Of a stretch of DNA of 64,000 nt, positions 1-64,000 are shown piece by piece; positions within the stretch are counted from its first letter, which is position 1; every line of letters begins with the position of its first letter. A model generated the notes under the pieces. That model did not search any database. It saw only the letters and a program-made list of their open reading frames with translations, and was not told where the DNA came from. Both the position numbers and the translations under genes were made by a program. The DNA lies in contig JABAKD010000021.1 in the NCBI GenBank assembly GCA_012845835.1, forward strand, positions 11,705,199-11,769,198, read 5' to 3'. The stretch comes from Undaria pinnatifida (lineage: Eukaryota > Sar > Phaeophyceae > Laminariales > Alariaceae).

Positions 1-1448
1 CTTGATAATTAGAGCTTCCAACATTTTATGGTGTTACACCAGGCACAACATTTTGACCGCCCCACCGCGCCCACCCTGCCGCCTCTCTTGCGTGTTTTTT
101 TTTATTCAATATTGGCGTTTCAGATTCACCTTCGACGGCGGTGTCGATGGGGGTACCGACGGACGGCAACCCTTTCGGAGTACCGGAGGGGTTGTTCTGC
201 TCGCTTCCCGTCCATTGCCGGGGGGACGGGGAATGGGCGTTTGCGGAGAAATACCGGCTGCCCTGCGAAGGGGAACGTCAGCTAGACGCGTCAATAGAGG
301 TCAGCAGTGATGCAGCGCGACCCGCATGTAAAAACTTTAATTTTTGTTTACTGAGCTTGTCGAAAAACACGCGAAAAGTACAACGAAAACACAAAATGCC
401 AAATTGCAAAACGGAGAACCGAACATACCGGGTTAGACTAATGATTATCGAAAAAATGAAGAATTGAAGTACCGGGCTATGTGAAAAATGGACTGCCCAA
501 TCGCAAATCATGCGGCGCTTGATAACGGTAGTTCTTTTTTTTTGTGTGTGTGAAAATTCATACGGTAACGGTCGTGTTTGCTGCTCCCCGCTCGATCCGT
601 TCGTGTATTGTTGCCGTTGGATACGCGCGGGAGCCGACGCGAAACGGTACTGGGGTGTAGCGTTACTTGGGGTGTTTTACTCCGTTTAGGACCCAGATAC
701 GCCACGGGCCCTCTCATAAGAACCTGCCCCCGCTAGAAAATCGATCTGAGAGTTGAGGGGAAACAAGAAATGCGGGAGCGATTGTACTGAAGATAATAAA
801 GAAATAATGGGAATCAACTGTGCACTGTGAGTGCCTAGCAGCGTGGCGTAGGCACAATTCGACGCGAGTTGGCGAGGGAAGAAATAGCTGGAATCTTCCC
901 GCGATAGAAAGTAAGGCTCGCACCGTAGTGGGGAGGGGGGGAAAGAGCCTGCGTAGTGACCCCGAATTTGAGTTACGTCTAGGGAGGGAGAAGGAGAAAG
1001 GAAAGGTGCGAAGATAATGGAAGGAATGAGCAAAAAGAACACGAAAAATAATGGTGGAATACAGTTTTCTTTTAGAAGAAAGTTGGCCTGGGCGGGTATC
1101 CCGGTTTCCTATGAGAGGGCTGATTACTGTGTCGCGACCGAAACAGTGAGGAGTGAGTGCGATCCTACTACGCCGCATAGGCTGTCCATTTTGACCAATA
1201 AGACAGGAGAGTAGCAGGTTTCGTATGTTGCTGCGCGCGTGTTGTGCGTACCAAAGCCCGACAGCGCCGAGTTTGCTTCGTGTGGCCAGTGCTGTCTATT
1301 CATCCGTCTTTTGCTTTTGTCGTTCCCCGCCTCGGAAACCCCACACTACTTCCAAATAGTTTTTCTCCCGAAAAAAGATGGACACAGCTATGAAGAGAAT
1401 CAAAGCTTAACTTTTGATCTTCACACCGTCGCCCCTCTCTTTTTCCAG
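1..1448. other. Non-coding DNA upstream of a terminal exon
   Basis: No exon or RNA gene can be supported here. Open frames are short, overlap on both strands and have no recognisable motif. The last part (about 1,215-1,448) ends in a pyrimidine-rich stretch leading to the splice acceptor at 1,446-1,448, so it is best read as the intron before the exon at 1,449. Earlier exons of that gene could lie here undetected or outside the window. Confidence 0.4.
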
Positions 1449-1586
1449 GAGCTGCGAGAAGAAAAGGCTATGGTGTCTGAGATGCTCGGGGAGGGCATGG
1501 CGGCAGGGGGGGCTCCAACGCCTTCTTCTCCTGCCTCTGCCGTAGCTCCTGCCCAATCAAGTGCGACGCCCACTTCCAACCTCTGA
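1449..1586 (+). CDS. Terminal exon of an unidentified gene
   Basis: A strong 3' splice site (CCCCTCTCTTTTTCCAG) ends at 1,448. It is followed by an open exon encoding 45 residues, starting ELREEKAMVSEMLGEGMAAG and continuing as a tail rich in Ala, Pro, Ser and Thr, and closing with TGA at 1,584-1,586. The charged start looks like the end of a helix or coiled coil; the tail is low-complexity and probably disordered. Because the exon has its own stop it is the 3' end of a plus-strand gene. No family can be assigned from so little sequence. The splice site and the clean composition change are what separate it from chance open frames nearby. Confidence 0.5.
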   Translation, partial: ELREEKAMVSEMLGEGMAAGGAPTPSSPASAVAPAQSSATPTSNL

Positions 1587-4500
1587 TGTCAAATCTAATG
1601 TGACCGGTGGTGGACAAGCATGGTCTACGCTGCACTGGACAGTGCCAGGCAGGCGTTTTCGCCGCGGTGTCGCCGCTAACGCTTAAGGGCCGAGGTTTAG
1701 TCTCTTCAGGACCGCACCCACGTGTTTCGGGACACAGTACTTGGAAGCGGTGCGAGATCGTTTTTGCATTGTTTCATTTTTTTTTTGTTTTATTTAGACC
1801 ACGGGACGAAGGAAAAGAAAGCGGCGTGCCCCCGCTGGAAGCGTTGACCATACCTAACGGGGTTTTCTCCACGGCCCCGTTCACAGCCGTCGTACGCATG
1901 CCATGCGCCTGGGAGCTTGCCGTTGTCATATGACCACCGATTTATTGTTGACGAAGCATTAATACTGTATACCCTGGCATTACATGATATGTACATATAT
2001 CAAAACGCCCGTCTCAGTCGACGGACGGTCTCTTCCGTAGATGAACCTCAACATAATAGTCTGTGTTGATATTTTTGTTTTTCACCACCTTTTGGCCCGT
2101 CCGCCTCAGTGTGGTCGATGTGGGGTTCGCTTCGTTCGGCGCCCGCGAGAGAGTGGTGGGCGCAATCGGGTGATGAGTAATGTTGCCTTGCGCGGGACAC
2201 CCACCCACCCACGCCTTTTTGACCTTATTCCTACTAAAAAAAATTACGCCACATTAATTCCAAGTAGTTTCCCCTAAAACGGTGGGTGCAGTTCAAGGCG
2301 GGGTTAGCCTAACGGCTCTTGAACGGCTTTCCTCAAAAAGGCGTTTGTCTATCCTGTAAATACGTAAACAGGACGTATTCTACGTACCGCGAGATGTTTG
2401 GATTCGATCAGGTTCGAACGTCCACAAGAAGCTAGCAAACTCGGGGCATTGCCCGATCTGGTCGGGATTCACTCACGGCTGATGTATGTGTGACAAATTT
2501 TGATAGGGGATATTAAGTTGGAGAGGGATACTTAAGAGGGAGAAGAATGCTTGAGATTGAGTGAGCGTTGGGGTTGTTTAGTTTCGTGTGGTCGTGGGAA
2601 CAGGGCGGTTCTCTCGCGGTGATGGTGGAGCAGGGCAAGGGGCGCGGTGGAGGGCGGACCCATCGTCACAGCCCATAAAAGGCGGACGGCCGATTTCTGA
2701 CGCTTCAGGCCATTCGTCGTATCATGTGTGTTCTTCACGGCACGGTGGATTGGCCTTGTGGCCCGTCCTTCGGTATCGGTTTATTGATGCCCAGAGCGTT
2801 CAGGTGTTTCCGTGTAATGTGTTTGCCAGGGGATGGTTTTTGACGAAATGATGGTCGAGTAGGACAGCGGACGAGGTGCAGAGCAGACTGCGGATTTTGC
2901 CGCTTCTTTCAGACGTTTTTCTTTTTGTTTCACGGCACGACGGATAACCTTCGCTGCCCATCCTACGACGGCGGTTCTTAACGAGCAGTGGCGAGCATTC
3001 CACCAGTAATAAACACGAGCGAGTGTTGTCGACGACGGGAAATGATTCCTTCTTTTTTTGACGAGACATGCCGTTTCCTTGCGTTGTCATGGACTGATCC
3101 CTGCGCAGTGATAGGTTGGAGGGTCAGAAGTTTGGTTGGTTTCGTCTCGTTGAATGGCGACGCGTTGGTAGGGTGGAGGACCGGAGGCTTGGTGTCGTTG
3201 TAATGAGTTTCAGCATAATATGGATAAGGATGGAGGTCTGGGACGTGGTTGGTTTGGGCGGTACTGACTTGGTTGGTTTCGGTGGTACTGAGTTTGAAGT
3301 TAGTAAGGATAAGGTGGGCCAATTGGCATTCCGATAAAGCGCTTTGTTTTTGTGCGGAGGTCGAATCGTGGAACTTAGCGTACCTCGACGAAAGTAGTAC
3401 AGTATTGCAAGTGTAGTAGAGTAATTTGTGACCAGCGCTGAAAACGGCATATGCGGTAGTTCGGTTTTTTCGCTATGATAGATAGCCTACTTGTTTGATT
3501 TTTAACGCGAAAGCAAATCGATCATACCGTCTCATGGAATGCCGTCGCTTGCCGAAGTGAATTTCTACCTCGCAAAATGAGCTCTTTCCCCTGACTTCAC
3601 CCTTAAACTACTGTTTTTTCCCCTATGCTAGTTCCAAGTAAGGCGTCTCCCAAAACGTGGATGCAGCGCCAAAGGAACGGCGCCCTGAACAAGGGTGCTG
3701 CACAAGCTTGTTCTCTGCATGCGTTAGTTGGTATACAATCTGTACGGTGTGGTAGTCGGTTCTCCAACACGCTACGTGGCGTTATTTCGCGGATTCCAGA
3801 ATTAACTCGTGTCACCATCCGCCGTCATCGTCCCCGCTCCAGCCGCGGCTTCCATCGATTGGTGTAGGCAAACATTCGCCTTGGACCGTCTATCCAAGAC
3901 GCCTGCCACGATAGAGGTAGCACTTTTTCGCTTTTCTTTTTCTGCATTTCGGGACTCCCCAACACAATATCGCTGGAAAGTCGTACGTGTCCGTTCTTTC
4001 TAGTCGTGTTTAATGCCTTGGGCGTGAGATTGATCGTCGAATTGCGCGTTCGTTTCCCTCAAAATCAGTGTTTTGGGTTAAGAAAGGTATACAACTCCTC
4101 AACAGGTTATGAGCCTCGTAACACACACATCGTGCACCTTTATCATAGCATGTGTGCAAACCCTCTGTGAACGACGAAATACGATACGTTGTCAAGGCGA
4201 TAATGCGTGGCAAGGAGAGGGTTATATGCCCCTTCGAGATCCGACACCCCGGCAAAATCCGTCGTTTGCTAGGACACAAAAAGCGTGGAACCTTCTATCT
4301 GTTGTGGGGAAGTTGGTCACATACCTGGTGTAATAATTGCGCACCGCCTCGTATGCTCTTGGCGTTGTTGGCGCTGTAAGGCGCGCGCGTACGCGATATC
4401 GTACCATCTGAAGGTTATGCCCGACATCCTTTGGTCTTGTTGCAGTCGCTGTACGGTATCTTACGAGTCCACCATACAGACGTCGCTGCTTTTTTTTGGT

Positions 4501-4715
4501 CTGCACCGACAAAGTGTTGTCAAACAAAACTGGGCACCGGGTGTTTGGTTGACGCACATTTACCAGAACAAGAGCGATGGCGCGCGATGGATCGATGAGG
4601 CGTTGAGCGAAGAGCGACGAGTCGTCCCAGAGTAGTGGCTGCACTCTTTGGGACAAGAGTTTTTGTCCGGTTGAGCCCCTCAAGCGAAGAACTAGCAGTG
4701 ATTCTGGTTACGTTG
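1587..4715. other. Intergenic stretch, no gene seen
   Basis: Non-coding sequence after the terminal exon, starting with its presumed 3' UTR. The short open frames on both strands lack motifs and splice-site support. Around 3,115-3,310 the sequence repeats a loose TTGGTTTGGGCGG/TTGGTTTCGGTGG motif, a degenerate minisatellite. Weak matches to the dispersed ACTAATTCCAAGT repeat occur near 2,255 and 3,620. Confidence 0.4.
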
Positions 4716-4724
4716 AGAGTATAT

Positions 4725-4860
4725 TCTTTTTGGGACTAGCGCATAGAAGTGTTTGTCGGGTTGCGCGAGCAAATGCCTTCGAGCCATGCTGTCGGTTTAG
4801 GTAGTATTGAGCTGCTCCTCATGGTAGGAGTTCAGAAACTTTCTCTGCATCCCTGCCGTG
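4725..4860 (+). repeat. Dispersed repeat, copy 1 of 3
   Basis: About 140 bp that recurs at 36,110-36,265 (same orientation) and 59,845-59,995 (inverted). Shared landmarks in order are a GGACTAGCGCA segment, GTCGGGTTGCGCGA, AATGCCTTC, and then TTGAGCT..CTCCT followed by GGAGTTCAGAAA, which can pair as an inverted AGGAGCTC motif. In the two other copies a (GATGATG)n run sits just before the inverted motif. It has no coding potential and its class is unknown. Confidence 0.5.
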
Positions 4861-4984
4861 GGATGGATGGCTCCGATATAGCCAAGAAAACAAGTTTAGC
4901 ATGTATTCACCTAACCCCGACCTTCCTCACCAAAGCGAAAGCAAGCTTCTGAGGACGTTGGATGCCTGCCGGCGACAGAGCAAT

Positions 4985-5200
4985 TTCGCCCGGGGCCCCG
5001 CCAGTGACAGGCCGCAGACGGCGAAAAAACAGGACGGGGATGGAATAAGCGAACAGTTTTTGTGCAATACACGGGAAAAGCGTAATGAGCGCCCAAATGT
5101 TGGAGGTGTCTCTATTAGGAGTAGGAACGGTGCTCCGTCTCAAAAGGGATGCGTCGTCAATGGTCAAATGACTAAGGCAAGCAACAAATGAGTACGCCCC
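4985..5200 (+). pseudogene. 5'-truncated LINE, 3' end of ORF2
   Basis: The frame running through about 4,985-5,191 encodes the C-terminal tail of the same LINE ORF found on the minus strand at 62,386-64,000. The shared peptide includes RPQTAKKQDGD and RNERPNVGGVSIRSRNGAP, ending with ASNK and a TGA stop. Directly after the stop comes a C-rich tail (about 5,195-5,212). Sequence left of about 4,985 does not match the longer copy, so the insertion is heavily 5'-truncated, as usual for target-primed reverse transcription. It carries no reverse transcriptase motif and is inactive. Confidence 0.7.
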
Positions 5201-5629
5201 CCCGCCCCCCCGCCATCGGTGACAGATTGGATAGTGGTCGCACGTCACCGTTCTTCTCGACGGCTGACGCGGTCTTGAGACTTTAGGGCGCGGTATCGGG
5301 ATACTCCGCATTTCAATAGCGACTTTAGACCAACTCCCGCGAGTGGCTCTGGGCCGTAAAAAAATGGAGGCTCTAGAGGTAACTCCCCCGACCAAAGCCT
5401 TCACCTTGAATGTTGTTGCAGGATGATCATCTGGTTAGTCTTGGAAAATCTTGCATCCGATCCATGCCACGGTAAATAAACGCGAACCCGTTTTATTTCT
5501 GAAGCTCCTACTGTCAATAGAAACTCTGTATTCCCCACCCAAAAATAATCTGATTTCGAGAAAAACGAAAGTGCAAGCCCGATGACCAAACCCATATAGA
5601 CTATGGCCTCGAGGTAGACCAAAAATACA

Positions 5630-5750
5630 ATTATGGTGCAACAAGAATAACTTCGCGACGATTTGGGGTCGAGGAGTCCCGCCATTCAGAAAAATAAGGT
5701 AGCAACAAAAAAGTCCTGCGTCCCTCTACCGTAGCACGCGCGTCTCGAAT
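5630..5750. mobile_element. Remnant of the hairpin MITE family
   Basis: Carries the family landmarks GAGGAGTCCCGCCATTCAG and, about 60 bp on, the terminal inverted repeat CTCTACCGTAGCACGCG. The other end is not clear, so this is a partial copy. The reference copy is at 52,030-52,300. Confidence 0.45.
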
Positions 5751-6257
5751 TTGAGACTCTGCTGCGAAAATAACTTGTGTGGACCTTCACCCCTTAAGAA
5801 CTGCTCCCGCGTATTTGGTACAAACTCCTGCGGGAAAAATTGTGCAGGATTTGTTTGCAATGGTAAAAAGGCCCTTTAACGTTTTCGCTGCCCTTGAAGT
5901 CATTGAAGCAAGCCCCTCCAGAGCCGTTTTAGGCGAGAAAAGATATCTTCCTGCGAGCAGTATCAGAAACACGTGTTTGGCTCGGTCCTTGTTTTGTTGG
6001 TTCGTTCGTGCCTCTCCTCCGCCGACGAGAGGGATCACCCTCCTCGAATTTTTGTTTTCGCCGATTTCTTGTCTGGCACACCCGTAGACGGGCAAACCCT
6101 TTCCATTCGTCACCTTGCCGACGCTCTCGGAAGTGCCAGTTCGTAGCAGGCCGATAAGGAAAAAACACCAGGACTGATGATGTTGCACATCGGGCGGGAG
6201 AGCGGAACGAAAGCAAACACAAACATGTGAGAGGGGAGCGGGCTATTACACCAAATG

Positions 6258-7178
6258 CAGGGGCACGCGCGGTAAAGGTCGGGAGGAGAAAGGGGAACCG
6301 CATAATATTCCGCTCCCGTCCTTGGTTTATGTTCCCACCGTCTATCGTCCCGCCGCATGGTGCCTCGTGCGGTGCCCGTCCCGAGTGTTTACCATCCCGC
6401 TGCCTGTTCTCTCCGCGACAGCTTCTCGTCCCATTGCCTGTGGCCTGTTATCTCCATCCCATCCCATAGTTCGCAAACAGTTTCTCCCATCCCGTATCTC
6501 ATTACTGGGGCAGTTATCAATCCATTTACAACTACAAATGCATCCTTTTCCCACCGTATGACCATCACGGGTGCAACTAACTGATGGTATTGTATGCCAA
6601 CAGAGAGGAGATTGCTGGACTGCTGGACACTACTGGAGATATTCTGTATGATATTTATCCCGCCTTTCTACTGTAATTCAAGTATGTTTTCATTTTCTTG
6701 ACAAATATGGAGTATATTTTTAAGCCAAACATTAGAAAAAAACAACAAAGGACACAAGGCCTGAGGGGGGGGGGAGTCAGCATTCAGCCGTCAGCTGGTA
6801 GTTATCAAAGGAACCAGAAATACACGCACCTCACGCGCACACACAAGACACGGCAAGCATGGCAGTTGTGGGGGTGGATGGCGCCGGCAGGTCTGTATCG
6901 GCGGCTCAAGCAGATCCAAGCCAAGCATTCCCGACCCCCGGCCGTTTTCCCGACAATGTTTCCGACCGATTTCCCGACCCGTGCCCCGATCCCGTCCCAC
7001 CAGTAAATCGCATACTCCCATCCCGCCCCGTCAACCAAAAGGTTTCCCACCTTCCCGCCCCATTGCCATACCGCGGAATCAAACGAGAACCTTTTCCCAT
7101 ACCGTCCCTCGCGAAGATCCCCAAAATTTCCGCCGCCGGCGGGCGCGACGATCCCATCCCCTACCGCGCGTGCCCTTG
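6258..7178. mobile_element. Non-autonomous TIR element, hAT-like ends
   Basis: The left end reads CAGGGGCACGCGCGGTA at 6,258. The right end, read on the minus strand from 7,178, is CAAGGGCACGCGCGGTA. The two differ at one base, so these are 17-bp terminal inverted repeats 920 bp apart. The CAGGG start is typical of hAT transposons. The interior has no transposase; much of it, especially 6,880-7,170, is a degenerate mixture of CCCGAT, CCCGTC and CCGATTTCCCG units, like the interior of the smaller element at 13,231-13,423. A clean 8-bp target duplication is not visible. Confidence 0.55.
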
Positions 7179-7186
7179 AAAATATC

Positions 7187-7954
7187 AAACAAATGTGGGG
7201 TTTCTCATGCACCTGCTCGTCTCAGCGGGGCGGAGCACAACCCCTTGACAAAAAGAGCCAGTTCAGAGACGTTAAATGCTGAGAGCACCGCCACGGAGTT
7301 TGGCTGGGATCCAGGCATGCGTCGTGACGTACCGAGGGCCGCCTTGCTCGCCCCGCAGCCCACAGTGCGCGAGAAACAGCATGCCAAAAAAACAAAAAAA
7401 AACGCATATGCATATTTTACAGAGACATATACGAGTACCAGGTATAGGTTAAACACTAAACAAAATAAACAACTACATACGAAATAAGCAGAACGAAACA
7501 AGCAACCCAGTTGCTGAAAATTAAGCAGCTTTTTCACCAAATAAGCAATAATCAAAGCAACCCATTTATATGATATCGTTGCTTACCAACGGCACTATTT
7601 ATAGACACCCACCGCACCACACGCGAGAAAACACTACCTCTGCGACAAGTTCCAAGGCAAATTTCTCCAAAACGCGGGGCACACACAAAACATAAACGGT
7701 GGCTTCCTTGCCATATTAGACATACCGACCAGCGCTTTGAACCTTCTGCATTGCCGAACAAGCCAGCTTGGAAATTCATCCGATGGGATGTGCTATCGTT
7801 CAACAATACAGAAATCACCAACAGGAATCATCCACGCGAGGAACACGAGAAGCGATTATCGCTGATTCCGCGAAACCAACGATTTTCCCCATGCCCCCCG
7901 CCAAGACGGCCGAACTGGAAGGTGTACTCTACGCTGCTTTCGTGACGAGCCTTC
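7187..7954. other. Downstream flank of the acyltransferase gene
   Basis: AT-richer sequence between the TIR element and the stop codon of the minus-strand acyltransferase. It should contain that gene's 3' UTR and polyadenylation site. No exon is supported. Confidence 0.35.
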
Positions 7955-10900
7955 TCACTCCACCATGAGAGCGTGGCGCCACCACTGCCATACGAGATAA
8001 TCCACAGCAAAAGTCAAAGGCACAGACGCGACCATGTAGACTACGACAGCTGTCCAGCCCCTCCAGCGCCCAAATGACGGTCCAACTACCCTCGATTCGC
8101 CCATATCCGTTCCCGTCTTCTTTGCCGTTGCCGGCTTTGGTGTCGTTCCCGGCTTTGCCGTGGGGTGTACAGGGAAAAGCGTGTCCCATACAGGGGTCAT
8201 AGACGCGCTAAGTGCCAGGAAGAGGGTGTTGAAAGGCCAAAACGTGCGACGCATGGCGATGAAAGCGACAGCCTCGTGAACGACCCCCGACGCGAGAAAG
8301 GAACACACAACAGAAAAGAGCCACCACCAGCGGATGATGCTGCCGTCAGCGACTGCGCCAGCCGCCGGGACGTCGTCATTCCTGCTCGTGCAAAGGTACA
8401 AAATTGTCGGGTTGCGATCATGGCAAGCGCAAACGAGGGTTAACTAGATAAGCACTCACGAACGACGAAAGCCGTGAGTGGAATTCTTTCCTTTAGGCAC
8501 GATTCTCACTCCGCCCTTCCGTCAAATACTTTCGTATATTCGAAAATGGATACTTCCACCACGTAAACTCAACATTTCCGAAACACTGGCCCAATCGAAA
8601 TCGATACATCGTTCCATGAACGGCAACACACACAGCACGGAAACCCTCACCCATTCGTAAATGCAGACGTGTGCTGCTGGTGTCGGACTTGGTTGCCGTT
8701 CTGCTCTTTTTCAAGGCCGCGAGCGAGTTCGCGAGCGCGGCGTCGGCCTGCCACCCGACGCCCAGCGGCAAGCACAGGCCGCTGAACGCTGCTGGACAAC
8801 CAGTGAGAGACTGGCGCCGACCACATGCGGAAGTAGTCGCGAATGTCATCCATCACAAGCCACCAAGGGCCTGGTGCGGAGACGTGGGTATTCATGCATC
8901 ACCGTGTTCATCCCGGGGCGGGTACGCGAAACGGCGGACGGCAACGTTCCAACGGCAGACACGAAAATGTTAGAGTGGTAACCGAAAATACGCGTAGATT
9001 GGAAAGGTTCCAGATGAGGTCACGTGGATATGTAGGCTGGTGGCAAGTGCCACGATATCTTGTATCACCAAAATAAATACTCCGGAGTACATGACATAAA
9101 TATGTTGGTGCATGCACGAGAGCAGCCGAAGGCTCCGATTTAGACAAGGTTTTGAGCCGTCTTCGAAATAACTCGAGCTGAGGTCCACTTCTCGGCGCGC
9201 TGTTTCCTGGACGTGCCTCACCTTGCTCGATTCTCCCTACCCTGCTGGGGTCGGCGTAGGTCTTGCTCGCGACGTCTCTCTGCGGGGGGTGCTATTTTTG
9301 CTTTTTTTGGTCAAAACATTAATTTATCGATTTGTCCATTTGTGCGTGAAGATACAAAACAATTTGCCATGAAATAATGTAAAACAAAGTGTGGTTAGAA
9401 AGTAGCTTGCGTCCTTTTTCAGTATGCGGTCGGGGTTCAATTCTTGGTGGAGCCCCTCCATTTCTTTTCTTGTGTCCCGTTTTTTTACTATTTTTGCTAG
9501 GCACAGCGTGTGGTTCGCAACAGGGTACCTGGACCTGATATATAAGTATCATACTGGTGTGCGCTGCTGTACGACGTACGAGTAAGTATTCGTGTCTATC
9601 CGTCACAAGTATCATACTGGTGTGCGCTGCTGTACGACGTACGAGTAAGTATTCGTATTTATCCGTCATGTATTTCAGCTGCTGCTTCTCTGTGTGCTGT
9701 TATTCTGCTGTTGCTGCAGCTGCAGTGCTGCTGCTGTTCGTCATCGTGTGCCGGATGACGCAATCTTGTTGAGGTGGTTTATTGCACCTGATTAACACGA
9801 TAACATTTGTAATGCACCTCTTGGCAGTACTGTCGCATGTACAGCCTCGATTCACCTAAACAATCACCACACACATCGTGCATCCTCGAAAATTAAGGGC
9901 ATGCGCGGAGCCAAGGCGGGCGACAGCCCGCCGCGGCCAAGCCCCCTGGAGTATACATACATCTATTCGAGCTCATTGAACCTCGCAGGCTTTGTCGCAT
10001 GGGTCTCCAGGTTTTACCCCTTGCAATTCGCCCCTTGCCACGTACTAGCACCTACTATCACGAAGGCTAAAAGGTTTGAGTGGTCAACACCGAAGCCGAA
10101 AGTACGCCAAGCCTGCAAAGGCTCAAGCGACACATACTCTGCAACCAGTGAACGTCCAAGCTTTCGTTCCTGGCTTCCAAGAACTGCTTCTTGCAACTAA
10201 CCGCGCGCTTTTAATTGTTCGTCCCTTGCTGCCGAGAAGTTGTGCGTGGAACCAGCCGTGCATGAACATGCAGCCGGTTCACAAGCATTGACCAGGACAT
10301 TTACTGCATCTGGCCCGCGATGTGGAGCGGGAGCAAGACTCAAGCGAAGCCCGGTACGCAAATAGCCGCATCCGGCCAACGTATACGGATAGTTGTGCGT
10401 GGGACCAGCCGTGCATGAATATGCAGCCGGTTCCCAAGCATTAAACAGGATATTTACTGCATCTGGCCCGCGATGTGGAGCGGGAGCAAGATTGAAGCAA
10501 AGCCGGGTACGCAAATAGCCGCATTCGGCCAACGTATACGGATCCGTGGAAAATATGTTTTTTAACTCAAAACGTCCGACTCACCGTAGGTGTTACGATC
10601 AGGGTAGCCCCACAACTCCGCCGAGCCGAGACAGACGCAGTGCCAGAACGCGTAGAACATGAAAAAATGCATCATCGGCGAAAGCACGATCAATCCGGCA
10701 AACGCTGCCGTTGCCACGGTGATGGCCCACTCCTTGCTCCCACCCGCCAGCACCTCTCCAAAGTAGTCAGCCAAGGCAGGCGATGCCTCGTGCAACCACC
10801 CCCCACTGCCCTGCGCCCTAAGCGCAGCCCAGCCGTCAGCCGCGGCCCACGATGAATGAAAAGCCGCCGCAAGGACGCGGAGGGCGGGAGCGAAGAAAGT

Positions 10901-11486
10901 CGAGCACGTCATGTGCACTGTTAGGTACGTTAGTGCCGCGTGGAACCATTCCGAAGCCGCGCGGGTCACGCTCCGGGGCCGTCTCGAGGGGGCCTTCAGA
11001 AAACGCGGCTGGCACACCAACGAAGGCGCGAGGAGGAGGAAAAATACGAACTCCTCAAAGGTGAGCGAGGTAAGACCACTCAGCAGACTGGAGGAGCCAT
11101 CCGCCGAGCCGAGAGATGTTGATGTGGAGCCAGGTGCTGCAGCGGTGCAGCCCCCAACACCGTCAACACTACCACCAACGGCGCCAGCACGAGCACCAGG
11201 AGCGTGTACACAAGTCTGCACAAACGACACAGATTTCAGCGTGAGGCCAGCGGACAGCAGACCCACGCAGAGCCCGGACGCTACGCCCCAGCGGAAAACC
11301 CCAGCGCCATACACGGCGATGACCCAGACAATAATCGATGGCCCCGCAGCGGCGATCGTGATGGCCGTCTTATTGCTGGGGGCGGCCGAAGAGAGGCTGG
11401 AGTTCTTGTTGGCGCCGTCCACGCTGGTCGCACACGCCCACCGATGTAGGGGATACACGAACAAGGACGTGGCCGTGATGGCCAAC
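7955..11486 (-). CDS. MBOAT acyltransferase, DGAT1/sterol O-acyltransferase type (three exons)
   Basis: Proteins of this family move an acyl group from acyl-CoA to diacylglycerol or a sterol at the ER membrane, making storage lipid. Exons on the minus strand: 11,486-10,585, 8,870-8,651 and 8,381-7,955. Donors are G|GTGAGT and TGG|GTGAGG; acceptors end in CAG. Phases fit across both introns, and the joined frame is open for about 515 codons to a stop. Exon 1 has about five hydrophobic segments and FLLLAPSLVCQP, which fits the LAPTLCYQ-like motif of the family. The exon 1/2 junction gives RNTYGPWWLV, in the place of the family FYxDWWN motif; DYFRMWSAPVSHWL then fits the YWRxWNxPVHxW region. Exon 3 carries SFLASGVVHEAVAF with the presumed catalytic His, and ends with another membrane segment. 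Exon 1 opens at a splice acceptor rather than an ATG, so the N-terminus lies further upstream. DGAT1 versus sterol acyltransferase cannot be settled by eye. Confidence 0.78.
9544..9669. repeat. Tandem duplication, 63 bp x 2
   Basis: A 63-bp unit starting AAGTATCATACTGGTGTGCG is repeated head to tail at 9,544 and 9,607 with only a few differences near its end. The unit includes TGTACGACGTACGAGT, which is partly palindromic. It lies inside intron 1 of the acyltransferase gene. Confidence 0.85.
10239..10544. repeat. Tandem duplication, 153 bp x 2
   Basis: Two adjacent copies of a 153-bp unit begin at 10,239 and 10,392 with GTTGTGCGTGG and end with GGCCAACGTATACGGAT. They are over 90% identical by eye. 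The unit contains CCGTGCATGAACATGCAGCCGG, with an inverted CATGnnCATG core. It sits just downstream of exon 1 of the acyltransferase, within the intron. Confidence 0.85.
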
Positions 11487-11949
11487 CTGCCGGTTTGATA
11501 AAATTCAAAAAGACAACTCGGCTGTGAAATCGGAGTTTTCGTTTAGAAGCGTACATCTGAAAAAAATACGAAATACGTTTGCGCGAGCAGACACAAGACA
11601 TTTTTTTCATCTACCAGGCATTCAAGCGGCCGCGGGGATAATGTCGTGCGGACGGGCAGAGTGCAGGCAGGCGGTTGAGGTTGGTGGCTTCACCGGCAGG
11701 ATAGCCCCCGCTACGCGCGGCGTATATCCTCGGCCAAGGTGTTGCGGGCACCAGGCACGCTGAAACACCACATGGTCAAAACGCGGTAGGTAAGAAGACA
11801 GGCCGCCAGGCGCGCTGCACCACATCAGTCAGGTGTTTGTTTTAGGCGGCTTCCTCAACGCATTAGCCCTTTGGAACTCACGTATAGCGACAAAAGAAAA
11901 ATAAACACGACCGCAATTCTATCAAGCGCCTAGGAAGAGCGTGTAGGAG

Positions 11950-12260
11950 TACGATTAATATTTAATGAAATTGCACTTCAGCTGCGAGATCGAACATTGG
12001 ATTTAGTCGAAACTCATCTTTGCAAGCTGTGTGATACTCCGATCGCGCGTATTACTGAGTGCGTGTACAACGCTCATTAAGGGTATAGGTCGGCGACTCC
12101 CCTTAGAACTACAGTGTAGCTTGTACCAGGGTCAACAGGGCGATGTTAACCAAACTGTGCGCGGAAACTACAAAACCCGTTTTTGAGGGAGACAAAATCT
12201 GACGGCGGTGGAGGAATGCATCACTTATCATGTATATCCTGCAAGTCGTATAACCGGTGA
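11950..12260 (+). repeat. Dispersed repeat B, copy 1
   Basis: About 300 bp that recurs at 14,840-15,130 and 15,830-16,140. Landmarks in order are GCTGYGAGATCGAA, GTCGAAACTCATCTTTGCAA, GATCGCGCG, GGTATAGGTCGGCGACTCCC, AGGGTCAACAGGG, GTGCGCGGAAACTA, ACAAAATCTGACGG, and ATAACCGGTGAGGG. A fourth, 5'-only piece lies at 51,016-51,090. There is no coding frame. It may be a SINE or non-autonomous element. Confidence 0.7.
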
Positions 12261-12551
12261 GGGTCTTTACATAGCAGTTTCGGCACACCCCTTACGCGAG
12301 CAGCCCGAACTGCCTTATGCAGCCGATGCCATAATCGTAAAAAAGAACGCCATGTTTTGGGCTCTGCGACTGCGACGTGATCTTAGCCACGAAACCGTTA
12401 ACCCCCCCCCGACATTTTCTCCCTTTGTTTTCTCATCACGACATACCATCTTAGCCACGGCACGAACAAGCTTACGTGTGAAAGCGTAACATCGTTGCCC
12501 GCCTCATGCATACTGAAACGATCTTCCATGTAATTTCGAACACACACTCAC

Positions 12552-12716
12552 ATACATCCAAGCGCAGACACCATTCCCTCGAAGTGCTTGGCAAGTAGCT
12601 CGAAGCTGAAGCCTTTGGCGACGTAGCGTTTCCACTTCCCGTGGCAGCCGCACGACGGCATTTTCGCCCCGGAAGCAGCGAAGGACACCGCTATCAGCGC
12701 AAGAAGAATCGTCGTT
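12552..12716 (-). CDS. Candidate exon with signal-peptide-like segment
   Basis: A minus-strand acceptor (T-rich tract then GCAG) precedes 12,716 and a donor (AT|GTGAGTGTG) follows 12,552. The open frame encodes TTILLALIAVSFAASGA, then a Cys-rich KMPSCGCHGKWKRYVAKG and an amphipathic stretch. Hydrophobic-then-small residues resemble a signal peptide or a first membrane anchor. Its end phase matches the start phase of the acyltransferase exon at 11,486, which would join them as ..GC-M-LAITAT.., so it could be that gene's upstream exon. Equally it could be an early exon of a separate secreted protein. The splice sites are good; the assignment is open. Confidence 0.4.
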
Positions 12717-13230
12717 CTGCAAAAAACAAAAAAGTTGACGCATTTTTTTAACGACACGCAACTAATAGCAACAACAACAACAACGAAAGTGCTAACAATA
12801 ACAATAAATTTAAGTGCCAATTTCGGATTTTATTGGGGGATCTTGCAAATAGCAAAACAATCAACTTCGTACAGCAGCAGCAAAAGCAAACACCTGGTAT
12901 ACATGGAAAATGTTGCAGATATCAGATACATGGAACTATAAAAAAAAAAAATGCAACAACTTGCAAAATGGCAAAACACAAGGAAACCGCCCATAGGTTT
13001 ACCGCAACCGACGGAAAAGGAACCATCGTTCTGCCAACACAGCAAGTGGTTATTTGGTTTGAAAAATCCACCGCGCTCGGTTCAAACAAAACGTGGCCGT
13101 GTTGAAAAGCCGCCACTCTGTAAAAAGAAAAGCGAGTAGTACTTGTAGGGGTGCTCCCGACCTCGGTCGCTTTCGCTGAAAAATACAGACATTCGTTTCG
13201 ATTAATCCAAACCAACCAATCCAAAATCAT

Positions 13231-13423
13231 CAGGGCTTTTTATTGTTCGGAACTCTTCTCGCGGGTCCAATTAGGTCAGGGCGACCCGGCCCGATCCGAT
13301 ACTCGTGAAAACCCCTTGACCCGACCCGTGACGCTTCAAACACCTCCTGACCCGTCCCGACTCGGCCCGCGACTTACAAAAAAAAAATCCTGACCCAACC
13401 CACGTGACCCGTGGAAAGCCCTG
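13231..13423. mobile_element. hAT-like MITE with target-site duplication
   Basis: A 193-bp element starts CAGGGCTTTT and ends AAAGCCCTG, giving inverted ends of 9-10 bp. It is bordered by AAAATCAT on the left (13,223-13,230) and AAAATAAT on the right (13,424-13,431), a 7-of-8 match to an 8-bp target duplication. CAGGG ends with 8-bp duplications are the hallmark of hAT elements. The interior is nearly all degenerate GACCCG/CCCGAC repeat. A related copy lies at 61,946-62,110. Confidence 0.7.
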
Positions 13424-14459
13424 AAAATAATCAGAGAAAGGAGAGCCGTCGTTCGTTTTGGAAACACGTTAGAACAGGGTGCGCCCGACCGTGGCTAATT
13501 TCCCAGTACTGGTATAAATTTTTATTATTGATGTTATGATACCAGCTCATTACCACTGTAAGACGTAGCACCAGGTACTCGCACCTCAGCCCCTAGCAGG
13601 TCAGTAAGGCTGCAATATCTTCGTGTTGCTGAGCCTCGAGAGTGTGGTTACGACTTACGACACCCACATGACTACTGCTGTCTGCCGCACGTACTGCTGC
13701 TGCTGTGCTGCTACATGGCAGGCAGTGCTGCTAGCTGCTTGCTGTTGTTTCTTGGTACAGTTGGTAGTAACTGGATGGTATGTAATCGGACAAACCGGAT
13801 CATTCTGGTCCAGTTTTAGTAGTATGATAGACGAACGAGCGCATCATACATTACTGTTCGAGTACTCGTGGCAAGCTGCTGCTGCTGCAGCTGTGTACCA
13901 GCCAGAGCCGTTTTCAACTAGACCTGAGCGGGGCAAACGCGAAAGGAACTGGATGAGAGCGATAGCTGGCGATGGTTTTCGAACCATTTGGGCCGGCTTT
14001 TCCCTCGATCGTGTTACTCCCAAGTAAGTGCCACGACTGGGCTGCTGTAAACATTGCGCCTGACACAATGTGCGACCTTTGCTGTCCATTTTGTTCAGTG
14101 CTTTCGTTGTCTTCACTCGAAGCTGATTCGATTTTAATCAGCTCTTGGCAGAACTCTTGTCACATATACGGCCTACCGGGTATCACAACACACCCGCGGC
14201 CAGTTCGAGCATGCGAGGAGCCCAGGGCGGGCGTGTGCCCCCTGCGGCGAAGCCCCCACGTACAGTATTAACAGTGTTCTAAAACAACCATACCCAGTAC
14301 CGGTATAACTATAGTAACACTTCCAATGGCCGTCTCAAGATAGCGTAAGACCGCCCTGACTTCTTCGCCATGCTGCGTTCTCTCGCCAGTGCCATTGATG
14401 ATGCACTTGATAACCTCTATGAGCCCAATGCCGTCTTTTGTCAGTTCCTGGGATCTACG

Positions 14460-14625
14460 AGTATGGCATTTTTTTCTTTTTTCCTTTCCTTCCTTCCTCT
14501 TCCTGACCTGTCTTTTCTTGCTTATCTTGTCTTTTCTTTCCTTTCCTTTTTCGTTTTTCGCCTTCTTGTCTCTTCTTTCTTTCATCTTCTCTTCTTTTCT
14601 TCGTTTTTTTTTCCAATTGACTTGC
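14460..14625 (+). repeat. Polypyrimidine tract
   Basis: About 165 bp made almost only of C and T, with CTTTTCC and TTCCTTCC units. The corresponding minus strand is a G/A tract. It is low-complexity and gives rise to spurious Lys/Arg/Glu-rich and Phe/Leu/Ser-rich frames. Confidence 0.8.
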
Positions 14626-14839
14626 GCCTGTCGTGCGTATGCGTAATGATAGGTACTGCGTGCAATATATACGTGGTGGTCTTTCTTGGGTGGCAAGCGT
14701 TACAGTCGGTTTTTCCAGGCGCGAGTAGTGAGACGTAGGCAACAGTATGGACCTGGCACATCGTAGGCTGACTCCCGATTTCACTTTTGTATGTTTCTGG
14801 TGGAGGCATGAATTGCGTCAGCTGTGATATATTATAAAA

Positions 14840-15130
14840 AATGAAAATACACTCCAGCTGTGAGATCGAAGATTTCGTCGAAACTCATCTTTGCAAGCTG
14901 TGTGTGATACTCCGATCGCGCGCATTACGAGTTGTTTGTCCTCATTAAGGATATAGGTCGGCGACTCCCCTTCGAACAACAGTGCAGCTATCAGGGTCAA
15001 CAGGGTGATTTTAGTCAGTCTGTGCGCGGAAACTATAAAACCCGTTTCAGAGGGGGACAAAATCTGACAGCTGTGGAGGGAAATGTATCCTTTTATCAAG
15101 TGACTCTTGTAAGTCGAATAACCGGTGAGG
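14840..15130 (+). repeat. Dispersed repeat B, copy 2
   Basis: Second copy of the repeat described at 11,950-12,260, with all landmarks in the same order and orientation. After its ATAACCGGTGAGGG end the sequence runs straight into G-tracts. Confidence 0.75.
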
Positions 15131-15790
15131 GGGGGGGGGCGGAGTTTTGAAGGACGTGGGGGCCTGGTTTTGATCAAAAGCGAACGGGTTTGGAGGGGGG
15201 GGGGGGGGGGGGGGCAATTTGTGCATGTAAGCTATAAATCCTTTCAAGGGGATAAATCTGACGGTTTTGGCACCAGTTTATTATTGGGGGGGGGGGGGGG
15301 GGTTGGGTGGGGGTGGGGCGTGTGGGGCAGCTCAATATGTGCGTGGAAACTATACATTATTTTGAGGGGATAAATGTGACGGTTTTGGAAATAATGCATC
15401 AGTTTATCATGCATATCCTGGGGTAAGTCAGTGAGTAGAGAGAGGGTGGAGTGTTCGAGGGGGTGGGGTTGGGATGGGTTGGGGGGGGGGGGGGGGGGGA
15501 GGAAGGGTTTTAGGTGAGGGGTTTGTTATACGTGTGGTGCTAGGTCTAGGCGATGGTGCGGGTGATGGGGAAGAAGGGGGCGTTCGGGGCGGGGGGGTGG
15601 GGGGGAGCAGCGGCATGGATGGCTCTCGAAAGATAATGAGGTGATATCCTGTGCGTGAAATGTTTATTACTCTGGCGGATTTCGATATTTGGTGGGGCGT
15701 TTGAGTAAGGGAGAACGAGAGGGGGGGGTGGGGGGGGGGGGGAAGATTTTTTAGCAGGTTTAGGTCACAAATAATATCCAAATACACTTC
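15125..15790 (+). repeat. G-tract block between two copies of repeat B
   Basis: Several runs of 9-19 G lie at about 15,130, 15,195, 15,287, 15,480, 15,590 and 15,722. Between them is a diverged partial repeat of the 3' half of repeat B (GGGGATAAATCTGACGGTTTTGG at about 15,250 and 15,370). The plus strand therefore has many G4-forming segments. Nothing coding is supported. Confidence 0.7.
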
Positions 15791-15829
15791 GGCTGTGAGA
15801 TCAAAGATATGTAGGGGCTTGTTATATTA

Positions 15830-16140
15830 TACAGTATAAAAATAAAAATACACTCCGGCTGTGAGATCGAATATTTTGTCGAAACTCATCTTTGCAAGCT
15901 GTGTGTAATACTCCGATCGCGCGTATTACGAGTTGTGTGTCCTCATTAAGGATATAGGTCGGCGACTCCCCTTGCAACTACAGCAGTGTAGCTATCAGGG
16001 TCAACAGGGTGATGTTAGTCAGTCTGTGCGCGGATACTATAAAACCCGTTTCTGAGGGGGACAAAATCTGACATCTGTGGAAGGAAACGCATCAGTTTAT
16101 CAAGTGAATACTGTACGTCGAATAACCGATGAGGGGAGGG
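15830..16140 (+). repeat. Dispersed repeat B, copy 3
   Basis: Third full copy of repeat B, in the same orientation as the other two, and again followed by G-rich DNA (16,195-16,220). Together with copy 2 it brackets the G-tract block, so this part looks like a local tandem duplication of about 1 kb. Confidence 0.75.
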
Positions 16141-16345
16141 CGGAGTGTTCAAGGACGTGGGGGCCTGGTTTTGATCAAAAGGGAACGGGGGTGGAGGGGG
16201 TGGAGGGGGGGGGGGGGCGGATGGGGCAGCTCAATATGCGTGTACCACCTTTGGTTTGTGTCTTTTCCCTGGGGTATTCTTCAGCTCCAGAGTGACTGGA
16301 GCCTGTCCTGTCACTACGGACTTGATTATGCGAGTTAATGTGAGA

Positions 16346-16355
16346 ACAACAACAA

Positions 16356-16400
<45 letters not shown>

Positions 16401-16402
16401 AC
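16346..16402 (+). repeat. (AAC)n microsatellite
   Basis: About 18 AAC triplets with one interruption near the start. It is the reverse complement of the long GTT array at 24,624-25,041. Confidence 0.9.
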
Positions 16403-18179
16403 AACACTGCCAGTAACAAATGGGGCCCGTTCAAAGTTTTAAACGCGATACGCAATACTATCATTAGTACGGAGGAAGCAACCACCTGGTCAGCTCGAAC
16501 GCGCGGCGAGACTACAGAGGAAGCAAGCACCTGGGCAGCTCGAACACCCGGACTCGCCACCACCTTGCCACACTCTGGCACGCTGCACCTCAACGGCATC
16601 CGCCGGCGCTACATCACGTCGCGGTTGATAATCGGAGTACATGCCACCAGCCTGTTCCTCCCACAGACGAAAAAGCTCACACAATATGTCCGCAAATATA
16701 ATGATCATTTTGTGATTAGTATTGAGATTAAATTATACTTATATTTCCGGACATACAATATGGGTACAAATTTACCCAGAAACTCTTCATACCTGTATTG
16801 GTGAAATCCGCATCTCAATGCGTGGTGCAGGCGTTGACGCTTGACCAGCAAGGCGTACTCAGGGTACAATGAAGGGTCATCTAGAAAGGGTGCTGCTCGG
16901 GGCTTGCGAGACACCATGCTGGTCCTCCGCCCAGCACTCGTAGCCAGAGGGAAGATGATGCGGGATGTTTCGGATGCATAATGCAATAATGCAACCGAAA
17001 ACCATGGGCAGAATGGCAGAATTCTGAGATGTTTTCCATGTTTTGCTGGTGGCGTCCATAGCCAGGGATGTTTTCCCAATTTTGCGGAGGAATTTGTTTT
17101 TCTAACCTTTTTTCGCTGTTTGCGTTTTTTCATGCTCTCCCTGTTTTTGGTACGAGGTAGGTACAGATCGTATCATACGGCTCGCCCGCGGGGCAGTACC
17201 AACTACCAACATCCAACTCCCAATTCTGTCACCACTTGCTGCTCTCTGCTTCCTACTCCCCGCACATAGGCAGGTGATCGCTGGCGCTACCATTTCTAGT
17301 GGTATACTAGGTACTTGGTTCGACATCCGCCCGCGTGTTGGTTGTTGCCAGACAAGCCACACCGCGCCGGGCAACCTGCAATCAAATAATTAATTTATGT
17401 TGTGTAGGGGGGAATGTGGGGATCTTGGCGCTGGTGCTGCTCCGGGCTGCCTCTAGTCTCGGAGACTCCCAGCCCCAGGATTCGCTCGCGCCTCGCATGG
17501 TACGTTGCCGCCCATACCCAATGGTTTCTCCTCTCTTTTGCGATCGACTGTTTTGTACGAGCTATGATTGATACCTGTGCAGGCGGCTATTAATATTAAT
17601 ATGTGGTACGAGTATCGTATAAAAATCGAAAAACGTCAGCTGTGAGTACAACCGATTGAACGCCAGTATACACGTGTACTCCGCGGCCAAGCAGCACTAT
17701 TACGGACAACTATTTCCTGCAGTTTCAGATTGCGCTAGCACCGAGCTAAGTGTGAGACCAAACCACTGCACCTGCTTATTTTAGCACCCGTCATCACACA
17801 ACATCCGAACAGCATAGTGCAACTTCCATAAGAGGAAGAATGGACGCACCTCCAGCGTGGAGATATATATGCGTGCATGTTCGCGAAGCACGGTAAGCAA
17901 ACTGACATCGCACGAACGCCTGCATTGCCCAATGCAGCTTCGCGACGGAAAAGGGCGCACCTCCAGCTTGGAGACATGCCACTCTGATGACATAAACAGG
18001 GACCCTGAGCACCACACACGGAATAAATCCAATCGCGCAACCTACGACCTCCGGGCGGCTGCATACCGCCCCCTAGGTACGTGTAGCTAACAGCAACGAA
18101 CACTCTGCCCGCGTTGCTGCGACCGCCTCATTCCCCCTCCACTAACTTCCTCGAAAGCACGGGCGGGTGGGTGGGACAC
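16403..18179. other. Non-coding stretch before the Ngaro-like element
   Basis: No supported gene. A 46-bp imperfect duplication (AGGAAGCAACCACCTGG..) occurs at about 16,472-16,560. A short unit CGCACCTCCAGC(G/T)TGGAGA appears twice, at about 17,846 and 17,958. Promoters or regulatory sites could not be recognised. Confidence 0.4.
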
Positions 18180-18412
18180 CAGCCAGTCTATCACACCTTG
18201 AACCTGTCTCGCTGACGATGCTTCTCTCTTCTCTGCGTGCTTCGCTTGCTAGTCAGCAACCAGACAGACTGACTGATCCAAGGTTCCCTTTGCTATATCA
18301 GGACAAGTACAAGCAACCACCCGCGTTGATCTCATTGGTCGACGTGCAATTACCCCAAACTTCTTCCGTACATACAAAACCCTTATTTTCTCGTGCCTCG
18401 ACAATAACACGC
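18180..18412 (-). repeat. Right terminal direct repeat of the Ngaro-like element
   Basis: About 233 bp matching 23,894-24,130 in the same orientation at roughly 90% identity. The shared segment runs from CAGCCAGTCTATCACACC to AATAAYACGC. It contains CGCTGACGATGCTTCTCTC and CCCGCGTTGATCTCATTGG. A small indel (GACTGACTGATCC versus GACTGATCC) separates the copies. Confidence 0.85.
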
Positions 18413-18748
18413 TTTGTATTTTGCTTTCGAAGTTGTATCATATTATTGCGCACCCCCCGCTCGGAGCACGGGGGGCGGAGAGAGGGGCAGGCCCCCGGGG
18501 CTGCTTCAACAGCAGCCCCACGCTATCATCCGTAACCCTGAGTCAAGTTCCATCCCAGCTGGCAATGTCGAGCTTTCGACGCCAAACTCCAATAATGGTA
18601 TTTGGCTCAGCTTACGGACGCATTGCGTCCCTCCCCTACCCCCTTTGCTGTACTCCTAGGATGCGCACGTCAAGATCCAACTTCTCCTTTCTATCCGCCT
18701 GGCACAAATGATAAGGCTGCGTACTAGCTGAAGTAGTTACGTCGACTT

Positions 18749-19834
18749 CTACCCCTCCAGCTTTGGAATGGGGTTAACTTGCCCCCAATCTGTACCCTGC
18801 CCCGGCTGGATCCCGTTACCCATCCCCTCCTGGGCCATTACGTTTGCTACCCGGCTGGCATTCTTCCCGTGGCTACGAATGTACGCCTTATAGGCATCAG
18901 ACGCCCACCGGCCCTCCCGTTGCAACGTCTCTGGGGAGGCACCCCCTGCTGATAAGCGCGTTGCGCCCCCAATCCTAAGGGAGTGCAGAGCGTACTCATC
19001 CGCCCGCACGCCCGCCAACGCAACCACTTCTCGCAGGGCTACCGTCGCGTGTTGCTTCGTCCACATGGACCATCTGCCACCACCACTGCCATACGCCACC
19101 AGGGGAGTCGGCGAGGGCAAAAACAAATAACAAGACATCAACTCGAGCATGAGATCGACAGCACCGCCACCGGCCCCCACGGGTGAATCCGCCCGAACGC
19201 GCGAAATAACCGCCCCTTTGCACAACTGGTCGCCGTTAGACCCACGAAATCGAACCTCGACGCGGTCGGCTCTCGACCATTGCGGCACCCCCAACTGTAC
19301 CCGACCGCGAAAGAAAGCCACGTCTGCCCGCCGTAAACAATACGTTTCGTGGATACGCGACCGGGTTTCCGCGAACATTTCCGATGCGCGGGTCAAAAAC
19401 CAAAACGACACACACAACGCAAGCCACAACACGCGCCCCCCGTTACACCAAGCAGGGATCAAAGTTTCGCTAGCAAGCAACATAGCCCACGACACGGGCC
19501 GACGCACGGTCACCTGATTACCCATTTCGGCATGCGAGCGCGCCGCACCTTTGAGGGCGCTCGCGATGACGGGGCGAGTGGTGTCGAGCTCGAAACCGCG
19601 TGATATGCGATGAAAAAACTTGACGGCCGACAGATGGCTTTCGATGGTCGCCGACCGCAGTTTCTTGGTAGCAAACGCGTACGCTACGCACTCAAACGAA
19701 TGCCACACGTTGGTCATATCGTCAATGCCGCGATCAAGGAAGACGGGAACACCAGAACGTACCCGAAAGTCTACCCATGCTCCAAAATGCCCCAAATAAG
19801 CTCGTTCAGTCGAGGCCGCAACGGCGTGTCGCAT
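18749..19834 (-). CDS. Tyrosine recombinase of the Ngaro-like element
   Basis: 361-residue enzyme expected to cut and rejoin DNA through a Tyr-DNA intermediate, inserting the cDNA. The N-terminal half, with STERAYLGHFGAWVDF and SHLSAVKFFHRISRGF, resembles the SAM-like core-binding domain of phage-type integrases. The catalytic half has the first Arg in FWFLTRASEM (about residue 150), the HxxR box in LHSLRIGGATRLS (about residue 293) and the Tyr nucleophile probably in WASDAYKAYIRS (about residue 318), so the R-HxxR-Y set appears complete. The ORF starts 29 bp before the end of the RT ORF, in another frame. Length and order fit DIRS-type recombinases. No frameshift is seen. Confidence 0.88.
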   Translation of the reverse strand: MRHAVAASTERAYLGHFGAWVDFRVRSGVPVFLDRGIDDMTNVWHSFECVAYAFATKKLRSATIESHLSAVKFFHRISRGFELDTTRPVIASALKGAARSHAEMGNQVTVRRPVSWAMLLASETLIPAWCNGGRVLWLALCVSFWFLTRASEMFAETRSRIHETYCLRRADVAFFRGRVQLGVPQWSRADRVEVRFRGSNGDQLCKGAVISRVRADSPVGAGGGAVDLMLELMSCYLFLPSPTPLVAYGSGGGRWSMWTKQHATVALREVVALAGVRADEYALHSLRIGGATRLSAGGASPETLQREGRWASDAYKAYIRSHGKNASRVANVMAQEGMGNGIQPGQGTDWGQVNPIPKLEG

Positions 19835-22202
19835 GAGTCCAAGGCCAACACCGAGTACATAAAGAAATGCCGATGGTCACCAGTTCCCGAACCTGCCACG
19901 GGATGTTGGGACGAACGGCGCGCAAATTATCAAGAACGGAACGACGATCCCAGCGAGAGATACCGTCGGCGGCAGCGTTGTGGGTACCACGCACGTGCGT
20001 TGCCTCGAAATGCCATACGGATGACACTTCGAGAACGCCGAGGAGGCGCATGAGGGCACCGGAACGCGGTTCCAGCCTCCCCCGACACCGCCGTACCCAA
20101 TGCATGGCGGCCTCGTTGTCTCCTCCCAACAAAGCACGATCTCCCGTCGCTGACGGTCGATCGACACACGAAGACACTAGGACAAATTCCGACACAACCA
20201 TGCCCAAAAGTTCAAGAACGTTGATAGATAAGTCGTCCACGCCGCGGACGGACTTACTCAAGCCGCAAAACCGTGACTGTTCCTGGGCTGTGAGATCATG
20301 GCGCCAGTAAACACCGGTTTCGAGACAGTATCCCCCGACGGCGGTTTTTGACGCGTCCGAGAACATCGTACGTTGTGCCGGGCGCTCCAGCAAATGATAC
20401 ATCGGCGCCAACAGCACCCTGCCGCGCGCGTCAACACCTTTGTCGACAAACCACCGCCAAAACTCGAGATCCGCATGGAGCTCGGGCCCAAGGACAACAC
20501 GCCGCCCCGGACTGGCCATTCGGCCAGCGAAGTGATCACCGGCAGCGATGCGCGGCATGCCAACCGAAGCCAACAAACGATGAACGGAGAAAGACCCGGG
20601 ACGAACGGCAAAAGAGATGTGCACGAGGAAACCCGCCAGCTGCGACACCTGCTTCGCTGAAGCATAGGTGCGAGTCGGGGGCCACTCCGCTAAAAGCAAT
20701 CGCAGCTTGAGGCGCTTATGTGACGGCGCCGTCACCGTAAGCGCCTCTGTGTCCATCAAACAGCCCAGCACTTCGAGACGCGTGTCCCAGTTAGTGATTT
20801 TGCTGGCGGACAATAGAGGGGGGTCGGACGCGCCACGTACGCCCAACAAGCGAAAATGGTCCGACGCCAACGACTGCACAGCCCGCATACAGCGACGACC
20901 GTCCGGCCACCACTGAACCTCGACAAGAATGCCGTCGTCTACGTAGTACCGCACGAAAAAACGACTCCCGGCGTAGCCGCCGCTACCGGAAACGGTTCTA
21001 CCATCGCGAGGGAGGGACGCAACCGACCCCCCCCGCGGCGGGGCAAGACGCACATGTTCGACGGCAGCCGCCTCTTGGGGGGAAATAGCCGCATCTTGAA
21101 ACGTAGCGTGGGTGTGGGAATGTTCCAGCACAGAAGCCATCAGCCCCCAGAACCCGGGACTATTATGCCACCCGAACTGCAAGCGAATATCCACAACCAC
21201 GTATTCGCCCATCGCGTACCCAAACACCGGCGCCTCTACCGGTTCAACTAAGACTTGACGATAGGCGTCTTTCAAGTCAACGCGGCAAAGGACGGTTCTA
21301 GCTGTGGGACCGTGCAACTGCCGCAAAAACAACACCCGTAACAACACATCACGGTACACATGACCGAGCTCGCAGGAGGGGGCGGAGGGAAAATCGGTAT
21401 CGTCGTTAACCCTGGAGTGGCCGCCCGCGCGCGCAAACGTGAGATCGTGAATGATGCGAAACTTAGGCTTAAGCACGACGGCCAACGGCAAAACACGCAA
21501 ACCCCGAATATCGGACGCGGAACTTAATTGAAACAACAAAGCCCGACCGTGCACCACGTCAGCACATGTATTTTGGTGAACAGCAACGGCATGGGGGGGG
21601 ACGGTCGGGTGGTTACCGTATGCACGCTCAGCAGTCAAATTAACCCCCCGCGCAACATCCACCGGGGAGCTCGGTGCCAAAACGCGGAGCAACTGGTCAA
21701 CTCGAGGGAAGTTTTTGACGATACCAAACCAATGACGAACGATGTGAGGATGAATATGTGGGGCAATGCGAGCAGACCCGACAGCGGACGTAATCAATAT
21801 AACACTGCCGGCACAGGCACGCAAAAGACACGGCCCCGCGCTGGCAACCACATCGGGATTCCCGGAACCTGTGGACGATACCGACCGCGTTACGCTATCC
21901 TGCGCGGCGCGCCACGCTTCAACCGCCGAATCCAACTGTGCGTGATCGCGCTCGCCGTCGGTCGAGCCGTGTCCGCACCCCCAGTCAAAATCCGAACGTT
22001 GCGGACGTTCGCTATGGCTAACTGTATCTCCGCGCGCGACCGATAAGCCAGTTCCTACAATGCGCGCAGAGACTAACGTACACGCGTGCGCGCTCCCCAT
22101 GGTCACCTCTATTTCCGAAAATGACGGATCCCGGAGCAACGGGTACACGTTTGCGCCCAACGCCGCCTTGCCCGCTAGCGCCGCCAACGCACGCCCCCGC
22201 AA
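19806..22202 (-). CDS. Reverse transcriptase-RNase H polyprotein of the Ngaro-like element
   Basis: 798 residues in one open frame. The RT domain shows CRVDLKDAYRQVLVEP (motif A with catalytic Asp, about residue 315) and FFVRYYVDDGILVEV (motif C, YVDD, about residue 420). RNase H follows with TMFSDASKTAVGGYCLETG (first Asp), a middle LGGDNEAAMHWV and the C-terminal ATHVRGTHNAAADGISR, where His and Asp of the last block are kept. There is no protease or integrase, as expected for DIRS-order elements. The open frame may extend upstream of 22,202; the start is not fixed, since Gag lies in a different frame and expression may need frameshifting or re-initiation. It would copy element RNA into DNA. 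Confidence 0.88.
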   Translation of the reverse strand: MRGRALAALAGKAALGANVYPLLRDPSFSEIEVTMGSAHACTLVSARIVGTGLSVARGDTVSHSERPQRSDFDWGCGHGSTDGERDHAQLDSAVEAWRAAQDSVTRSVSSTGSGNPDVVASAGPCLLRACAGSVILITSAVGSARIAPHIHPHIVRHWFGIVKNFPRVDQLLRVLAPSSPVDVARGVNLTAERAYGNHPTVPPHAVAVHQNTCADVVHGRALLFQLSSASDIRGLRVLPLAVVLKPKFRIIHDLTFARAGGHSRVNDDTDFPSAPSCELGHVYRDVLLRVLFLRQLHGPTARTVLCRVDLKDAYRQVLVEPVEAPVFGYAMGEYVVVDIRLQFGWHNSPGFWGLMASVLEHSHTHATFQDAAISPQEAAAVEHVRLAPPRGGSVASLPRDGRTVSGSGGYAGSRFFVRYYVDDGILVEVQWWPDGRRCMRAVQSLASDHFRLLGVRGASDPPLLSASKITNWDTRLEVLGCLMDTEALTVTAPSHKRLKLRLLLAEWPPTRTYASAKQVSQLAGFLVHISFAVRPGSFSVHRLLASVGMPRIAAGDHFAGRMASPGRRVVLGPELHADLEFWRWFVDKGVDARGRVLLAPMYHLLERPAQRTMFSDASKTAVGGYCLETGVYWRHDLTAQEQSRFCGLSKSVRGVDDLSINVLELLGMVVSEFVLVSSCVDRPSATGDRALLGGDNEAAMHWVRRCRGRLEPRSGALMRLLGVLEVSSVWHFEATHVRGTHNAAADGISRWDRRSVLDNLRAVRPNIPWQVRELVTIGISLCTRCWPWTHATRRCGLD

Positions 22203-22423
22203 ACCGCCCGTGACTCCGGGGACTGCCGGTACGGTCGGCGCTCCGCCAACGTCGACCGTCGACCCAACCCCCCACCAACCGCCAACGCCGCAGCCGCGCC
22301 CCCCGAGATTTGACCCAACACGCGGCCGCCACTCTCAGTTGTTGACGCAGCCGCTACATCCACCGCCGGCGCCGCAGCTGCGCCCGCAAAGGCTGGGCCC
22401 ACCTGGCGGCAGGGCCCGTGTCT

Positions 22424-23329
22424 TCATCCAGAACCAGAACGAGTGCGTCTAACCCCCTCGCCCCCCCTGTTGCCCCCCGCGGGGAGGACCGCACGCAGCG
22501 ACAACGTCCGCGACCCTCCGCCCGCCGCCGCCACGCTTCCACCGCCTTCCTCTCTGCGAGCAGGTGGAGATGGCGAGGATGCCGAGGCCGCGGGGGCCTC
22601 GTGCAGGAACTTACACGGAGACCAGTTGCATTTACCGGTGCGGGCGAACATCCGGCAGACCTGGGGGAGACTTGAAGTGGCCTTTCCCTTGGACCCGGGC
22701 GATCCAGTGGGGGGAGCGGTGGCGTTCCGCTTGGTGGGCCTGTCTGCGCTGGAACCGATGCTGCTGAGTACGAGCCGGAGAACCTCCCCTCCGCCGCGGC
22801 AAAATTCCAGAGTGCACACGAAAGCGGGCATGGGTGGGGGATCGAACACCGTACCAGCTGGGGGAGGGACAACAGCAGGGGAAGACCGCTGCGCAGCACG
22901 CATGAGCTCACTCACCCACAAAGCGATGTCGCGGATAACCATATCACACAGCACTGCATGCGCTTCTGGGACGGACAGCATACTGTAGTTGCTGAATGTG
23001 TGCGCACGCATGCCCATGACCGCCACCGTAAACGCATCGCCAAGGGCGTTGACCCGCGCCAGACAGGGGAGATCGTCGGCGACCCCGGGCGAGAGACCCA
23101 CAGAAAGAATCGCAACGACGGCCAATCTCAAGGGGTCGAGACGGTCGGCGACCATGAGGGGGTGCCCGATGGGCCCGTCCACGCGGGGTCCATAAGCCCC
23201 TACGTCAAAGGAACTGAAGGACCGAAGCTGGGACGCGACGTTGGCTGTCACGTGGATGGTCTCTCCCACAAACGACTGCAGGTCAGCTGGAGAGTCCCCG
23301 AGGTTCGGGGGGATACGCGAATATTCCAC
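22424..23329 (-). CDS. Gag-like protein with CCCH zinc finger
   Basis: About 300 residues preceding the RT ORF, probably the nucleocapsid/capsid protein of the element. Residues around 215-235 contain VCRMFARTGKCNWSPCKFLH, a C-x8-C-x4-C-x3-H finger of the CCCH RNA-binding type rather than the usual retroviral CCHC knuckle. Before it is a helical region with no match I recognise. After it comes a Ser/Pro/Gly/Arg-rich tail that may run on into the pol frame. The displayed start at 23,329 is a GTG; an in-frame TAG lies just upstream, so the true start is downstream ATG or the protein is made by frameshift from the ORF above. Confidence 0.7.
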   Translation of the reverse strand: MEYSRIPPNLGDSPADLQSFVGETIHVTANVASQLRSFSSFDVGAYGPRVDGPIGHPLMVADRLDPLRLAVVAILSVGLSPGVADDLPCLARVNALGDAFTVAVMGMRAHTFSNYSMLSVPEAHAVLCDMVIRDIALWVSELMRAAQRSSPAVVPPPAGTVFDPPPMPAFVCTLEFCRGGGEVLRLVLSSIGSSADRPTKRNATAPPTGSPGSKGKATSSLPQVCRMFARTGKCNWSPCKFLHEAPAASASSPSPPARREEGGGSVAAAGGGSRTLSLRAVLPAGGNRGGEGVRRTRSGSG

Positions 23330-23355
23330 AGCTTCCTAGCTGTGTTGACCTTGTT

Positions 23356-23763
23356 TCAAGTGGTCATTTTGATGTCAAGTCGTGCTTTCTGGCGCTGCCG
23401 TTCCTGAGCGTCGCCGTCGTCTCGGGAGGCTACCCGACCAGAGTTGTTCTCCACGAACTGTCGAACCATGATGTCGAGAATAGCTACCTGATCAGCGCAG
23501 GCAGCCGCTACCTCGCGGGAGGAAGAAGCGATCGCCGATAACTCGGCAATTTTTTCGTCAAGGCACTTATGAATCTGCGCAAATTCGGCTTCAACCTGTC
23601 GGGCCCACGTGGCCCAGTCATCCGAGGGCAAGGCCGCACCGACCGCTGGTGCCCCGGAGGAGGACCCCGAGCCCGCGAGAGCTGCGGCGGGCGGGGCACG
23701 CAGAGTAGCCTCCGCCTCAGCGCTGGCGGCGACAGGCGCCGCGGCACCCGGCGAATCACCCAT
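23356..23763 (-). CDS. Small 5' ORF of the Ngaro-like element
   Basis: 135 codons starting with ATG (MGDSPGAAAPVAASAEAEAT). The first third is rich in Ala, Ser, Gly and Pro. The middle, WATWARQVEAEFAQIHKCLD and the following KIAELSAIASSSREVAAACA, looks like a coiled coil, suited to multimerisation. It ends 27 bp before the Gag-like frame, in a different frame. It may be the N-terminal part of Gag split by an old frameshift, or a separate protein. Confidence 0.55.
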   Translation of the reverse strand: MGDSPGAAAPVAASAEAEATLRAPPAAALAGSGSSSGAPAVGAALPSDDWATWARQVEAEFAQIHKCLDEKIAELSAIASSSREVAAACADQVAILDIMVRQFVENNSGRVASRDDGDAQERQRQKARLDIKMTT

Positions 23764-23893
23764 CGTCGAAGAGACAGCCCGCAGCGCTCGCCACAGCAGT
23801 AATCACAGCGAATTATCACCACGGCAGTCACCACAGCAGTCCCAGCGAAGTCTTACAGCAGCAGTCGCAGCGAAGCTCACTTACAGCAGAAAT

Positions 23894-24130
23894 CAGCCAG
23901 TCTATCACACCTTGAGCATGTTTCGCTGACGATGCTTCTCTCTTCTCTGCGTGATTCGCTTGCTAGTCAGAACCAGACAGACTGATCCAAGGTTCCCCTT
24001 GCGATACCAGGACAAGTACAAGTAACCACCCGCGTTGATCTCATTGGTCAACGTTCAATAGCCCCAAACTTCTTCCGTACATACAAAACCCCTATTTTTT
24101 CGTGCCTCGAGGTCGATAATAATACGCGTT
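23894..24130 (-). repeat. Left terminal direct repeat of the Ngaro-like element
   Basis: Partner of the repeat at 18,180-18,412 and upstream of the coding region in transcription order. It should hold the promoter. On the coding side (23,790-23,890) lies a run of degenerate CAGCAGTC(A/C)CAGCG units not shared with the other end. Confidence 0.85.
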
Positions 24131-24623
24131 TCACTGTTCATATTATAGTCTGCAGTAAGTTGCACAAAAGTAAGACGACAATTGTAAGGACGTGTTCGAA
24201 GGGTCGATAGACTACTCATCTTTGCAAGCTGCGTACTAAAAATCGATCGCCCGTCTTTAGTAAGTTTCATAAATCAAACCCTAAGATGTCATTGTATTGT
24301 GTTACCTATCATATAGACTATATATTGTACGTGCAGCAGTACTGACAATCAATGCAGCGCCAAACAAAGGCGTTGTCGTTCTGCTTTCCCCAGCACATAC
24401 TACGTACGGGTAGTCTGCGTGTGCGATTTACTACTATACTGCTGTACGTAGGTCTTGGGTGATTGATTGAACCGATGCACCAGTGACTTCCAGGTAGGTT
24501 AGGGTTCCAATTGATGAGTGGGACAGCTTCGAGGGAAACAATTATAATACGGCACCAAGCAGTCTTCATTGATTTGCTAGCATTTTGCCATGTTTGCGCC
24601 ACTTGTTTGGTCGGGTTTGGCTG
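24131..24623. other. Unassigned spacer
   Basis: Between the Ngaro-like element and the GTT array. A fragment related to repeat B (CTCATCTTTGCAAGCTGCG, near 24,215) is present; no gene is supported. Confidence 0.4.
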
Positions 24624-25041
<418 letters not shown>

Positions 25042-25310
25042 TTGTGGTGGTGTTTTGCTCTTGCTTGTTCAGATGATTTCACTTAATACTGTTGGCGTTG
25101 CGATACGGCCCGGATGCAGAGCACCTTCAGCCGGGTGTCCCGCCATCGTTCATTCTGCCTGCGCTACGCCCAACCTCCCGATGCACACCGACAAACATGG
25201 CCGAAGCGCCCGTCCACCTTCCCATCAGTGCTAAACCTATCCTACTCTAACTCAACGTAGTTTCCCAAAAATTATGAAGCAGTAGTATATCTTATGTAGC
25301 ACGAAATGGC

Positions 25311-25370
25311 TTGGAAACGGGCTGCAGGTCGGCCCGTGGTTTGGAAACGGGCTGCAGGTCGGCCCGTGGT
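25311..25370. repeat. Tandem duplication, 30 bp x 2
   Basis: TTGGAAACGGGCTGCAGGTC with ten further bases is repeated exactly head to tail at 25,311 and 25,341. It is GC-rich and has no coding context. Confidence 0.9.
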
Positions 25371-25837
25371 GCTGCACTGCAGTGGAAAGGCACCCGAGAA
25401 GCTGGGACTTGGCGCAAGCCGTCTGTCGTGTTTGCCGGCAATATGTGCTACAACAGTATACGCGTAGCCGATCAACAGTGTGGGACTCAATCGTTCGGCA
25501 AATCAGGGTGCCGATTAAAGCAAAGTGTTTCTCGCGAGAGTCATGCCTGGAGGTGGTTTGGAAAATGAACGACTCAGGCAAAAACTAAGATAGACGAGAT
25601 TGGAAAGGGCCGTGAGTTCTCGGACTATAAGTCGCCGATTAGGCATGCGTTGGGCACTAATATTAATGGTACTGTACCTGGTATATGGTCTATAAAAGAC
25701 CGACTCAGATAGTGGGCTTTTACTCCGTCACCGAAGTAATACCTAGCCGTGAAGTCTTTTAAGAAGGATCGTTCCCAACGAAAGTAAAAACTCACAATCG
25801 ATTCCTGACAAATAGCAATTATAAGATGTCAAGTGTC

Positions 25838-26030
25838 AAGATACGGCCTCGAAAGGCCTGTAATTATCCGAATTTGAATTCATTTGGATGGATTTCGTAT
25901 GACGAGGTTGGCGTTTTATATTCGGGAAAGTTAGGAAATAGATCGGGGGCACGTGCCTCCGATCTCAGAAGCCACCCGGGGCTCTGGTGGAATCAAATAA
26001 AGCTACGTCTCTACGAAGGCAAAGAAACAC
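25838..26030 (+). repeat. LTR-like left end with palindrome
   Basis: The stretch from AAGATACGGCCTCGAAAGGCC to CGTCTCTACGAAGG recurs inverted at about 50,375-50,550 and in part directly at 50,649-50,745. It contains the 16-bp palindrome GGAGGCACGTGCCTCC (one mismatch here), a TATA-like GTTTTATATTC upstream of it and AATAAAG downstream, in the order expected for promoter and polyadenylation signals of an LTR. The distant copies begin TGTTAAGATACGG, and TG is the usual first dinucleotide of LTRs. The Gag ATG follows at 26,032. Confidence 0.55.
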
Positions 26031-26031
26031 C

Positions 26032-26948
26032 ATGTCTACCAGTGACGACGCGGGCTACTCGGGCAGACTGCGGTCCTCCACGCGCCCCATCCAGGAGGCC
26101 CAGGGAGAAGGAAGGGAACGCTCGAGGTCCCGCGAGTCGAGACGAGGAGGACAACGTGACGAGAACCTCCACGACGACAGCGACACCAACACGAGTCACC
26201 CCCAAGGCACACCGACCGACCGACTCGACTCGCCGGTCCAGGAGGAGGAGGCGGAAAAACCCCTACCGGGCGCGGGGGCATCTAGACGCCAAATATCGCC
26301 TGCCTCGAGGGAGCGCCACCAGCTGACCTCCTCACACTCGACAGAGCACCACCGCCGACACTTGGACTCTCCGCGCTCGACAGAGCGCCTCTCTCAGAGC
26401 TTCGGAGACCAGGGCACCCATGCCGGCCCCTCAGACTCCGCGTCTGAATTTCTCGGACCCAGCGAGCATTCGACGACGCAAACGCGACCCTGCACCGGCG
26501 TGAGGAACGCAGACGGCACGATGACGAACGTCGATGCCGCGAGGATGAAGCCCTCGACCCGGCGAGGGCCGCTGCTCGCGAGGCGTCCCGCGCGGTAGAG
26601 AGGGCGCGCCAAGCCATTGCCCTCTCAGCTGCGTCGACTGCGGCGAAAGCTACCCCGCTCCCGGCGCGCCCCCTGGGCATTGCCTCCCAGGATATACGAC
26701 CCGGGGACGACGCGTTCATGTCCGGCAGCGTGCAATACATGGCGACCACGCCGACGGTAGAGTTCTCGGCGGATCTGGCGGCGGCGGTGGTAGCAGCGGC
26801 GACGATCCTCCTAACGTCAGAGCAACGGTCGTCATTCAGGGCGGAAAACCTTTCGGTCGGAGCGGTCTGGGCCCGCCGCGACAACAATTCCGCCTTCGGA
26901 CAGATGAGGCGAGCACCTACCCTCGCCTTGCTCAAAGCCTCAATTTAA
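26032..26948 (+). pseudogene. Gag N-terminal region, frameshifted
   Basis: ATG at 26,032 opens MSTSDDAGYSGRLRSSTRPI, followed by an Arg/Ser/Glu-rich disordered region to about 26,480. From there the likely coding frame moves by one. The shifted frame reads DDERRCREDEALDPARAAAR and ASRAVERARQAIALSAA, a clear heptad-like coiled coil, then continues through 26,718-26,948 to a stop. At least one indel therefore broke the original frame. Basic and coiled-coil segments suit RNA binding and Gag assembly. There is no enzymatic motif. Confidence 0.5.
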
Positions 26949-26950
26949 GA

Positions 26951-27640
26951 TTGGCCCACAACGACGCCCCCGACCCAGTACTCTGGCCGACCCCAAAGGA
27001 AGCGCTGGAGGGAAGGCGCGAAACCAAACAGCGGCGCGGTGGCAGCCACGATCGGGGGGACCGCAACCGTGGAGGTGGTAGCTCCGGGGATGGTGGCGGC
27101 CAGACTGGGGGAAACGGGGAAAGTCGTGGGGGTGGTGGCCACCACAACCGCTGCGGGGGTGGCAACGATGGTGGAAGCGCGGGAGGAGCGTCGGGTACTG
27201 GCGGTGGCCCAGAGCGCCGCCAAGGGAGCAACCAGGCCCGAACCATCCGGAGCGGCGGCCGCAGCTCGGGAGGAAGCATCGGAGGACGACAGAACAGCGC
27301 ACGAGGGCCTTCAGCGTGGGACGGCTCGTCAACCTCCTCCCGCTCGTCTTCGAGCTCGAACACGGGCGGCGGCGAGGTGACAGTGGTAGCCGGCAAGAGG
27401 CAAGTAACTCCTTCCCTAGTGGATATTGCTTCCTCCGCTGAACGGCTGAGCAAACTGACTGTGTCGGGTGACCACACCAAGCCTGTTTCTTCGGATTTGG
27501 CCCGCGAGCGTACCGCCGAACTTGCTACCGCCGAGGCTCTAGCCAAATCCACGCTTGATGACTCGGGTAGGCGTGTCTATGTTCAGCTCTCTCCAAGGAC
27601 GTATCCCGAATTTCTGTGCTTCCGTTCCCCGCCTCTTTGA
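26951..27640 (+). pseudogene. Gag middle region, Gly-rich linker
   Basis: Open frame with a Gly/Arg/Ser/Asn-rich stretch (about 27,030-27,360), then VDIASSAERLSKLTVSGDHT and an Ala/Glu-rich helical region ending near 27,640. In one alternative frame the Gly-rich section reads as Ala/Val-rich, so which frame was coding there is uncertain. The segment joins the coiled coil to the capsid-like part. Not recognisable as a known domain. Confidence 0.4.
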
Positions 27641-28191
27641 ACAAGTCTGACGGCACACAGCAACTCGCACGTTCGGTTCGGTTTGCAATGACTGACATGC
27701 TCATGCGCTGCGACGACCGTTGCCAAGAGGGCGTACGTGCGCCCACGTGGGTACCCGGTTGGATCCACCCCTTCCGCCTGGCATTCAACCGTGCCATAAC
27801 ACCTGACAGGCCCACGACCGCCCGCATGACCACTTTGATCGACGATTTCTTCGGGCAGGTGTCAAGAGCGTTGGACGGCGGAGCATCTGGGCCCGAGGCC
27901 TTCACCCTCCTGCTACGCCTGCTCGTGACGCACTTCGACCGGGTCGACACCGGGGAAGGCTACACTAAGCTGCATGCTTTTGGAGTGTGTAACGACACGC
28001 CTTATTTTGACTTTTTCCGGAAGTTCCGTGTGCTAGTATCGGCAGTCAGGAGGAGTGAGCTTGTTTTGTCTCCGGGACGGATGTGGTGTTGGAGGTGGTT
28101 AGGGTGGCGGTCAACGAGCAGTTTCCGACGCTCATACCTACGTTGTACACTGGCTCAAAGGCTACGGATCCACGGCCATATGCCTCGTTAG
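27616..28191 (+). pseudogene. Capsid-like segment of Gag
   Basis: Up to about 28,060 the frame encodes a helical protein with FAMTDMLMRCDDRCQEG, WVPGWIHPFRLAFNRAI, GPEAFTLLLRLLVTHFDR and DTPYFDFFRKFRVLVSAVRR. Position between coiled coil and zinc knuckle, and the even pattern of hydrophobic helices, suggest capsid; this is inference from order. After 28,070 the frame turns into unlikely sequence (CWRWLGWRS), and the original frame appears to continue shifted (VVLEVVRVAVNEQFPTLIPT) before being lost near 28,260. Confidence 0.5.
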
Positions 28192-28417
28192 TGACTTAGC
28201 GCACAATAAGACACCTGCCGTCAACGGGGAAAAAAAAAATTATCTACCTGTTTCTTCGACGGGAACGCGGTCGCCCGCCCCGTCGGGGCCCCGGCCCGCC
28301 GTTTATGGGCACGGGCAGGGTTGAGTACCGTCCCAGTCGCCTTCTTAGCAGACAGGTTCGAGCCATAATCCGATTGTCATTTCGATTACTGATTCCACCG
28401 ACCCCTGGCTCGACAAA

Positions 28418-29116
28418 ATGTTCAACTGCTGGCCCTTAGAAGAACAACACTATGCAGAAGGTTTCGCTGTTAGTGCCTCGGTTAAGACCGACGACCCTCC
28501 CCTCTGGAGCGGCCTCCTCACGCCCTCTGCCCGCGCCGCGGCTCTCCGAGAAAACCGGGGTCATTGCCTCAACTGTCACGAAGACACTCACCCCTTACGC
28601 AACTGTAGGCATCCCTTTATTAACGCCAGCGGCTGTCTAAACCTTGAACTCGGCCGACTCGGCGATGATGACGTTTTCCGACGGTGGCAAGCACGTATGG
28701 TTAGCTACCGCCGCGACGGAAGGTCTTCTCGCTCGCAAACCTCCAACAAAAATCACCGAAATCGTTCAAACCAATCACAAGCGTACCACCAGGACCAGGG
28801 ACAGATAAACAGCCACAGCGGTAACCACAACAACTCATACACGCCCGGTCAACATGGTGCTGTCCCACCCTCGCCAGCCTCCTCGGCTTCCGCGTCTGCT
28901 CTGGGGACGCAACTCGGGGCAACCCAAAATCCGAGCGGAAACCCCAACGCGCCAACCAGGTATCTTTCGCACCGGCAACTGACAGCGCGATGGCGGTACG
29001 GCACACCCGACCCGTACGCCGACGGCACTGTCGGGAACACGTCCTTTGGTTTCGCAAAATGCTCGAGTGCCTGTTGTTTGCCTTATGCGTGGCGCGGCAC
29101 AAATAATTGCTGTTGA
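28418..29116 (+). pseudogene. Gag nucleocapsid with CCHC zinc knuckle
   Basis: 232-codon open frame. At about residues 50-63 it has HCLNCHEDTHPLRNC, a C-x2-C-x4-H-x4-C knuckle, the RNA-binding motif of retroviral and LTR-retrotransposon nucleocapsids. Before it is WSGLLTPSARAAALRENRGH; after it are LGDDDVFRRWQARMVSYRRD and a long Ser/Asn/Gln/His-rich disordered tail. It shows that this element's Gag ends here, upstream of the NADAR domain. The open frame seems to begin at an ATG inside Gag and not at a true start. Confidence 0.7.
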
Positions 29117-29262
29117 GAGCCCACGGGCGCCTACGCCGTCCGCTGACGATCTTCACGGCGTAGTATCGGCGGTGGGGATCAGCGCTCCCAGCATGCCCCC
29201 CCCCAGCCAGGTTACATCTTCTACGAAGGGAGTACGCGCTCACAGCGACGCCCCCCTCGATC

Positions 29263-29913
29263 ATGGTTCGAGTTCGGCAACGGGAACCCGCGCCCCTGAC
29301 CCGCGCCCCCAGCGCCGTCACCCCCTGCCGTGGCTCAAACTCGACAATGGGGGCACGCGCCCCTAGCGCTGCCCCCTTCAACCATGACACAGGAGCCTGC
29401 ACCTCGCACGCTCCCCCCAGACACGCGTCGCGCAGCAAGAAAGCTGCGGCGACGACGCGTCGCCCTCATACGCGAGCGGGTTCGTCTCCACTTCCTCCTG
29501 ACCGTGAAGCGGCGGTTGGTTTGAAGTGTGGGAAAGCCAACCCAAATACACCGAGATATTTTACGAGATTCGATCCGGTGTTTCCTCGATATAGTAGCGG
29601 GCGCTCTATCCTTTTTCCCATCAAGGAGGAGCCGACAAGCTTAGCTACCTCGTCTCTTTCCTCTAAGAGGGTTAACGGGAACGAGCCTCCTCGGGCGTAT
29701 GATATATTTCCACTTGCCCGAGCCCCGCTCTCGAAGACGCCCACAGGGTCTACGGGCCCTGCTCCGTCTTTAGGCACGCTAACCCACGTGCACCAGGCTA
29801 CGTCTGCCCCAGTGGCACGAGATCGAGATCCGACACTGCGCAACGGGCCAGTGGTGACGTCACGCCCTCCAGACCGATCAGCTGGACGCTATTCCCGTGA
29901 AGATACGGAATAA
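29263..29913 (+). pseudogene. Low-complexity linker between Gag and NADAR
   Basis: Pro/Ala/Ser/Arg-rich frame with repeated GARAP/TRAPS-like units (29,190-29,400, from a short DNA repeat around GCGCGCCCCTGACC) and then a more ordered part, YFTRFDPVFPRYSSGRSILF and IKEEPTSLATSSLSSKRVNG. No domain is recognised. It probably was a disordered spacer of the polyprotein. Confidence 0.35.
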
Positions 29914-30138
29914 TCGCGCCTCTTGTCAAGCAGTAACAACTCCGAGCCTCCTGCCCCTTCGGACGCATTGAGTGCAGTTTCTTGCGATTTTTCGCCGAAG
30001 AGCGACAAGAGCACGACACGACCACCCGTGGGTTCGGGCTCGCGCCGTGCTCCCGAGGCCGGGCGTTCCTAGACGGGGACGCTGCCGGCCCAAAGTGCCG
30101 GAGACTGGTGTTCCCAGACGGGGACATTACAGGCTCAT

Positions 30139-30690
30139 ATGCCTAACATGGTCTCCGACGGGTTGGCACCTTCGACTTTTGATCCTTCCCTCGAATACTC
30201 CACAGACAAAGTAGTGTTTTTCTGGCAACCGCCATCCTTTTTCTCGCAGTGGTCTCCTTCGTGGTTTGTCGTCGACGACGTCTCATATTCTTGCGCGGAG
30301 CAGTTTATGATGGCCGAAAAGGCTCTGCTTTTTAAAGACCATCGCGCAGTGGAGCTCATCATGTCATCGTCTGGCCCCAGCATACACGAACGCGTCGGTC
30401 AAGGCGAGCGCAACTTTAAACCCGCTGGTTGGGACGAAGAGAAGCACAATGCCGTGTTATCTGGCAACTATTGTAAATTTACGCAGAACCCAGCCATAAA
30501 ACTCCACCTTTCGAGCACTACTGGCAATAAACTTTTGGCAGAGGCCAGCCCTCTGGACCCAGTGTAGGCGTATTGATCTCCTGGCGGACGACCCCCCCGC
30601 CAAGGATCCACACAAGTAGAGAGGTAAACATTGTTTGGTGAGGCACTCTCTGCCGTTCGCGATGCATTTCGCGACAGCGAGGCCGGATCG
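30139..30690 (+). pseudogene. NADAR (YbiA/DUF1768) domain in the retroelement
   Basis: NADAR enzymes act on ADP-ribose or ribose-nucleotide N-glycosidic bonds: YbiA/RibX-type members cleave early riboflavin intermediates, and some bacterial members remove ADP-ribose from guanine in DNA, as antitoxins of DarT1. The open part (30,139-30,567) contains, in family order, VVFFWQPPSFFSQWSPSWFV, VDDVSYSCAEQFMMAEKALL, the middle GPSIHERVGQGERNFKPAGW, then LSGNYCKFTQNPAIKLHLSS and LLAEASPLDPV. After DPV, where the family has Trp-Gly/Ala, there is TAG. Beyond it, after a one-base shift, the C-terminal block continues (IDLLADDPPAKDPHK, a second TAG where Trp is expected, then FGEALSAVRDAFRDSEAG). So the whole domain was once present and is now broken near its end. 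Frame and spacing place it between Gag and protease. Confidence 0.85.
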
Positions 30691-30837
30691 CCACACCCGG
30701 CCTCCCCTCGTCAATTCCGCAGCCCCATCGGGAATGCTGGAATCCACGAAATCTCTTCCGCTCAGCAGTCGCGCTTGGGGACCGCGGTCGGCGCTGACCA
30801 AGGCCCTCCTTCGGCCTTTTTTTTTGGGTGCACCCAC

Positions 30838-31310
30838 TGACCAAAGCCCGGAGGTTTTGGCGATAGCTTCTCGCGGCGCTTCAGACCGTGCACTGCCAGA
30901 ACATGGCCCCTGCCTCGTCGGGGGTACCGTGACGCCGGACGACGTTTCTTTCACTACCGATATTGCAATACATAGCGGAGGAGACGCCATGGCGCCCTAC
31001 AGGTGTACGGCGCTCCTCGACACTGGCTCCCCCCAAAACCTTCATCCGACGTGACGTGTTGGATCGTATGCTATCGGTAGGCGCCGCCTCATCGGCGTGC
31101 GAGCGGCCCAACAGCCCTCGCTCCTGGGGTGGTTGGCGAATCCGCCCCTTTGCGGACCGCGACCCACATCCGTCTGAGCGTTTAATTCTTCCACTAAAAA
31201 GAACCGACGTGCTCTGTCGCGGTGTGAGCATGCGTGGTCCCTCCATCGGTCATGGTCAAGTTTCAATGTTTTTGGTGTTCGTTGGAAATTGCCCTAAGTC
31301 AGAGCCCTAA
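30838..31310 (+). pseudogene. Retroviral-type aspartic protease, frameshifted
   Basis: Frame 30,635-31,054 reaches YRCTALLDTGSPQ, the catalytic DTG-Ser box of a retropepsin, preceded by a beta-rich VTPDDVSFTTDIAIHSGGDA. Within the next codons an indel moves the frame: the +1 shifted frame carries TFIRRDVLDRMLSVGAASS, the natural continuation. A third frame carries the later WACVVPPSVMV strand. The protease would have processed the Gag-NADAR polyprotein. It is inactive as it stands. No RT is found beyond 31,310. Confidence 0.65.
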
Positions 31311-31794
31311 TGATCGGACAACACGTTACGGGTTAGGACACTATGACCGCACAAAATGTCTTATAACAAAAGGATCAGACAGTCAAGAACGAAATCTTGT
31401 TGAGAACCCGCCAGTTGGACGCTGCTGGGGAATGCAACCCGATGTTTTGGTTTTTGGTGGGAGAACACGAGCAAATTCGATGTTCTCTTATTTTCGCGTG
31501 AAAACAAAAGCACCAGCATACCATGCGCTGCCGCTAGCCGCCGGTGACTAAAAATCGCATACTGATAGAATATAAGGATATTACGGCAAGGAAGCATCGG
31601 GTGGATTTTCGTTTATTGTAGGGAAAATGACGACGCTATGAGTACTGCTGGTACGTCATTACAAGCCAGGTTTAACCAATTGTGGCTTATACATGAGATC
31701 CAAGACGTTAGCAGCCAAGGAGGAAACAAAAGTCCACAGTGTGAAGAAATTCACACCCCGAGCAGCTCATGAGCTAAGCCATTTGTCGTGTATA
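31311..31794. other. Spacer after the retroelement
   Basis: AT-rich sequence with short frames only. There is no matching right LTR and no RT, which marks the truncation point of the element at about 31,310. Confidence 0.4.
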
Positions 31795-32100
31795 GCTCAC
31801 GCCTGTAAAACATGTGCAGATGAGCTATCTCCTACAACTCAAGCCAGGGGAAACATGTGCAGCTCATGCAGCTGCGTAATTGCTTATTCCGGTGAAACAT
31901 GTGCAGCTCATGAACCTCTTATAGGTAGGTCACTCTGGGCAAATACAGATGAGCTATCTTTTACCTGGTACAGTTCTAGCCTCGAAAACAAGTGCAGACG
32001 TGCTAGTTCCTATAGCTCCAATCCGGGAAAATATGTGCAGCTCATGTAGCTCGTATAGCTCATCGGTGAGCTACCGTCGAAAAAAGGTAGCTCGATCTAC
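31795..32100 (+). repeat. Degenerate tandem repeat with GTGCAGCTCATG units
   Basis: Six or so units spaced about 30-60 bp share AAACATGTGCAGCTCATG or its variants, mixed with ATGAGCTAT and GTAGCTCGTATAGCTCATC. AGCT and CATG palindromes recur throughout. No coding signal. Confidence 0.6.
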
Positions 32101-32639
32101 GATGACAGGATCTGCCCGGATTGTGAAGAAGTTACATAGACGTGTCATGTAGAGCTCTGATACGCACACAGGCCGCCACTTACACATCCACTGTTCAAGC
32201 AACTACTAATTATTCGTAAAATTGGAGGCACATCTGGCATCGAAAAATGGTACACCAGCTGGAGTCCACGCTGGCTTGAGGCACTCACGGGGAGTGCCAA
32301 AAGTCGATTCGTACGAGTAAGAACACTGGAGGGCCCCAATTAAAAGCGTTGGGGACTTTGAAAACTTGTCGGACATGCGGATGCCTGCGGGGAGGAACAC
32401 TAAAACACTCGAAAACCCTCGGCTCGTAGATGCAATCGGATACCGGGTATGATATCGCCGTGCGGAAGCCTACCCTCTAGACTGCGACAAAAGCTCATCA
32501 ACTAGAATATAGCACGATGCCTTTCATTCACTCGTATATTAAAAAAGCAAGACAATATTCTCAAGGATATTCCGGACGTACGGTTTTCCCCCTTATTATC
32601 CGCATCATAACAACGCTGCGGTATCGCTTGCGAGGTATC

Positions 32640-33410
32640 GCTCGCGATGACTAAAAGTAGGATCTATATATTGTTACCCTCCCCAAACCCTTCTACTGGT
32701 ATGAACTACTAACTCGGCAGTACCGCTCGCGCTGTCGCAAAAGAGGAGCTATCACCCCCTCCAACCCTTGTAAATTCCAATCGCGCGCTGGCCCAAGCAA
32801 GGCGCTATTACCCTCCCCCAGCCCTTACCAACCCGGCCATGTCACTCGAGCCGGAGCAAAGTAGGGGCGATTTCCCTCCCGAAACCCTTACGTTAATCAC
32901 CAACCCGGCATACCGCCCGTGCTGGTCACAAGTAGAAGCTATCACCCACTGCGCCCCACTCTCACCAACACGATCGTGTCACTCGAGCTGGCACAAAATA
33001 GGAGCCGGTGCCCTCCCCAGACCCCAACCCGATACATCGAGTGCCAGGTACCAGGCATCGATTTCCACCTCGTCTGCACACCATGGCGCATAGAAGGGGC
33101 TGCCAACTCCACCCCTCCACCCCCTCCTGCCCATACCATTTGGGCAGCATTGTTCGTACTGGCGCATAGAAGGAGCGTTCCCTCCCCGCCTTTTCCAACT
33201 AAATAGTGTCACTCGAGTTGGCACAGAGTAGGGGCCCTTACCCTCCATAAACCCAATATCGGGCATGAATTACCAACTCATCAGTAGCGCTTAAGCTGGT
33301 GCAAATAAGGAGCTATAATGTAACCCCCCCTCCCCTCCCCCCCCGCCCTTACCAACACGGCAATATCGCTCGCACTGGCACAAGGTAGGGGCTAACACCT
33401 CCTCAACCCC
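32640..33410 (+). repeat. Degenerate minisatellite, about 65-75 bp unit
   Basis: About ten units of the form CCTTACCAACCCGGCAATGTCACTCGAGCTGGCACAAAGTAGGGGCTATTACCCTCCCC. Anchor motifs are TCACTCGAGCTGGCACA (for example 32,841, 32,977, 33,206) and AACCCGGCA. Divergence between units is high, so the array is old. Confidence 0.7.
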
Positions 33411-33784
33411 CTACCGCCTCCCTACTCCCCACTCCCAACATTTCCATCATATTAATACGACTTACAAACACCACTCGCGGGTGGCAACCTCCGTCCGCGC
33501 ACCGACTTACCCCTCCTCCCACCCACCCACCCACCAACCCAACCACCCATCGGTCGATGTTTTTACGTACCGAACGGACTTGTTTTCACTCGTTGCGCTG
33601 TCTTTGCGGAGCCGTTCCGATCTACAGGGCTCCGCAGCCGCATGGGCAACGAGAGTCCAAACATGAAAACATACAAAACAGAGTAAACGCTTCCCATGTT
33701 TGTATAGTATGATACTTCCAACTACCAGGTTTATGATACCTTGGTACGCACGTATTACAATATCGACCCACGAGCAAGGAACAA

Positions 33785-34012
33785 CACAATAAGAACTGAC
33801 GCTCGCCTTCTGGGGGAAGAAACACTCAAAAAAGGGCCTGCATATAAGAAACAACACACTAAGAAACAGAGGCCCGCCTGTTTTGCGGGACCCCGAGAGG
33901 GGCCTACTCGTAAGAAACGTCTCAGCAACAAACAGCACAATAAGAAACAGAGGCTCGCCTATTTTTGGGGGAAGCTTAGACGGGCCCAACTTTAGAACCA
34001 GCCCAATAAGAA
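33785..34012 (+). repeat. Degenerate repeat with CACAATAAGAAACAG units
   Basis: Four units share CAATAAGAAACAGAGGCTCGCC (variants at 33,787, 33,855, 33,932 and 34,000), followed by a segment with a GGGAAGC or GGGACCC core. Unit spacing is irregular, 65-80 bp. Confidence 0.6.
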
Positions 34013-36035
34013 ACTGCGGCTTGCCGTTTTGGAAACCCCAAGAAATTTCAATGCACTTATCATGCTCAGCGGCGAGCGCTAGACTTAACTCTAGTAAACG
34101 TCGAAGTATACCACTATGGACGGCAATACAGGTAGAGCGAGGTATCCGATTTAAGAGCGTCCGTGGTGAGAGAAACGGACTTAAGAGCGGTAAAACCGGC
34201 TTGCCACGCCTTGTGACGCCTGTACTAAACCTATATGATACCCAATCTGATATAAGAGCGGCAGGGAGGTAAGAACGGTAACTCCGGCTTGTTCCAGGGG
34301 GCTCTTAAAGCGAGTACCCCTCTGTATAGGTATCGTTGGAATATTGCTTATGATCACCCATCGGTCACCATTTTGGACGTAAATATAGGGACCATTGGGG
34401 AGCTACTATGACCACCGAAAGGTCCTTACATTTTCTTCCAGAGTGGTACTCGACTCTTCGAGAGGTTGGCCGTACAGCCATCATATATTGGCGAAAGAAG
34501 CACACCATCAGACCAGCCGCCAACTACATATTCACGAAAAAAGCATACCATCAGATCAGCCGCCGATGTGAAGTCAACTGAGGGTTTAGACTTCCGGACC
34601 GCTCGCAAACATTACACGATCAGGTCTCGGAATTGTAGGCAAACCCCTAAAGAAATCACTCCGGGTCACGGGGAGAAAACAACGCTTCAGCCTTGCTTTA
34701 GAGAGGCCTTTTTTTTTGGCCAGCGGGCCCACGTGTGAATGTGTGGATGGCTCGAGCTAACCACCACTGCCTTTGTCACCCCCCCCCCCCCCCCCCCCCT
34801 CCCCCCCGACCCCCGCCAACGGGACGACGCATCCCACCAAATATCTTACACGTAGCGACAAATCCCAGAAAACGAAACACAGCGCCACCACCCCCTACAA
34901 GAGCGTAAAATACACACCAGTGCGACGCCCCCCTTTGGGTGGAAATACAGGAACCCCTCGGGGTGTGCTTCGAAGTACGGTATTGGCAGGGAGGGCCGCA
35001 CCGATTTTTCCTGAAGGTCCTCAGTTGAAGAGCTCTAGAACTGCCCCCATAACACAAAAAACGTTTTCACGAGAAAGGCAGAAATGAAAGTGCTACCCCA
35101 TTGAAGAACGCCATGACCTAGGCACGCAAAACCGGTTTTTGATGCAAAAAAATGATTACGTGTATGGCATCGGGGCAACGTTGGGTTGATTAGCCCATTT
35201 AGCACCGCACTTCCGACATGGGAACAAAACACTTGGAGTTAGACTAGGATAGTCTAAGGAGTTGGAGATGGGAGCGCCGTCAGCCAATGTTTTAGCCCCA
35301 AAAGTGCTCCCTCCGTCGTAGCCCCCCCCCCCCCAACACCAAATGGTTCTTCAATTTCCGCCCAAAGTTGTATCACTCTTGCTTCTTGCGCAAAACCCTT
35401 TCTTCACGGCGTCATACTTTCCCTACGAGGTACGCGCGACCGAAGTACATATAATATATACCAGGTATCACATAGTACGCGCAGTTTTGCACAATGTGAG
35501 ATTCGAACAATCAATCGATCCCACAACTCCCCCGTTCTTATTTTCCAACCTATCCTGTACCCGAACCCCCCCTCCCCTCGTCTTCTCATGAATATTATAT
35601 ATGTGAGTACGTACAAAACCTTTTTTCGATTTCACCGCTCATGTTTTTTTTTTTTCCCACAGCAGTTATATGTGTACGAAAAAAAAAGGTTTTCTTCAAA
35701 CGTGTTATACTGTACCAGGCACGCATGATGCGATTATGTACGACGTAAAAAAACAATTTCTTTTCCTTTTTTTTTTCGCGCCCTACAGCGCGTTTTACAG
35801 CTGCACCGTAGCCCTGATGATGGCCCGGGGTGCCGCCTTCCTTTAGTCGAGGAGCACGATTGCCCCTGGAGGGACACCCATTTCGCCCAGCAAATTCTCC
35901 ACGTGAAACACGAAACCGCTCGGCCCCGAAACCACCACCTGGATTTGAGCAAGGACACAAATCACCACAACGTGCGCGGGGCGGGGGGGGGATACTCAGG
36001 GTGGGGGCGGGGGGGGGGGCGGGGGGGGGGGGGGG
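34013..36035. other. Intergenic stretch with homopolymer tracts
   Basis: No gene is supported. There is a C-run at 34,780-34,807 and a G-run block at 35,978-36,035 with short GGGGGGGCGGGGG units, followed by GTACATATTTGTTGG. That last motif resembles the end of the LINE family in inverted orientation, so a very short LINE tail may be present. An imperfect 35-bp duplication with ACCATCAGAYCAGCCGCC lies at 34,498-34,562. Confidence 0.45.
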
Positions 36036-36109
36036 GTACATATTTGTTGGTCGTTTTCTCTCAAGAGCCCCTCGACGGCACAACTATCGGTTAGTAGGGT
36101 ATTCTGTTT

Positions 36110-36265
36110 AGGACTAGCTAGCGCAGAGAAACAAAAATGTCGGTCGGGTTGCGCGAACGAATGCCTTTCAAGTCGTGTTTCGGGTGATGATGGATGATGG
36201 ATGATGGTGATAATATTGATATTGAGCTCCTCGTCGTGTTAGGAGCTCAGAAATTTCTTAGAATC
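36110..36265 (+). repeat. Dispersed repeat, copy 2 of 3
   Basis: Matches 4,725-4,860 and the inverted copy at 59,845-59,995. It includes GTCGGGTTGCGCGAACGAAT, a GATGATGGATGATGG run and the inverted GAGCTCCTCG/AGGAGCTC pair. Confidence 0.6.
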
Positions 36266-36681
36266 TGCTGCGCGCCTACGTAGCGCGGGACGGCCCTAAT
36301 TTATTGCCTGCCTTAAGTCATTTTGACCATTTTGACCGCGCATCTCTTTCGAGAGCAGAGATCAATGATTTTTTTTTCTGGACTCCTAATGGAAGTTGAG
36401 AAGGCTTCCGACATCTCGGTGCTTATTGCGTTTTTTCCCCGTAATGCATGCCAGGTACTAACGTCTTTGGCCTATCCGATCATTCATGCGAAGGCAAGAG
36501 TGTGCATCATGTGTGTTCCGAGGCTCGTGACCTGAGGAATTGTACATATATCCCACCCGAAAAAAAAGCGGATTTTCGATCAAAATGAAAGCGTAATCCG
36601 GGGGACAATTCCATGGATAAGGTACACAACGGAAAACGACGCATGTTACGATAAAGGCGCACCATTTTTTGCTTCTGAGGA

Positions 36682-36952
36682 CGCGTGCTTCACCAGAGGT
36701 ATACCGTTTTTTGACGGATTTTTTTTTGGAATGACGGGGCTTCTTGGACCAAAAATCGTCGGAAAAAATCGGCCAGTTTGTTTTTTGCGCGATTCTCGTC
36801 GTGTACCTGGCGCTAGCCACGCATGGGATTTTTCATCCGGTAGCAGTTTTATTTTTTCTCCAAATCAGTTTTTGGGAGAGGTCCCTTAAGATCCTAGATA
36901 GAAGACAAAACCTCTGAAAAAAGTGGTGCACATCTATCGCAAGCACGCGTCT
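36682..36952. mobile_element. Hairpin MITE copy
   Basis: Landmarks GAATGACGGGGCTTCTTGGA, AATCGTCGGAAAA, CCATGGGATTTTT-like (CATGGGATTTTTCATCCGG) and GGGAGAGGTCCCTTAAG occur in the order of the reference copy at 52,030-52,300. The right end AAGTGGTGCACATCTATCGC is a diverged TIR. Confidence 0.6.
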
Positions 36953-37240
36953 GAGGGTGATCGCGTAAGGAGCTCCATGCCCGCACCCAAAAACCGATTT
37001 TTAATTAGCTGAAAGTGCCACCGGATTAAAGTAACGGGGACCGCCGGTAGGGGCAGCTCGCGCTATCGGTGTCGCGAAAAAACCGAAGGGCACGCCAGCT
37101 AGCGCTGGATTGCGGATGCAATTGAGTTTTAATCCACACGCAACGTGTATGAAAACAGGTGGAAGTGTGGTGAGCCTGAGTTTTTTTTTTCCCCCCACCC
37201 GTCGGAGAATAACAAAACAAAAAAATTAGGTAAAAAAAAC

Positions 37241-37480
37241 GACGCGGGCTACGATAGAGGTATACCTTTTTTTAAGGCTATTTAGTTTTCTGATTGACCG
37301 GGCTCCTTAACCCAAAATCGTCGGAAAATGTCGTTTTTCTTGTCAAGATTCTCGTTGTGTACCTCGCAGGCCATGGGATTTTTTTCAGTCCGACAAAAAA
37401 AAATATTTTGATACTAAAAATCAGACGTTTTGGGAGAAGGTCTTTGGAGCTCCCGAATTGAGGAATCCCCCGCCCAGCAA
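37241..37480. mobile_element. Hairpin MITE copy
   Basis: Left end GGGCTACGATAGAGGTATACC followed by GACCGGGCTCCTTAACCC, CCATGGGATTTTTTTC, AATCAGACGTTTTGGGAG and GGTCTTTGGAGCTCC. The right TIR is not clear. A further fragment (GACGTTGGTTTGC..TCTCTACCGTATAC) lies at 37,560-37,675. Confidence 0.6.
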
Positions 37481-38269
37481 GAAAAAAAAAGTTGCGCACC
37501 CCCCTCCACGTATCCAAAAAAAAAAAAAACAAGAAAATATATGTGAGCGAAAAAACAAGAATGACCTTATTCCGACGACGTTGGTTTGCTCACTTGGAGT
37601 CCTGACATTCAGAAAAAAAAAAAAAAAAAAAAAATGGTGGAAACGTGGTGTCTCTACCGTATACAACGGAAAACATGGCCAAATATACGACCCCATTCCG
37701 ACGATAATGAGTTACGGATCCCAGTAATCTAGAAAGTACGTTTGCCAAAGAGAGCTACGTCTATCGCAGCAGGGGCGTCTTATCGCCTTCCTGTTGGCCG
37801 TAGAGAATGAGGCGTGCGTGGGGGTGGGGGGGCGGGGGGGGATGCGGGGACAACCTAAAAAGGTTGTTATTAATAAAATTGGTGTCACATTATTCCATCC
37901 CAAAGACATAGTCCGTGAGCCTCACAGGGCACGCTTCAGCCACTCTGGAGTGGAAAACATATTCGGAAAGGCATAGCGGGGGGTTAACACAAAAAAAAAA
38001 ACTTTCACGTAACTCGGCGGGTAGAGTTCACCGCGCACGCGTTTTATCTGGCAAACACTATCGTCGCGGTTTGCCCAATATATCCCGTTTACTACTGAAA
38101 CCCCCCCCGTCCAACTCGGAGTTCCAATCACGTTGTTCTCCCCCCAAAAAAGAACACGTTGGGCAATAGCAGACTGTCCGCACGATCTACCGGGTACCAG
38201 GTAACCAATGGCAAACTTCGATGAAAATCGGCGAGCGTTGGGAAAGCTGCACCCTCAGTGAGAAAAACG

Positions 38270-38345
38270 CCAAGGCACGTGCCGGGCGGGGGGGGAGAGG
38301 GAAGACATTCATGACCACGGCTTGTCCAGAAGATGGGAAGTAAAA
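38270..38345 (-). repeat. Short repeat C (GACAAGCCGTGG), copy 1
   Basis: Reading on the minus strand, CATCTTCTGGACAAGCCGTGGTCA is followed by a T/C-rich CTTCCCTCTCCCCCCC. The same arrangement is seen at 39,655-39,715 (+) and 61,325-61,380 (-). All three copies join the motif to a C-run. The element class is unknown. Confidence 0.6.
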
Positions 38346-38378
38346 ATGAGATACAACGATAAAGGGTGCAACAGTCAC

Positions 38379-38664
38379 CTGAAGTTTTCCCCCGGTTTTC
38401 TCGTCCCCGATGATGGCTTCTAGCGTGCCATCGCCACCGCCACCACCTTCACCAGCACCAACACCACTGCCGCTGCTCATGTCGATGAGACAGACTCCCT
38501 CCTTCTCCTCGCCCTCGCTGTTTTCATCGATGCTGCCTTTCCTCTGTCTAGCGGCCGCCGCCGCCGACGACGACGCCGGCGTGTTATACTCCGTCAGGGT
38601 AGCCAGGACGGAATCTCCGAAGGCCTTCCTGAGAATCTCTAGGTCCACCTTGCGGCAATTTACG
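38379..38664 (-). CDS. Candidate exon, Ser/Gly/Glu-rich
   Basis: The minus-strand frame is open between an AGCAG acceptor and the donor CAG|GTGACTG. It encodes VNCRKVDLEILRKAFGDSVL and ATLTEYNTPASSSAAAAARQ, then acidic and Gly-rich low-complexity sequence. Its start phase (one base) matches the end phase of the oxidoreductase exon at 48,158, so it may be a later exon of that gene. Sequence gives no domain to confirm this. A dense G-tract lies immediately upstream in transcription order, inside the presumed intron. Confidence 0.5.
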
Positions 38665-38699
38665 CTGCTTGTCACCGATAGGGAAGAGTTTTCCTGGGG

Positions 38700-39150
38700 T
38701 TCAACAGGGCGGAGGTCGGGTGGGGTGGGGTGGGTGGGGCGTGAGTGGGGTGGGGATGGGTGGAGGAAGTGGGTGGAGGTGGGAATGGGCGGCGGGGGTG
38801 GGAAGGGGGTGTTGGGGGAGGGTGTTTGGGGGGGGGGGGGGGGGGTTGGGGCGGGGGGGGGGGGTTGGGCGAGGGGAGGTGTTTGGGCGGTGGGGAATGT
38901 TTGGGGGGGGGGGGGGTGAGTGTTTTTTTTTGGGGGGGGTGTTCGGGGGGGGGCGGGGGGGTGTTTGGGGGGGGGGGGTGTTTGGCGGGGGGGGGTGTTT
39001 GGGCGGGGGGGGGGTGTTTGGGGGAGGGGGGTGTTTGGGGGGGGAGTATTTGGGGGGGGGGTGTTTGGCGGTGGGAGGGGTGTTTGGTGGGGGGGGGGAT
39101 AGGAGGGGGGGATGGGGGGAGGGGGTGGGGGGAGGGGTCCTCAGATCATG
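38700..39150 (+). repeat. 450-bp G-tract block (potential G4 array)
   Basis: Plus strand almost entirely G and T, with more than 20 runs of four or more G and a recurring TGTTTGGGGGGGG unit of 20-30 bp. The minus strand is C/A. Any frames here are artefacts. It borders the candidate exon at 38,379-38,664. Confidence 0.9.
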
Positions 39151-41005
39151 CGTGGTCGGAGTCGTTAGACCCTACGGTGGGGGTTGGGTGTTTAGGGAGG
39201 GTGAGCTTGATGGCGAAACACACACGCCAATCGTCGTTCGCGCACTTTAAGGCCGGCGACGGATGGCATCGGATAAAGGTTTACGGTTATACCTGTTATG
39301 TATGAGCGATTGATCTGAGGGATGTACGGCGGGGGGGGGGGGTGTACTCAGTTAGTGCATGGCCGTCGTCGTATGACCATAGACCCTCGTATCCCTACTA
39401 TGCCGGGACGGGGCACGTCGGGTTTTCATCAACCAGGCAGACGTTGCTTGCACCAAGCGCGAAGTGCCGTGAGGTGTTCGGCGAGTCGCATGAAGGGTGA
39501 ACTGCATCCTTCCAAGAACCGTTCGTACGACGGACTTCGGCACCTTGTGCCTATTTTCTTGCTTATGGATGGCAACACCAATGAGTTACTTTGTTTTCTG
39601 GTGTGGCCACTCCAGAGACAGCAACGTTTTTTTTTTTCTTGTCTTCTTCACACTTTTACTTTCCAGCTTCTGGACAAGCCGTGGTCACAGGTGTTGTCCC
39701 TTCCCCCCCCGGTTCTTGCCTTCAATTTTCATCGAGCATAGGGTTCAGCAATCTCGCTGCTGGTCGATTTTTCATCGAGTGTTGCTAACTCACGCTCTCA
39801 CGCCTTCCGCGAGTCAGTTTGGGCACAAGCAACAGTCCCTTCGAATTTATACGAGTGTGCACTCGGGGGGAGTCGGAACTCACGAAACTGACCCATGTCA
39901 GGCTGGAAGATAAACCTGATACGCCACCGGGGCGACCGGCTTATTACTTCGTACGGGGTCACCGTGGGGAGGTGGGGTGAAAACCAACAAGAAAAATGAA
40001 AATCGAATCGGGCAAGAGCGCTCGACAAGCACAGGAAAGCACAAACACTGACCAGTTCGTATCGAACAGAGGAAGAATTAACCTATATAGCGGCACCGGC
40101 AGCACAGGTACAAGCGCATACACCTGACCAGTGTTTCTTGTTTTTGCTTTGGTTTCGAAAGGGTTCTCCTCAAGAGCGTTCGGAAGCACACGTAAAGCGC
40201 ATACACTAGCATACACCAGACCGTTAGTTTTGTTTCGGTTTGGTTTCGAAAGGGTTCTCCTTTTAAAGCTCAACCGCTCGAGGTTGTTTTTGCTTTTGAA
40301 TAATCTCTCCCCTGCCCTTTCCTTCGGTTACCCCCCTCCCGCCCCCCCATTGTCTCGAGTGGCATTCGGGAAGAAAGGAAACCCAGAATAGCTAGGTGGG
40401 TATTGAAAAATCAAACAGACAACTGACAAAAAAAATAGAGAACAAAAAAAGAAGGAAAATGTGGAGGAAGAATCAAACAACAGATGGACCATTTCGCAAG
40501 TGAAAAAAGAAGGGGGCGGTGTCCAAGCGGGAGGTCTTGAGAGGCCAGGGATGCACCAAGACCGAACCCTCTCGGAAAAAAGGACACGAAAAAAGTAGGT
40601 GATATCTGCCTTGTCGTAGCACGCGCCCTGCTCATACAGAACCCGTGCAAGGTATTTCCGGAACACCTTCCGAGCTCGACGAAACCCTGTCCCGAACAGC
40701 AACAACAAAAAAATAGCTGTTAAGATACCTCGATCGTGGCATGCCGAGCTCGACCTAAACCGTAACTCTAAGCGAAAATAGGTGCTGTGTGCATATGTCT
40801 ATCCTTATGGTGGCGATGGGTCCCCTCCCCATCGGCGCACCCGTCGAGGTGCTGTTCAAGAACACCTTCCGACGTAAACCGCAACACTATGGAGATAATA
40901 GGTGTGTCCCTGTGGCGTGTCCCTATGGCAGCGATGGGTCCCGTCCCCATCCGCGTACCCATTCGAGGCAAAGATGCCAGGAGACGGCGCTTCGACCCCT
41001 TGACC
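39151..41005. other. Spacer with no supported gene
   Basis: Contains repeat C copy 2 (39,655-39,715). A short duplicated segment TTTGGTTTCGAAAGGGTTCTCC appears at 40,148 and 40,238. At 40,630-40,700 (minus) there is a possible exon-like stretch RARKVFRKYLARVLYEQ after a plausible acceptor; support is too thin for a gene call. Confidence 0.35.
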
Positions 41006-41009
41006 CGAC

Positions 41010-41490
41010 GGCAAGATTCCAATAATTTACCTTGACTGACGCCAATCAACTAGGGTTTAGTGTAGAACGGTCGGTTTCCTATCCTTGACCGACCGCTGTA
41101 CGATTTCTCTTGACTGACCGAGACGGCGCTTCGACCCCTTGACCCGACGGCAAGATTGCAATAATTTACCTTGACGGACGCCAAACTACTAGGGTTTAGT
41201 GTGGAACGGTCGGTTTCTAACCCTTGACCGACCGCTGTACGTTTTCTCTTGACTGACCGAGACGGAACTTTGACCCCTTGACCGACGCTAATTTTCCAAT
41301 GCATCTACCTTGACTGGCGCCATACCACTAGGTTTTAGTGTGGAACGATTGGTTGTATTTACAACGTTGACCGTTGGACGTTTTTCCTTGACTGACCGCC
41401 TTGACTTACGCCAAAATACTAGGTATGAGCGTGGGACGATCGGTTTTACATCCTTGACCGACGGCTGGGCGTTTTCCCTTGACTGACCGG
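41010..41490 (+). repeat. Tandem repeat, about 130 bp x 3-4
   Basis: Units contain ACTAGGGTTTAGTGTGGAACGG, TCGGTTTCTATCCTTGACCG, ACCGCTGTACGATTTCTCTTG and GACGGCAAGATTGCAATAAT. First two units (about 41,010 and 41,140) are near-identical; the later ones (about 41,275 and 41,390) diverge. The TTGAC motif recurs within units, hinting at an older short period. Confidence 0.75.
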
Positions 41491-41549
41491 GTCTCCTGAC
41501 ATCTTTGATTCGAGGTGCTTCGAGGAGAAAACGCCTCCAGGGAACACAT

Positions 41550-41905
41550 GTTACGGTAGAGGTGCACTTGCTCTTTTTTCACTTCTGAGGGTGGTCACTT
41601 GAGGAGCTCCTGAGGGTGGTCCCTTGAGGAGGTTCTGAAGGTGGTGTGGCTTTAGGAGCTCTACAACGCCTCACCTAAAAAATGATTCCGAGGAGAAACG
41701 ACCGTGCAAGCCCCGACCAAAAAAAAAAACATTTTGGCGTAGGTATGCCGAAACCAACAAAAAAAAAAATGGTGTTGCTAGAACAGGTAAACGACCTTCC
41801 AGGGGTTGTGGCTTGAGGAGCCCCCCCCCCCCGTCATTCAAAAAGTTTCGGTCGCCAAAAAGTGGTCTACTTTAAATGCCTCTATCACCGCAGCACGTCT
41901 CAGGT
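41550..41905. mobile_element. Degenerate hairpin MITE
   Basis: Left end GTTACGGTAGAGGTGCACTTG and right end GCCTCTATCACCGCAGCACG are inverted copies of the MITE terminus. Between them is an internal triplication of GGTGGTCACTTGAGGAGCTCC (about 41,590-41,650) and a GAGGAGCCCCCCC..GTCATTC segment. Confidence 0.5.
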
Positions 41906-42159
41906 CTCCACGTAACGCTAAGCCTAACCCTAGCCCTAAAGCCCCTCGTGAAAAAAATTAGATGCTGCCCCTGTTCGGTCACGTACCGCTATCCACTGAA
42001 CTCCTCAAGTTACGGTACAGCGGGAACCCCGGTTTAAGAGCGCCACCGTGACAAGCCCGAACAAGCGCTCTCAACTACGGTACACATTGCTCTAATCTGA
42101 GTGGGAAACTATATGCCTGGTAGCTTTTAGTATATATCGGCGTGACACGCCGATTTGAT

Positions 42160-42240
42160 CGCTGTTAACGCCTTTACAACTGGAAACCCTTTTTCTTCTA
42201 CAAATTTACTTGATGTTAGTATTGGGAGGGATTTTGGGGC
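42160..42240 (-). repeat. Dispersed repeat D (ACTAATTCCAAGT)
   Basis: About 60-80 bp with the pattern CCCTATACTAATTCCAAGTAA, CCCCCAAAACGGGTTTCCAG and TTGTAAAGGGGTTA. Further copies are at 46,138-46,200 (+), 52,690-52,745 (+), 52,795-52,855 (+), 53,213-53,275 (-) and 57,085-57,145 (+). The unit is always the same length and often followed by a word like TTAAGAGCGG. Function unknown. Confidence 0.65.
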
Positions 42241-43375
42241 TCTAAAGAGGTTATATAATCCGAAGGCTCCTATCCTGGGCGCTCTTAAATCGGGATACGC
42301 ACTGTAATGCTCTAAGGACGTAACGACGATGCTGGGACTCGAATCTACCCCACGCATTTACCACCACTGCGAAACCATACAATCTTCGAGCCGTTTTTCA
42401 ACCTACCGCTATAGAAACACCACAACGATCGGTTTACGCGGGGGGCTCGAGTCGAACCCACACGCATACCGCATGCTAAAAAAAAAGCGAACGGTCTACG
42501 TGTGTTCATCAAGGCAGGAGTCACGATGATGACTCAAGTGGTCTACGGTGATAGTGGATAGTGCAATCTTACCAATGGCCAAGGCTATGGTAAGGAGGGG
42601 AGTACCCCCAACTTCACTACCGAGTTTGAGCTGAATCGACCACTCAGGTGCCTGGCGTAGGGTGGCTCACGGGGAGATAGATGGCTCTCGATGCCCGCCG
42701 ACGGGCCGCCACTTTGGCGGAGAGACTCCTACACGAGCCAACTCGCACGAGTGACTCTTATCACCTGACGTACCATAAAAAACAAAACAAAAAAAAAGTC
42801 CAATTCGTGTTTTTTTTTTTCTTGTTTTGGAGCGGCGTAACTTACCATAGCCACACAAATGCCCTTGCGGATTCATGCCACAGAATGAAAGCATGTGGAC
42901 AGTGGAGCAGCAGAGAGTGTGTAACGTTGGTGGTGAGACACGACAGTTGATCTTCGTGGTGGTGATTGACTGTTGAGGATCTGATGTGGTGTGTTGACGT
43001 TATTTAGATCTGAAGACAATAACTGTAGTAGGGGTTTCTACTTATCCTCTTCTGGATTCTGGTATGAGGATTCGGGGATGAAGTTAAGACCCTTTGTTTT
43101 CTTGTGTTCGGAGCAAATACAACAACTTCTCTCTCCTTTCCTAGCACCTGAATGTAGCTGACCAGCCCCCCTCAGGTCAAGGGGGGATACGTTCTGGTCA
43201 ATAGACCTTGCCTGGCTTAGGCGTGTCTACAAGCAGCGCGAAAGCTTAAAGACCCCAAAGGAGCAGGGCAGGCAGTCACTCGCGCGAGTGACCTCGAGAT
43301 GCTGCAAAAAAAAAAAGCCCACGGCCGTAGCCCTGACCGACTGATCGATGCGCGCTACGATAGGGGTGTGCGCCG

Positions 43376-43815
43376 ATGTTTTCCGAGGCTCTTAACCTAT
43401 TGAGGAAGGGCTTTATTATTTGCAGAAAACTGATTGTGATAACAACGAAGGTGGTGGTGCAACGACACATACTACGGTACAGGTAACATCACCTTCTTTT
43501 TTTCCCCGAGGCTGGTAACCTATTGAAGAGGGGCTTTATTATTTGCCGAAAACTGATTGTGATACCAACGAAGGTGGTGGTGCAACGACACATACTACGG
43601 TACAGGTGACATCACCTTTTTTTTTTCAAGGGGCTCGTAGCCTATTGGAGGAGGGGCTTTTGCTGTTTGCTTTCTGAGGCAAAAGCTGGGATTGTGATAA
43701 CAACGAAGGTGGTGGTGCAACCACACATACTACTTGAAGTGCTACGGTACAGGTGACATCACCTTGTTTTTTCCCCGAGGCTCGTGCGTAACCTATTGAG
43801 GAGGAGCAATTTTAT
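43376..43815 (+). repeat. Tandem repeat, about 125 bp x 3.5
   Basis: Units start CCGAGGCTCTTAACCTATTGAG and continue through GGGCTTTATTATTTGC, TGATTGTGATAACAACGAAG, GTGGTGGTGCAACGACACAT and CTACGGTACAGGTRACATCACC, then a T-run. The units are over 85% identical and the third carries small insertions. Confidence 0.85.
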
Positions 43816-44159
43816 TTGCCTTCTGAGGCCGAAAAAAAACTATTTATGTGTAAAAAACCCGAAAAGTGCAACGCGGTGAATAAACCCATGACTGCTTCAA
43901 ATAAGATAGTCCCCCCCGCAAACGCAGCGATTTTCTTTAACGAACGTTTCCATGGCTGCTCGACACGAGAGGATGCTATGAAAAAACATATCTTCATGTG
44001 CATTTTCTTGTTCGCGCAAGAAAAACTATCGAACGATGACGTTGGGGCGGCAAGGGACACCCTTTACTTCAGGAGAGATATGGCCGGGAGCTGGATTTCA
44101 AAACCGGCAATTTCAGTAAGGAAGAGTTGGGAGGAGCTACCGAATAACGAGTCCCATGG

Positions 44160-44305
44160 CCTAGATATACAAACAAAAAAGGAAACAGACAGAAGGAAAA
44201 AACAATTTTCAGACGATTATGGGGCTCAGGGTCCCCTTAATTCATAAACGCAAAAAAAAAAAAACGAGAAAAAAGTGCCACCTCTCTATCGTAGCACTCA
44301 TCGTA
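44160..44305. mobile_element. Hairpin MITE fragment
   Basis: CCCATGGCCTAGATATACAA, GACGATTATGGGGCTCAGGG and the terminus AAAAGTGCCACCTCTCTATCG keep the order seen in the inverted-orientation copies (for example 54,996-55,256). The left half is missing. Confidence 0.5.
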
Positions 44306-44315
44306 TTCCGCGAAC

Positions 44316-44586
44316 CTTTTCGAGGTGCCTCGAGAAAATCCTCCGAGCTCGATGCCCCTTCTTCTTCTTCTTCTGCTGCTGCTGCCCCGCGTCCTCGATG
44401 CTCTCGTTGAAATTTGGCCCGCCAAAACTAGCCCCGCTGACACTGGGCCCTCCGAGACTAAGGCCGCTCAAGGAAGGGAGGTGCCCGAGGCCGAATGACC
44501 CCACTCCACTTGCGTGGATCTGGTGCGACGAGCTGATCTGTTGCGACGGCGGGTGCATGGCGCTGCGCTGCGACGCGTTCGTGACG
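44316..44586 (-). CDS. Candidate exon, Ser/Gly/Gln-rich
   Basis: Open minus-strand frame between the acceptor GCAACGCAG and a possible donor AAAAG|GTTCGC. It encodes VTNASQRSAMHPPSQQISSS and GLSLGGPSVSGASFGGPNFN, a low-complexity probably disordered segment, then QQQQ and a Lys-rich run. The start phase would fit the exon ending at 48,158. Codon composition is better than the surroundings, but a low-complexity frame alone is weak evidence. Confidence 0.35.
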
Positions 44587-45639
44587 CTGCGTTGCGATCC
44601 GGCGGCGGCGGCGACGGCGAAAAAAAAAAAAAAAATTCGGCAAAACAAACAACCAAAAATAAGTCCGGGTTGTTAGGATCACAGCCCCAGGTCATGGCGA
44701 GCTTTCGCGTTTTGTTGTGATACAGTGTTCGTACGTGCGATTCCAAGAAAAAAAAAAAAAATGGCAGCAACGAAAAAACACAAGTTCACAACAAAAAACG
44801 AGGTTCCGCGTTATTCGCATCACAGCGAGGGCCAGGCCAGCATTCGCGCGTTGGGATAGTCGAAAACCGCATTCCTTACGTGCGCGTCAAAGACTGAAAA
44901 AAGCAAAGAGAAAGTTTATTTCGTAACAAAAAAAAACAGATTTGGAAGAGCGAACAGCCAACAACCAGCCCAATCAGCTAACGGCCAGTGGACGCGACCC
45001 AGTTCTCGTTGATTCGCGCTGCCCTGCGACCTGGCGGGAGTTTAGAAAAGGGGGGGGGGTCAGCATTTGCATGCCTGCGTTCACATCACAGCCAGGTCAG
45101 TTCTCGCTCGTCAGTGGAAAATACGATCTACATTATATTCAATTCTCGTTCACGACGACGCATACCGCAAGTATATGAAGCACGAAACGACTTACAAGGT
45201 TCCCCTCTGCGGTGTGGTTTGCGTGGAAAAAAACCCGGGGGGGTGTTGCAAGTCGAAAAGAGGGAACACGGGAGTTCCAGTTAGCTGAATGATGTATACC
45301 ACAAGCAAGGTCTTGAAAACTAGACGCCAAAAATTGGTGGACACCTCGCAAGTCACCGAGCAAGTAGCACCGACAAGCCCAACACGAGTTTATCGTTTCG
45401 CTTGCGCGCGGCGAGCGACGGGGCGTGTACGCGATGAGGGACGGCGGCGAATCAAACGCAGCTGGATTCCGCTGGCTGAAGACTCGAAGACACAGGTTAC
45501 CAGGCCTACCTGCTATTGGACACATGATCGTATTGTTTTATCATTTCCACTCCGGAGAAGTAGGAACCTGTTCGTTGACCACGGACTAGTGTCATGGCCA
45601 TGACGAGGTTACGTCCATTCGTGGGGGCTATATAAGGCG

Positions 45640-45995
45640 GCATGGTGCGAAGGGATTTTGACCGCCTTATATCGAGAGGCCGCCCTATTCGTACGGGCAG
45701 TTGTATTGAGAAATACCGGGTACAGTCGTCTCGCCCGATGTGTAATCGCCCGATGCTTAACCGCCCTATGTCGAGCGGTCGCCCTATTACAACCGCCTTA
45801 CATAGGCCCCGATACTGTAGCCCCTGGCCGAATTCAACCGCACTATATCGAGCGGTCGCCTTATTCTAACCGCCTTATATAGGCCCCGATGCTGAAGCCC
45901 CTGGCCGAATTCAACCGCACTATATCGAGCGGTCGCCTTATTCTAACCGCCTTATAGAGGCCCCGATGCTGAAGCCCCTTTGGGGCCCAATTGTA
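45640..45995 (+). repeat. Tandem repeat, about 77 bp x 4
   Basis: Units have AACCGCCTTATATAGGCCCC, GATGCTGAAGCCCCTGGCCG and AATTCAACCGCACTATATCG, then AGCGGTCGCC. The last two are nearly identical, the first ones less so. TATA palindromes recur. Confidence 0.8.
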
Positions 45996-45999
45996 GAAA

Positions 46000-48150
46000 C
46001 AACAACAAAAAGGGAAGAATGGTGAAGGCTACGGCGGGATAGTGTTACACTCGCATTTCGCTACGGTTGAGAACCCGATATAAGAGCGTCCACAATGAAG
46101 AGAAAAAGCGGAGTTAAGCCCTGTCGAGCCCCCAGAACCCCTCCCCATACTAATTCCAAGTAATTTGTCCCCCAAAACGGGTTTCCAGTTGTAAATGCGT
46201 TAAGAGCGGTCAAGTTCGGCTCGTCACGCCCTGTGACGCCTAAATGCTGAAACACCTGGTATATGATTGTCGCGCCTGTTCTGACATGTTGTCCAATCCG
46301 AGGGAAAGAGCCGTGCGGGGATAGGAGCGGTAACACTGGCGTGTTCCAACGGGCTCTTCAGTTCGGGTACCCGGCTGTGCCGTTTCTTAATACTACGGTA
46401 CTCGCGCCCGGAAGCTGAGCACATCCTCTAAAAACGAACATACAACGAGTTGGCGGTGTGCATGGCGACAAGCGCTTCCACAGCACGCGATGCATATACC
46501 GTAAAACGAAAAAAAGCGGGGAAACAAAAAAAAACAGGGAAAAAAAGCTGAAAAGAAGAGGCCGAGAAAGTATATACATCTTCACCATCATACCGTAAGT
46601 ATTATTGGGTGCGCGTGGTCTACTCTCAACCCGTCTTCTTTCGTGCTGTGAGTACGCCCGTACAGGTACGCGTTACTTATCATGCAGCGCGTGTGTCGTG
46701 CGACTCTCCCTCTCTCTGCGGTGCAGCTTCGGATGGTCCACCGATGATATCCTCCCTCAGCACACATTTTCGCTCGACACAATAACCGATGCCGTGATTG
46801 TCAGCTATTCCCACGCCTTCCCCGCCCCAACTCACAAAAAAAAAAACTCTTACAACGCGAGATCAACAAACGTATTAATGTATTCGCCGAGAGCTCACGG
46901 GAAAAAAGGTGAGAGATACCTCTGTCCCTCGGCAAAGGGCGACCTTGTTGGAGACGTCCCGTCGGCATCCTGGGGAGAGTAATATAGTTCGTTCGTCTGT
47001 TTCGTGGGGCTGGGCTCCACAGAGTGATATTGTTCGGGGGTCTGTGTCGTGGGGCTGGGCTCCACAGAGTTATATTGTTCGTTCTGCCGTGGAGTGAGGC
47101 TGGGCTCCAGGAAGAGGGGGGTACATACGGTATAGGTCACGACAAAATCAGGTGAAGTTTAATTGGGGGCTCAAGACGGATGTCATGCAAGGGATGATAT
47201 CAAACATAGCCAGAGAGTTAGAACTGACATAATATTGGGCTAGAGCCAGGGACAGCGATATTGTTCATGCTGCTGTGTCGATCGTGGGGCCAGGCTCAAC
47301 AGGAAGCAGGATAACATAAGATAGCTTGCGACATAAGCCAGTACATTTGAATTGGGGGTCAATCAAGGAAGGGGAGGTTAGACCAAAACAAACATGGAAT
47401 CTTGGAAATTAGGATCCGATAAACGTTCCTTTAAGTCGGGCGAACTATGAAGTAGGGCAGAGGGGGGGGGGGGGGGCGCTACAAACGCAAAACAATCTGA
47501 CCGCAGACACACAGGACAATTGAGACGGAAAACAAGGCAGTTCGGGGACAGATTAGGGGACAGCATCGGCGGGGGTTGGCTTGTATCCCGGGGGTATCTC
47601 ACGTTGAAAAAGGAAAGAACAGCTCTTTGGAAACTTCGTAAAATAAACAATTAGCCACCACGCAAGTATGGCTCGGCAAGAGTAACACCGATCGTCCCGA
47701 ACGAGCTTGTGGTTTAGTTTATGTTTTGTGTTTTACTTTAATCCATTTCCAGTTCCTAAAATTATTCTAGTCTAACTCCAAGTGCTTTTTCCTCATGTCG
47801 GGAGTGCGGTGCTAACAGGGCTAACAGCTAAGCAACCAGCGGCACCGCGAAGACGCAGGGATTGATTGTATCACTTCAGCTGTGCCAGAAGATCGCTGAG
47901 GAGGGGCACCATCTCCTACGTTTGAGATCGAAAGCAAAGAAAGAGAGATGCATCGAAAAAAAAAAGGAAAAATAAGTGGAGGACAAACAGGAATAGAAAA
48001 AAGGAAGAAAAAAAAAAAAAAAAACGGCCGGGGGGTTTGGGGGATGGGGGAAGGAGGAAAGAGGCGGGAAAAAGAACGGGACGAAACAAAAAAAAAGACC
48101 GCTACGTAGCGAGATCCTGCACGAACAGCAAAAAATGAAAGAGTAAATTG
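46000..48150. other. Intronic or intergenic spacer
   Basis: Contains repeat D (46,138-46,200), a short tandem block at 46,980-47,100 in which GTGGGGCTGGGCTCCACAGAG recurs three times at about 50-bp spacing, a looser version of it near 47,285, and a G-run at 47,463-47,477. If the exons at 44,316 or 38,379 belong to the oxidoreductase, this is intron. Confidence 0.4.
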
Positions 48151-48157
48151 TTCATAC

Positions 48158-48327
48158 CTCCCGGCATGCAAGGAGTTGTTGGAGGCAGAGAAGGCCGGTG
48201 AAACGAGCGCTTTTGCCCTGTTCATGACTTTTTCTGTGGCCTTCTTGAACGCGGCGCCGGGTACGTTCCAACGGCGTTGGTCGCCGCTGATGAGCACGGT
48301 CACTTCCATCAGGCCATTGCTCTTCGC
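48158..48327 (-). CDS. Oxidoreductase exon, NAD-domain strand
   Basis: Acceptor TTTTGCAG, donor GGGAG|GTATGA. Encodes AKSNGLMEVTVLISGDQRRW and then KKATEKVMNRAKALVSPAFS. It starts in phase 0, matching the end of the 53,363 exon, and ends in phase 2. Its acceptor region is what has been multiplied in the array upstream (48,300-49,610). Confidence 0.65.
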
Positions 48328-51300
48328 CTGCAAAACAAAAAAGAAAAACGAAAGCAAAAAAAAAAAAAAAAGTTGCACGATAAAAAAAGTTGCACGATAA
48401 AAAAGTCAAAAATCAGGCCATTGCTCCTCGCCTGCAAAACAACGAAAAGAAGAAAGAAAATATGCACAATTAAAAACACAAACATCAATCAGGCCATTGC
48501 TCTTCGCCTGAAAAGCAAAAAAGAAAGAAAAGACAGATGCACGATCAAGTTTTTCAGATCATTGCTCTTCGCCTGCAAGACAATTGAAGGGAAAATAATG
48601 TGTATGATCTCCAGAAATTCGGTCGTTGCTCTTCGCCTGCAAAATCCAGAAGAAGAAAGAAAATAAAATATGCAAGATTAAAACATCAGAAAAATGCCGG
48701 TTGCTCGTCGCCTTCAAATCCCGAAAGAAGAAGAAAGGAGAAAGAAAATATTCACGATAAAAAAAAACTCAGAAATCAGGCCATTCATTGCTCTTCGCCT
48801 GCAAAACCGAAAAAAGAAGAAACAAATAAAAGATGCACGACTAAACAATCAGAACTCAGGCCATTGCCCTTCGCCTGCAAGCCAATTAGAGGAAGGAGCA
48901 GATGTATCGCACGTTTGAAAAATCAGAAATCAGGCCATTCATCTTCGCCTGAAAACAAAAAAAGAAAGAAAATATGCACCATTAAAAAAAATCAGAAATG
49001 AATCAGGCCATTCATCTTCGCCTGAAAACAAAAAAAGAAAGAAAAATTTGCACCATTAAAAAAAATTAAAAAATCAATCAGGCCATAATTGACGTTCGCC
49101 TGAAAACAAGAAAAAAACGAAACGCAAAGATGCACGTTCAGACTAAGCAAACAGAAATCATGCCATTCATTGCTGTTCGCCTGCAACACCCAAAGGAAGA
49201 AGAAATAAGAAAGAAAGAAACGATTCACGATTGAAAAACTCAGAAATCCATTGCCCTTCGCCTGCAAAATAAAAAAAAAGGACGAACGAAAGTAAAGATG
49301 CACGATTAAAAACTCAGAGATCCATCGCCCTTCGCCTGCAAAACAGAAAAAAAAGAACGGAAGAAAGCAAAGATGCACGAATGAAAAATCAGAAATCAGG
49401 CCATGGCTCTTCGCCTTGCAAAACTAAAAAAGGAAGAAGGAAAAATGTGGATGCACGATAAAAAAACAGAAACCATAAATCAGGCCGATGCTCTTCGCCT
49501 GCAAGACAAACAAAAAGAAACAAACACAAAAAGAAAAGATGCATGATTACGAAATAAAAAAAAATCAGGCCGCTGCTCTCTTCCTTCTTCGCCCGCAAAA
49601 CCAAAACAAAGGAAGAAGAGAAATAAGAGAAAAAGAGTGCACAACGGTAGAAAAAAAAAATCCGAAAAAAAAAAATTCGATATTTTCGCGGCGAGGGTGT
49701 TTTTTTCGACGTGTCCTACGATAGAGGTACACCACGTTTTTTGTCTTAATACTACCCCTCACTTGAGGAGCTTAAGACATTGCCCTTCTTAACCACAAAA
49801 AACAGACTTGATCCCGGATGAAACACATCCCACCCATGGCCTAGGTACACACGAAAAAAAAAATGGCCTATTAATATAGTTCCGACGATTTTTTTCTTGG
49901 TTAGAGAAGCCCCGGTCGTTCAGAAAACCCCTTCAGACGAAAACTGATACCTACTCGCACGTATGTTAAGGTATTAGTGGGGTATTAGTCCGTTTGACCA
50001 CTTGCAAAAGGTTTACCAATAGCTTACCCAAACTTAAGCCTTATAAACACTCTCCCGCCCCCTGAAACGGCGGGACAGCAGGTCGGCCGGATGTACGGGC
50101 GGACCTGTCAATTATCCAAGCCGTTTCATTTCCTGGGTATACCGGGGAGAGTATTTTTCAAGTTCGATCATGGGGTAAGTCTGAAGAAGTTTATTATGGT
50201 GAATGTGGGATTTGAACCCACGACCCCAAAAAAACATGGTCTGTCGACGACGCCATTTGTTAAGGATATTAGTGGGGTTTTTGTAAGGTTACAGGTGGGG
50301 ACGCAGAGTGCCCCCTGCAGGTCTGCCAATTGAGCAGGTCCTCGGAGAGTACTCACTTTATTTTCCTTCGTAGAGACGTAGCTTTATTTGATTTCACCAG
50401 AGCCCCGGATAGCTTCTGAGATCGGAGGCACGTGCCTCCGATCTATTCCCTGACTTCCCCGAATATAAAACGCTAACTTATCATACGAAGCCCATCCAAA
50501 TGATCTCAAATTTGGATAATTACAGGCCTTTCGAGGCCGTATCTTAACATATTAGTCCGTTTGACCGCTTGCAATAGGTCAACCAATAGCTTACCCAAAC
50601 TAAGCCTCATAACACGTAGCTCTACATCGTGGCACGCGTCCTTCACAGAAAGTTAGGAAATAGATCGGAGGCACGTGCCTCCGATCTCAGAAGCTATCCG
50701 GGGCTCTGGTGGAATCGAATAAAGCAACGTCTCCACGAAGGAAAAGAAAGCGAGTACTCTCCGAGGACCTGCTCAATTGGCCGATGTTAAGGTGTTAGTG
50801 GGGTATTAGTCCGTTTGACCACTTTCAAAAGGTTAACCAATAGCTTACCCAAACTTAGCCTTATAAACACTCTTCCCCCCTGAAGCGGCCGGATACCAGG
50901 TCGGCCGGATATACGGGCAGACCTGTCAATATCCAAGCCGTTTCATTTCCTGGGCATACCGGGGAAAGTATTTTTCAAGTTCGACATGGGGAAAATCTGA
51001 AAAAGTTTATTATAAAAAATGAAAATACACTCCAGCTGTGAGATCGAAGATTTCGTCGAAACTCATCTTTGCAAGCTGTGTGAGATACTTTATTGTGGTG
51101 GACGTGGGGCTCGAACCCACGACCCAAAAAACCCATGGTCCTGTCGACGACGCCATTTTGAAGGTATTATTAGTGGGGTATTAGTCCGTTTGACTACTTG
51201 CAAAAGGTTAACCTATAGATTACCCAAACTAAGCCTTATAATATAGACCTGCAGGGGGCACTCTGTGTCCCCACCTATAACCTTACACTCGCCCCGAAAA

Positions 51301-54300
51301 TAAAATTTCGAGTTAAGTAAAAGCGCAGCTCGATGGGTGTCCTAGGTACTCGTACAAGAAAAAAAAAAAATGATATTTTCGCAAGTGTTACTACCTTGGG
51401 ATTGATATTTCGAAAAAAAAAAAAGAGACGCGTGCTACGATAGAGGTGTACCTTTTTTTGGCGGAAGTGGTTCCTGAATGACGGGGCTCCTTAACCCAAA
51501 TTCGTCCGAAAATCGGCCTCTTTTTTTTTTGCATGATGATTCTCGTTCTATCCCGAGGACCAACGCCCGAATGGGTGGGGTGGACCGTAACTGGACCAAG
51601 TCCGGCGGAAGGCCATCTCCCATGGCCAGGGGTTTTGTTAGTGGGTGAGCTTGCGCAAGTCCCACACTACCCGGAAAGATGACATTCCGGGTGGCTATCT
51701 CCACCGAAACTGATCCTCAGGGGACAGGCCGGGTCGACATACACACGCACCCGTATACAACGGCAGCTTGCGCTGCCGGGGTTGTAACGAAGACCACTGA
51801 TAGGGACAGCTTACGCTATACCTACAATGGGACCCGAAGGGTGCGCCAGCTAGCGTTGGGCTGCGAAAGCAACTGAGTTGAATCGACACACGACGCGTAT
51901 GAAAATACGTGGAAGTGTGGTGAGCTAAAGCTTTATTTTTCCCCATCCGCCGGAGGATGAAAAAAAGAAGAAGATATTTTCGCAAATGTTACTACCTTGG
52001 GATTGATATTTCGAAAAAAAAAGAGACGCGTGCTACGATAGAGGTACACTTTTTTTGGTGGAAATGTTTCCTGAATGACGGGGCTCCTTAACCCAAATTC
52101 GTCTGAAAATCGGCCATTTTTTTTTTGCATGATGATCCTCGTTCTATGCGTTGGCCATGGGATTTTTTTTCATCCGGTATACGTACAGCGATTTTATTTC
52201 TTTTCTCCACAAAATCAGTTTTTTTTGGGAGAGGTCTTAAGCTCCTCTCAAAATCGAGGGGTAGTATAAGAAAAAAAAGTGGTGCACCTCTATCGTAGTA
52301 GCTACCGTTATTATCATTGAAAATGCTTTGTTGTCTTGTCGGTGTTCACTCACCCTGACAACATCCGCAGGCGTCGTACACTCGTAACACGCGCGATCGA
52401 AGCATCACACGCGGCTTGCCAAGCTGAGTTTTGATCAATATCCTTCTTGGTCGATCTCACACACACAGCTCAAGTGTGTTTTTTTCTCTTCATTTTTTTT
52501 GGTTAGATGTACATACATTCACAGAATACTGCATCATCTGTAAAAGCGAGCGGCCGGTGTATCACGCAGCTTGCAAATTATGAGTATCGACCCTCAATTT
52601 TTCGCAACTCTCACAGCTGACGCATTTCGAGCTTTGTTTTTTAAAATAATGCCTTTTCCGAAGGTTTCGGGTTATAACCCTTTTGGTGCCCCAAACCCTC
52701 TCCGTATACTAATTCCAAGTTACACTTGAAAAAGGGTTTCAAGTTGTGAAGGGGTTACGGTTTCAGGTTATAACCCTTCTAGTGCGCCAAAACCTCTCCC
52801 TATACTAATTCCAAGTTAAACGTCCCCCCAAAAGGGTTTCCAGTTGTGAAGGGGTTATTAAGAAGCCTCGTCACCAACAACAATAATTTAGCCCAAAAGA
52901 GCACCTCAAGCAACCACCCCCACAAACCCCACAAAAAAAGAGGGTGGTGTGTCATGGTCCTGCGCACGACGACATTTGTTAAGGAATTAGTGTGGTATTA
53001 GTCCGTTTGACCACTTGCAAAAGACTGACCTATAGCTTGCCCAAAGTAAGCCTTGTAACATCTGCCTGGTCGGTGAAAACCCGACGTGCCCTGCCTCGAT
53101 ATTTGCAGGCATGCGAGGCTCCATGACCTTCGTTTAGACCCCGGCTATGCATGAAATGAGTACACCCCCCCTCCCCGGCATCGTAGGGATGCGAGTGTCC
53201 ATGTATGGTCTTAACGCCTTTATAACTGGAAGCCCAATTTTGGGGACAAATTACTTGAAATTAGTATAGGAAGGGGTGCTGGTGTTCTAGAGCTCAGGAT
53301 TACACGAAAATAAGTACATCTCCCCCTTTCCCGCCCCCTCTCCCCCCCCACCATCCCCACACCTGCATCGCGGTGATTTCATCTCCGCCGTAGAGCTCGC
53401 CCTCGCTTACGCACTGCCATACCAGGACAAGCCGAGACTTGCCGAATAACGCGGTTTCCCTGTTATTCGAGCAGCAGGTTGCGGGCCGTGTGAGTCTGTG
53501 GGGGAGACCGGCGGGAAGGCTGTAACGAAAAGGGAAACAACAACGGAAACAAGCAAAGCACGACAAGCAACGCACGACAGGAACTGGCACACATGCACGT
53601 ACCGTCCGCGTATGGCTGGTATAGCAGCAAGGCTGGTTGGTATATTAGCAAGAGAGCACCCCCCCCCCCCCCCGGTTTTGTTATCCTCGGGGCGAATGGG
53701 TTCGAAATGAAGTTTAATTTCGCCATATTTACCCATTTATGTATCGAGTGCCAATTTCGTTCGATTGCGCAATGACCGACGGAAGGACCAACGGAAGGAC
53801 CAACGGAAGAACCGACGGAAGGATCGACGGAAGGACCGACAAAAAGACCGACGGAACCAAGTAAAGCGCAACGGAAACCGTACACATATATGTACCGTCC
53901 GTGCATGGCTGGTATAACAAGGGTAGCATTATTGTTATTCTTCGGAAGATGGGGGGGGGGGAAAATAAAGCTTTCCCGCCTGCAAAAGCTGGTATAAATA
54001 TACCTATGATATACCTCAGGCGCAAACACTGACACCGTACGATTTTGCGAAACTTTCCCCCGCCCCTCTGACCGCCTATCCGTACGGTTTTCTTCGACGA
54101 GGCGTGTGACCCCGCCTCGCCTGCAACAGCGGGCGTCGTGTGACCCCGCCTCGCCTGAAACAGCGGGCGTCGTGTGACCCCGCCTCGCCTGCAACAGCCG
54201 GCGTCGTGGATCGGCCCGCCCGGCACCTTAAAAACGCCCGCGCGAGGCCTCGAGGTTGGGAATCTACGACGGGATCTCCGAAAAACCCTGTTCTTGTAGT

Positions 54301-57300
54301 CACGTGTATTGGCGAATGGCCTCACGAAAGGGCGTTACATCTTCTCGCGTTTTTTTTTTTTTTCCCGCTGCGTCCTCTTCGATCTCCTACCGTAGGAGGG
54401 GGCTCACGATAGTGCCGGTATGTGACAGTCCAATATACCGGCATTATTCAGGGCACCGGCACTATTTGATAATAGGGTTACTCTGCTGCTGTAGAGAGTT
54501 TCAGGCATGCCAAGCGATTTCATCGGCAGACTGATTGATTCTACGATAGCCCCCCTCCAAAACCAGCTGTTTTCTTTGACAAACGTTTAATGGCTGCTCG
54601 ACGCTAGGAAAAATACAATTTGAAAACAAAAGTATCCAAAATTTTTCTTGTGTGCAAAGGCCTATCAATCGATGACGTCGGCGTTTCGAGGGACACCGTA
54701 TTTCAGGAGATACGACGGGGAGGTGGCTTTGAAACCGGCGATTTCGTCAAAGAAAAGTCGGGGGGGCTACCGTAGAACGACTCGGCACTATAGAGAATCA
54801 TGGCACCATTCAAACAGCACTATTGTGGGCCCCCCACCGCACACGGGTAGCCGGGTGCACGGGCCGGTGGGAACACCAGGTGCCGCCCCGCCGCCCTCTC
54901 GCGCCGGAACCACTACGAACAACGTGCTTCTACAGTGGGGGGTTTCCAATACTGCCGTCTGGGCCAGGCCAACATACCGGCACTATAGAGGAGACGCGTG
55001 CTACGATAGAGGTGCGCCACTTTTTCCTCTGAAGTTTTCTTTTTTAATCTGGGAGCTTAAGACCTCTCCCTCCCAAAAAACTGGTTTGGAGCAACATAAA
55101 ACTGCCACGTATCGGATGCAAAAACCCATGGCCTAGGTACACAACGAGAATCAGGTGAGGGGGAAAGTCGCAATTCCAACAATTTTGGGTTGAGGAGCCC
55201 CGTCATTCAGAAAACATTTCAGACGAAAAGTGATACCTCTATATCGTAGCATGCATCTCAGCAGGGCACGGACCTCCTGGCAATAAGGTTACTGTACTGT
55301 AGGAATTTCCATGTCATCACAAGCGATTTCATCGGCACTATATAGAGCAGTGGCAGTATTCAACCGGCACTATTGGGGGTCGACTACTGCTGTATCATAG
55401 ATTTTATTGCTCATTGCGCTACATTTTCAAGTTTTTTGTTCAATCTTAAGTCAAGGTTCTGGGTCATTATTCGTTGGAATACCGATATTATGGTGTGATT
55501 GCTCATCGGGTTACACTTCCAGTTTTCCTAAAAAAAAACAGTTTTCTGATAATCAGTTAACTCATAATATCGTTAGTGTTATATTATACCCTATAGATGT
55601 ACGCCTAGGCCGTGGAATTCGTCCCTCAGACCCGTGAATATCATGCGCTACACAGTTTCAGTATCGCACCTGGATTTCGACAAGGCCTGGTAGTCTCGTA
55701 TCTGCTGAACCACTGAAGGTCGGGGAGGGGAACGGGGGGGGGGAGGGGGCAGCCAGAGCCACGCGTAAAACGTAAGCGCAAGCGTTGACGATCGATGAGT
55801 TAATAAAAAGGCAGCGGGCGACGTTGAAGATTTGACGTTGAGAAAAAACGAATAATTTGAAAAAAAAGAAAAAATAAAGGGGGGGAAAAAAGAAAACAAA
55901 AGAAGATTGGCATTACGAAAAAACGGATCAACTAAACATGGCGCCATCCATGCATGGCGGGACCAAAGCACGTGTGGAAGAGTTCAGGCCATCGAAAAAA
56001 GGACGAAGAGGGACGGGTAGGGGCGGGGGGGGGGGGAGGGGAGGGGGAGGGGGGGGGGGAAAGGAGTAATGTCGACCGAGGTTTCGGCGAAGTTTGGTTT
56101 TGCTTTGAGGCGGTTTGAACCTCAAGTGAAATGAATGACGAGGGCTACCATCGAGGTAGAACTTTTTGCCTGAGAAGTTTTCTGAATGACGAGGAGCTTC
56201 TCAGCCCAAGATCGTCATACTTCCTTTTTTTCTTGTTCTCGTTCTTGTTCTTCTTAGAATGGCTTTCGTTGTATACCTACGCCATGGGATTATCAGTTGG
56301 GTGCGCAGCTCTTTCGTTTTCCCTCTAAATCAGCGCTCAGGAGGGGTAGGGGTAGATGGAGCTCCTCAAGTGGTTGAGAGCCTACGGAACACAAAACACG
56401 GTGTGAACCTCTACCGTAGCACGCGTCGAATGTCGGCCAAGCGCAGGTGTTTGGGGCTGAGTTACACGGCGCTCCTCACACGAGCGACCTCAGAAATAAC
56501 TATGCTATGTTTCGAAGTACCCCCACAACAGTAGCACTCACTCGTGCGCGATCCTGCTCGAAGCGTGCAGCTATACACAGGGTCACCGCACGGTGGGGGA
56601 TGTGGCGACAAATCTCGTCTGGGCTCCATCTACACGGAGGAAGCTCAATACCTCGGCCGAAACATTACTTCGAAGGCATTCGAAACGGTTGTTCTGATGC
56701 TTTTACGAGGAGTTTTTTGGCTCAGGGCTAGAGAGTAGAAACAAGTAAGGTCGGATTGTGCGACTTCTCTTGATGGCGCAAGTCGACCTATATTTGTTCG
56801 TACTCTCTAGCCCTGAACCAAAAAAACTACTCTTGATCGCGCAATCCGACCTATCTTTGTCTGTACTTTCTAGCCCTGAGCCAAAAAAACTATTCTTGAT
56901 CGCGCAATCCGACCTATATTTGTTTGTACTCTCTAGCCCTGAGCCAAAAAAACTACTTGTAAAAGCATCAGAACAACCGCTAGTTCCTCACTTGATGAGC
57001 TCAACCGGCTAGTTTGAACCAAAAAGTGCAACCCCTACGCGGGATGACTCTACAGACAATTCCGACTCAACAGAGCCCCCTAAACCCCTTCCTATACTGA
57101 TTCCATGTAATTTCCCCCCCAAAACGGGTTTCCAGTTGTAAATGGGATGTTGGCGTGCGGTGGGGGGGAACACGCACTTGGATTGATGCCCGTTCCGGCG
57201 GCGATGAGGATGACGTTGCGGTGGACGGGGGGTGGAAGCAGCCGTTCTATGATAAAGGGACCTTGCAGCTGAACCGCCGGGTTGTCGGTTGCCTGGGAGG

Positions 57301-60300
57301 GGGGAGGGGAGGGGGAACGGCGAAAAAAAAAAATCGGTCTAATGTCAACGGTTTCTTGTTTCGGTGTAAAAACGACAAGGCGGGAGTTGTCAACGATGTT
57401 TTGTTCGGTGCAGCAATCTATCGATGAGTATATTTTCGGCAGAAAAACATGCCCGTGAATGGGTTGCATTTTTTCGGTGATAAAGCGACTAAAGGTCGAA
57501 AATCAGCGGTAATGTTATTGATGCAAAATCGGCAAATGCCGAATGTCAACGGATATTTTTTCGGAAGCAAAATCGACCAAAACGAAGGTCAAAGATTGTG
57601 TATCAGCGGTTAAAGTCGTGATAACGATCAATCGTTGTAGTCACGCGGTGCAACAAGAAACAAAACGATGATGATGTGTCGGCTGTAGGGAAACATCAGT
57701 GCAATAACGATTAGACCGAATGTTGATGGTTACATATTCCGGTTCAAAAATGACAAGGCTGAAAATCAACGGCCACTTTTTTGGTGAAAAGAACGACAGG
57801 GGCGAATATCAACGGCTACATTCTCATATAGTTTCGGCGCAATAACGCCCAAAAGCCAAACGTCAACGCACATATCATATATTCGTCGCAAAGCATGACA
57901 AGTCGGAATGTCAACGGCTAATTTATCATACTGTCGGCGCACTAACGACCAAAGGCCGAACATCAACGCATTTATCATGTGTTCGGTAAAACAAAGAGAC
58001 AAAATTACATGTCAGCGGTGACAGCAGTCTCGGTGTAATGAAACCCGACGAAAAAAGGCCGAATTGGTGCCAAACGTAACCGAAAACCGAATCCCGACCC
58101 TTACCCACCCACCCACCCACCCACCCACCCACCTTCGCCAATTCCTCGAGCAGCTTGCTCATGGCACCATCCGGGTAGAGCCTGATGCGCATCTCGATGC
58201 ACAGAGCCCCCGTGTCCGTTTCCTTTGCGGGGAATATCGTACGCGTCCCCGCCCCAGTACCGCCTCCCCCCCTTACCCCCCCCCCGGGGGTTGCGGGTGC
58301 TGTGTCCGTCACTCGAACAGCAAACGCGTTGTATGACCGCTGGATAACACCCTGCTTTGGCGGGGTTGGGTTGAGGGAGGCGTTATTTCTTTTTTTTTTG
58401 GGGGGGGGTGTACACTGCCATACAGTAGGGGTCCCCCAGCAAGGCAGTGGTGTTCCAGAGCAATATGACCGTCTAATTGAGGGAAACCAACTTATTCATA
58501 CCAGGTTCTGAGCGCAAAATTCTCCAATCGCCCCAAGCGAGTTTGACCGCCTTATATTATATATAATATATATCTATATATATATCAGCCTCAGACCCCT
58601 TGGCGGGGGGACCCCTGTTGCATGACACGTGCTTAACGACACACACCCTCTAGGATGAATTTCACAGCAGACGTCCCTCAAAAGAAAGCCAGGATAGGTG
58701 CAAGCAGCCAAAATGGCGGCTTTCGGGATAGTTCGTCGAGATATTTCTTTTTCCGTGAACGCGTCGCTCGGCGTCTGCACTCTGGCGACATCGAGAAAAT
58801 CGGGAATGACCTTGGTCTTAGGGGGGATGTACTCACATACTCACATACAACGTGGGTTGTGTTGTGTTGTGTTGTGTTGTGTTGTGTTGGGTTGGGTTGG
58901 GTTAGGCTGGGTTGGGTTGGGCTGGGTTGGGCTCGGGTGCGACGGCAAATATTCACAGGTGGGTGGGTGGGTGAGTGGGTGGCGGCGGACAGGTATGTTT
59001 GGCATGGTGGAAACAGCTTTGCTCGCAATGAAAGTGTACTTAAGAGGTAGTGCGGACTATCATCCGTTTTTTAGAAGCTGGACCAGGTCGTGAGCACCAC
59101 TACTACTGTCAACCGTACCAAACACTATTGTCAGCTGTCAGCGGTGCAACAGACCCCCTGCGGTGAACTGTGCTTACCTTTTTGGCGTCGTGAGCGCGCA
59201 TGTTGAAGTAGCAGACTCCCGAGACGGCCTTGACCTGAGGATACAGTTTTGAGCCATAACACCGGGGGAAGGAAAAATCGGGGGGGGGGAACAAAAAAAA
59301 AGAAAAAAAAAAACCCGTGCTACGGTAGAGGTGCACTTTTTTTTTTTCTTCCTTTTGAAGGTGATCACTTGAGGAGCTCTATGGCCCACCTAAAAACTGC
59401 TTGAGTAAAACAAAAAAGCAATATCCGACCAACAAAACCCATGGCCTACGTATACAATATATATATATATATTGCAAAACAACGAAATTCTGACGATATT
59501 GGGTTGAGGAGCCCCGTCACGCCGAAAAAAACAAAATGACGGAAAAAAAGACTACCTCCATCGTAGGGTACGATAAAAATGTACGTTATCATAGAAGATT
59601 TCTCCCCGCTGTGATCGGCCGTGCTGGAAAACCTCTCGACGAACTATTACACGTAACTTGACGAAACGGCATAAACATCAACACAACATTAACCAACAAA
59701 GGCGGTACACCCGCAGCTAGGAATCCATGCAAGCAGGATATTTGTAAACCACCCGTCGCCAACTGATTGAGGTGCGTTGGAGTGGATGGTTGGCGGTCGA
59801 CGGTCACGACGGCTCATCCCACGCAGTCGTACGGGTGCGAGCAGATTCTAAGAACTTTCTGAGCTCCTAACACGAGGAGCTCAACATCTCACCATCATCC
59901 ATCATCCATCATCACCCGAGGCATGTCTTCGAGGGGCATCCAATCGTTCGCGCAAACCGACCAACATATATATGCGCTACTGTAGTCCTAAAACAAATGC
60001 ACCGGTATCATTGTCATACTGCCCGATATTTCCACACTTTAAGAAGGGCGCAATCGGTCCGAACCGTTTGCCCCAACGAGTGCAACCGTACAGGTGGGTG
60101 GGGTGGCTCTGACAGTCATCTCAAAGAGCGGCCCCGATACCTTGGCGCTGTCGTCTTGGAAAGCTCGACTTCGCTCGTACTTTACCTAAAACAAACCCCT
60201 CTCCACCGCGCAAGAAGGGCCAAGCGTACAGGTGGTGGGATGGCTCTGATAGTCATCTCAAAGAGCGGCCCCGATATCTAGGCGTTGTCGACTTAGAAAG

Positions 60301-61884
60301 CTCAACTTCGCTCGTACTTGAAAAAACGAAACCCCTCGCCACCGCGCACGAAGGGCCCCAAGGGAATTCGAATTTTCTTGTACATAAAAACAAAAGCCTC
60401 TTCACAGCACGCGAAGGACAAGGGAAGAACTCGAATTTTCGCGTACATAAAACAAAGGCCTCTCTCCACCGCACACGAAGGACCAAGGGGGAGCTCGAAT
60501 TTTCTCGTGCACAACAGCAAAGCCTCTTGTGTCGCACGCGAAGGAGCGAGGGTATGCTAAATTTACCAAGGCGGGTGCCTGCCCAGGGCACGAGACCATA
60601 CTCGTGTATACCGTTAGTTGAGGGTGATTTCCTTTTGGTCGCCAATCCGCAAAAATCCAGCATTGGCGAATTGAGCACGCGCGTCAATAGTCTTTCACTC
60701 GGAACGAAAATCCTTCGGCACACACACCAAGGACAACACCAAGAGCATGTTGATGCTTACCAGGGCCTGGGCCTGCCCGGGGCACGAGAAGACGTACTTG
60801 TACACCGGGCGGTTGGTGGGAAGGTCGCCACGGCCCGACGGGCTGCTGACTCCCATCTTCTCCCGGAAGAGGAGAGGGCAAACGTGAAACTGCTCCAACA
60901 CTCTCCTGCTGCTCGAAGGGCCCCTTACAATTCTCCGCATAGGCTAAACAAACCCACGAGACACGACAGCGAGGCAGCGGGAGCGCGCGCGCGGGGGGGG
61001 CGGGGGGGGGGGGGGGGGGGGGCGTACTCGTCAGCTGCTTGCCTTAGTCGTTTGACCATTGAAGACCCACCCCTTTCGAGGCGGAGCACAGTTTGCACCC
61101 CTGATCAGGTAGACACCTTCAACGTTTGGGCGCTCACAACGCTTTTTCCATGCATCACATCCCCCCAAAAAAAAATGTTCCTTATATCCCTTCCCGTTTC
61201 GCTTTTTGTGGCCACCATCTATCTTTTTGGGTAGCAGTTGGGGGGTTCGGGCGGCTTAGCACAAGAAAGGGTGTTGACCCACACGGAAATGCTGAGCCCC
61301 CAAGGGCGATGCTAATGCAAGCGTGGAGCGGCGGGGGGGGAGGGGAAGACAACCACAGCTTGTCCAGAAGGTTGATGGTCTAGGGAACGATCCTGCGAGC
61401 TCAGCTGGAAACCAAAAGTCGCGATAAAAAAAAAAGAACAAAACATCAATCGAAGGCACGGAAAATAGCATAGCGGGTTCCGGTCGTTCTCCACCCTCCC
61501 CACAACAGCAAATCATTACCGGGTATATAATGCCGACACTTGGTACTAGCATAGTGGGTTCCAGTCGTGCCACGCGATTTTACCGGCACTATATCGGCAA
61601 TATGTACTGTTCAACCCTTACTGTACGTGGACTAACCGGCACTGTAAGGAGCTCCTTACTGCTGTACGTGTTTACCCCTTCCGCCGGACGAACACAAAAA
61701 AAACAGCAACAAAAAAAGGAAGCGACAGAAGCAAAACAAAAAAACTCACGTGATCTAGCTCCTTGCATCCGGTCTGAACGACGCCCTGTGCAGCGGTCCC
61801 GTGGGCCTCTGGCCCCGTGGATACGTCGTCTTCCAACGCATCAGGAATGGCCGCGAGCTCGTTGAGCCGCTTCGCCGTGTTCGA
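48158..61884 (-). CDS. FAD/NAD(P)H oxidoreductase, cytochrome-b5-reductase type (multi-exon)
   Basis: Minus-strand gene assembled from seven exons: 61,884-61,750; about 60,859-60,761; 59,234-59,178; 58,222-58,133; 57,292-57,178; 53,459-53,363; 48,327-48,158. Such enzymes pass electrons from NAD(P)H through FAD to heme or other acceptors. The 58,222 exon has MRIRLYPDGAMSKLLEEL, the FAD-phosphate-binding strand of the family (IKVYPxGxMSxxLxxL). The 57,292 exon has LQGPFIIERLLPPPVHRNVI then LIAAGTGINP, the Gly-rich NAD(P)-binding turn. The 53,459 exon (SRLVLVWQCVSEGELYGGDE) and the 48,327 exon (GLMEVTVLISGDQRRW) fit the next two strands of the nucleotide-binding fold. Where exons appear adjacent, phases agree. 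At least two exons are missing: the RxYTPxS FAD motif, and one between 57,178 and 53,459. The last Cys-Gly-Pro motif was not seen either, so the 3' end lies below 48,158. Family call good; substrate unknown. Confidence 0.68.
48300..49610 (-). repeat. Tandem array of about 17 copies of a splice-acceptor unit
   Basis: Seventeen or so units, 66-90 bp each. Read on the minus strand, each has a T/C-rich stretch, TTTTGCAGGCGAAGAGCAAT and GGCCTGATT, followed by AT-rich filler. The last unit in transcription order contains the real acceptor and first codons (GCGAAGAGCAATGGCCTGAT) of the exon at 48,327. The other units thus repeat an acceptor plus the first 20 or so exon bases. Later copies lose parts (for example ATGGCCTGA with shorter cores near 48,929 and 49,001). 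Confidence 0.9.
49712..49965. mobile_element. Hairpin MITE copy, inverted orientation
   Basis: Left end TCCTACGATAGAGGTACACC; then CTTGAGGAGCTTAAGACATT, CCCATGGCCTAGGTACACAC, TCCGACGATTTTTTTCTTGG and GCCCCGGTCGTTCAGAAAA; right end GATACCTACTCGCACG is diverged. Same layout as 54,996-55,256. Confidence 0.6.
50085..51290. repeat. Composite block of LTR-like and tRNA-related repeats
   Basis: Four modules recur here. (a) The LTR-like unit of 25,838 lies inverted at about 50,375-50,550 and direct, partial, at 50,649-50,745. (b) GTTAAGGTATTAGTGGGGTA followed by TTAGTCCGTTTGACCACTTG and ACCAATAGCTTACCCAAACT occurs at about 49,965, 50,550, 50,788, 51,163 and again at 52,980. (c) Sequence with CCGGATACCAGGTCGGCCGG and CCAAGCCGTTTCATTTCCTG occurs at 50,070 and 50,885. 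(d) T-arm-like GGGATTTGAACCCACGACCC (50,207) and GGGCTCGAACCCACGACCC (51,107). This looks like nested LTR insertions. Confidence 0.55.
50195..50235 (-). other. tRNA-derived or primer-binding-like sequence
   Basis: On the minus strand the sequence is GTCGTGGGTTCAAATCCCAC followed by ATTCACCA, which has the form of a tRNA T-arm, part of an acceptor stem and a CCA end. A matching 5' half with paired acceptor stem was not found, so a working tRNA gene is not supported. A second copy is at 51,092-51,128. It could be a B-box of a SINE or a retroelement primer-binding region. Confidence 0.4.
51371..51545. mobile_element. Half MITE copy with duplicated flank
   Basis: TGATATTTTCGCAAGTGTTA, then TACCTTGGGATTGATATTTC, then the MITE end GTGCTACGATAGAGGTGTAC and internal CCTGAATGACGGGGCTCCTT up to about 51,545. 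The same flank plus MITE start recurs at 51,970-52,050. The two copies of this junction bracket about 430 bp, so a segmental duplication happened after the MITE had inserted. Confidence 0.6.
52030..52302. mobile_element. Hairpin MITE, reference copy
   Basis: Left end GTGCTACGATAGAGGTACAC and right end GTGGTGCACCTCTATCGTAG are inverted repeats of about 18 bp. Inside, CCTGAATGACGGGGCTCCTT and, 150 bp on, a AGGTCTTAAGCTCCTC core also face each other, so a large part folds as a hairpin. Length about 270 bp with no coding capacity. This class of palindromic short TIR element is moved by a transposase made elsewhere. Confidence 0.75.
53363..53459 (-). CDS. Oxidoreductase exon, NAD-domain strand
   Basis: Acceptor ATAACAG, donor ATGCAG|GTGTGG. 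Encodes TALFGKSRLVLVWQCVSEGE and LYGGDEITAMQ; the first part fits the beta strand after the Gly-rich NAD(P) turn and GDEITAM fits the helix that follows. It begins with one split base and ends in phase 0. Confidence 0.6.
53770..53860 (+). repeat. 12-bp tandem repeat (GACCGACGGAAG)
   Basis: Seven to eight units of GACCGACGGAAG with variants GACCAACGGAAG and GATCGACGGAAG. The reverse strand reads as a PSVGPSVGPSV-like peptide repeat that has no gene context. Confidence 0.85.
54098..54205 (+). repeat. 34-bp tandem repeat x 3
   Basis: GTGTGACCCCGCCTCGCCTG followed by (C/A)AACAGCGGGCGTC repeats three times with one or two changes per unit. GC-rich with an inner GGCG/CGCC inverted core. Confidence 0.85.
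54996..55256. mobile_element. Hairpin MITE copy, inverted orientation
   Basis: Left end CGTGCTACGATAGAGGTGCG; internal GGGAGCTTAAGACCTCTCCC, CCCATGGCCTAGGTACACAA and GAGGAGCCCCGTCATTCAG; right end ATACCTCTATATCGTAGCAT. Both ends are well kept. It lies in the intron between exons 57,178 and 53,459. Confidence 0.7.
56140..56428. mobile_element. Hairpin MITE copy
   Basis: Left end GGGCTACCATCGAGGTAGAA; internal TCTGAATGACGAGGAGCTTC, CGCCATGGGATTATCAG and GGAGCTCCTCAAGTGG; right end GAACCTCTACCGTAGCACG. Diverged but complete. Confidence 0.65.
56700..56970 (+). repeat. 66-bp tandem repeat with an inverted unit
   Basis: Three direct units of about 66 bp (CTCTTGATCGCGCAATCCGACC, TATATTTGTTTGTACTCTCTAG, CCCTGAGCCAAAAAAACTAC) follow one partial unit in reverse orientation (GGCTCAGGGCTAGAGAGTA at 56,720). 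The reversed unit and first direct unit can pair as a hairpin. Confidence 0.8.
57178..57292 (-). CDS. Oxidoreductase exon, NAD(P)-binding turn
   Basis: Acceptor CCCTCCCAG, donor CCAA|GTGCGTG. Encodes ATDNPAVQLQGPFIIERLLP then RNVILIAAGTGINP. GPF and AAGTGINP are the landmark motifs of the ferredoxin-reductase superfamily NAD(P) domain. It starts in phase 0, as required by the 58,133 exon. Confidence 0.72.
58104..58132 (+). repeat. (CCCA)n microsatellite at an exon border
   Basis: Seven CCCA units start directly at the 5' splice site of the exon ending at 58,133; in the sense direction the donor reads GCGAAG|GTGGGTGGGTGG. Confidence 0.85.
58133..58222 (-). CDS. Oxidoreductase exon, FAD-phosphate motif
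   Basis: Thirty codons, phase 0 to phase 0, with acceptor CGCAAAG and donor GAAG|GTGGGT. Encodes ETDTGALCIEMRIRLYPDGA and MSKLLEELAK. YPDGAMS is the conserved FAD-binding motif of the b5-reductase family. Confidence 0.72.
58600..58790 (-). CDS. Weak candidate exon of the oxidoreductase
   Basis: After a plausible acceptor (ATGTCGCCAG at about 58,785) all three frames stay open for about 80 bp; one gives VQTPSDAFTEKEISRRTIPK. It lies where the missing FAD-domain exon should be, but the expected RxYTPxS motif is not present, so this may be chance. Confidence 0.2.
58855..58937 (+). repeat. (GTTGT/GTTGG)n pentamer microsatellite
   Basis: About five GTTGT units change into about eleven GTTGG or GCTGG units. 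On the minus strand it reads (CCAAC)n and (ACAAC)n. It lies in an intron of the oxidoreductase gene. Confidence 0.9.
59178..59234 (-). CDS. Oxidoreductase exon, 19 codons
   Basis: Acceptor TGTATCCTCAG and donor AAAAG|GTAAGC are both close to consensus. Encodes VKAVSGVCYFNMRAHDAKK, phase 0 to phase 0, consistent with neighbours at 60,761 and 58,222. The peptide is not diagnostic alone. Confidence 0.6.
59315..59572. mobile_element. Hairpin MITE copy, inverted orientation
   Basis: Left end CGTGCTACGGTAGAGGTGCA; internal ACTTGAGGAGCTC, CCCATGGCCTACGTATACAA, an (AT)n expansion at 59,456-59,472 and GGTTGAGGAGCCCCGTCACG; right end CTACCTCCATCGTAGGG. Confidence 0.65.
59845..59995 (-). repeat. Dispersed repeat, copy 3 of 3
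   Basis: Inverted relative to 4,725-4,860 and 36,110-36,265, with the same order of motifs, including the ATCATCCATCATCC run and GCGCAAACCGACC. Confidence 0.6.
60060..60560 (+). repeat. Two nested tandem repeats
   Basis: A block with GGTGGCTCTGACAGTCATCT and CAAAGAGCGGCCCCGATA occurs at about 60,100 and 60,238. A second unit of about 67 bp (CTCGAATTTTCTCGTACATA, AAACAAAGCCTCTCTCCACC and GCACACGAAGGACCAAGGG) occurs about six times between 60,160 and 60,555. Confidence 0.75.
60761..60859 (-). CDS. Oxidoreductase exon
   Basis: The donor GCCCTG|GTAAGC is strong. The 5' border is uncertain: CGGGAG at 60,860 follows a good pyrimidine tract, but CAG sites lie up to 45 bp further up. Encodes KMGVSSPSGRGDLPTNRPVY and KYVFSCPGQAQAL in phase 0, open to the next exon. 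Confidence 0.5.
61021..61210 (-). pseudogene. 5'-truncated LINE, 3' end
   Basis: Minus-strand copy of the LINE ORF2 tail (matching 62,386-62,530 and 4,985-5,200) with the ..GAGTACGCC end followed by a C-run (61,020-60,998). Frame shifts occur inside. It shares the intron of the oxidoreductase with other repeats. Confidence 0.65.
61325..61380 (-). repeat. Short repeat C, copy 3
   Basis: AACCTTCTGGACAAGCTGTG on the minus strand followed by CTTCCCCTCCCCCCC, matching the copies at 38,270 and 39,655. Confidence 0.55.
61750..61884 (-). CDS. First detected oxidoreductase exon
   Basis: Forty-five codons with acceptor TAATACTCAG and donor GATCAC|GTGAGT. Encodes SNTAKRLNELAAIPDALEDD and TAAQGVVQTGCKELDH, phase 0 to phase 0. 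It is acidic and helical with no known motif and may precede the FAD domain. Its membership rests on strand, phase and proximity only. Confidence 0.5.
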
Positions 61885-61945
61885 CTGAGTATTACAAAGC
61901 ACGAGGGCGAAAAACAAAAGCGGCTATTAATAAATCATTATAAGC

Positions 61946-62110
61946 CAGGGCTTTTCGCGGGTCGGGCCTGGTCCCCGGTCGGGTCGGTGACACGATCCAA
62001 CACGTGAGATTTTGAACACCTCCTAATCCGACCCGATCCAACCCGACACAACCCGATCCGATCCTATCCAATCCGACCGGGCCAACCCGACCTGACCCGA
62101 AACAAAAGCT
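61946..62110. mobile_element. hAT-like MITE, diverged copy
   Basis: Starts CAGGGCTTTTCGCGGGTCGG and continues as degenerate GACCCG/AACCCGAC repeats like the element at 13,231-13,423, including AACACCTCCT at the same place. The right terminus is damaged and no target duplication is visible. Confidence 0.5.
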
Positions 62111-62385
62111 AGAAAATAAGATGATTGCGTGTGTTTGTATCGCGAGTATATACGCGAGGGGTGATACACGACAAGACGACACACGACGAGGCCGCCAGGT
62201 CGATTAGCCGTTTGGACTTGTTCGTCTGAATATCATACAGGCGAGGGGGGGGGTCGTATCATAAGAGCACTTGGATAAGAACAAATGTTTCACACATATC
62301 GCTTGGGTATCGATTAGCCGTTTCGGCTTGTTCATGTAAATACAATAGAGGTGGTGGTGGCCGTGGTGGTGGTGGTGGAGGGGTA

Positions 62386-64000
62386 CTCATTTGTTGCTTG
62401 CCTCAGCCATTTGACGATTGACCACGCATCCCTTTCGAGACGGAGCACCGTTCCTACTCCTAATAGAGACACCTCCAACGTTTGGGCGCTCATTACGCTC
62501 CTTCAATATATTGCATAGAAACTGTTTGCTTATCCTATTTCCGTGCTGTTTCGCCGTCTGCGGTCACCATCCATCTCCTAGTATAGCGCTTGTTTCTCGC
62601 TTTTCTCTGGTGTACCAAAATCTTCCATGTCACATACGTCTACTTTCCTCACCTCCTCCTCTAGCGTATCCAGTTCCTTCTTGTATATTTATCATTTTCC
62701 TACTATGTAAGTCCTACTCTCTATTGTTGTGTCACACGGGCATATATGTGTAGCCACGTCCTCCTCCTCCCGACTACTGATGTATACCTTCTTTTTTCTG
62801 GCAGGTCCAGGTCCTCTACACGAAATTGCAGTTTCAACTTTTTCGGGTAGTCCGTTGGGCCGTTCAGATATGTTTCCTTCCAATATCTTCCCTCAACCCC
62901 CCGTATATCTCTAAGTGCTCATCCTTTTTTACCTATCTCTTAGCGCTAGCCTTTTCCTTTCTTCCATTATTTCTTTTACTTCTGTCTCGTGCCCGCCAAA
63001 CTTCTCTATAGACAGTACCTCTTCTTGGTCTCCGCCTGAATCCTTTCATATTTTCTCGACTACGTTATCCCATCGTATTCCACCTCGCGCTTTTGTTACT
63101 TTCTCCCATACAACCCTATCAGCTATGGCTGACAACCTTTTTTCTGGCATCTTCTTTACTATATATTGTCATTTCAACTTTCTCACGTCTCTATTTGTTT
63201 TAAGTGGGTGCATTCCTAGTCCTGCTCTCAATACTCTATTACTCGTCGTACTTGAGCATCCTAGTTTCTTTTTAGCTGCTGACATCTGAACTGTTTCGAG
63301 TTGTTTTACGAACTTCGCGTTCCCTTCCCGTACTTCTCCTGCATACTCTAACTTTCGAGCAGTCACATTAATCAGAATACATATTTCAATCCTAGTGTCA
63401 AGGTGCGGGTCTGTTAGTATCGCACCCATCCTGCCTATTTGTGATTTACCCTTCCTCATTACTTTCGCTATGTGTGCATCCCACGAGCAGTCCTTTCAGA
63501 TCTCTACGCTAAGGTACGTGTACTGGTCTACGGTCGGGTAGTTCATCTTCTCCCCACTTCCATTTGAAATTTGCCCAGATTCACCTTATCTTCGTTACAT
63601 ACAACTACTACTACTGCGCATTTTTTTCACGTTCGTTGTCACTCTCTATTTCCTAGTGTACTCTGGGGCTTTCTCGATCTGTTTCTGCGATCCTTCGGGT
63701 GTTTCTGATATTCCCACAAAATCATCCGCAAACATCAACCCCGACACCGCATCTTCCCCCGTCCATCGTGACTCCTTGCTTTGCTGCTTTGATTGCTACT
63801 ATCGTGTCATTAATATATGCCTTGAATAGATTGGGTGATCGTGTACATCCCTGTGCAACTCCGTGTGAAATATCAACATATTTGGATTTTCCCCGTCCAG
63901 CATCACAGCACTTCTCGCACATTCCGTCATATTTTTCATCATTCTCTTACATCTTTCCTCTGATCCCGATTTCCCACATATTTTTCCACAACCCATTCCT
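62386..64000 (-). pseudogene. LINE ORF2 (non-LTR reverse transcriptase), decayed, open at the window edge
   Basis: A non-LTR RT copies its RNA at a nicked target. On the minus strand the order is GVAQGCTRSPNLFKAYIND (RT motif 4-like, about 63,845), then DAVSGLMFADDFVGI (catalytic FADD, about 63,730), GKSQIGRMGAILTDPHLDTR, and ARKLEYAGEVREGNAKFVKQ then LETVQMSAAKKKLGCSSTTS (about 63,350-63,250). Next come VWEKVTKARGGIRWDNVVEK and THICPCDTTIESR, the Cys/His-rich tail region near 62,740. Last is the ASNK tail and stop near 62,390. Stops and frameshifts occur throughout. The 5' part, with any endonuclease, lies beyond the window. The 3' end is followed by a CCA/CCT tail (62,341-62,380). Confidence 0.8.

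What the first reader, a model, noticed from the sequence alone, without database searches (positions are those of the whole stretch)
30139..30690. NADAR domain carried between Gag and protease of a retroelement
The block contains the NADAR signature in order (WQPPSFFSQWSPSWFV, SCAEQFMMAEKALLF, LSGNYCKFTQNP, LLAEASPLDPV) on the same strand as a CCHC zinc knuckle before it and a DTG protease after it. NADAR enzymes hydrolyse N-glycosidic bonds of ADP-ribose or riboflavin intermediates and in bacteria undo guanine ADP-ribosylation as DarT1 antitoxins. A retroelement with its own NADAR could reverse a host ADP-ribosylation defence on its RNA or cDNA, or tap NAD metabolism during reverse transcription. 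The role is inference. I do not know whether such fusions have been reported.
Basis: partly seen in the sequence, partly recalled or inferred. Interest (0 to 1): 0.88.

Follow-up and report, generated by a model that had tools for sequence, protein, structure and literature searches.

The report
Kelp retrotransposon carrying a NADAR enzyme
The window holds a decayed, cut-short copy of a Ty3/Gypsy retrotransposon of a farmed brown seaweed whose polyprotein carries a bacterial-type NADAR enzyme domain just before its protease; this kind of fusion was already reported in 2025 for another brown alga, so it is real and odd but not new.

Summary
The block is a NADAR domain (Pfam E 1.6e-27) between a CCHC Gag and a DTG protease. 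This copy is a fossil: Gag, NADAR and protease are broken by frameshifts and stops, and it ends at 31254 before RT. The host assembly, almost surely Undaria pinnatifida, gave 150 scored NADAR matches, all over cut-off. Fuller copies have Gag, a UGA in the same frame (20 of 30 loci), then an open Pol frame NADAR-PR-RT-RH-IN. The kind is in print: one Ectocarpus Gypsy lineage carries NADAR at the N-terminus of Pol (PMC12477816). Added here: a second genome, Gag and the UGA junction, ADP-ribose contacts kept in 35 chosen copies with 3 exceptions (R93 is K in one class), a tree placing most element NADARs beside Myxococcota/Planctomycetota, and a class whose NADAR disagrees with its RT, not significantly. 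Likely role, inferred: a hydrolase packaged with Gag-Pol that removes ADP-ribose from nucleic acid or clears ADP-ribose compounds, as retroviral dUTPase works from that slot.

The parts
25834..26027 (+). remnant of the 5' LTR (starts TGTCAAGATACGG), joined directly to Gag with the leader missing
   Evidence: 90.2% and 93.1% matches to repeats at 50357-50549 and 50648-50749; same start (TGTTAAGATACGG) as the 267/267 identical LTR pair of copy A; match to copy A's Gag start begins only at 26028. The joining deletion is inferred.
26032..28979 (+). Gag, broken by frame changes (ATG 26032, last codon 28977-28979)
   Evidence: P0124 maps to 26718-28979 in frames 3,2,1,3,2,3; 26028-26147 matches L120 at 91.7%; ATG read
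28565..28606 (+). CCHC zinc knuckle CLNCHEDTHPLRNC
   Evidence: sequence; the CCHC pattern is found in 5 of 6 Gag relatives
28980..28982 (+). UGA stop between Gag and Pol, followed by CAG, same frame on both sides
   Evidence: 20 of 30 loci have the same TGA-CAG junction
28983..30216 (+). Pol N-terminal linker between Gag stop and NADAR, broken here; two copies of a TGTL(P/Q)A repeat before NADAR, seen by eye and not reported by Tandem Repeats Finder
   Evidence: open and 407 aa long in L093
30217..30660 (+). NADAR domain (YbiA type), intact frame to 30567, remainder in other frames with stops
30661..30799 (+). linker between NADAR and protease
   Evidence: alignment to P0123
30800..31254 (+). 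aspartic protease region with ALLDTGS (DTG 31019-31027), frame change after the motif, stops further on
   Evidence: tblastn with P0123
31254..31254 (+). break point: the element ends here, RT/RH/IN missing
   Evidence: alignments to 7 printed loci of 30 all end at 31254; no P0122 RT/IN match in the window

Best explanation
The block is the NADAR domain of the Pol polyprotein of a Ty3/Gypsy retrotransposon; this copy is an old 3'-truncated relic in a kelp genome, almost surely Undaria pinnatifida. In fuller copies Gag ends in UGA and Pol continues in the same frame as linker, NADAR, protease, RT, RNase H and integrase (shown). I infer that Pol is made as a Gag-Pol readthrough product, that NADAR is thereby taken into the particle and freed by the adjoining protease, and that it works there or in the reverse-transcription complex as an N-glycosidase / ADP-ribosyl hydrolase. 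Its substrate would be ADP-ribose on guanine of the element's RNA or cDNA, or small ADP-ribose compounds. It is a hygiene or counter-defence enzyme in the slot where betaretroviruses carry dUTPase. Likelihood by step: anatomy 0.97; domain catalytically competent in intact copies 0.75; packaged with Gag-Pol 0.6; nucleic-acid de-ADP-ribosylation rather than a small-molecule substrate 0.35.
For: NADAR hit; Gag, NADAR, PR mapping. Host genome: 1454 first-look candidates, 150 scored, all over cut-off, 9 of the 150 in open frames of 2473 aa and 5 in frames of 2371 aa. RT, RH, IN and tail follow in the NADAR frame; in 5 of 6 downstream stretches a frame of 1402-1415 aa is open, Pfam domains. RT closest to Ty3 among solved structures. 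LTR pair 267/267 identical in copy A. Gag-UGA-Pol junction in 20 of 30 loci and in class-1 copy L147. Fold of relative P0123's NADAR matches ADP-ribose-bound 8BAU (Foldseek E 6e-13) and YbiA 2B3W (E 8.6e-9). Contact residues named in PMC11543638 (passages) are kept in 35 genomic copies of two classes except 3 cells, with R93 as K throughout class 0. Guanine-ADPr hydrolysis by several NADARs including YbiA: PMC11125620 (passages). dUTPase position and virion NC-dUTPase: PMC8961515 (passages). Host PARP (1 partial match) and macro (3 partial matches).
Against: No activity, packaging or readthrough was measured. The 35 copies were taken from the best NADAR matches and mostly for open frames, which favours kept residues. 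Of the five copies looked at upstream, only copy C shows Gag in one frame over the length of P0124; A, D and E change frame or lack parts and B lacks the N-terminal part. NADAR changes faster than RT between the two classes (pN/pS 0.51 against 0.21, pS near saturation). In 123 database proteins W89 is kept in 60 of 100 and is G in 24 mutually similar ones, so a multiplied subfamily lost a contact residue. RNA folding after the UGA is not better than shuffles (z -1.07, 0.54, 0.74). No DarT match in the host. The window copy has Q at R79 and a stop before W133, so it is dead.
Confidence: 0.55

Rival explanations
1. NADAR acts on small ADP-ribose or NAD-derived molecules (signals or by-products), not on nucleic acid, and helps the element by lowering a host signal or feeding NAD salvage.
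For: PMC9503650 (passages) argues this for viral NADARs, phage ones above all; a planctomycete relative (L037) sits near genes with cytidylyltransferase-like, NAD-kinase and AAA plus cytidylyltransferase-like domains (NadR-like is my label).
Against: The same paper argues for macromolecular targets in eukaryotic RNA viruses, whose polyproteins carry NADAR along with the polymerase, the closer parallel to Pol.
Confidence: 0.3
2. NADAR is a binding or structural module of Pol (RNA or ADP-ribose binding, assembly), its catalysis unimportant.
For: W89G subfamily multiplied; NADAR evolves faster than RT; nematode SNA-3 NADARs act in trans-splicing, enzyme activity not shown (PMC9303266 passages).
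Against: E43, K50, E125, D130, W133 kept in 35 genomic copies with 3 exceptions although the two classes are only 48.7% identical in the domain; the 35 were chosen from the best matches.
Confidence: 0.12
3. Chance capture or juxtaposition of a host NADAR gene near a decayed Gag; not part of an element.
For: The window copy alone is broken and lacks RT.
Against: Of the 30 loci cut out of 150 scored matches, PR lies downstream in 30 and a Gag match in the locus in 26; of 20 further stretches, PR in 20 and RT in 19; Ectocarpus proteins P0121 and P0122 join NADAR to RT.
Confidence: 0.01
4. Bacterial contamination or an assembly artefact.
For: The relatives found outside the elements are bacterial or in viral contigs.
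Against: Many dispersed copies on chromosome-size contigs with Gag-PR-RT context and two proteins named as Ectocarpus.
Confidence: 0.01

Closest known systems
NADAR-carrying Ty3/Gypsy lineage of Ectocarpus (e.g. Gypsy-12_Ec32, PMC12477816)
   Same: Ty3/Gypsy element of a brown alga with a YbiA-type NADAR at the N-terminus of Pol; bacterial affinity of the domain; Ectocarpus protein P0122 shares 62% (NADAR) and 72% (RT+RH) with copies of this genome; putative C-terminal chromodomain there, weak Chromo hit here (E 0.027)
   Different: Another species; the window copy is truncated. In what I read of that paper (section 5 part 1 and passages) the Gag-UGA-Pol junction, contact residues and class discordance are not described. 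Its figures, supplements and consensus elements were not seen.
Tx1 LINEs of Pacific oyster with NADAR-like ORF1 (PMC12477816)
   Same: a retrotransposon that carries a NADAR
   Different: non-LTR element, divergent domain, known to me from that paper only; not tested here
YbiA subfamily NADARs, e.g. E. coli YbiA and Phytophthora nicotianae NADAR (8BAU)
   Same: fold, E125-type glutamate and other ADP-ribose contacts
   Different: stand-alone proteins; this one is a polyprotein domain
Betaretroviral dUTPase (MMTV, MPMV)
   Same: an acquired nucleotide-hygiene enzyme at the N-terminus of the protease region, carried into the virion (PMC8961515 passages)
   Different: unrelated fold and chemistry; an analogy only
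DarT1-NADAR toxin-antitoxin
   Same: NADAR superfamily, guanine de-ADP-ribosylation
   Different: BC4488 subfamily with Asp; no DarT match in this genome

Membership tests
Ty3/Gypsy (Metaviridae) | Pol order PR-RT-RH-IN | tested here: met
   met in fuller copies of the genome; the window copy stops after PR
Ty3/Gypsy (Metaviridae) | RT closest to Ty3 | tested here: met
   PDB best hits Ty3 Gag-Pol and RT/RNase H, E about 4e-65; no tree of Gypsy lineages was made
Ty3/Gypsy (Metaviridae) | flanking LTRs | tested here: met
   copy A: 267/267 identical, TGTTAAG...TTTCACA; E: 487-bp pair at 95.7% starting TGTAATA, with much of Gag missing; D: only 92 bp shared, identical; B and C: no clear pair. 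The window has only a 5' remnant. Target-site duplications not settled.
Ty3/Gypsy (Metaviridae) | Gag with CCHC and DTG protease | tested here: met
   Pfam sees no Gag domain and only a trace of Ty3 peptidase (E 0.35)
Ectocarpus NADAR-Gypsy lineage | RT falls in the same lineage of the Gypsy tree | tested here: inconclusive
   72% RT+RH identity to P0122, but their consensus elements were not available and no RT tree was made
Ectocarpus NADAR-Gypsy lineage | C-terminal chromodomain | tested here: inconclusive
   Chromo E 0.027 in L121, below cut-off; none listed for L129
NADAR superfamily | PF08719 over cut-off and YbiA fold | tested here: met
   (fold tested on relative P0123)
YbiA subfamily | catalytic Glu in the last strand | tested here: met
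   E125 in the window, in 34 of 35 genomic copies, in 42 of 47 database proteins covering it
YbiA subfamily | N-glycosidase / guanine-ADPr hydrolase activity | not testable with these tools
   needs a bench assay
BC4488 / DarT1-associated NADAR | Asp in place of Glu and a DarT partner | tested here: not met
   Glu; DarT 0 matches in the host, six frames without introns

The most novel reading that the evidence does not exclude
Kelp Ty3/Gypsy elements package a bacterially derived de-ADP-ribosylase by UGA readthrough to erase ADP-ribose marks that the host puts on retroelement RNA or cDNA, which would imply an ADP-ribosylation-based defence against retroelements in brown algae. One element class (L147 type) would even have replaced its NADAR by a second bacterial capture in the same slot: its RT+RH is closest to the other kelp class (77% against 72% to Ectocarpus), while its NADAR is nearer to bacteria (52-54%) than to either (48-49%).
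Probability: 0.2. Interest if true: 0.85.

Novelty: new member of a known kind. Interest (0 to 1): 0.5.

Why it matters
It shows in a second brown alga that a NAD/ADP-ribose enzyme is a lasting part of a retroelement polyprotein, with its active site kept between classes only 49% identical in the domain. That makes a precise question testable: do eukaryotic hosts mark retroelement nucleic acid with ADP-ribose, and do elements erase it? The NADAR domain and the Gag-UGA-Pol junction can both be assayed on their own.

Tried and rejected
Chance or host-gene juxtaposition: rejected by the genome-wide context. DarT1-antitoxin model: rejected as membership (Glu not Asp). Viral-contig origin: the 5 IMG/VR rows used fall outside the element+Myxococcota/Planctomycetota clade (of 9 loci, L004 and L005 give one protein, L008 and L009 give one protein; L002 and the L008/L009 protein were left out there). 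YarT partner next to the myxobacterial relatives: ORFs within 1.2 kb in 12 loci were listed; only those of L037 were profile-tested; none recognised as an ART by eye. Pfam on the protease piece of P0123: nothing at E<=10. Structure of P0123: nearly all of it beyond NADAR, the protease included, has pLDDT under 50, so the protease fold is not confirmed. LTRs of copies B and C: no clear pair. Readthrough structure: no excess folding. Single clade for element NADARs: one search gives one clade 99/92 with 15 element rows (4 of the 19 dropped), 43 of 80 bacterial and 5 of 7 distinct viral rows; adding class-1 copies breaks it, while the AU test does not reject one clade (p 0.439), nor the clade joining the two kelp classes (p 0.129 and 0.14). 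An 8BAU fragment had an end branch of 4.5 and places nothing. dN/dS could be had for only 9 pairs shared by NADAR and RT, all with L168 (NADAR median 0.256, RT 0.402), so it says little.

Full report
OBSERVATION. The ORF at 30073-30567 (+) matches NADAR (PF08719) with 97.2 bits, E 1.6e-27, covering profile positions 1-127 of 163. It stops at 30565-30567; the remaining C-terminal part is readable to about 30660 but in other frames with stops. Upstream, a 762-aa Gag relative from a public assembly (P0124) maps to 26718-28979 in six pieces and three frames at 81-91% identity and carries the same kind of CCHC knuckle. Downstream, the DTG region matches P0123, a 608-aa protein with NADAR and LLDTGS protease in one frame. 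P0122, an Ectocarpus protein with NADAR, RT, RNase H and integrase domains, matches the window in NADAR only, apart from one stray 21-residue piece at E 0.42.

HOST AND COPY NUMBER. The window lies in a 511,146,479-base assembly of 68 contigs. Contig C34 is 16,510,065 bases long, exactly the scaffold N50 given for Undaria pinnatifida, whose scaffolds total 511,280,173 bases in 114 pieces (PMC7058681 passages); the totals differ slightly, and I take it as that species. The NADAR profile gave 1454 first-look candidates; 150 were scored, all over the cut-off; 9 lie in open frames of 2473 aa and 5 in frames of 2371 aa. A DNA search with window 30073-31254 scored 40 of 956 candidates; apart from the window itself the best copies are 91% identical, so the window copy is an old relic of a family with much younger members (five 2473-aa copies compared over 5 kb downstream are 97.7-98.7% alike where listed, four stretches).

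ANATOMY OF FULLER COPIES. In the 30 loci cut out (the best scoring of the 150), the protease follows NADAR on the same strand in 30, and a Gag match lies in the same locus in 26 (side and strand not checked in that count); in 20 further stretches starting at NADAR, PR is found in 20 and RT in 19. Separate stretches around five copies (A-E) show Gag, NADAR, PR, RT, RH, IN and tail in order; of six downstream stretches five have an open frame of 1402-1415 aa and L131 (copy E) is broken. Gag is less well kept: only copy C has it in one frame over the length of P0124; A, D and E change frame or lack parts, B lacks the N-terminal part. Pfam confirms RVT_1, RNase H domains and integrase; Chromo is weak (E 0.027), Ty3 peptidase weaker (E 0.35), Gag pieces give nothing. 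The nearest solved RT is Ty3. Gag ends ...GN-UGA-CAG and Pol continues in the same frame in 20 of 30 loci; L147 of the other class has UGA-AGA in frame; the window has UGA-CAG too. In L093 407 aa lie between the UGA and the NADAR profile start, with the first methionine at 70. In copy A a 267-bp LTR pair is identical, spanning about 15.5 kb; the 3' LTR follows a GGGTGGGCTA purine-rich stretch (polypurine tract is my reading). Copy E has a 487-bp pair at 95.7%, copy D shares only 92 identical bases, B and C show no clear pair. The stretches upstream of copy A and of the C30:20109847 copy contain an 84-bp tandem array (L120, L122). The window's 25834-26027 is such an LTR start, joined to Gag at 26028.

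ACTIVE SITE. PMC11543638 (passages) names E43, K50, R79, W89, R93, E125, D130, W133 as ADP-ribose contacts in P. nicotianae NADAR; chain 8BAU is numbered two higher. In 35 genomic copies (23 of class 0, 12 of class 1; taken from the best matches and mostly for open frames) these are kept except three cells (one K50N, one E125G, one E43K), with K at R93 throughout class 0. In 123 database proteins: E43 94 of 108, K50 106 of 118, R79 102 of 107, W89 60 of 100, R or K at 93 86 of 96, E125 42 of 47, D130 38 of 52, W133 33 of 37, gaps set aside; 24 mutually similar proteins have G at W89. Among these fragments the sites are not uniformly better kept than other columns: W89, R93 and D130 rank low, E43, K50 and R79 high. 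The window copy has Q at 79 and ends before 133. A model of P0123 gives pLDDT mostly 94-99 over NADAR and matches 8BAU and YbiA in Foldseek. Between classes pN/pS is 0.51 for NADAR, 0.40 for PR, 0.21 for RT with pS near saturation: constraint on the site, faster change around it.

ORIGIN. Most 'element' rows are database fragments called so by similarity; RT or PR context was seen for P0121, P0122, P0123 and the genomic copies. Adding class-1 copies puts them on a long branch outside the other element NADARs; one clade is not rejected (p-AU 0.439). Class 1 RT+RH is 77% identical to class 0 and 72% to Ectocarpus, but its NADAR is 48.7% and 48.3% to those and 52-54% to bacteria; forcing the two kelp classes together is not rejected (p-AU 0.129 and 0.14). 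A swap or second capture is thus a lead, not a result. No stand-alone algal NADAR was in any tree.

PRIOR WORK. [quoted passage not shown] Listings for other reports (20 of 104 shown, 20 of 97, 15 of 15, 2 of 2, of which PMC7290008 was not opened) showed no other retroelement NADAR paper by title or abstract start. So the kind is known; Undaria is a new member as far as those listings reach.

MECHANISM. Shown: gene order, UGA junction, retained contacts, fold of a relative. Inferred: readthrough, packaging, release by PR, hydrolase action. NADARs hydrolyse guanine-ADP-ribose (PMC11543638; PMC11125620; passages). NADAR in RNA virus polyproteins is argued to target host ADP-ribosylation of macromolecules (PMC9503650, passages). 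Betaretroviral dUTPase sits at the N-terminus of the protease region and enters the virion fused to nucleocapsid (PMC8961515, passages), a good analogy for an enzyme kept in this slot. The host has one partial PARP match and three partial macro matches and no DarT match (six-frame search without introns).

VERDICT. Real, well supported, and already described in kind. Interest comes from making an untested link between ADP-ribosylation and retroelements approachable.

Noticed in passing
window 18749-23802 (-): A second retroelement: a 375-aa ORF with a weak phage-integrase (tyrosine recombinase) hit (E 0.056), an 842-aa ORF with a YVDD motif (no RT profile hit) and an upstream ORF with a weak CCCH hit (E 0.025); looks like a DIRS/Ngaro element (label recalled, no profile over cut-off).
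   Followed up: no
window 50322-50784: Two inverted fragments of the same LTR as at 25834-26027, with the palindrome AGATCGGAGGCACGTGCCTCCGATCT.
   Followed up: partly
L147 / G000:C25:11999038: Class-1 elements: RT close to class 0 but NADAR unusually divergent and nearer to bacteria; possible domain swap or second capture, not significant in AU tests.
   Followed up: partly
L120, L122 (upstream of two class-0 copies): 84-bp tandem array of 13-20 units, in copy A between 5' LTR and Gag; function unknown.
   Followed up: no
database proteins P0018, P0025, P0031, P0049 and 20 others: A subfamily of 24 proteins with G in place of the ADP-ribose-contacting W89, so elements multiplied with an altered site.
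   Followed up: partly
L037 (Planctomycetaceae): NADAR gene near a cytidylyltransferase-like/NAD-kinase gene and an AAA/cytidylyltransferase-like (NadR-like, my label) gene, a NAD-metabolism setting for a close bacterial relative.
   Followed up: partly
P0097 (database protein): NADAR preceded by a stretch that looks like Copia RT, probably a nested insertion (by eye).
   Followed up: no
window about 24580-25050: Long (GTT/TGT)n microsatellite just upstream of the element, giving spurious polyV/polyC/polyT ORFs.
   Followed up: no
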